Positions 1-28,712 of a stretch of 28,712 nucleotides of DNA are shown here, piece by piece. The DNA is from a virus. How positions within the stretch are numbered: position 1 is the first letter of the stretch; the number at the start of each line of letters is the position of its first letter. The stretch covers positions 1 to 28,712 of the IMG/VR virus record IMGVR_UViG_3300042519_000575. One strand, given 5' to 3'. The translations under genes were made by a program, and so were the position numbers. The notes beneath the pieces are model-generated. The model saw only the letters and a program-made list of their open reading frames with translations. It was not told the DNA's origin and did no database searches.

Positions 1-50
1 TAGAAGAAATTCAGCTTTCTTTAAGAGAGATTACGAATAATAATTGTTAA
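1..50 (+). CDS. 3' end of an upstream gene (partial)
   Basis: One frame stays open from the window edge to a TAA at 48-50 and would encode a C-terminus ending EEIQLSLREITNNNC. The stop lies 18 nt before the next start, which fits the tight spacing of this operon. The fragment is too short to assign. By position, just before the connector gene, it could be any head or portal-region protein. The other two frames close early. Confidence is limited because only 16 codons are visible. Confidence 0.4.
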   Translation, partial: EEIQLSLREITNNNC

Positions 51-68
51 ACAACAAAAGATAAAGAT

Positions 69-584
69 ATGGCATTTGCATTGTTTATAAGCAGAAATGA
101 TATTATTAAGACAACTCCGTTAGGTGGAGCAATAGATGCGGATAAACTAATTCCGTTTCTAAGAACTGCTCAAGAAAAGTATCTCCTAAATTTATTAGGT
201 ACAATACTTTATGATAAATTACAAAGTGATATTACATCAGGCTCTGTGACAGGTGATTATAAAACTTTATTAGAAGATTATGTTAAACCTACATTAGTAT
301 GGTATGCTTGTACAGAGTATATACCGTTCTCTTCAATTGATTTTAAATCAACAGGTGCAGTTAAGCATATATCAGAACAATCAACTGCTCCAACAAAGGT
401 AGAATTAGATTACTTAAATACAAAAGCATTAAATAATGCAGATTATTATGCAACTAGAATGCAAGATTGGTTGCAAGCAACATCTGATGCTGGTGGAATA
501 CCAGAATACCTACAGGTAACAGGTGACCAAACAGAAGTTTATCCTGATAAATCATCACAATACTTTGGTGGAATACATTTTTAA
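69..584 (+). CDS. Head-tail connector-like protein (DUF6712-type)
   Basis: This 171-aa, mostly helical protein opens the tail side of the structural operon. Its N-terminal pattern (ISRNDI, then a run around residues 24-50 predicting a long helix with YLLNLLG) and its size resemble the DUF6712/gp6-like connector proteins of Bacteroidota phages, which sit between portal and tail. The ATG at 69 follows AAGATAT and an AATTGTTAAA motif at 42-51. The next gene starts 10 nt after its stop. The family call comes from remembered resemblance and gene order, not a search, and a different neck protein is possible. Confidence 0.55.
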   Translation: MAFALFISRNDIIKTTPLGGAIDADKLIPFLRTAQEKYLLNLLGTILYDKLQSDITSGSVTGDYKTLLEDYVKPTLVWYACTEYIPFSSIDFKSTGAVKHISEQSTAPTKVELDYLNTKALNNADYYATRMQDWLQATSDAGGIPEYLQVTGDQTEVYPDKSSQYFGGIHF

Positions 585-593
585 TAAACTATT

Positions 594-1106
594 ATGGGAG
601 TAGATATAACGGCAACATCTAATTTTTGTGTATATTATGTAATGTTAGACTATTGGAAGACGATTTTAAAGAATCATCCTTCTATTGGTTTTGTAACACA
701 TGGAGATATATTCTCTACAGATGTTAAAGAATTCCCTATGTATCCTCTTGCTAACATTTATGTTGAGGATGCTACAATGACTCCTAAAACGATGACATAT
801 CGTATTACATTAACTCTTGCAGATAAAGTAAAGTTGATTAATGTAGATTCGATTGATAATAAAAATAAACAAATTATACCATACGAAGGTATAGATGATT
901 TAGATGATATATACTCAAACACTATTGGTATCATTAATGATGTATTAGCATTCTCATATAACTTTGGTCAATTTGAAATTGGAGAAATAAAGTGTGTTCC
1001 ATTTGTAGATGAGTTTGATAATGGATTAGCAGGATGGGTAACTTCATTTGATGTTATAGTTCCTAACGAATGTTGGAATCAATGTACATTTAATTTATTA
1101 GGATAA
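594..1106 (+). CDS. Neck or tail-terminator-type protein
   Basis: The 170-aa product has an N-terminal helix with many aromatic residues (FCVYYVMLDYWKTIL), then the segment HPSIGFVTHGD and a beta-rich body ending in NECWNQCTFNLLG. Proteins with this plan (a short N-terminal helix, 'hP.i..vt.GdI', then a 'yPlanI.v' strand) are common just after the connector in Bacteroidota siphophages. By gene order it could cap the tail tube (tail terminator) or complete the neck. The next ATG begins 2 nt after its stop, so translation is probably coupled. The role is inferred from context. Confidence 0.5.
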   Translation: MGVDITATSNFCVYYVMLDYWKTILKNHPSIGFVTHGDIFSTDVKEFPMYPLANIYVEDATMTPKTMTYRITLTLADKVKLINVDSIDNKNKQIIPYEGIDDLDDIYSNTIGIINDVLAFSYNFGQFEIGEIKCVPFVDEFDNGLAGWVTSFDVIVPNECWNQCTFNLLG

Positions 1107-1107
1107 G

Positions 1108-1473
1108 ATGACAAGAAGAGAAGCTATTGCTAAGATAGTTCCTGTAGTCAGACAAAATGTCATAAATAACCTTAACGGTAGAAACAACAAAGTCATTCGG
1201 ACAAGAATGGTTGGTAATCAAAAAGTTAAGGTATATAAATACCCATACCCACGAACAAGAACTTTACTTAATTCTATAAAGGTAGTTCAATTAAAGGATA
1301 CTATATTTGTAAGTTCTGTTTATTATGGTTCTTACTTAGATTCAGGAACAAGATTTATTAAACCTGCTAGACCATGGTTTACAGATGCAATAACTAAAGG
1401 AGTAGAAGATACTTTAACTGCTGAAATGGAAAAAGCATTGGGTGATGAAATATTAGCAATGCTCCGTTCATAA
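1108..1473 (+). CDS. HK97 gp10-like tail completion / neck protein
   Basis: This is a 121-aa basic protein. The block at about residues 72-95, YGSYLDSGTRFIKPARPWF, matches the signature of HK97-gp10-like and related neck proteins (an 'h.eyGt....pARPFl' motif), which attach the tail to the head. The N-terminal half is rich in Arg and Lys and could contact DNA or the connector ring. It starts directly after the gene at 594 and is followed by 37 nt without a gene. The motif is seen; the neck role is established for the family. Confidence 0.65.
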   Translation: MTRREAIAKIVPVVRQNVINNLNGRNNKVIRTRMVGNQKVKVYKYPYPRTRTLLNSIKVVQLKDTIFVSSVYYGSYLDSGTRFIKPARPWFTDAITKGVEDTLTAEMEKALGDEILAMLRS

Positions 1474-1510
1474 CAAACCCAATTGAGGTGGTTAAATAAT
1501 AAAAGATTAG

Positions 1511-2695
1511 ATGGCAGTTTTTATTATTCAATCACCAGCAAGTGCTTCATTATCACAATCACCGGTTGTATATAATGTTAGTTCATCAACAGATGTAGGA
1601 CAACCACAATTCCAATATAAATTAGACTTATATTATTGGACAGGTTCTATATCAAATTCAGGTTCTACACCATCATATACATTATCTAAATATCCTAATC
1701 AAGCATTAGTTGGTATCTTTGATGTATCTCGTATAGTAAACTCAACACTTACATCAACTGCTTTTGAAAATCCATCAAATACAACATGGATTAAAGGTGA
1801 TGCATACTACAAATATTTTATTACTGCAAGTAGTACATATGTAACATCATCACATCTTCAATCAAAACCTACAATTGCATTAGATGGTTATGCTTTATCA
1901 CCATCTTTAATTAATTTTAATCTTTTACCAGTAGAACCATATTTCCCATTCTTAACATCAGGTCCTTCTTCACAAAGTGTTTACTTAGAAAGTCCAGGTG
2001 AGTTGGGTGTATATAAAGGTAATATAGCTCAAACTAATATTGCAACTTCAGTAGTTTATAGTGGTAGTAATGGAAGTAATGGAGTTTATAACTTAGTTAC
2101 ATCTACTAACACAACATCTACACAAATAGAAAGAGTACCATTCTCACCAGGTCAAACAGGTTTTCCATTATCAACATTAACAACAGGTCATACATACTCA
2201 ATACAAGCATACTCAGGCTCAGTATCGTTAAGTCCAAAAATAAATTATAGTATAGATTGTAGAAAGATATATCCGAATGTAAGAGTTATGTGGAAAAACA
2301 AATACGGACAATTCGACTATTATAATTTTAATGGAGTAAATAGAGAAACATTTAATACTAAAACACAAACATATCAACCAACGGTTGGTACTTGGAATTC
2401 AAGAACACTATCAGTTGGTGCAAATGAATCTTCTATTTTAAATTATATTACTGATACTTCACAAACAATACAGGTCAATACTGATTGGTTAGATGAAGAG
2501 TATAATGATGTATTCAAACAACTATTAGTTTCAGATGAAATCTATTGGTTGTATAATGAAAAGACTAGTGGTACAGATGTAAAACCATTAACTATTAAAA
2601 CAAACGCATTACAATTTAAAACATATGTTAATGATAAGCAAATTCAATACACAATTGAATTTGAATTAGGACAAAGCTATAAGTTTATAATCTAA
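1511..2695 (+). CDS. Tail/baseplate structural protein
   Basis: The 394-aa product is rich in Ser, Thr, Asn and Tyr and looks almost all-beta. The N-terminus (residues 1-60, FIIQSPASASLSQSPVVYNV) resembles the start of distal-tail or receptor-facing proteins. The C-terminal 150 residues (RVMWKNKYGQFDYYNF, later TDWLDEEYNDVFKQLLVSDE) form a conserved-looking block I associate with Bacteroidota phage tail genes between neck and fibre. It could be a tail-tip hub or distal tail protein, or less likely the tail tube. The next gene begins 2 nt after its stop in a TAATATG arrangement. Confidence 0.5.
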   Translation: MAVFIIQSPASASLSQSPVVYNVSSSTDVGQPQFQYKLDLYYWTGSISNSGSTPSYTLSKYPNQALVGIFDVSRIVNSTLTSTAFENPSNTTWIKGDAYYKYFITASSTYVTSSHLQSKPTIALDGYALSPSLINFNLLPVEPYFPFLTSGPSSQSVYLESPGELGVYKGNIAQTNIATSVVYSGSNGSNGVYNLVTSTNTTSTQIERVPFSPGQTGFPLSTLTTGHTYSIQAYSGSVSLSPKINYSIDCRKIYPNVRVMWKNKYGQFDYYNFNGVNRETFNTKTQTYQPTVGTWNSRTLSVGANESSILNYITDTSQTIQVNTDWLDEEYNDVFKQLLVSDEIYWLYNEKTSGTDVKPLTIKTNALQFKTYVNDKQIQYTIEFELGQSYKFII

Positions 2696-2696
2696 T

Positions 2697-4811
2697 ATGG
2701 GGCAAATTTCAACACAATCTTATAGAGCCAAATTAGTAGCTAATGGTATTATCCTTGATACATTTAATGATGAGGATTTAAAGATTAGTAATAATGTAAC
2801 TAATCTATTTGATATAGGAACAATACCTGCTGAATTCAGTAGAACTATAATGCTACCTGGCACAAAAAAGAATAATGCATTCTTTGAGCATGTATATGAT
2901 ATATCGGTTGAATCACCTGATAACTTTGCAACTAATGTTAAAGTTCCTGCTTATTTAGATTTCGATGGTATATATGCAGTAAATGGATATATCCAATTAA
3001 ACAAAGTTTCATTATACGAAAATAATTATATTGATTCATATGAGGTTTCTATGTATGGTTCTATATCATCATTCAGTAGAGATATTAACAGAGCATATCT
3101 AACAGATTTAACAACACTCTCACAGTACAACCATACTTCCTCTCTGGCGAACGTAACAGGCAGTTGGAGTAATCTATTGTTTAGTGGTACAATCGTTTAT
3201 CCTATGATAGATTACGGAAGTGCTTGGGGTTATACGGCAGGTGCTGATACAACGGGTATAGATGATGAAGCAGGAGCAATGACAGTACAGGATTTTAAAC
3301 CTGCAATTAAAATGAAAACTGTATGGGATGCAGTATTTCAATATACAGGTTTTACATATTCATCTTCATTCATGTCACAAGATTTTATTGATGATGTGTA
3401 TATGGTTTTAAACAGAGAATTAAAATATCCAAAATACTCTAATGTAAATTTGGAAACATATGGTCAAATAAAAATAGGTGCTATATCAGGAAGTAATATG
3501 ACTGATTTACCTTTATTGAATAATACTATAACTCAACTACCTTGGTTTAATACACAGTATGACCCACAGTTCTTTGTAGGTACTAATGCAAGTTATGAGG
3601 TAGAACGTTCTACTAAATTAGAAGGTGTATTAGATATCACAGTTTCTTTAAGTGGTAGTGTAAACAATTTACCTACTGATTGGAAACTATGTATGTGGCC
3701 AACTGGCTCTACTGCATCTACTGCTAGTGCAGTTGATTTAACTACATTTACTAATTTCTTTACTCAATTGAATGAAAGTAGAACAGGTGGTATAAATCAA
3801 GAATATCAATTAGCAACTAAGTTTACAACTCCAATACTAAATCCATCATATTATTATTTTGGATTATATCATGGAAGTTATGCATCAGGTAGTGCAGTTG
3901 ATGTAGTATTAGACCCAAAAGGAAAACCTAAATCATTTGTAGAGATAAAGAAAGTTAAGTATGCAGCAGATTTTAGAGTATTAGATATACCTTCAAATAT
4001 GCCATACGGAACTAATGGTATAAAATTGGTAGATTTCATTAAAGGAATACAAAAGAAATATAATTTAGTAATATATCCTGATAAGAGAAATTCTAATCAA
4101 ATGATTGTTGAAACATTTAACAATTGGTATAACAAAGGAACTGTAAAAGACTTTAATAAGTTTATCAATATAAATGAAAAGATAGATACAATACCAGCGA
4201 ATAATTTAGCAGTTAATAAACTTACATTTGGTGATTCGTTGGATACAGATTATATATCACAACAATTTGCAAAGGCACAGAATAGAAAGTATGGTGAATC
4301 ATTTTTTACAGATACCCAAAACTTTTTCTCACAAGGTGAGTTTGCAGTTCAAACTACATTTGCATCTTCTCCATTAAGATATGTTGATGGTACAGGTCTT
4401 TCTGGCTCAGCACAATCAACGGTAACAACTAATAAAATATTTGTTGAAGATAATTACTTTAGTACAGAGCAAATAATTTGTTTAGGTTCTTATTACGATA
4501 ATACTTACAGAGTAACTCAGGTAACATTAAAAGATGCATTTGGAAATACGATTATTAACTATGGTGATGATATTATAGTTACTGTTAATTATACTTTCCA
4601 ACCTTGTAATGGTGGTTCATTTACAACACCTGTACAAATTACTATACCAAATGGACAATCTACAAACGGAAATTATTATGCATCAATCGCATATGTTGAT
4701 TGTGGGTATGGTGGTTGTACGATAGAACAACAATCTGCGAATTGTGTATATAGTATTATAGGACCAACAGGATTAGGAGTTGCAAGTTATTCACCAATTC
4801 AACCTTGTTAA
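2697..4811 (+). CDS. Tail-tip/baseplate protein (large, beta-rich)
   Basis: This is a 704-aa structural protein. Residues about 20-65 contain DTFNDEDLKISNNV and a segment ending FSRTIMLPGTKKNNAFFEHV. That 'S+.f.lPGTk.NN.iF.hif' pattern recurs in tail-tip or baseplate proteins of Bacteroidota phages and prophages. The remainder is Ser/Thr/Tyr-rich and probably beta-sandwich. The last 40 residues carry several Cys (CGYGGC, CVYS, QPC), unusual for this operon. No enzymatic motif is evident. It sits between two other tail-tip-type genes, with 1-nt gaps on both sides that suggest coupled translation. Confidence 0.5.
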   Translation: MGQISTQSYRAKLVANGIILDTFNDEDLKISNNVTNLFDIGTIPAEFSRTIMLPGTKKNNAFFEHVYDISVESPDNFATNVKVPAYLDFDGIYAVNGYIQLNKVSLYENNYIDSYEVSMYGSISSFSRDINRAYLTDLTTLSQYNHTSSLANVTGSWSNLLFSGTIVYPMIDYGSAWGYTAGADTTGIDDEAGAMTVQDFKPAIKMKTVWDAVFQYTGFTYSSSFMSQDFIDDVYMVLNRELKYPKYSNVNLETYGQIKIGAISGSNMTDLPLLNNTITQLPWFNTQYDPQFFVGTNASYEVERSTKLEGVLDITVSLSGSVNNLPTDWKLCMWPTGSTASTASAVDLTTFTNFFTQLNESRTGGINQEYQLATKFTTPILNPSYYYFGLYHGSYASGSAVDVVLDPKGKPKSFVEIKKVKYAADFRVLDIPSNMPYGTNGIKLVDFIKGIQKKYNLVIYPDKRNSNQMIVETFNNWYNKGTVKDFNKFININEKIDTIPANNLAVNKLTFGDSLDTDYISQQFAKAQNRKYGESFFTDTQNFFSQGEFAVQTTFASSPLRYVDGTGLSGSAQSTVTTNKIFVEDNYFSTEQIICLGSYYDNTYRVTQVTLKDAFGNTIINYGDDIIVTVNYTFQPCNGGSFTTPVQITIPNGQSTNGNYYASIAYVDCGYGGCTIEQQSANCVYSIIGPTGLGVASYSPIQPC

Positions 4812-4812
4812 T

Positions 4813-5421
4813 ATGGCAAATAATAAAATATATATACCAACATATGTGAGTGACCAGAATTACAATCCATCAAGGGTTTTACCAAGGGTGTTTTTTAATA
4901 ATGGAATGCTTGATTGTGAAACTTTTTATATAGATGGTTGGGTAAATTCAAATGGAAGTGGAAGTGTTTACGGACAAACACAATTTCCATATTTTGATAA
5001 TTACAATGTTCCATCAGGCTCATCATTTCCAACAGAACAATCTGAATCATTACTATTTAATAATGAAGCAGTTGTGTATGGAGCATTACCAAACAATTCA
5101 TTATATTCAAATTATTGGAATAGTTATATTGAATTATTATATAACCCATATACAAGGTTAGTTAGAGCATCTGCTATTATACCATTAGCAGATTATTTTG
5201 ATTTAGAATTAAATGATATAGTTCAGTTTAGAAGTAATACATACCATTTGCGTTCAATAAACGATTATAATATAAAAAATGGTGAATGTCAAATAGAATT
5301 ATTAGGACCAATATTGCCAGATTCAATTAAGATAACAGTAACACCTGTGACAGGTAGTGGTGATTTTGGATGTGACTTTAATTCTGACTTTAATGGAAAA
5401 TTTGTTCGTTCAGTTTGTTAA
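4813..5421 (+). CDS. Tail-tip/baseplate-associated protein
   Basis: This 202-aa protein has no recognised family. I chose the ATG at 4813 (MANNKIYIPTY), 1 nt after the preceding TAA and in the TAATATGG context shared by 2697 and 10468, over an in-frame ATG at 4780 that would overlap the upstream gene. The sequence is rich in Asn, Tyr and Phe. Its middle (YNPYTRLVRASAIIPLADYFDLELNDIVQF, residues about 110-140) resembles a carbohydrate-binding or tail-tip beta fold. The C-terminus has paired Cys (FGCDFNSDFNGKFVRSVC). Its position before the fibre suggests a baseplate adaptor. Confidence 0.5.
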   Translation: MANNKIYIPTYVSDQNYNPSRVLPRVFFNNGMLDCETFYIDGWVNSNGSGSVYGQTQFPYFDNYNVPSGSSFPTEQSESLLFNNEAVVYGALPNNSLYSNYWNSYIELLYNPYTRLVRASAIIPLADYFDLELNDIVQFRSNTYHLRSINDYNIKNGECQIELLGPILPDSIKITVTPVTGSGDFGCDFNSDFNGKFVRSVC

Positions 5422-5444
5422 ATAATAAAATAAAGATATAAGAT

Positions 5445-8400
5445 ATGGCAAGTTTAACTCGCTCCCAATTAAAATCATCATCTAATACTACCTATACAAC
5501 TAATGGTGTAGGTGATATAGATGCATCAGAGGTAAGAACATTTAATGATAATTTGATTGAATCATTAATTACAAATGATTTAACATCATCTATGAATGTA
5601 TTAACTTCGGTTAGTGCATCATATGCTACAATAGCAGGTGGTGTAGTTGGAGGTATTCCATCATTAGCATCACTAAATGATTTTACATCATCACAGAATA
5701 CTAAGAATTCAACATTAGCATCATATACTGCAAGTAATGATAGTACAAATACTTCTCAAAATAGTAGATTAACTAATTTAGAATCTACATCAGCAAGTGT
5801 AAATACATCAATTGCAAATCTAAATACATTTAGTGCTAGTAATGGTAATGCATCTTTAAATTTATTTACATCTTCAGCTAATGGTAGATTAAATTCATTA
5901 GAATCACAAACTTCATCTTATGCTAATTCAGCATCTGTTGCAGTAGTAGATGCATCACAACAATCACAGATAAATGCTTTGATTGCAGCTACTAGTTCTT
6001 ATGCAACAAGTTCAGTTTCATTAACTTCTTTAAATGATTTTACTGCATCACAAGATACAAAGAATAGTACATTAGCAACTTATACAGGTTCTAACGATAC
6101 TAAATGGAATACATTAGGTGGACAAACTGGAAGTTATGTAACTTCAGCTATTACTGCAAGTTCATTAGTAACTGCATCTGTAAATCTTAACACAATTACA
6201 TTTACTAAAGGGGATACATCAACATTCAACATTACAGTTAATACAGGTAGTGGAACAACAACAGATTTAACTTCTTTGAATTCATTTACTGCATCACAAG
6301 ATACAAAGAACTTATCAGTAGGATATAGTACATCTTCATTGAATAGTTTTACTTCAAGTAATGCTAATACATCACTTAACTCTTATACTGCATCACAAGA
6401 TACAAAGAATAGTACATTAGCATCTGTAACATCATCTCTAAATAGTGCAACTGCATCTTTATTTACATCTGCAAGTTTAGGATTAACAACTGCTTCATTT
6501 AGTGGTAATACTATTACTTTCAAAAAAGGAGATGGTACAACATTTGGTTTAGTAATACCTGATATTAGTGCGAGTGCAGGAACTATATCATCTTCTGCAC
6601 AAATAGTTGAATTAGGATTTTTACAAACGAGTTCATTCAATTCTTATACATCATCTACAAATGGTAGATTAACAAATATAGAATCAACGACTGCAAGTTT
6701 ATTAATTGAAACACAAAACTTAGAATTGTTTAGTGCATCTGCATTATCTTCAATATCTCAGTTAAATGTATCATCTGCATCTCAACAAATTAGTATAGAT
6801 TCATTAAATACAAATAGTGGTAGTGTAAATAGTTCTATAACTCAGTTGAATGCAAGTTCTGCTTCTCAGCAAGTAAGTATCAATGCATTAAACGGAGCAA
6901 CTGCATCTTATGCAACTTCAGCAATTACTGCAAGTTCATTAGTAACTGCTTCGTTTAGTGGAAATACTTTAACCTTTACAAAAGGTAACGGAACTACCTT
7001 TGGTTTAGTAATACCCGATGTTAGTGGTTCTACAATAGATACAGGTAGTTTTGTAACAACTGCATCATTTAACGCATATACTACTTCACAAGATACAAAG
7101 AATAGTACATTAGCAACTTATACAGGAAGTAATGATACTAAATGGAGTACAATATCAAGTGTAACAAGTTCATTAATAGCATATACAGGAAGTAATAATA
7201 CTAAATGGAGTAACTTAGGTTCTCAATCAGGTAGTTTTATTACCGAAGCAGAAACAGGTTCATTTGTAAAATTAGATGTTGCTAATACATTTACACAACC
7301 ACAAAGAATAAATTATTCTGATGGAACTGGTTCTTTATTTACAACAGATAGAATACAAACTGAATTACCATCAACTAAAGAATATGGATATAGATTAAAA
7401 AATCAATTTGGTACTTCTGTAGTAGAAATGGGTCAAAGTGTTGGTGATGACTCCTCTGGATTTATTATTGTAACTAGTCAAAATAGTGGAGTAACTGCAA
7501 CTATAGGTAAAAATGGATTCGTAGGTAGAGTAGATACTACTCAATTTACTGCAAGTTTAGCTGAAGGATATGTATTTGTTGGTGATGGAAGTGGAAAAAC
7601 ATCATTAGTAGCAACATCATCATTTGGAGGAGCAACACCCGCAGGAACAGTTAGTTCATCTGCACAAATAACTTCATTAGGTTTTGTTAGTTCTTCGGTA
7701 ACTGCATCATCTTTAATAACTGCATCTGTAAATTTAAATACAATTACTTTTACTAAAGGAGATTCATCTACATTTGCTATAACTGTTAATACAGGTAGTG
7801 CAGGAACAACTATACCAGCAGGAACAATATCTGGCTCACAACAAATAACCGATTTAGGTTTTGTTTCATCATCTATAACGGCTAGTTCATTAGTAACTGC
7901 TTCGTTTAGTGGAAACACTTTAACATTTACAAAAGGAGATGCATCTACATTTGGTGTAGTAATACCTGATGTTAGTGGTAGTGCAGCAACTACAATATAT
8001 GATACAGTATATACAGGTGAGAGTATAACAAAAGGTGACCCATTATACATTAGTGGTTCGCAAGGTGCTAACCCAATAGTATTCAAAGCAGATGCGGCAG
8101 ACCCTAATAAGATGCCAGTAACATATGTATCAAACGAAACTATTGGTGCAGCAAATACAACTGAAGCAATTATATTAGGTCATATAGAAGGAATAGATTT
8201 AACTGGATATGTAGCAGGACAAACAATATATGTAGCAGAAGGTGGAGGATGGTCACTTAACTTACCATCAGGAAGTACTTCAATTACTCAATTATTAGGA
8301 GTAATAACCAAAGGTGGTAGTGGTGGAAAAGGATTAGTATTAAATCCAGGTCCTGCACAGTTACCAGGTTTAGATACAGGTAAGTTTTGGGTAGGTAATG

Positions 8401-10466
8401 GTAGTAATCAACCAACTGAAATAAGTAGTGCATCATTTGCAACTACTGGCTCTAACGTATTTACGGGAGAACAAACGTTAAGTGATGAGGCAGGAAATAC
8501 TGTAACATTAAGTGATATATCAGGCTCATTAGTATTAGTAGCAAAGGGTGCAACATCTGGCTCTGAAGGATTATCAAATATATCTGCATCTGCATCTACA
8601 CAAACCAATTTAATTCTTAAAACTAATAATAACCAAAGTGGTTCTTTAACTATATCAGGTAGTGGTAATATATTATTATCAGCTACTGCACCAACTGCGG
8701 GATTTAGAAGATATGTAGGTAATCAAAATATAGCTTTGACTACTGCGTTACCTCAAATGACAGGTTCGATAACTTATTCACCAAGTGTTAATTTTAACTA
8801 TTTTAATCTACCACTTACTTTTAGAGGACCTGCTTCATCTTCTACTTGGAACTTTAATAACAATATTACAAACGGAAACTTTAACATTGGTAATTCAGAT
8901 GCAACACCTGCAAATCAAGCAGTAGCAGGTGGTACAATGAGTAATAATATGTTATTAGCATCAGTTAATTACAATGCATATACTACACCATTAGTAACAA
9001 GTGCAACATTCCAAAATAGTTTAGTAGTAGGTGTTGTAACATTAACTGCATTTAGTTCATCTATACAAGCTAATAATAATATCTTTAATGGTAATTCATT
9101 TGCAGTAAATAACTCATACTTTGGTACGGCATCAACAAATGCAGCACAAAGATTAGCATTATCATATAATGTGTTTGGTGGTATTAACTCATCTGCATTA
9201 ACTGTAAGTGGTAGTAATACAACTACATCATTTAACAGAGAAGTAATTGGTAATACAACAAATGGTAGTGGTATTGCATTAGGTTCGGTCCTTAATGGAG
9301 ATAATTCAAGTTTATTATCAACATTAGTACATGGTTCTAACTTAACAGTAACTGGCTCAACTTTATATAATACATACACACAAGCAGGTTCTGCTTTCAT
9401 AGGTAGAAACAACTCTGTAAATGGAACTGCTGCAAGAAGTGGTGAAACAGTATTTGCAGTAGGAACGGGAACATCAACATCAAATAGAAAGACAGGTTTC
9501 TTAATTGATTCAGGCTCTAATACATTCATAGAAGGAACTCTAAACGTAAGTGGTTCAACATCATTTAACGGAGCAGTAAATATAACAGGCTCATTAACAT
9601 CATCTTTAACAGAAGGATATGTATGGGTAGGTGGGGCAGGTAATGTTTCTACATTAGTTGCAACATCATCGTTTGGTGGTGGTAGTGTGCCAACAGGTAC
9701 GGTTAGTTCATCAGCACAGATTACTGCATTTGGATTTATTAGTTCTTCAACTATACCAGAAGGAACAGTTTCATCATCAGCACAGATAGTAGCATATAAT
9801 AAGTTTGCAACTACGGGTTCAAATACATTTACTGATTATCAAATCATTAAATCTAATTTGACATTCCAAGAACCAATTGCAGGAGAAGGAAGTGATAATT
9901 CAATTAGAATGAATTCACTAAACCAATCTACTTTATATATTCAGAATACATCTGTATCATCTGGCTACGCATCTGGCTCAATTCTACAATTAACAACTGC
10001 AACCGGTTCTAATGGATATGGATTTAGTGGTTCTGCTACATTCCAAATGGATGCAGTTTATGGTGGTAAAACTGCAAAAATGCAAGTTTCAAATATAAAT
10101 GGTGTAGGAACTGCCGTATATGGATTTGCAGATAGAGTAGAGTTTGCAAAAGCAGCAGGTTTCCCTAATACACCAGCTGATACATTTAGAGTAGATGCAA
10201 CTGCAATTGAATTGAGTGGTTCTATAAAAGTAAATACAGGAAGTTCAGGCTCAGCAGGTATTGTATCAGTTGGAAGTGGAGGAACTACTGTAAATAATGG
10301 TTTAGTAACATCTAATTCTATTATATTAGCAACTACACAAGAATTAGGTTCAGGAGATGAATATCCTGCAGTTGTATCAGGTAAAACAAATGGTTCATTT
10401 ACACTAAACCATAACTTTGGTGGTAGTTTAAATGTAGCATACCTAATCATAAACCCACTATTTTAA
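5445..10466 (+). CDS. Giant repetitive tail fibre / receptor-binding protein
   Basis: At 1,673 aa this is the largest gene here. Residues 1-850 are very rich in Ser, Thr, Asn and Ala with heptad-like stretches (SLNSYTASQDTKNSTLA). They carry at least five copies of a roughly 35-residue beta unit of form 'ITASSLVTAS..NTITFTKGD.STF', near residues 236, 349, 492, 751 and 811. Residues about 848-1000 (YTGESITKGDPLYISG to QLLGVITKGG) look like a compact beta domain found inserted in phage fibres. 'GTVSSSAQI' recurs five times. The C-terminus (SFTLNHNFGGSLNVAYLIINPLF) may be the trimer tip. I saw no S74 chaperone. It probably forms a long trimeric fibre that contacts the host surface. Confidence 0.75.
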   Translation: MASLTRSQLKSSSNTTYTTNGVGDIDASEVRTFNDNLIESLITNDLTSSMNVLTSVSASYATIAGGVVGGIPSLASLNDFTSSQNTKNSTLASYTASNDSTNTSQNSRLTNLESTSASVNTSIANLNTFSASNGNASLNLFTSSANGRLNSLESQTSSYANSASVAVVDASQQSQINALIAATSSYATSSVSLTSLNDFTASQDTKNSTLATYTGSNDTKWNTLGGQTGSYVTSAITASSLVTASVNLNTITFTKGDTSTFNITVNTGSGTTTDLTSLNSFTASQDTKNLSVGYSTSSLNSFTSSNANTSLNSYTASQDTKNSTLASVTSSLNSATASLFTSASLGLTTASFSGNTITFKKGDGTTFGLVIPDISASAGTISSSAQIVELGFLQTSSFNSYTSSTNGRLTNIESTTASLLIETQNLELFSASALSSISQLNVSSASQQISIDSLNTNSGSVNSSITQLNASSASQQVSINALNGATASYATSAITASSLVTASFSGNTLTFTKGNGTTFGLVIPDVSGSTIDTGSFVTTASFNAYTTSQDTKNSTLATYTGSNDTKWSTISSVTSSLIAYTGSNNTKWSNLGSQSGSFITEAETGSFVKLDVANTFTQPQRINYSDGTGSLFTTDRIQTELPSTKEYGYRLKNQFGTSVVEMGQSVGDDSSGFIIVTSQNSGVTATIGKNGFVGRVDTTQFTASLAEGYVFVGDGSGKTSLVATSSFGGATPAGTVSSSAQITSLGFVSSSVTASSLITASVNLNTITFTKGDSSTFAITVNTGSAGTTIPAGTISGSQQITDLGFVSSSITASSLVTASFSGNTLTFTKGDASTFGVVIPDVSGSAATTIYDTVYTGESITKGDPLYISGSQGANPIVFKADAADPNKMPVTYVSNETIGAANTTEAIILGHIEGIDLTGYVAGQTIYVAEGGGWSLNLPSGSTSITQLLGVITKGGSGGKGLVLNPGPAQLPGLDTGKFWVGNGSNQPTEISSASFATTGSNVFTGEQTLSDEAGNTVTLSDISGSLVLVAKGATSGSEGLSNISASASTQTNLILKTNNNQSGSLTISGSGNILLSATAPTAGFRRYVGNQNIALTTALPQMTGSITYSPSVNFNYFNLPLTFRGPASSSTWNFNNNITNGNFNIGNSDATPANQAVAGGTMSNNMLLASVNYNAYTTPLVTSATFQNSLVVGVVTLTAFSSSIQANNNIFNGNSFAVNNSYFGTASTNAAQRLALSYNVFGGINSSALTVSGSNTTTSFNREVIGNTTNGSGIALGSVLNGDNSSLLSTLVHGSNLTVTGSTLYNTYTQAGSAFIGRNNSVNGTAARSGETVFAVGTGTSTSNRKTGFLIDSGSNTFIEGTLNVSGSTSFNGAVNITGSLTSSLTEGYVWVGGAGNVSTLVATSSFGGGSVPTGTVSSSAQITAFGFISSSTIPEGTVSSSAQIVAYNKFATTGSNTFTDYQIIKSNLTFQEPIAGEGSDNSIRMNSLNQSTLYIQNTSVSSGYASGSILQLTTATGSNGYGFSGSATFQMDAVYGGKTAKMQVSNINGVGTAVYGFADRVEFAKAAGFPNTPADTFRVDATAIELSGSIKVNTGSSGSAGIVSVGSGGTTVNNGLVTSNSIILATTQELGSGDEYPAVVSGKTNGSFTLNHNFGGSLNVAYLIINPLF
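5660..8000 (+). repeat. Intragenic repeats in the fibre gene
   Basis: Near-identical DNA words recur within the fibre gene, for example GATACAAAGAATAGTACATT near 6055, 6399 and 7093, and GCAAGTTCATTAGTAACTGC near 6155 and 6929. They encode the repeated fibre segments and could act as substrates for recombination that lengthens or shortens the shaft. The boundaries given are approximate. Confidence 0.7.
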
Positions 10467-10467
10467 T

Positions 10468-10620
10468 ATGATTAAAAATATAATAGATACTCTAGCATCA
10501 AATGATTGGTATAGTATAAGCGAAAGAGTTGAAATAGCAAAAGGAAAACACTCATACCCAAAGAGTTTAAAAGAAGCATTCAATAAAATTAAAAGAGTTG
10601 CGAAATGGCAAGAGAAATAA
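10468..10620 (+). CDS. Small protein overlapping the tape measure start
   Basis: A 50-aa basic protein (MIKNIIDTLASNDWYSISER, then a Lys-rich helix ending KRVAKWQEK). It begins 1 nt after the fibre stop (TTTTAATATG) and its last 16 nt overlap the start of the tape measure gene in another frame, so its translation probably couples to that gene. No family is recognised. The tight packing argues that it is real. A small tail-assembly or tape-measure helper is possible but unproven. Confidence 0.6.
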   Translation: MIKNIIDTLASNDWYSISERVEIAKGKHSYPKSLKEAFNKIKRVAKWQEK

Positions 10621-13400
10621 AGTTTAAAGTAGATGTAGATACTGAAGCATCAGTTGCTGAACTTCGTAAATTAAAAAAGGAAATCAGAGATGTAGCAGCA
10701 GGTTCTGAAGAGTTCAAAAAGCTACAACAAAATATTGATGATATTCAAGATTCTTTGGTTGCTTCAAGAGCATCTGCAGGTAACTTTTTTGATATATTAG
10801 GTCAATTACCAGGTCCGATAGGAACTATTGGTAGTGCAGTAGGAAGTACTGTAACTGCTTTAAAACAATTCACTTTAATAAAGTTTAGTGATTTAGCGGG
10901 TTCTGTTGTTGAGTTAGGTAAAGACTTCTTAGATATTGGTAGAAACATACTAAATCTAACTGGAATAACTAAGGTATATACAGTAGTTAATGAAACACTT
11001 ACTGCAGCAATGACTGCATTAGGTATAGCACAAACTACTGCTGCAGCAGCAAGTAGAGTATTAGCAGCAGCATTAACTGCAACAGGTATTGGAGCAATCG
11101 TAGTTGCAGTTGGTTATGCAGTAAATGCATTTAATGACTTAACTAAATCATTAGAAGAAAACGCAAAAGTAAATAAAGAATTAGCAGGTGTTCAATCTCA
11201 GGAATCAGTAGCATTAACTGAACAATTAAAATTAGCTACAGATGTAACTGTAAATAGAAATCTTCAAATAAAATCTATTGAAGATTTAAAGAAAGCATAT
11301 CCTGGATTTAATGCATTCATAGATAAAGAAAATAACCTAACAAAGCAAGGTGTTGAATTTATCAAATTGAAAATAAAACAATATGAGTTAGAAGCACAAG
11401 CTAAACTTATTGTTGGTAAGATTGCTGAAAACAATATTAAAGTACAACAAATCGAAAACTCTTCTTTATTAGAGCAAGTGGGTATGTGGGAAAAGGTATG
11501 GGCAACTATCAAATCAGGTGGTAATACATCTATATTAGTTAATGAGTTAGTTGCTAAAGGAGTTTCAAATACAAAAGATGAAGTAAAGAAAATAGGTGAA
11601 GAGAATGATAAGTGGAGAAAATCATTAACTACTGTATATGAACAAACAAATCAAGTAGTAGGTGCATTAAAACCATTAGAAGCAACTCTTAAAACTACTG
11701 CTGATGCAGAAGAAGCTGCTAAAAAAGTAACTGCTTCTAAAGGTGATACATTAAAATCTGTTAGAAAAGAAATAGAAGATTATATTGCTTCTGTTAAGAA
11801 ATTAAATACATCGGTAGAGTTTAATCAATTATCAGCAGGTGAAAAGGAATTAGAAGCAGCTGATAAAGTATATAAAGATTTATTAGCTAAAGCCAAAAAG
11901 TATAATATTGATTTGAATTCTTTGCAAACTAAAAGTAAAGAGCAATTATTAGTTATAGCTAAAGAATCTTTTATTGATACAAAATCTTTAGAAGGTAAAA
12001 ATAAAGAAGAATTATTAGCTATAGCTAAACAATCTAATGTTGATTTAAAATCTTTAGAAGGTAAAAATAAAGAAGAATTATTAGGTATAGTTAAGCAATC
12101 TGCTATTAATATAAACTCTTTAACGGAGGCATACCAAACACAAAGAAAAGCAATAAATGCAAAGTATGAATCTGATTTACTTAAATCAATTAGTGAGTAT
12201 GTTAAAACAAATGAAGATTTAAGAAAAGATGCTAGGGATAAAGAATTAAATGATTCTAAAATTGCCTATGATTTATTAATAAAAGAAGCTGAAAGATTAG
12301 GAGTAAAAACAAATACTATTACAGAATCATACAATGCTAGAGTTGTAGAAATCAACAAAAAGTATGATGATGAAATTATAAAGAATAAGAAAGAATTTAC
12401 CGATAAGGTAAATGAGATAAATGTTGCGGCAATAGCAAATGAAATTGAAAGAGCAAGAAAGGAAAGAGAAATCAAATTCCAAAATGATTTAGCATCATTA
12501 GAAGCTGATAAAAACTTTATTAAATTATCAGAAGATGAAAAGAGTAAATTAAGAGTATTACTTGCAAATGCATATAATAATGATATTCTTAAAATAAATG
12601 AAGATGCAAGACAAAAGGATAATGCAGATTTATTAAAAAAATACGATGATGAGTTAAGATTATTAGAACTAAGAGGTCAGAGTTTATTAGCAGGAACTAA
12701 AGCATACTATGAGAATAGAGCTCAGATACTTTACGAAGAAGAACAGAAAGAACTTGCAGCATTAGATATAACTGAGAAAGAGAAAACTGCAATTAAAGAA
12801 AAGTATTCTAAGTTAAGACAACAGTTAGATGAAGATGAGTTAGCAGCAACTGGTAAAGTAATTTCTCAAACCATAGATGCAATAGCAAGTGTAGGTAATG
12901 CAATTGCAAGTTCATACGATGAAGAAGCAAAAACATCTGAGGAAGCATTTGAAAAGAGAAAGAAATTACAAAAGGCAACTGCTTTATTATCTGCTGCAAG
13001 TGGTTTAGTTCAAATTTTAACACAACCATCTGTATTACCATCTCCATTCGATTGGATTGTTAAAGGTATAAACGCAGTAGCATTGGGTATTGCAACGGCA
13101 GTTAATATTAAAAAGATAGATGCAGTTAAATTTGATGGTGGTGGTTCAGCTGCTTCGGCAGGTAGTACAGGTGTTAGTGGTGGAGCAGCATCAGCAGCAA
13201 CACCGAATATACCAACACCACAGATAGCACAAGCAATTGCACCACAAGTACAAACAGGAATGGCACAGAATCCTGCAACACAGATAACGAGAACATTAGC
13301 ACAAACAACTCAAAAACCAGTAGAGGCATTTGTAGTATCTACATCCGTTAGTTCTCAACAACAATTGGATAGAAGAACAAACAGAGCTGCTACTTTATAA
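10605..13400 (+). CDS. Tail tape measure protein
   Basis: This 931-aa protein has the typical tape measure plan: a helical N-terminus (residues 1-60, Lys/Glu-rich), a small hydrophobic section at about 131-176 (TAAMTALG, AAALTATGIGAIVVAVG), long coiled-coil stretches from about 180 to 780, a second hydrophobic section near 790-840, and a low-complexity Ala/Gly/Gln/Pro tail. It sets tail length and may help DNA cross the envelope. At roughly 0.15 nm per residue, a rule of thumb for siphophages, the tail would be near 140 nm. Three 22-residue tandem repeats lie at about residues 438-503. The start overlaps the preceding small ORF. Confidence 0.85.
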   Translation: MAREIKFKVDVDTEASVAELRKLKKEIRDVAAGSEEFKKLQQNIDDIQDSLVASRASAGNFFDILGQLPGPIGTIGSAVGSTVTALKQFTLIKFSDLAGSVVELGKDFLDIGRNILNLTGITKVYTVVNETLTAAMTALGIAQTTAAAASRVLAAALTATGIGAIVVAVGYAVNAFNDLTKSLEENAKVNKELAGVQSQESVALTEQLKLATDVTVNRNLQIKSIEDLKKAYPGFNAFIDKENNLTKQGVEFIKLKIKQYELEAQAKLIVGKIAENNIKVQQIENSSLLEQVGMWEKVWATIKSGGNTSILVNELVAKGVSNTKDEVKKIGEENDKWRKSLTTVYEQTNQVVGALKPLEATLKTTADAEEAAKKVTASKGDTLKSVRKEIEDYIASVKKLNTSVEFNQLSAGEKELEAADKVYKDLLAKAKKYNIDLNSLQTKSKEQLLVIAKESFIDTKSLEGKNKEELLAIAKQSNVDLKSLEGKNKEELLGIVKQSAININSLTEAYQTQRKAINAKYESDLLKSISEYVKTNEDLRKDARDKELNDSKIAYDLLIKEAERLGVKTNTITESYNARVVEINKKYDDEIIKNKKEFTDKVNEINVAAIANEIERARKEREIKFQNDLASLEADKNFIKLSEDEKSKLRVLLANAYNNDILKINEDARQKDNADLLKKYDDELRLLELRGQSLLAGTKAYYENRAQILYEEEQKELAALDITEKEKTAIKEKYSKLRQQLDEDELAATGKVISQTIDAIASVGNAIASSYDEEAKTSEEAFEKRKKLQKATALLSAASGLVQILTQPSVLPSPFDWIVKGINAVALGIATAVNIKKIDAVKFDGGGSAASAGSTGVSGGAASAATPNIPTPQIAQAIAPQVQTGMAQNPATQITRTLAQTTQKPVEAFVVSTSVSSQQQLDRRTNRAATL
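11916..12113 (+). repeat. Three in-frame 66-nt tandem repeats in the tape measure gene
   Basis: Units start at 11916, 11982 and 12048. The second and third are nearly identical (AAATCTTTAGAAGGTAAAAA, then AAAGAAGAATTATTAG), and the first is diverged but in register. Each encodes 22 residues of the type SLEGKNKEELLAIAKQS. Duplications of this kind would lengthen the tail in fixed steps. Confidence 0.85.
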
Positions 13401-13429
13401 ATTATTTCAAATTAGATTGTTAAAAAGGT

Positions 13430-14779
13430 ATGAAGACATTTGAACTTATAATTGATAATCCTGAAACCGATGAAGTGGTAGCATTATCATTAGTTGAATT
13501 TCCAGCAATCGAAGCTGATTGGGTTTATTTCAACAAAGAAGAAATTAAATTTGCTACGGTTGATACTGAAAAGAAGATTATCATAGCACCTGTATTAATA
13601 CCTGAAAAGAGAATTTTAAGATTATCAGGAGATGGAGAGCAATATCAAGTTTATCTATCAGCAGATACGATTGAAAAGTTAGCACAGAACTACATAAACA
13701 AAGGATACCAACAAAATGCTACATTAGAACATAATGATAGAATAGATGGAGATATAAGTGTAGTGGAAAGTTGGGTTTCAAAGAGTAGAGAGAAAGATAA
13801 ATCAACTCTTTACTTTGATAGAAGTTTTCCTGCTGGAACATGGTTCGTATCTATGAAAGTAAATTCAGATGATTTGTGGAATGATTATGTAAAAACAGGT
13901 AAAATTAAAGCAATAAGCATCGAAGGTTTCTTTGAACATAAGTTAGTACAAGCATCAAAACAATTACCTATATCATTTAAAAATGTAGATGAGTTTAATG
14001 AAGAAGAAGCTGAAATGTTTCTATCTAAAATTAAACAATTGTTTGAATCATATGCTGATTACGGAGATGATATAAAGAACAATGCTAAAAGAGGTATTGA
14101 GTTAAATGAGAAGAACAACAATAAGTGTGCAACCCAAACAGGAAAAGTTAGAGCACAGCAATTGGCAAATGGTGAAGCTATATCAGTAGATGTAATACAA
14201 AGAATGTATTCCTATTTGAGTAGAGCTGAAACTTATTACGATAATGCTAATTCTGAAAACGATTGTGGTCACATTAGTTTTTTGCTATGGGGTGGAAAAT
14301 CAGCACTAAGTTGGAGTAGAAATAAATTAGAAGAATTAGGATTAGTAGAAGCAGAAACTGCAGTATCTATATCATCTACATATGCAGGTGGTACACCATC
14401 AGGTAGTGTTAAGATGATTGAAGATTGTCCAATAGAAACACAAGATATTTCAGTAAATCTTGCAAACAGACAAAACGCAATAGATAAAGCTGATTACGGA
14501 CCTGAAAATCCAAACGAACCTAATGAAGATTATTGGATTGCAAAAGCAAAACAATTCAAAGGAGATGTATCTGCTGCTAAAACTGCTTTATGTGGTAACT
14601 GTGCATTCTTTGACCAAAAACAAAAAACATTAGATTGTATAGCACAAGGTATAGGTGGGGAAGATGCATATGATGCAATAGAAGCAGGAGATTTAGGTTT
14701 ATGTTTGGCATTTGATTTTAAATGTGCATCAAAAAGAACCTGTTCGGCATGGGTTGCAGGTGGTCCTCTAACTGATTAA
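13430..14779 (+). CDS. XkdF-type prohead protease with two extra C-terminal domains
   Basis: A 449-aa fusion. Residues 1-175 match the XkdF-like serine protease family (Peptidase_S78_2) that matures the capsid: LVEFPAIEADWVYFN (21-35), APVLIPEKRILRL, ATLEHNDRIDG with His101, VVESW, and AISIEGFFE with Ser163 as the likely nucleophile. Residues about 233-303 (GKVRAQQLANGEAISVDVIQ through CGHISFLLWGGKSALSW) form an alpha-helical module often fused to phage head proteins. The last 65 residues carry Cys at 388, 391, 403, 425, 432 and 438, ending AWVAGGPLTD, and may bind a metal or iron-sulfur cluster. It lies after the tape measure, far from the capsid gene, which is unusual. Confidence 0.75.
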   Translation: MKTFELIIDNPETDEVVALSLVEFPAIEADWVYFNKEEIKFATVDTEKKIIIAPVLIPEKRILRLSGDGEQYQVYLSADTIEKLAQNYINKGYQQNATLEHNDRIDGDISVVESWVSKSREKDKSTLYFDRSFPAGTWFVSMKVNSDDLWNDYVKTGKIKAISIEGFFEHKLVQASKQLPISFKNVDEFNEEEAEMFLSKIKQLFESYADYGDDIKNNAKRGIELNEKNNNKCATQTGKVRAQQLANGEAISVDVIQRMYSYLSRAETYYDNANSENDCGHISFLLWGGKSALSWSRNKLEELGLVEAETAVSISSTYAGGTPSGSVKMIEDCPIETQDISVNLANRQNAIDKADYGPENPNEPNEDYWIAKAKQFKGDVSAAKTALCGNCAFFDQKQKTLDCIAQGIGGEDAYDAIEAGDLGLCLAFDFKCASKRTCSAWVAGGPLTD

Positions 14780-14782
14780 TAT

Positions 14783-15088
14783 ATGAATACTCAACAACAA
14801 AAAGCATTAAACTATTTAACTAAGTTTGCAAGACCTACAATCGATGCATTCACTATGTTTGATTATCTTACATCAGGTGAAGAAGTTGTTGTAAATTGGA
14901 GCAAGTTAGATGGACAAGGTGCAAGAAGAAGAATGGTATATGGTCCGTATTTAGGTGGAGCACTATACGATTACGAAGCAATGGGGTATATGGTGATGGA
15001 TGATTTAACTAAAGGAGATTGGAGAACAGTTGTAATGGATAATGTTAAATCAATTACTTACAGAGGAGTAACCTACGAAGTAAATTAA
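14783..15088 (+). CDS. Hypothetical virion-module protein
   Basis: This is a 101-aa protein of no recognised family. The N-terminal half looks helical (QQQKALNYLTKFARPTIDAF) and the C-terminal half beta-rich (RRRMVYGPYLGGALYDYEA, ending SITYRGVTYEVN). It begins 4 nt after the protease stop, inside the same operon, and the gap to the next gene is 30 nt. No signal peptide, membrane helix or catalytic motif is visible. It may be a minor virion or assembly protein, by location only. Confidence 0.6.
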   Translation: MNTQQQKALNYLTKFARPTIDAFTMFDYLTSGEEVVVNWSKLDGQGARRRMVYGPYLGGALYDYEAMGYMVMDDLTKGDWRTVVMDNVKSITYRGVTYEVN

Positions 15089-15118
15089 AATTGTTAAATA
15101 GTAAAATAATAATACATT

Positions 15119-15373
15119 ATGAAAATAGAAAACGGACAATCATATCAAGAGAATGGGCAATTCTCAGGTGGTTTAGAAACAACTGGTTCAAATTCAACAG
15201 ATTTACCATTTGTAGCAAGAGGTGTATATATTGGTACATCTGGTAATTTAAAAGTTGATACAGTAGATGGTTCTACTCTTACTTTTGTTTCAGCATCAGG
15301 TTTCATTCCAGGACATGTAAGAAGAATATATGTAACAGGAACAACTGCTTCAAATTTGATTGCATTATCATAA
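15119..15373 (+). CDS. Head spike base-like protein (RCAP_Rcc01079-type)
   Basis: The 84-aa product contains LPFVARGVYIGTSGNLKVDT (residues 30-48) and FIPGHVRRIYVTGTTASNLI near the end. The paired pattern 'aRGlYVGt.Gnv.v' and 'p..vRRv..TGTTAtNiiAL' marks the spike-base family first named from the Rhodobacter gene transfer agent, where it anchors a spike on the capsid. That function is known for the family; the assignment here is by remembered motif. The next gene starts 4 nt after its stop and could encode the spike or fibre that it holds. Confidence 0.7.
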   Translation: MKIENGQSYQENGQFSGGLETTGSNSTDLPFVARGVYIGTSGNLKVDTVDGSTLTFVSASGFIPGHVRRIYVTGTTASNLIALS

Positions 15374-15377
15374 TACT

Positions 15378-16082
15378 ATGTTAATAAGAAACTCTAATCT
15401 TAATTTAGCTTTACCAACTTTACAACAAGCTGGTATAAGAAAAGGTGCAATAGCTTGTCCAACTGGATTAGATTATATTGTTGAAAACTTTGATGAAGTA
15501 ACTCAGACTTGGTCATCATCTTTAGGTAATCCTCTAGCATATGTTAGAAACGGTACAGGTGAAGTAACAAGAGACCAATTTGGTTTAGTGGTTGCATTTA
15601 GTTCCGGTTCATATTTAGAAGTATCAGGCTCTTTAACTAATCCTATGTATTGTGCATGTGTAACTGGTTCATCGATTATAATGAGTGGAGCAGGTATTGG
15701 TGGGTATGATTGGAGTATATTAGCTCAAAGTGGTCAATCGAATTTTTCACATATTGGTGGAAATGTACAACCTCCAGCATTTACAGGTAATGTTGCAGAC
15801 CAACTAATTGCATTTCAATATCTTGGAGTTGTTTTATCTAGATACCAACTTACTTCTTACCTAAGTGGAATAAGATGGAAAGTTGCACCTTGTGATGCTG
15901 TTAGTTTCAACGTACAACAAGATGCAAGAACTAATTCAGGAAATGGTGGATATGGAAGTAATTTTAGATTACAAGGAAGTAAAATAAGAGCATTTGGATT
16001 TGGTGCACCTACTACCACATTGCAAGAAGAATATAGTTGTAGATATGGAACACCATATTATACATCATTCAATTGTCCTTAA
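15378..16082 (+). CDS. Possible head spike/fibre or minor virion protein
   Basis: This 234-aa protein begins at the ATG at 15378 (MLIRNSNLNLALP), directly after the spike-base gene; an in-frame ATG at 15360 would overlap that gene. It is Gly/Ser/Tyr-rich and beta-like, with repeated Cys-containing segments (MYCACVTGSS, YSCRYGTP, SFNCP at the C-terminus). No enzymatic motif is seen. In the gene transfer agent the spike base is paired with a fibre, so this could be a head fibre. A tail-associated or surface-binding role is equally open. Confidence 0.5.
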   Translation: MLIRNSNLNLALPTLQQAGIRKGAIACPTGLDYIVENFDEVTQTWSSSLGNPLAYVRNGTGEVTRDQFGLVVAFSSGSYLEVSGSLTNPMYCACVTGSSIIMSGAGIGGYDWSILAQSGQSNFSHIGGNVQPPAFTGNVADQLIAFQYLGVVLSRYQLTSYLSGIRWKVAPCDAVSFNVQQDARTNSGNGGYGSNFRLQGSKIRAFGFGAPTTTLQEEYSCRYGTPYYTSFNCP

Positions 16083-16101
16083 ACAATAAACAAATAATAA
16101 C

Positions 16102-16422
16102 ATGCCAATAGATTTACCAAAGGTAGGAGAAACAGAAGAACAGTATTTAGAATATTGTATCCCCGCAGAAATAGAAGCAGGCAAATCACAAGATGTTGCA
16201 GCTGCTATTTGTATATCTACTTATAGACAAGATAAGATGAGTTACATTAGAGATGCATATAAAAAGGCAATGGCAAGAATTGCGTATGATACTGATTTTA
16301 GAGGTATCAATCTTGCAGAAGGTGAAGGATTAGAAAACGCATGCTGGGATGGGTACGAGGCAATAGGTACTAAGATATTAGATGGTAGAGAAGTGCCAAA
16401 CTGCGTACCAATAAAAGAATAA
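16102..16422 (+). CDS. Small phage protein with C-terminal CWxGY...VPNCVP motif
   Basis: A 106-aa protein in two parts. Residues 1-45 (LPKVGETEEQYLEYCIPAEI, then AAAICIS) resemble a short Cys-containing module found beside phage head proteases. Residues 75-104 contain ACWDGYEAIGTK and GREVPNCVP, a compact motif I recognise from many phage proteins, where it is often appended to larger head or accessory proteins. Its function is unknown. Cys19, Cys37, Cys81 and Cys101 could pair or bind metal. It is the second-last gene before the module terminator. Confidence 0.65.
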   Translation: MPIDLPKVGETEEQYLEYCIPAEIEAGKSQDVAAAICISTYRQDKMSYIRDAYKKAMARIAYDTDFRGINLAEGEGLENACWDGYEAIGTKILDGREVPNCVPIKE

Positions 16423-16442
16423 CCTAAAAATCATTTTAAGGT

Positions 16443-16571
16443 ATGGCTAAGGCAACCAAAGGTGGTAACACAATCAAAGTATCGTTCGGTAAAAAATCTA
16501 TCGGCAAATCCAAAAAAAACTACGGTCCAAAGGAACAGAAACCTAAAAAGTATAAAGGACAAGGAAGATAA
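16443..16571 (+). CDS. Very basic 42-aa protein
   Basis: The ATG at 16443 opens a 42-aa reading frame, MAKATKGGNTIKVSFGKKSI followed by a Lys/Gly-rich tail ending KYKGQGR. The high Lys content and the 'GGxIKVSFGKK...GQGR' plan resemble a small family often seen in Bacteroidota phage structural operons. The function is unknown; binding to DNA or RNA is a guess from charge. It is the last gene before the terminator at 16594, which supports it as a real member of the operon. Confidence 0.7.
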   Translation: MAKATKGGNTIKVSFGKKSIGKSKKNYGPKEQKPKKYKGQGR

Positions 16572-16593
16572 CCATTTTAGTACGGAGATTACC

Positions 16594-16627
16594 AAAACCT
16601 CATTTCTTTTAGAGATGGGGTTTTTTG
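16594..16627 (+). terminator. Rho-independent terminator of the structural module
   Basis: AAAACCTCAT (16594-16603) pairs with ATGGGGTTTT (16615-16624), giving 10 pairs with one wobble and an 11-nt loop, followed by a T run at 16621-16626. It ends the long virion operon. Confidence 0.88.
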
Positions 16628-16629
16628 TT

Positions 16630-16648
16630 ATTTAGAATCATTCTAAAT
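16630..16648. promoter_or_regulatory. Perfect palindrome, candidate operator
   Basis: ATTTAGAATCATTCTAAAT is a perfect 9+1+9 inverted repeat lying between the terminator and the promoter at 16683. Its size and symmetry suit a dimeric DNA-binding protein. No T run follows, so it is not a terminator. The operator role is inferred. Confidence 0.5.
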
Positions 16649-16682
16649 TTCATAATAACTAAAAAATATTTTAGAAAGTGCT

Positions 16683-16737
16683 TTGATATGAACGCGGAAT
16701 TTCGTATATTTACTTTGTAGTTCGGTGTAGAGCTACA
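16683..16737 (+). promoter_or_regulatory. Host-type promoter with 5' leader hairpin (unit 1)
   Basis: TTG at 16683-16685 is followed after 19 nt by TATATTTA (16705-16712), fitting the Bacteroidota sigma consensus. Immediately downstream, TGTAGTTC (16716-16723) pairs with GAGCTACA (16730-16737) around a 6-nt loop, starting about at the expected transcript 5' end. The preceding block at 16661-16683 is identical to one at 18788-18810. Confidence 0.82.
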
Positions 16738-16761
16738 TTAACTTTTAAAATTTAAAACATT

Positions 16762-17073
16762 ATGAACAATTTAGAATTAGTAAACGGAAACAAAAGTTTA
16801 GAAAAACTTTTATCAAATGTAGATTTTATCAAAACAACTGAATCAACTTCGGTAGGAAGTAGTAGTTGGTTGTATGAAACTTATTATAGTCATTCTCTGA
16901 AATGTAGAATTGAGTATAATACTACCGCAGAAGAGAAAGGATATAGTGTATTCTTAAATGTATCAGAAGATATTGAAGATACTATTGATTGTGATTTATC
17001 ATTATGGTTTACAAATCTTAAATCATTACAAAATCATTATCTAAATAATGTGGATTTATACAAATCAAAATAA
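16762..17073 (+). CDS. Hypothetical early protein
   Basis: The 103-aa product is acidic and has no recognised domain. Its centre (STSVGSSSWLYETYYSHSLK) and C-terminus (DLSLWFTNLKSLQNHYLNN) are rich in Ser, Tyr, Leu and Asn. It is the first gene behind the promoter at 16683 and is followed at 27- and 4-nt spacing by two more small genes before the terminator at 17486, making a three-gene unit. Early host-takeover or regulatory roles are typical of such genes, but nothing in the sequence proves one. Confidence 0.6.
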   Translation: MNNLELVNGNKSLEKLLSNVDFIKTTESTSVGSSSWLYETYYSHSLKCRIEYNTTAEEKGYSVFLNVSEDIEDTIDCDLSLWFTNLKSLQNHYLNNVDLYKSK

Positions 17074-17100
17074 TCAGTTAAACCTTAAACACAAATAGTT

Positions 17101-17316
17101 ATGTTAGAATTATCAAAGTATGAAATGTTAGATGTATTAAAAGATAAGTGTGATTGGTATAAGTTTCGCCTCACACGATTGAATGAAACTGATAGTAGTG
17201 ATATAGAAGAAAAGATTTGTATAGAATACTCCTTATCGTATTTAGAAGAGTTTGTAAATGATATGGAGGTAAGATTACATTGTGATTACTTAAATCAGTT
17301 AAACTTAAACAAATAA
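17101..17316 (+). CDS. Hypothetical small acidic protein
   Basis: A 71-aa, mostly helical protein (MLELSKYEMLDVLKDKCDWY, then an acidic helix ending VRLHCDYLNQLNLNK). The start context AATAGTTATG matches the starts at 18385, 19252, 20102 and 21433. Residues 1-60 resemble the next small protein (17321) in their Leu/Glu/Tyr pattern, so the two may be paralogues, although I could not align them formally. No domain is recognised. Confidence 0.6.
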   Translation: MLELSKYEMLDVLKDKCDWYKFRLTRLNETDSSDIEEKICIEYSLSYLEEFVNDMEVRLHCDYLNQLNLNK

Positions 17317-17320
17317 AAAA

Positions 17321-17464
17321 ATGGTAACTTACATAGAAGAATTAGAAATTAGATTGATTGATTTGAAAGAAGAGTATTCACAATCAACAGAGTATGATGA
17401 AAATATGAGATTGGATATAGAAGAGTTAGAAGAAGAAATCTTCCAATACTACGAAAATAATTAA
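17321..17464 (+). CDS. Hypothetical 47-aa acidic coiled-coil-like protein
   Basis: The ATG at 17321 follows the previous stop by 4 nt and opens a 47-aa frame: MVTYIEELEIRLIDLKEEYS, then an acidic helix with LDIEELEEEIFQYYENN. Leu, Ile and Glu fall in heptad-like positions, suggesting a small coiled coil. It ends 22 nt before the terminator at 17486. Its place in the operon and the protein-like composition support expression. The function is unknown. Confidence 0.55.
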   Translation: MVTYIEELEIRLIDLKEEYSQSTEYDENMRLDIEELEEEIFQYYENN

Positions 17465-17485
17465 ATTACGCGTTTCGGATTACCT

Positions 17486-17517
17486 AAATCCTACTTCTTT
17501 TAGAGGTAGGGTTTTTT
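17486..17517 (+). terminator. Rho-independent terminator
   Basis: AAATCCTAC (17486-17494) pairs with GTAGGGTTT (17506-17514), giving 9 pairs with one wobble, followed by T at 17512-17517. It closes the unit of the three small genes that start at 16762. Confidence 0.9.
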
Positions 17518-17524
17518 GTTGTAT

Positions 17525-17593
17525 AAAAAATAAATCAATTATTTTTACTGAAAAAGGCATTAAGGCATTTTCTTTTTATATATATGTGTATAT
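17525..17593 (+). repeat. Duplicated intergenic element, copy A
   Basis: About 69 bp that aligns without gaps to 20817-20885, with shared cores AAAAAATAAAT, ATTATTTTTA, CATTAAGG, TTTTCTTTT and ATATATAT. Each copy comes directly after a terminator and before a gene. Together with the terminator at 17486, the promoter at 17623 and the leader at 17669, it accounts for the gene-free stretch 17465-17770. Confidence 0.7.
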
Positions 17594-17622
17594 GAATTAC
17601 AGAAATATATTTTATAAATCAT

Positions 17623-17653
17623 TTGGAATTGTGAAATAGTTTTCGTATATTTG
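17623..17653 (+). promoter_or_regulatory. Host-type promoter for the DUF4373 gene
   Basis: TTG at 17623-17625, 20-nt spacer, then TATATTTG at 17646-17653, which is a perfect match to the Bacteroidota -7 box. It precedes an unusually long leader (about 115 nt) with strong secondary structure. Confidence 0.85.
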
Positions 17654-17668
17654 TATTAACAAAAGAGA

Positions 17669-17754
17669 ATGCGAGACTCTCACAAGATACTGAACGAAAG
17701 TTCAAACCCTCATCTGAATTAAGTGCTCGCATCACTTGGTTTATTTGGGGGTTT
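17669..17754 (+). ncRNA. Structured 5' leader with predicted pseudoknot
   Basis: Three elements are visible. TGAAC-GAAA-GTTCA (17691-17704) is a hairpin with a GNRA-type loop. AAGTG-CTCGCAT-CACTT (17721-17737) is a second hairpin whose stem can extend with wobble pairs to 17717/17741. Its entire 7-nt loop is complementary to ATGCGAG at 17669-17675, allowing a pseudoknot or an alternative long-range helix. AAACCC (17704-17709) can pair with GGGTTT (17749-17754). The CDS begins 17 nt later. It could be a cis-regulatory RNA controlling the replication-type gene; no known riboswitch class is recognised. Confidence 0.6.
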
Positions 17755-17770
17755 TTAATTTAATACTATT

Positions 17771-18328
17771 ATGGCAAGACCAATAAAACACAATGCAGAT
17801 TATTTCTCACATGATGTATCAATGAGAGATGATATTAAAATCAAAGCGATTAGAAGAAAGTTCAAACATACAGGATTTAGTGTTTGGATTATGCTTTTAG
17901 AATTACTAACATCAAATGAATACTTTGAGTATGAATGGACTGAACTAAATATAGAATTGTTAGGTCCTGATTTTGATTGTGATGCTGATGAAATTAAAGA
18001 GATTGTAAATTACTGTATATCTCTAAATCTATTACAAATTACAAACGGATACTTACATTGCGATAATCTTACAAAGAGATTAGAGGAGACAGTATTGGTT
18101 CGTAGAAAGGATTATTGTAGTAATAACTCCAAAAGATTTAAGTTGAGTGGAGTTAATGATGACATTAATGAAGTAAATGATTACATTAATACACAAAGTA
18201 AAGGAAAGGAAAGTGAAGTAAAAGAAAGTAAACTACACGAAACGAAAGTGAAGTGTAGTAAAGAAAACAAAAGTGAAGTAAATGCTGCTGATAAATGGGA
18301 AACTATGATGATTGGTAGTATTGGTTAA
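17771..18328 (+). CDS. DUF4373 / Lin1244-type replication-associated protein
   Basis: The 185-aa protein starts MARPIKHNADYFSHDVSMRD and continues with the KIKAIRRKFKHTGFSVWIML segment. This is the hallmark of the DUF4373 (Lin1244/Lin1753 N-terminal) domain, a winged-helix DnaD/replication-initiator-like fold common in Firmicutes and Bacteroidota phages. Residues about 10-100 make up the domain; residues 120-185 are a hydrophilic Lys/Glu/Ser-rich tail. It probably binds phage origin DNA or helps load the helicase. It has its own promoter and a long structured leader, the most elaborate control region in this window. Confidence 0.75.
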   Translation: MARPIKHNADYFSHDVSMRDDIKIKAIRRKFKHTGFSVWIMLLELLTSNEYFEYEWTELNIELLGPDFDCDADEIKEIVNYCISLNLLQITNGYLHCDNLTKRLEETVLVRRKDYCSNNSKRFKLSGVNDDINEVNDYINTQSKGKESEVKESKLHETKVKCSKENKSEVNAADKWETMMIGSIG

Positions 18329-18331
18329 ATA

Positions 18332-18359
18332 AATAACCTCTCTTTGAGGAGAGGTTATT
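18332..18359 (+). terminator. Strong stem-loop after the DUF4373 gene
   Basis: AATAACCTCTC (18332-18342) and GAGAGGTTATT (18349-18359) form 11 perfect pairs around a 6-nt loop. No T run follows, so it may terminate only weakly, or act as a processing or 3'-end-protecting hairpin before the gene at 18385. Confidence 0.6.
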
Positions 18360-18384
18360 ATCAGTTAAATTAAATAATATAGTT

Positions 18385-18780
18385 ATGATACATTCAGAAT
18401 ACACAAGAAGAAAACATTTGAGTAAAGACGTAAATGAGTTAGTTACGTCTATGATAGCAGTTAGTGATATATCAGAAGATGAATTAAAGTTCATCAATGA
18501 TAATTTAAGTTATTTCAAAAGAAACCTACAAGATATGGGATTTCATCAGTTTAACTCAACACATGATTTGTATGAGATAAGTCAGTTTGCATACAACTTT
18601 TATGATTTAGTTGAGAAGTATGAAATCAGTAAAAAGATTTCTTTACCATTAGATAAGTTTGAAGAGATGCTTCACACTCTACACAGAATAATAAAGCAAA
18701 GTTTGCAATTACAATTCATTTTGGACAATATGGAAAAGAGTAGAGTTCAAAAAGAAGCATACTCAAATATGAAATATTAA
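18385..18780 (+). CDS. Hypothetical helical protein
   Basis: This is a 131-aa protein that looks all-helical, with long amphipathic stretches (SEDELKFINDNLSYFKRNLQ, then KFEEMLHTLHRIIKQSLQLQ). The start context ATAGTTATG is shared with other genes of this block. I see no separate host-type promoter between 18328 and 18385, so it is probably read through the hairpin at 18332 from the promoter at 17623. No family is recognised. Confidence 0.6.
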   Translation: MIHSEYTRRKHLSKDVNELVTSMIAVSDISEDELKFINDNLSYFKRNLQDMGFHQFNSTHDLYEISQFAYNFYDLVEKYEISKKISLPLDKFEEMLHTLHRIIKQSLQLQFILDNMEKSRVQKEAYSNMKY

Positions 18781-18808
18781 AATAAATAAAAAATATTTTA
18801 GAAAGTGC

Positions 18809-18869
18809 TTGGATATATCAGCAGAATTTCGTATCTTTATTATATGTGAGAGAGTGATGTAGCTCTCTT
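18809..18869 (+). promoter_or_regulatory. Host-type promoter with 5' leader hairpin (unit 2)
   Basis: TTG at 18809-18811, 20-nt spacer, TATCTTTA at 18832-18839. GAGAGAG (18848-18854) can pair with CTCTCTT (18863-18869), 7 pairs including one wobble. The arm sequence differs completely from unit 1 while the position relative to the promoter is similar. The upstream A/T block 18788-18810 is identical to 16661-16683. Confidence 0.78.
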
Positions 18870-18896
18870 CAATTTCAACCTTAAAATTTAAAAAAA

Positions 18897-19154
18897 ATGA
18901 AAAATGAAATGATTAGTATTAGCCAAAATGAATTATCAACTTTGTTAGAATCAGCAATTATGTTGAGACAACATATGGAGTATTTAGATATTGATGCTTG
19001 TTACAACATCATAGAAGATGGTAGTTTAGATAGTGAAACCTACGATGAAACTGGTGAGTATTCTGACGAGGAAAATAAAATAATGGAAGATAGAGTAGAA
19101 ACTTATTTATCTTCATTGAATACTACAATCAAAAATTTAATAAATAAAATCTAA
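18897..19154 (+). CDS. Hypothetical very acidic protein
   Basis: An 85-aa protein with a strongly acidic middle (DGSLDSETYDETGEYSDEEN, residues 41-60) between two helical ends. Small acidic phage proteins sometimes mimic DNA to block host DNA-binding enzymes, but no known family is recognised here and that is only a thought. It stands alone in its own transcription unit: promoter at 18809, and next promoter at 19172. It begins after an A-run (AAAAAAATG) and could also start at the in-frame ATG at 18903. Confidence 0.6.
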   Translation: MKNEMISISQNELSTLLESAIMLRQHMEYLDIDACYNIIEDGSLDSETYDETGEYSDEENKIMEDRVETYLSSLNTTIKNLINKI

Positions 19155-19171
19155 AATAATTACGAAAAGAC

Positions 19172-19227
19172 TTGACTTTGGTTCAAGAATTTCGTATATT
19201 TACAATGTTGGTTCGGTTATCAACATT
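19172..19227 (+). promoter_or_regulatory. Host-type promoter with inverted repeat at the start site (unit 3)
   Basis: TTG at 19172-19174, 20-nt spacer, TATATTTA at 19195-19202. AATGTTG (19204-19210) and CAACATT (19221-19227) are perfect 7-bp arms around a loop containing TTCGG, the word also present in the unit 1 and 4 leaders. A 5-bp inverted repeat CTTGA/TCAAG (19171-19187) lies in the spacer. Confidence 0.78.
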
Positions 19228-19251
19228 TAAACTTTAAAAACAAAAACAGTT

Positions 19252-19473
19252 ATGAAAAATTTAACAGAAACAAAAAATGAAATTCGTCACTTCGAACAAA
19301 TCCATTTAGATTTAGGATTTGAAATAGTGCAGTGGAGAGGATTTGAAACTCGTGAATATATTGGTAAAAAAGGTAATGATACTTTAATTACTAATGATGA
19401 TGGTGGTTATGATTGTATATACAATGGTACAGAGATGACTTACGATGAACTTAAAAGCTTATTAAATAATTAA
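19252..19473 (+). CDS. Hypothetical small protein
   Basis: A 73-aa protein with a helical N-terminus (NLTETKNEIRHFEQIHLDLG) and a beta-rich C-terminus (YIGKKGNDTLITNDDGGYDC, then IYNGTEMTYDELKSLLNN). It looks like a compact alpha/beta fold. It is monocistronic: the promoter at 19172 lies upstream, the terminator at 19497 follows by 23 nt, and the start context is CAGTTATG. No family is recognised. Confidence 0.65.
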   Translation: MKNLTETKNEIRHFEQIHLDLGFEIVQWRGFETREYIGKKGNDTLITNDDGGYDCIYNGTEMTYDELKSLLNN

Positions 19474-19496
19474 AATAGTTTTCATAGATAGTGTAG

Positions 19497-19528
19497 AAAC
19501 CCTACTGGCATTGTTGGTAGGGTTTTTT
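19497..19528 (+). terminator. Rho-independent terminator
   Basis: AAACCCTAC (19497-19505) pairs perfectly with GTAGGGTTT (19517-19525), 9 pairs, followed by a T run to 19528. Confidence 0.92.
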
Positions 19529-19557
19529 ATTAAATTAAAAAAAAACTTTAGAAAACA

Positions 19558-19611
19558 TTAGGATATATGAAAATAATTTCGTATATTTACTTTGTAGTTC
19601 GGGTGAGCTAC
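19558..19611 (+). promoter_or_regulatory. Host-type promoter with 5' leader hairpin (unit 4)
   Basis: TATATTTA at 19582-19589, with a weak upstream box (TTAGG from 19558). GTAGTTC (19594-19600) pairs with GAGCTAC (19605-19611), 7 pairs with one wobble and a 4-nt loop. About 60 bp around it closely match unit 5 at 20016-20070. Confidence 0.75.
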
Positions 19612-19642
19612 TTTAAACTTTAAACTTTAACCCCTTATTATT

Positions 19643-20002
19643 ATGTTAAATTCAATTCAAAACGAAGAGTTAACCCGTATGGTAAACAAACTATCAACAC
19701 ACACAAGTGATTTTGCAAATTATGAAGTAGAATCATTATCATCAGATAGAAAATATACTGATGGTGTTTATACTAAATCAACAGATAATATCCGTTTATG
19801 GGGATATGTTCCAGGCAAATATGCTATCTTAATTGATTATACAATAAAGTATTACCTTGCAAGGAAAGAAGATTATGAACATACTATTACAGGTAGTATC
19901 TTCTCAGAAGATGAAAACGGAAAATTCAGAAGTACTAATATTCCAAATGATGTAGATAGTATAGATGCTTTAATCCGATACTTACAAACTACATTAAAAT
20001 AA
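19643..20002 (+). CDS. Hypothetical protein
   Basis: The 119-aa protein has a helical start (LNSIQNEELTRMVNKLSTHT), a beta-rich core rich in Tyr (YTDGVYTKSTDNIRLWGYVP, then YAILIDYTIKYYLARKEDYE), and a closing helix (DSIDALIRYLQTTLK). It is a single-gene unit behind promoter unit 4, and promoter unit 5 begins 14 nt after its stop. No terminator hairpin is seen between them, so read-through into the next gene is likely. No family is recognised. Confidence 0.65.
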   Translation: MLNSIQNEELTRMVNKLSTHTSDFANYEVESLSSDRKYTDGVYTKSTDNIRLWGYVPGKYAILIDYTIKYYLARKEDYEHTITGSIFSEDENGKFRSTNIPNDVDSIDALIRYLQTTLK

Positions 20003-20015
20003 ATTTTATAAAATA

Positions 20016-20070
20016 TTAGGATATATGGAAATAATTTCGTATATTTACTTTGTAGTTCAGAGTGAGCTAC
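20016..20070 (+). promoter_or_regulatory. Host-type promoter with 5' leader hairpin (unit 5)
   Basis: TATATTTA at 20040-20047, with TTAGG at 20016-20020 in the upstream-box position. GTAGTTC (20052-20058) pairs with GAGCTAC (20064-20070). The loop is AGAGT where unit 4 has GGGT, so the stem is conserved and the loop has changed. Confidence 0.75.
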
Positions 20071-20101
20071 TTTAAACTTTCAACATTAAACACACACAGT
20101 T

Positions 20102-20356
20102 ATGTCAAATTTATCAAATGCACAAACAGAATTATTAAAGTATTTACATTCTCAAATTAGAGAAGCATCAAAGCAAAGAGATGCAGAGGTTAGTAAATTA
20201 GCAATTTGGATTCAAGCCAAAGAAGAAGATTCAGCGGACATGCAAGCAGTTATTGATTATGAAATCAACAAAGCAAAACTAAACATTGAATCATTAAATC
20301 TTAGATTTGAATGGTTAGTTATACAGTTAGAAGCATATGTTCCCTCATTAAAATAA
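20102..20356 (+). CDS. Hypothetical helical protein
   Basis: An 84-aa protein, highly helical and charged (SNLSNAQTELLKYLHSQIRE, EASKQRDAEVSKLAIWIQAK, then INKAKLNIESLNLRFEWLVI), which suggests a helical hairpin or coiled coil. The start context is CAGTTATG. It is transcribed from promoter unit 5 and closed by the terminator at 20383. Function unknown. Confidence 0.65.
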   Translation: MSNLSNAQTELLKYLHSQIREASKQRDAEVSKLAIWIQAKEEDSADMQAVIDYEINKAKLNIESLNLRFEWLVIQLEAYVPSLK

Positions 20357-20382
20357 TTAATTGATTACTCATTTGTTTGTAT

Positions 20383-20414
20383 AAATCCTGCTTCCTTTGG
20401 AGGCAGGGTTTTTT
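20383..20414 (+). terminator. Rho-independent terminator
   Basis: AAATCCTGC (20383-20391) pairs with GCAGGGTTT (20403-20411), 9 pairs with one wobble, followed by T to 20414. Confidence 0.9.
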
Positions 20415-20437
20415 GTATCTAAAAAATAATTTATATA

Positions 20438-20487
20438 TTGCTAGGAAAAGTAAAATAATTTTTGTATATTTGTAATGTATTAATTAC
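20438..20487 (+). promoter_or_regulatory. Host-type promoter (unit 6)
   Basis: TATATTTG at 20465-20472 is a perfect -7 box. The only TTG (20438-20440) is 24 nt upstream, longer than usual; CTAGG at 20441-20445 aligns with the TTAGG of units 4 and 5. GTAAT/ATTAC (20472-20487) is a weak 5-bp inverted repeat that overlaps the -7 box. Confidence 0.68.
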
Positions 20488-20493
20488 TAAGAT

Positions 20494-20673
20494 ATGAGCA
20501 AGACAACTGAGATTACTAAGCAAGTACAAAGATTAGGTAGAAAAGCTGAAAGGCTAGATAAGTTAGAAGTAAAGTTGCATAAATTACTTACAACTCTTCA
20601 CTTCATTATTGATACAGAAGATGACAAATCAAAAGTTATCTTTGCTAAAAGAATATTACAGATAATAGATTAA
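20494..20673 (+). CDS. Hypothetical 59-aa helical protein
   Basis: The ATG at 20494 opens a 59-aa frame: MSKTTEITKQVQRLGRKAER, LDKLEVKLHKLLTTLHFIID, then TEDDKSKVIFAKRILQIID. It looks like two amphipathic helices with alternating Lys and Leu. A perfect -7 box lies 22 nt upstream, and the stem-loops at 20706 and 20770 lie downstream, so it is a single-gene unit. No family is recognised. Confidence 0.62.
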   Translation: MSKTTEITKQVQRLGRKAERLDKLEVKLHKLLTTLHFIIDTEDDKSKVIFAKRILQIID

Positions 20674-20705
20674 ACGATTTTGAAATTAAATGTTAAAGTA
20701 TATGA

Positions 20706-20758
20706 GAAGAACTTAATTAATACTACATCAGTATATTATAGATTATGTAGTGTTCTTC
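20706..20758 (+). other. Long two-part stem-loop between genes
   Basis: GAAGAAC (20706-20712) pairs with GTTCTTC (20752-20758), and ACTACAT (20722-20728) with ATGTAGT (20745-20751). The two helices are contiguous on the 3' side and separated by a 9-nt bulge on the 5' side, around a 16-nt A/T-rich loop. No T run follows. It precedes the terminator at 20770, and no protein frame of size is present, so a stable 3' UTR or small RNA is possible. Confidence 0.5.
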
Positions 20759-20769
20759 CAAATATATAG

Positions 20770-20810
20770 TCCTCAGCAGGTTAGTTCCATTTCCTGTTGA
20801 GGATTTTTTT
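20770..20810 (+). terminator. Rho-independent terminator
   Basis: TCCTCAGCAGG (20770-20780) pairs with CCTGTTGAGGA (20793-20803), 11 pairs with one wobble, followed by seven T at 20804-20810. Confidence 0.92.
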
Positions 20811-20816
20811 ATACTC

Positions 20817-20885
20817 AAAAAATAAATGGATTATTTTTATCAAAAAAGACATTAAGGACTTTTCTTTTGATATATATTGATATAG
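20817..20885 (+). repeat. Duplicated intergenic element, copy B
   Basis: Ungapped counterpart of 17525-17593. It again follows a terminator and ends about 26 nt before the gene at 20912. No TTG/TAnnTTTG promoter is seen here, so the CATTAAGG...TATATAT arrangement of the element is a candidate for a second promoter type. This is inference. Confidence 0.7.
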
Positions 20886-20911
20886 ACAATACTAAAATAA
20901 AATGGATAATT

Positions 20912-21430
20912 ATGAAAAAATGTAGCAAGTGTAGAGCAGTAAAAGAAACTACACAATTCTCAAAGTGTGCAGCAAGAAAAGATGGATTACAATGGAATTG
21001 TAAATCTTGCAATTCAAAAGATAATCTAAAGTTCAGAGAACAAATCAATCCTAAACATCACGCAGAGTGGCAACGAAACAATCCACAACGATTAGTTGAG
21101 TTAGTATGGAAGTATCGTAAAGCTGATAAAGGTGGTCAGATATACTCAATAAAAAATCCTAATGGAGAAGTTTATATTGGAATGACAGAAGCTCATTTAA
21201 CTGTAAGAAAGTTAGAACACAAACAACATTTCAAAAGAGCAAAGAAAGATAAGAGGTTATTACTTCCTTTGTTACATCAGAGTTTTGAACTTTACGGTAT
21301 TGAAAACCATATATTTGAAACAGTAGTTGAATTAGAAGGATACGATAGAAAGCAATTAGGATATGTAGAATCATCATTCATTAAATCATTTAAACAAATA
21401 AATAAATCACTCAACGTAAGAATAAATTAG
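20912..21430 (+). CDS. GIY-YIG endonuclease-like protein with N-terminal zinc finger
   Basis: I start this 172-aa protein at the ATG at 20912 (MKKCSKCRAVKE). An in-frame ATG at 20867 lies inside the upstream repeat element. Residues 4-33 hold CxxC...CxxC (Cys4, 7, 30, 33) separated by TTQFSKC, a small zinc finger typical of phage homing-type nucleases. Residues 75-160 fit the GIY-YIG fold: GGQIYSIKNP, EVYIGMT, a candidate catalytic Arg99, and Glu153 in GYVESSFI. GIY-YIG enzymes nick or cleave DNA and often spread as free-standing genes. Whether it is active cannot be told from sequence. Confidence 0.7.
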   Translation: MKKCSKCRAVKETTQFSKCAARKDGLQWNCKSCNSKDNLKFREQINPKHHAEWQRNNPQRLVELVWKYRKADKGGQIYSIKNPNGEVYIGMTEAHLTVRKLEHKQHFKRAKKDKRLLLPLLHQSFELYGIENHIFETVVELEGYDRKQLGYVESSFIKSFKQINKSLNVRIN

Positions 21431-21432
21431 TT

Positions 21433-21573
21433 ATGAAAGAAGAAAAGAAGTACTGCATGTTGCAGTTGAATAGTGAAATACACACACTACTTAAAGATTA
21501 CTGTAAGAAGAACAATATGATTATGGGTGCTTATGTAGCATCTCTCATTAGAAAATCAATAAAGAACAAATGA
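21433..21573 (+). CDS. Ribbon-helix-helix-like small protein
   Basis: The ATG at 21433 opens a 46-aa frame, MKEEKKYCMLQLNSEIHTLL, then KDYCKKNNMIMGAYVASLIR and a basic end. A short strand (YCMLQL), a helix containing HTLLKDYCKKNN, a turn, and a second helix with ayVaslIrksIk is the layout of Arc/MetJ-type ribbon-helix-helix DNA-binding proteins, which act as dimers. It may repress nearby promoters, and short palindromes such as 16630-16648 would be plausible targets. Its stop overlaps the next start (ATGA). Confidence 0.6.
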   Translation: MKEEKKYCMLQLNSEIHTLLKDYCKKNNMIMGAYVASLIRKSIKNK

Positions 21574-21758
21574 TTTGTATTATAAAAGTTGGAAATATAG
21601 TATCAGCAATATTAGATATTATATTCTTAGGAAGAGCAAAAGATATTGCAAGTTATATTGCAATCGAATTATTAGGAAAGGAATCATGCGGATGTTTGCA
21701 AAGACAAATTTATCTTAATGAACTATTCGGATGTAAAGAAGGAATTAAACTAAAATAA
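21570..21758 (+). CDS. Hypothetical 62-aa Cys-containing protein
   Basis: This protein has a hydrophobic N-terminus (KVGNIVSAILDIIFLG) and a C-terminal motif ESCGCLQRQIYLNELFGC. The 'CGC.+R...LN..f' pattern resembles a small phage protein family often seen near packaging genes, usually written 'Gcgc.kRk..lN'. Function unknown. The N-terminal segment is short for a membrane helix. It overlaps the preceding ribbon-helix-helix gene by 4 nt (ATGA), indicating coupled translation. Confidence 0.55.
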   Translation: MICIIKVGNIVSAILDIIFLGRAKDIASYIAIELLGKESCGCLQRQIYLNELFGCKEGIKLK

Positions 21759-21759
21759 A

Positions 21760-22401
21760 ATGTATTACATATATCATATACCAGGAGTTAAAATAGGATG
21801 TTCAATGCATCCTAAGAAAAGAGTTAAATCACAAGGTTATACTGATTTCGAAATATTAAATAAATCAGAAGATAAATTATTAGCAAGTGAATTAGAAATA
21901 CAATTACAAAAACAATACGGATATAAAATTGATAGAGTAAAATACCATCAGGGAAAATATAAATCAATGGGGCATAAAGGTGGTGCTAAATCTAAAGAGT
22001 TAGGACATACTAAAAGATTACAACAAATAGGTAGTAAGATTGCTTCATCATTACCTAGAACAGAATCACAAATGCAACAAGCATATAAAGTTCAAAAGAT
22101 AGGAGCTGCTATTGCATGGGAAAAACCAAGAACACAAAAACAATTGGATGCATTCAAAGAAGCAAGAAAGATAGGTTGTGTAATGGGTGGAAAAGCTGCA
22201 GGTGCTATAATGAAAGAAAGGTTAAGAGTTCCAATTGCAGCATATCTAAAATCGGACAATAGTTTTGTTGGTGAATATATTTCAGTTTCAGATTGTGCAA
22301 GAGAATTAAATTTAAAACCATCTGATATTTTTGGTTGTTTAAATCCTAACAGACCTCAATTATCAACAAAAGGATATACATTTAAAAAAACAATTAAATA
22401 A
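21760..22401 (+). CDS. GIY-YIG-like homing endonuclease with NUMOD-type DNA-binding tail
   Basis: A 213-aa protein. Residues 1-50 are a short GIY-YIG-like core (YYIYHIPGVKIGCSMHPKKR, with Arg21 and Glu44/46 as candidate catalytic residues), though the usual G-I-Y is reduced to IYHI...VKIG. Residues about 60-150 contain repeated helices of the form RLQQIGSKIASS, KVQKIGAAIAWE and EARKIGCVMGGKAAG, resembling NUMOD3-type minor-groove binding repeats. The C-terminus (PIAAYLKSDNSFVGEYISVS, DCARELNLKPSDIFGCLN, GYTF) matches the NUMOD1/IENR1 pattern. It is a free-standing homing-type nuclease, presumably mobile. Confidence 0.7.
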   Translation: MYYIYHIPGVKIGCSMHPKKRVKSQGYTDFEILNKSEDKLLASELEIQLQKQYGYKIDRVKYHQGKYKSMGHKGGAKSKELGHTKRLQQIGSKIASSLPRTESQMQQAYKVQKIGAAIAWEKPRTQKQLDAFKEARKIGCVMGGKAAGAIMKERLRVPIAAYLKSDNSFVGEYISVSDCARELNLKPSDIFGCLNPNRPQLSTKGYTFKKTIK

Positions 22402-22408
22402 ATAAAAT

Positions 22409-22651
22409 ATGCCAATACACTACGCATCAACACCAAAGGAAGTTCAATTACCAAAATTGAAAATGTTAAACAAAAACGAAAGAACTTATTATATTGTAGA
22501 TTTTTCAAAAGTTACAAAGATAGAGGAAATTGTGACAATTATCGCATCAATGGGTGTTCTAATATCAGATGATAATCCATTGTATTCAAAGTTGGAGCAT
22601 TTAATAATGAAAGATAATCCAATATCAGAATCAGAGTTAAACCAAAAGTAA
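22409..22651 (+). CDS. Hypothetical protein
   Basis: An 80-aa protein starting MPIHYASTPKEVQLPKLKML, then a beta-alpha-like centre (YYIVDFSKVTKIEEIVTIIA) and a helical end. No family is recognised. It starts 7 nt after the endonuclease stop, and its TAATG junction overlaps the next start by 1 nt, so it belongs to a tightly packed set of small genes leading to the sigma-like factor. Confidence 0.6.
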   Translation: MPIHYASTPKEVQLPKLKMLNKNERTYYIVDFSKVTKIEEIVTIIASMGVLISDDNPLYSKLEHLIMKDNPISESELNQK

Positions 22652-22878
22652 TGTTAAAGGTAATAAAAGAGATTGAAAAGGATTGGTTTTTAATCCTCTT
22701 AGAAGGAACGAAAATACATCAGGTATGGAATAGGTTAGACCTGTATGAGAAACTCCTTGAGAATGGAAGCAATCATCTTCTAGAGGGTGATACTATGACA
22801 GATTCGGAATTGAAAAAAGTAATACAAAAAATTAAAGAGTTAAAAGAATGGGAAAATTTACACAAGAAGAATTTATAG
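22651..22878 (+). CDS. Hypothetical protein
   Basis: A 75-aa charged protein (MLKVIKEIEKDWFLILLEGT, then KLLENGSNHLLEGDTMTDSE and a Lys/Glu-rich helix). It overlaps the preceding gene by 1 nt and the following gene by 31 nt. The double overlap is common in compact phage operons. No domain is recognised. Confidence 0.5.
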   Translation: MLKVIKEIEKDWFLILLEGTKIHQVWNRLDLYEKLLENGSNHLLEGDTMTDSELKKVIQKIKELKEWENLHKKNL

Positions 22879-23060
22879 AAGTATTAGCATTGGTAAATAG
22901 TATCGGTGATTTTATAGATACAAATAAAGTACATCCGTTATGGGAAGCATACTGTAAGGTAACAGATGGAGGAGGAGCACCACCCTGTACCTGTAATCCA
23001 AGAAAGTGGCAAGAAATAGTTACAACTTTAAGAGAGTACATAACTACAAACAACTTATAA
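22848..23060 (+). CDS. Hypothetical protein with CTCNPRKW motif
   Basis: The 70-aa protein contains a helical N-terminus (KFTQEEFIEVLALVNSIGDF), a Gly-rich turn, then APPCTCNPRKWQEIVTTLRE. The Cys pair with Asn-Pro-Arg-Lys-Trp looks like a binding motif, but I cannot place it in a family. It ends 3 nt before the sigma-like gene, so the two are likely co-translated and might act together. Confidence 0.55.
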   Translation: MGKFTQEEFIEVLALVNSIGDFIDTNKVHPLWEAYCKVTDGGGAPPCTCNPRKWQEIVTTLREYITTNNL

Positions 23061-23063
23061 AGT

Positions 23064-23591
23064 ATGGATGATTTTGAACAAAGAATAGAGAAACTATACA
23101 TTAAACATTACGATTGGTTATTTAGAACAGCAATAAATTTAACCAAAGATGTTGAAGATTCCGAAGATTTGGTTCAATCATTATTTGTTTATCTTTTAGA
23201 AAAGCGAAATGTAAAGATATTTTACAAAGATACTTTCAACTTACTATACTGCCATCGTTTCATCAAATCTCGTTTTTTAAACAAAAAGAAAAGAGATAGT
23301 AAGATGTATAATACGGACTGGTTTAGTGAAGGAATAGAAGATGAAGAATATGATACGGAAATGGATAATGATATAATGTTGCAATATTCATTAGTTCAAT
23401 TAGAATTGGAGAAACTTAAAAATACAAAGTTATGGTCTGATGCACTTATATTCAAAGAGTATGTAGAATCAGATAGTTCTTTAAATGATTTAGCAAACAA
23501 ATATAAGATTTCTAAATCTACGGTGTTCTTATCTTGTAAGAAAATTAAATCTTATTTAAAAACAATAATCCACAATCCTTTAGTAAATTAA
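23064..23591 (+). CDS. Sigma-70 family (ECF-like) RNA polymerase sigma factor
   Basis: A 175-aa protein with the layout of a minimal sigma factor. Residues 1-75 resemble region 2 (FEQRIEKLYIKHYDWLFRTA, then TKDVEDSEDLVQSLFVYLLE, the '.eDaeDlvQe.f..l' pattern). Residues about 110-170 resemble region 4 with a helix-turn-helix (SLNDLANKYKISKSTVFLSC, KKIKSYLK). Between them is an acidic linker (EGIEDEEYDTEMDND). It would bind host RNA polymerase core and select phage promoters, most plausibly those of the packaging, head and tail genes. Similar genes lie just upstream of the terminase in other Bacteroidota phages. Confidence 0.72.
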   Translation: MDDFEQRIEKLYIKHYDWLFRTAINLTKDVEDSEDLVQSLFVYLLEKRNVKIFYKDTFNLLYCHRFIKSRFLNKKKRDSKMYNTDWFSEGIEDEEYDTEMDNDIMLQYSLVQLELEKLKNTKLWSDALIFKEYVESDSSLNDLANKYKISKSTVFLSCKKIKSYLKTIIHNPLVN

Positions 23592-23600
23592 AAAGTTATA

Positions 23601-24026
23601 ATGATAGAACTCAATAGAAAGTGTATAAAATGTAGTGAAGAGTTCCAACTAAAACCAACAGATAAATCATCTAACATCTGTGGTAAATGTAAAGCTTCAT
23701 ACCAAAGAGCATACGCAAGAAGAAAGGTAGCAGAATTACCAGAAGATGAACGTTACAAAGATAAATACCCATATGATGAAACTAAAAAGTTAAGAAGATT
23801 TACTGAAATCAGACAAAAATTAAATAGTATGCACAATAGAGAAGAGTGGCAAGCATTCTTCAAAGAACGGTTAGATTATTTAGAAGAAAACGAACCTGAT
23901 ATATTAGTTTGGATTTATGATAGAAGAGACCACGGAACAATGGATGAAAATAGAATTTCGAGAGTTAAAGAAAATTATGAAGATACAAGAAGTACAAAAC
24001 AAAACGATAAGTCTTGGTTTGATTGA
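23601..24026 (+). CDS. Zinc-ribbon phage protein
   Basis: The 141-aa protein begins with a zinc-ribbon-like module: CIKC (Cys8, Cys11) and CGKC (Cys27, Cys30), followed by a basic helix (YQRAYARRKVAE). The rest is Asp/Glu/Arg-rich and helical, with WIYDRRDHGTMDENRIS near the C-terminus. It probably binds nucleic acid or another protein. The 3' end overlaps the upstream part of the methyltransferase frame, so the two may act together, but no family function is known to me. Confidence 0.6.
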   Translation: MIELNRKCIKCSEEFQLKPTDKSSNICGKCKASYQRAYARRKVAELPEDERYKDKYPYDETKKLRRFTEIRQKLNSMHNREEWQAFFKERLDYLEENEPDILVWIYDRRDHGTMDENRISRVKENYEDTRSTKQNDKSWFD

Positions 24027-24789
24027 ACCTCTATCTGTAATGCATTTCGACAAAAGTAATAATCAAAAATATTACTTTGATAAATCTGATTTAGATATAA
24101 AGCAATTTAAGAGCGGGATTAAACCTAATGAGTATGGTGGAGTAATTCGTTTAAGTGAATTTAATGCTCAACTATGTGAATGGATTGTAGAGTATTGGAG
24201 TAAAGAAGGAGATACAATTGTAGACCCATTTGCAGGTAGAGTAACGAGAGCAGGAGTAATAACGGACATGAATAGAAATTATATAGGTTATGAAATATCA
24301 CCACAGACATATCAAAGAAGCATAGAACATTATCAGAAATGGAACATACCTGCCACTCTTTATTTAGAAGATGGTAGAAAAATGGACAATACAAAAAAAG
24401 AAACTGCTGATTTAATTGTTACTTGTCCTCCTTACTTTAATTTAGAAAGGTATGAGAGTGTAGAAGGACAGATAAGTGATAGGTTTAAGTATAGTGATTT
24501 CTTATATGATATAGATTTAACCATACGCAATTGTAAAAGAGTTTTAAAGCAAGGTGGATATGGTTGTTGGGTTGTAGGTGATTTCAGAAGTTTCCATAGA
24601 TGGGGTGGGTTGTTATCATTCCATAGTGATTTAATAAAGATAATTAAAGATAACGGATTAGAGCATTGGGATACAATCGTACTACCATCTAATTATTCTC
24701 CTATCATACACGCAGTTTTAAAATCAGCAAAGGCAAAACAATACACTGCAAAGAAGCACGAATATCTAATAGTATTTAAAAAAGAATGA
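23977..24789 (+). CDS. DNA N6-adenine / N4-cytosine methyltransferase (orphan)
   Basis: This methyltransferase transfers a methyl group from S-adenosylmethionine to DNA. With the start at 23977 (270 aa), the SAM-binding motif is IVDPFAGRVTRAGV (residues about 81-94) and the catalytic motif IV is VTCPPYFNLERY (148-159), a variant of the (D/S/N)PPY signature with Cys before Pro-Pro. RVLKQGGYGCWVVGDFRSF follows, as in N6/N4 enzymes. The frame extends up to 23917, but that would overlap the zinc-ribbon gene more, and a start at 24040 would remove the conserved-looking EPLSVMHFD. No restriction partner is nearby, so anti-restriction or regulatory methylation is likely. Confidence 0.82.
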   Translation: MKIQEVQNKTISLGLIEPLSVMHFDKSNNQKYYFDKSDLDIKQFKSGIKPNEYGGVIRLSEFNAQLCEWIVEYWSKEGDTIVDPFAGRVTRAGVITDMNRNYIGYEISPQTYQRSIEHYQKWNIPATLYLEDGRKMDNTKKETADLIVTCPPYFNLERYESVEGQISDRFKYSDFLYDIDLTIRNCKRVLKQGGYGCWVVGDFRSFHRWGGLLSFHSDLIKIIKDNGLEHWDTIVLPSNYSPIIHAVLKSAKAKQYTAKKHEYLIVFKKE

Positions 24790-24959
24790 ACTTACCTTCA
24801 ATAGAAATAGAATGGGAAGATTTTATAGATTTAGATGAAGTGCATGTAGATTATATGGAACTCTTCGGTATTATATTACTTACGTTAGTAAAAGATGATG
24901 ATGCTAAGATAATCTATTATGAATACAAAACAGATGAGTGGGGAGTGATGGGTTATTAA
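24786..24959 (+). CDS. Hypothetical 57-aa acidic protein
   Basis: The ATG at 24786 overlaps the methyltransferase stop by 4 nt (ATGA) and opens a 57-aa acidic frame: MNLPSIEIEWEDFIDLDEVH, VDYMELFGIILLTLVKDDDA, then KIIYYEYKTDEWGVMGY. It is rich in Asp, Glu and aromatic residues. The start overlap and protein-like composition argue for a real gene. No family is recognised. A 50-nt gap separates it from the packaging genes. Confidence 0.6.
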   Translation: MNLPSIEIEWEDFIDLDEVHVDYMELFGIILLTLVKDDDAKIIYYEYKTDEWGVMGY

Positions 24960-25009
24960 CTACGAATGATTAAATACTTTGTTATACTGAAAACAACAAT
25001 TAATATCAA

Positions 25010-25315
25010 ATGGCAAAAGGATTTCAAAAAGGAGTAAGTGGTAATCCTAAAGGGAGAGCTAAAGGTGTCCCTAATAAAACTACTGCTGAAATAAAAGAGA
25101 TTATCACACGCATCGTAGGTAATCAATTAGATAGATTGGAAAAGGATTTGGACTTAATAAGAAAAGATAATCCAGAAGAAGCAATAAGGATAGCAACTAA
25201 ACTTATTGATTATGTTATACCTAAGCAAACTAAATTAGATGTTGATGGTAGGTTAGAGCATAGTGTAAATAAATTAGTTATAGAGATAAAGAAAGCAAAT
25301 GGGAAGGACGATTAA
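25010..25315 (+). CDS. terS: Terminase small subunit-like protein (DUF5681)
   Basis: This 101-aa protein begins MAKGFQKGVSGNPKGRAKGV, the 'fqkGqSGNPkGRpkG' signature of the DUF5681 domain, which is common directly upstream of phage large terminase genes. A helical region follows (TAEIKEIITRIVGNQLDRLE, EEAIRIATKLIDYVIPK). By family and position it is the DNA-recognition subunit of the packaging motor, although it is shorter than typical small terminases and the domain's function is not firmly established. It overlaps the large subunit start by 17 nt. Confidence 0.7.
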   Translation: MAKGFQKGVSGNPKGRAKGVPNKTTAEIKEIITRIVGNQLDRLEKDLDLIRKDNPEEAIRIATKLIDYVIPKQTKLDVDGRLEHSVNKLVIEIKKANGKDD

Positions 25316-26456
25316 CATACAGACTACTATTACATTTGAAAACATAATGAATAGTAAAAGTAGAGTTGTTCATAATATAGGTGGCACAAGAAGCTCCAAG
25401 TCATACTCAGCACTTCAGTATTGTATTGTTAAAGCAATGGAATCTTCACACAATATTACAATCGTTAGAAAGACAATACCATCTTTGAAGCGAACGGTTA
25501 TGAAAGATTTAAAAGATATACTAACTCATTTAGAACTTTGGCATGATAATGATTTTAATATTACTGATAGAATATGGACATACAATAACTCGTCTATACA
25601 ATTCATTTCTACGGATGATGCAGAAAAACTTAGAGGTGTTAAGTCTGATATACTTTATATTGATGAAGCATCTGAGATTGATGAAGAAGCTTATTTCCAA
25701 TTGGCTATTAGAACAAGTGGAAAAATTATTCTAACATACAATCCAACTATATCACCTGTCCATTGGTTAAGGAAGATGGAAGATTGTGATAGGTACATAA
25801 CTACATATAAAGACAATCCTTTCTTACCTGCTGATATGGTAAAGGCAATTGAAGAGTTAGAATTTAAATCACCTAAGAAGTGGATTATATATGGTAAAGG
25901 AGAATACGCACCCAATGATGCTTCCATATTTGAATTTGATTTAACAGATAAATTAGAAGGAGAACTAATCGGATATGGGATGGACTTTGGATATTCACAA
26001 GACCCTACATCTTTGGTTGCTCTATATAAGCAAGGAGATACTCTGACAATCCAAGAACTCTTATATGAGAGAGGTTTAGTAACAAATGATATAATCACTA
26101 AGCTCAGAGGATTTGGAATCAACAGAGAGGAGATATGGTGTGATTCTGCAGAACCAAGATTAATAGACGAAATATATAGAGGAGGGTTCAATGCAAAGCC
26201 TGTAAAGAAAGGAGCTGATTCAATTAACTTTGGAATATCAGTATTACAAAATTACAAATTGTTAGTCCATTCAAAATCACAAAACTTAATTAATGAAATG
26301 TATTCTTACCAATGGGCAACTGATAAGTATGGATACCAATTGGATAAACCAGATGGTGGTTTAGACCATGCTATAGATGCAGCAAGATATTGCGCAATGA
26401 TGAAATTAACAAAACAAAATCAAAACAAAGGAGTATATGCCATATCTGTCAGATGA
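25299..26456 (+). CDS. terL: Terminase large subunit (PBSX-type, Terminase_3/6)
   Basis: A 385-aa packaging ATPase and nuclease. The Walker A variant GGTRSSKS (28-35) and Walker B DILYIDEAS (117-125) form the ATPase, with TYNP (146-149) as a coupling motif. The C-terminal RNase H-like nuclease has candidate acidic residues Asp229 (GYGMDFGYSQDPTSL), Asp282 (WCDSAEPRLIDE) and Asp356/360 (LDHAIDAARY). Length and motifs fit the PBSX-like group. It cuts concatemers and pumps DNA into the prohead through the portal, which I do not find in this window. The following small gene overlaps it by 20 nt. Confidence 0.93.
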   Translation: MGRTINIQTTITFENIMNSKSRVVHNIGGTRSSKSYSALQYCIVKAMESSHNITIVRKTIPSLKRTVMKDLKDILTHLELWHDNDFNITDRIWTYNNSSIQFISTDDAEKLRGVKSDILYIDEASEIDEEAYFQLAIRTSGKIILTYNPTISPVHWLRKMEDCDRYITTYKDNPFLPADMVKAIEELEFKSPKKWIIYGKGEYAPNDASIFEFDLTDKLEGELIGYGMDFGYSQDPTSLVALYKQGDTLTIQELLYERGLVTNDIITKLRGFGINREEIWCDSAEPRLIDEIYRGGFNAKPVKKGADSINFGISVLQNYKLLVHSKSQNLINEMYSYQWATDKYGYQLDKPDGGLDHAIDAARYCAMMKLTKQNQNKGVYAISVR

Positions 26457-26631
26457 TGAAGTAAAAGAAATAGATGAATATGTAAATTCATTAGAAGGTA
26501 ATGTAGAATACTACAGAGAGTTGTGTGCCATACTACAAACACAAAGAGATATGGCAGAATCAAAGCTAAAGATGCTAAGAGCAGAATTAATGGATAATAA
26601 AAGAACTGAACCAATAACAATAAAAATATGA
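26437..26631 (+). CDS. Small coiled-coil protein after terminase
   Basis: A 64-aa acidic helical protein (MPYLSDDEVKEIDEYVNSLE, then YYRELCAILQTQRDMAESKL, KMLRAELMD). Heptad spacing of Leu, Ile, Met and Tyr suggests a coiled coil. It overlaps the terminase stop by 20 nt and the next start by 4 nt, so it is translationally coupled on both sides. A packaging-complex helper is possible but unproven. Confidence 0.6.
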   Translation: MPYLSDDEVKEIDEYVNSLEGNVEYYRELCAILQTQRDMAESKLKMLRAELMDNKRTEPITIKI

Positions 26632-27305
26632 GTGAGCAGATAGTAAGTGTAACCATACCACAAAGTTGGTCTGAGATAACATTAGAAAAATATCTAAAGT
26701 ATAGAAAGAACTTAGATATGTTTAAAGATGATGAAGATTATAATGAGCAAACTCTTTTGATTGCTTTAGATATTCTATGTGGAGTAGATATAAAGTACAT
26801 TACTCAAATAGGATTGGATAATTTAAAATTGATTCAAGAAGACTTATCATCTTTTATGGGTAAAACAGATTTTGAATTACAAAGGTTAATAACAGTAAAT
26901 GGTGTAGAGTATGGGTTCGAACCTAACTTATCTAATATTGCATATGGTGCTTATTTAGATATAAGTAAGCATGATACTATTGCAATAGATAATAACTGGC
27001 AAAAGATAATGGCAGTATTATATCGTAAGGTAAAGAGTAAGAGTGGTAAGTATTATGATATAGAACCATATACAGGTAACGAAGATTATGAGTGGGTTAA
27101 GAACACAACAATGGATATCAATTATGGGTGCCTGTTTTTTTTTATCAATTTATCAAAAGACTTAGTACTCTCTACCCTGAAATCTTTGAAGAAGGAGGAA
27201 TGGGAAACCCATCAATTATTGAAATCAATCATGGGAAAAAATGGAGAGGGTATGCTTCAATTGTTGAACTCGCAAATGGAGACATCACAAAGTTTAATGA
27301 GATAG
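26628..27305 (+). CDS. Chaperone-like protein, upstream frame of a possible -1 frameshift pair
   Basis: A 225-aa, mostly helical acidic protein (VTIPQSWSEITLEKYLKYRK, then QTLLIALDILCGVDIKYI). The 'iPqsWdeitl..y..l' opening and helical body resemble proteins paired with a short downstream frame in Bacteroidota phages. Near its 3' end a run of nine T (27135-27143, reading GCLFFFINLS) offers a T TTT TTT slippery heptamer. A -1 shift there would replace the last ~55 residues with the frame that continues to 27406. This is the architecture of lambda-type tail assembly chaperones (G/GT), although here the pair lies next to the head genes, not the tape measure. Confidence 0.65.
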   Translation: MSEQIVSVTIPQSWSEITLEKYLKYRKNLDMFKDDEDYNEQTLLIALDILCGVDIKYITQIGLDNLKLIQEDLSSFMGKTDFELQRLITVNGVEYGFEPNLSNIAYGAYLDISKHDTIAIDNNWQKIMAVLYRKVKSKSGKYYDIEPYTGNEDYEWVKNTTMDINYGCLFFFINLSKDLVLSTLKSLKKEEWETHQLLKSIMGKNGEGMLQLLNSQMETSQSLMR

Positions 27306-27406
27306 CAGATGAACCGTTAGAAAAGTGTTTATTGTACCTATCATATAAATCAGATACGAGAGTTGTTCAAGACCAAGTTCACAGATTGGCAATGAAAGGA
27401 ATGTAA
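27128..27406 (+). CDS. Downstream (-1) frame of the chaperone-like pair
   Basis: A 92-aa frame, -1 relative to the preceding gene and overlapping it by 178 nt. It can start only at GTG 27128, or at ATG 27200 (68 aa, preceded by GGAGG), unless it is reached by frameshift at the T9 run. Its C-terminal part (KKWRGYASIVELANGDITKF, EKCLLYLSYKSDTRVVQDQV) looks like a real conserved small phage protein, more so than the overlapped tail of the upstream frame. Either a separate small gene or the frameshifted extension fits. A homopolymer error in the sequence would also create this picture. Confidence 0.6.
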   Translation: MPVFFYQFIKRLSTLYPEIFEEGGMGNPSIIEINHGKKWRGYASIVELANGDITKFNEIADEPLEKCLLYLSYKSDTRVVQDQVHRLAMKGM

Positions 27407-27441
27407 AATTGGAAATTTAATTATTTAATTGTTAAATCATT

Positions 27442-27627
27442 ATGAGACGGAGTAAAGAATACGGAATCTATATTGGAGAAACACAGGGATTGGCGACGCC
27501 AGGTCCTGGTAGTAGAAGAGGTTGTTTGTGTAAAGGAGCTAAAAAGTATAGTAGAGAGTGTTGTGATGGTAGATTGTGGGGACAAGGAATAGGTAAAACT
27601 CAATCTCCATATCCTACAAACGAATAA
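27442..27627 (+). CDS. Small Cys-rich protein
   Basis: A 61-aa basic protein with the pattern GCLCKGAKKYSRECCDGRLW followed by GQGIG. The 'ClC....YS.eCCdG....QGIG' motif recurs in small proteins from Bacteroidota phages, just upstream of the scaffold and capsid genes. The function is unknown. Four Cys in a tight cluster could bind zinc or form disulfides. The start is 6 nt after an AATTGTTAAA motif (27427-27436) shared with several structural genes. Confidence 0.65.
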   Translation: MRRSKEYGIYIGETQGLATPGPGSRRGCLCKGAKKYSRECCDGRLWGQGIGKTQSPYPTNE

Positions 27628-27679
27628 AATTATACGAAAGATAATTTAATTGTTAAATCTATAAATTATAATCACAAAT

Positions 27680-28276
27680 ATGAAACCACAAACAGTACTT
27701 AATAAGATTATGACTCTTCTTTCAATTCAAGAAGAAGTTAAACTTGCTTATGGCCAATTGGCTGATGGAACTATTTTAGAATCTTCAACATTCGATGTTG
27801 GTGAAGCAATTGATATTGTTTCAGAAGATGGAAGTAAATCACCTGCACCTAACGGAGAGCATGAGATTGCATTAAAAGATGAATCAGGTAATGAGGTTAT
27901 CATTAGAGTAATCGTAGCAGATGGTAAGATTACTGAAAGAATGAATGTAGAAGAATCAGCACCAGAAGCACCTGAAGAATCACAAGAATCAATTGAACAA
28001 CAAATGTCTGAAGAAGTTGTTCCTGTTGAAACTATTGCAGAACCTTCACAAGATGAGAGAGATGCTAAGATTGCATCATTGGAAACAAAGATTACAGAGT
28101 TAGAAGCTCTTATCAATGAATTCAAAGCTTACAAAGATATGCAGATGGAAGATGTTGATGTTCCACAATTAGATGGAGCTCCTATTGAAGAAGCTAAATT
28201 CTCAATCGGACATCAATTCAAATCTCAAAAACCACAGAGTACAATAGATAGAGTTTTCGCTAACCTATCGAAATAA
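27680..28276 (+). CDS. Capsid scaffold-like protein
   Basis: The 198-aa, strongly acidic protein sits directly upstream of the major capsid gene, where scaffold proteins are encoded. Residues 1-90 are a compact beta-rich part (GQLADGTILESSTFDVGEAI, then GNEVIIRVIVADGKITER). Residues 91-130 are Glu/Pro/Ser-rich and disordered-looking. Residues 131-160 are a coiled coil (RDAKIASLETKITELEALIN). A basic C-terminus (SIGHQFKSQKPQSTIDRVFA) could bind the capsid protein. These are scaffold-like properties. It may be a target of the XkdF-type protease, but no cleavage site can be named. Confidence 0.65.
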   Translation: MKPQTVLNKIMTLLSIQEEVKLAYGQLADGTILESSTFDVGEAIDIVSEDGSKSPAPNGEHEIALKDESGNEVIIRVIVADGKITERMNVEESAPEAPEESQESIEQQMSEEVVPVETIAEPSQDERDAKIASLETKITELEALINEFKAYKDMQMEDVDVPQLDGAPIEEAKFSIGHQFKSQKPQSTIDRVFANLSK

Positions 28277-28305
28277 AATAATTAATAATTTAAAAATTAG
28301 TAGAA

Positions 28306-28712
28306 ATGAAACAAAGACAAAATTTTGCAACAACTACTTCAATAACCACTACCTATACAGGAGATTTTGCTGGAAAATATATCGCAGCAGCTCTTTTATC
28401 AGGTAAGACATTAGACCAAAGAGCAATCACAATTGTTCCTAATGTGAAGTATAAGCAAGTAATGAAAAGAATCGCAACAACTAACATCATCCAAGATGCT
28501 ACTTGCGATTTCGCAGCAACAGGCTCAGTAACTTTAACTGAAAGAATTTTAACTCCTAAAGAATTGCAAGTTAATATTGAACTTTGCAAGAAAGACTTTA
28601 GAAGTGACTGGGAAGCAATTGAGATGGGATTCTCAGTATATGATAATCTTCCTGCATCGTTCACAGATTTCTTATTGGCTCAAGTAGCAGGTAAAGTTGC
28701 AGAAGCAACAGA
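28306..28712 (+). CDS. Major capsid protein (5' part, cut by window end)
   Basis: The ATG at 28306 opens a frame that runs off the window after 135 codons: MKQRQNFATTTSITTTYTGD, then FAGKYIAAALLSGKTLDQRA and ITIVPNVKYKQVMKRIATTN. The conserved-looking blocks ATCDFAATGSVTLTERILTP and VNIELCKKDFRSDWEAIEMG are ones I recognise from major capsid proteins of Bacteroidota (Cellulophaga/Flavobacterium-type) siphophages with an HK97-like fold. It follows the scaffold-like gene by 29 nt. The C-terminal majority is missing. Confidence 0.8.
   Translation, partial: MKQRQNFATTTSITTTYTGDFAGKYIAAALLSGKTLDQRAITIVPNVKYKQVMKRIATTNIIQDATCDFAATGSVTLTERILTPKELQVNIELCKKDFRSDWEAIEMGFSVYDNLPASFTDFLLAQVAGKVAEAT

Follow-up and report, generated by a model that had tools for sequence, protein, structure and literature searches.

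A conserved run of nine to eleven T at a frame junction in a phage gene next to that of the terminase large subunit: probable two-product gene and candidate RNA polymerase slippage

Introduction

What does an uninterrupted run of nine T do inside a phage gene, at the very point where one reading frame hands over to another? We study this question in a window of 28,712 nucleotides (the whole stretch of DNA analysed, IMG/VR virus record IMGVR_UViG_3300042519_000575), where a sequence-only reading had pointed to nine T followed by a protein-like −1 frame and had likened the arrangement to the frameshifting of tail assembly chaperones G and G-T, in an unusual place. We combine a survey of relatives with tests of what selection preserves, predicted folds and gene neighbourhoods.

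The explanation toward which comparative sequence tips us, by a small measure, is as follows. One gene would encode two proteins with a common N-terminal domain of ~170 aa. Faithful decoding would give a 225-aa product, and a slip within the T run, adding one U to the mRNA and thereby equal to a −1 shift, would give a 259-aa product carrying a conserved, helical extension of 87 aa. RNA polymerase, rather than the ribosome, would be the machine that slips, and the pair would act as a tail assembly chaperone system, with the tape measure protein bearing many copies of the short form and few of the long, and would in the window phage have moved to a place beside the gene of the terminase large subunit (TerL). 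The parts of this explanation differ in strength: one gene very probably makes two proteins, and comparison among relatives establishes how the two frames are related, that the run has at least nine T, and that both products are under selection.

Results

The slip site and its two frames

The junction is made up of the following features.

27135–27143, + strand: T9 slip site, read in the 0 frame as CTG TTT TTT TTT ATC
26628–27305, + strand: 0-frame ORF of 225 aa, shared N-terminal domain plus 0-frame tail, matching phrog_32199 (E 4e-14)
27143–27406, + strand: −1 frame extension of 87 codons (27143–27403) and a stop, beginning YQFIKRL
27144–27305, + strand: stretch read in both frames, where the 0-frame tail covers the beginning of the −1 extension

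The nine T and the 87 codons that follow in the −1 frame are thus as first described. Up to the run, the 0-frame ORF encodes an N-terminal domain of ~169 aa and, beyond it, a tail of 53 aa; phrog_32199, the family it matches, is one of unknown function. The −1 ORF spans 27128–27406 and is open already upstream of the T9; joining the N domain to the −1 extension gives the 259 aa of the longer product.

This T9 is the sole run of eight or more T within the window. With a GC content of 31%, for which a first-order Markov model predicts 0.61 T9 per window, a T9 by itself is not rare in DNA so AT-rich; what takes it beyond chance, judging from its relatives, is conservation. The window also holds a single A run of nine (19537–19545), between the listed ORFs (19473 and 19643).

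The −1 relation is constant among relatives

Loci were drawn from five IMG/VR scans and from profile searches of the DNA fetched, the large scans contributing their best 80 matches each and one scan being aimed at the divergent group of the cultured Nonlabens phage P12024L (~28% identity). Among the matches listed, both domains are present in 268 loci, 187 of them with distinct 129-base contexts; these are a sample and not a census. In every one of the 268 the extension lies in the −1 frame, at identities down to ~28% and with P12024L included, and the run is T9 in 197, T10 in 57 and T11 in 14. Nowhere among these 268 listed loci do we find a T run shorter than nine with a −1 relation, an in-frame or +1 relation of the two domains, or a reversion to a single frame. 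The P12024L-directed scan had the same outcome (−1 extension, T run). The comparison of homologues named as a check in the sequence-only reading goes its way, and homologues that encode the two parts as separate, non-overlapping genes were not seen. The −1 extension is 40–70% identical to that of the window among 56 relatives, mostly of the group of loci that we call A (the other being B), and ~29% identical to that of P12024L. A prophage scan of 84,980 genomes gave one short match of 34 residues; this match to the N domain (50% identity), on contig L119, labelled Rhizobiales, may be chance or a phage fragment.

Could the two frames instead be two separate genes that merely overlap, or the product of a homopolymer sequencing error? 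We regard this as very improbable. The −1 ORF does contain a GTG at 27128, and in P12024L the pair is annotated as two genes, both of which would suit separate genes. Against this stand the constancy of the −1 relation at run lengths of 9, 10 and 11 in independent assemblies, the fact that the conserved part of the extension begins at the run, and distant single-ORF relatives that are collinear over the junction. Random indel errors should produce in-frame and +1 cases, of which there are zero; since independent assemblies with 9, 10 or 11 T are all −1, the sequences exclude a sequencing error. Near-identical contigs from other samples (L002–L006) likewise have T9.

Selection appears to hold the length of the run

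Across loci the T run begins at codon position 1, 2 or 3, and the flanking codons vary widely. A tree of 79 N-terminal domains requires at least 12 changes in the codon phase of the run, and a length of at least nine is retained every time. The two T's beyond the T TTT TTT heptamer lie 5' in one class, one on each side in another and 3' in the third. Although TTC supplies between about a quarter and a third of the Phe codons in the rest of these genes, in the listed loci it never breaks the run to fewer than nine. Because the total is at least nine in every phase, selection appears to act on homopolymer length and not on the heptamer.

Long A/T runs are also avoided in other coding sequence. 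In other ORFs of at least 150 aa, we see none of nine or more where 12 are expected from synonymous recoding of 258 kb of ORFs; counting all sequence (490 kb), there is one further T9, together with five A9. Pseudoknot-free folding of a diverse set of 74 sequences against dinucleotide shuffles gives a z of ~0 around the site, with mean z from −0.14 to 0.27 for 60-nt windows placed 0 to 75 bases downstream. A seemingly lower folding energy at +15 to +45 was set aside, as the shuffles attribute it to GC content. Stimulatory structure is not always needed at bacterial −1 frameshift sites.

What, then, would slip? Programmed −1 frameshifting by the ribosome at T TTT TTT would yield the same two products, and we consider it the less likely alternative, but a real one. 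The heptamer, an X XXY YYZ motif, sits in phase within every run of nine or more, and ribosomal frameshifting is the classical mode for phage G/GT (PMC5009743). On the other hand, the run is never 7 or 8 T long, though silent changes in several phases would spare the heptamer; downstream structure, in the pseudoknot-free folding, is no greater than in shuffles; and the other large ORFs are purged of long A/T runs. Bacterial transcription is slip-prone at runs of 9 A or T (Atkins et al., PMC5009743; also PMC1088944), and the junction carries an uninterrupted run of at least nine T in 268 of 268 listed loci. Baranov et al. used run avoidance as an argument for transcriptional slippage (PMC1088944). 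Because length is kept across phases, long runs are avoided and RNA structure was not found, these sequences lead us to favour RNA polymerase moderately over the ribosome, and both kinds of slippage may act. Of the slippery heptamer in the sequence-only reading, the −1 change at the T run is conserved, but the conserved feature is a run of at least nine that drifts in phase, free of accompanying structure.

Both products look selected

In the double-read stretch silent differences amount to 0.328, compared with 0.454 in the N-terminal part and 0.455 in the part read in the −1 frame only. The 0-frame tail stays open for a mean of 49.9 codons in group A (minimum 38 among 60) against 8.9 simulated, and for 57.8 codons in group B against 13.7. 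The simulation recodes the −1 protein using codon frequencies from the genes themselves and takes codons as independent, which overstates the precision, yet the gap is large; the third frame, as a control, matches the simulation. With the −1 extension conserved and the 0-frame tail kept open, both products look selected by these measures. That both frames are protein-like holds up; the overlapped tail, however, is more than a mere readthrough end, as its ~50 codons are apparently kept open by selection.

These data also bear on whether slippage merely rescues a frame-disrupted gene, the 225-aa product being waste. Distant relatives have the N and C parts in one ORF, making the joined protein the probable ancestral unit, as such a rescue would have it. 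A tail open for ~50 codons where ~9 are expected, the reduced silent change in the overlap and the return to a single frame in 0 of 268 listed loci all argue the other way, and we find rescue improbable.

Distant relatives carry the joined product as one ORF

The two domains were modelled apart. The AlphaFold model of residues 1–172 (the N domain) has a pLDDT of 89 and a pTM of 0.83; the predicted extension reaches a pLDDT of 77 and a pTM of 0.52, hence its fold is uncertain. By fold, the N-domain model hits a protein of Nonlabens phage P12024S with E 4e-12 and, at a low TM-score, gp10 of Flavobacterium phage 6H with E 1e-4; a protein annotated as a tail assembly chaperone comes up weakly (E 0.015). 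There is also a weak match to phrog_166, 'tail protein' (E 0.006). The PDB, searched by sequence and by fold, gave nothing usable. Pfam and NCBIfam scans gave no matches, and neither they nor sequence searches tied the protein to any verified chaperone.

In Duneviridae, Helgolandviridae and a Microcystis phage, each relative of 6H gp10 occupies a single ORF, 259–301 aa long. Aligned by hhalign against a set of these (Leef1_2, Ingeline1_5, laban gp017 and the Microcystis phage protein), the joined family scores 98.3% over 245 columns, spanning the junction; the single-ORF relatives score between 8 and 87% when aligned one by one, and a control of eight window proteins unrelated to the family reaches at most 1.8%. 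Because the single-ORF relatives align along the whole length, across the junction, the joined product is on this comparison an evolutionary unit, of which the T-run clade would have made a two-product gene. The same relatives indicate that parts of the wider family do without a two-product system. Three of the four single-ORF relatives checked have a T6 at the equivalent place, suggesting that the F-F motif is partly a protein constraint, which counts against the slippage explanation.

We had considered 6H gp10 as a second frameshift case and rejected it, the near-identical gene of FPSV-F7 being one ORF. The 6H gene (L121:10352-10927) looks disrupted, by error or by a real break, and the FPSV-F7 gene is intact, with one ORF of 293 aa.

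Gene neighbourhood and function

The genes that matter for function are these.

25299–26456, + strand: TerL (phrog_2, E 3e-38), upstream neighbour of the slip gene
26437–26631, + strand: 64-aa ORF that follows TerL and runs into the start of the slip gene; a family search gave no match
27442–27627, + strand: 61-aa Gly/Cys-rich ORF, downstream neighbour, translation GCLCKGAKKYSRECCDGRLWGQGIGK
27680–28276: 198-aa ORF, 'scaffold' in the sequence-only reading, directly before the probable major capsid gene
28306: probable major capsid gene (phrog_11320)
10605–13400, + strand: probable tape measure protein of 931 aa, away from the slip gene

Among the matches listed, the upstream neighbour is TerL in 133 of the 151 group A loci whose flank is long enough and in 20 of the 53 group B loci with flank. 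In 197 loci of group A, a relative of the 61-aa ORF lies ~100 bases 3' of the slip gene. In group B, phrog_30964, neck (tail-completion) and tail genes follow the slip gene directly. As for the single-ORF relatives, Ingeline1_5 lies between adaptor and tape measure genes, and TerL is just upstream in Leef and the Microcystis phage.

The tape measure candidate is assigned by sequence character only, namely a charged N-terminal coiled coil and a hydrophobic middle; a phrog search gave just one weak, unrelated match. ORF 5445–10466 was rejected for this role, its Ser/Thr-rich repeats resembling a fibre: it encodes a protein of 1673 aa, rich in Ser, Thr and Asn and carrying numerous similar repeats, that is likely a fibre, and it is flanked by a 213-aa ORF and by the probable tape measure gene. 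Beyond the tape measure candidate, 13430–14779 encodes a 449-aa protein with an N-terminal XkdF-type serine protease domain (PF14550), a relative of P12024L gp01. Candidates for a second chaperone directly 5' of the P12024L tape measure gene (gp48/gp49) and 5' of the window's fibre gene were dropped, no slip run being seen in the sequence of either.

We consider a tail-assembly-chaperone-like role, as for G/GT, the most likely, with moderate confidence; this judgement comes from relatives in tail modules, the tape measure gene and the two-C-termini design of G/GT. Since it has a probable tape measure gene, the window phage should be long-tailed and need tail assembly helpers. A shared N-terminus with a late frame change is present in the sequences of all 268 listed loci, but the gene does not lie between the major tail protein and tape measure genes in the window. 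With that position lacking, and with sequence, Pfam and NCBIfam searches giving no tie to a verified chaperone, we do not file the slip gene as a member of the G/GT family.

The main rival holds that the two products act with TerL, in packaging or head-tail joining. The frequent TerL upstream in groups A and B, and again in Leef and the Microcystis phage, is what one would expect of such a partnership. Other relatives, however, lie in tail or neck modules distant from TerL, the two-C-termini design is that of G/GT, and no TerL-like or portal-like fold match was found for the slip-gene product. We think a TerL- or neck-linked role the less likely of the two, but a genuine contender. The chaperone-like role fits the earlier suggestion of G/GT-like logic in an unusual place beside TerL, which the similar design supports.

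Discussion

Taken at its widest, our tentative proposal, which we hold at slightly under even confidence, is that RNA polymerase slippage, at a T run that selection keeps at 9–11, determines in what ratio two assembly proteins are made across a large clade of Bacteroidota-type phages. If true, it would offer another route than the ribosomal frameshift, which is thought near-universal among the tail assembly genes of phages: were the run to act at transcription, the same two-product outcome as in lambda G/GT would be reached with a different machine. In the open-access literature (most subscription journals lying outside this scope) we found no prior description of the T-run slip gene. Annotation misses both gene and extension, as in P12024L with its two hypothetical proteins, and would drop the window's −1 frame. 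With hundreds of natural variants that cover three codon phases and three run lengths, slippage in transcription can be tested directly against slippage in translation in a cultured phage.

How does the slip gene compare with known systems? Like lambda-type G and G-T, it has an N-terminal domain common to both products, a minor product with a −1 extension, distant conservation and relatives in tail modules. It differs in that, in the window, it stands apart from the tape measure gene, uses a T run of at least nine free of RNA structure instead of an XXXYYYZ heptamer, and has a 0-frame product that continues ~50 codons beyond the site, in a tail that appears selected.

Among its own relatives, gp40-gp41 of the Nonlabens phages P12024L and P12024S (phrog_32199) come from cultured phages, with the gene beside TerL, and are annotated as two hypothetical proteins; P12024L has, like the window, a T9 and a −1 extension, but the run is in another codon phase and tail genes follow directly. 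In Duneviridae and Helgolandviridae, the N+C proteins of phrog_25418 (laban gp017, Ingeline1_5, Leef1_2) are distant homologues collinear with the joined product; unlike the slip gene, each is an unannotated single ORF with T6 or other codons and no frame change.

With the cases of transcriptional slippage in mxiE, spa13, tssM1 and IS elements, the slip gene shares a coding A/T run of 9–11 at which one extra base joins two frames, as well as the keeping of both products and the avoidance of runs elsewhere (PMC1088944, PMC4256274, PMC5009743). The closest experimental precedent is Citrobacter tssM1, where RNA polymerase slips on an A11 with an efficiency of 20–25% and both product lengths are needed (PMC4256274). 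Unlike mxiE, spa13 and tssM1, the slip gene is a phage gene with a probable assembly function, found across hundreds of phages and known from sequence alone.
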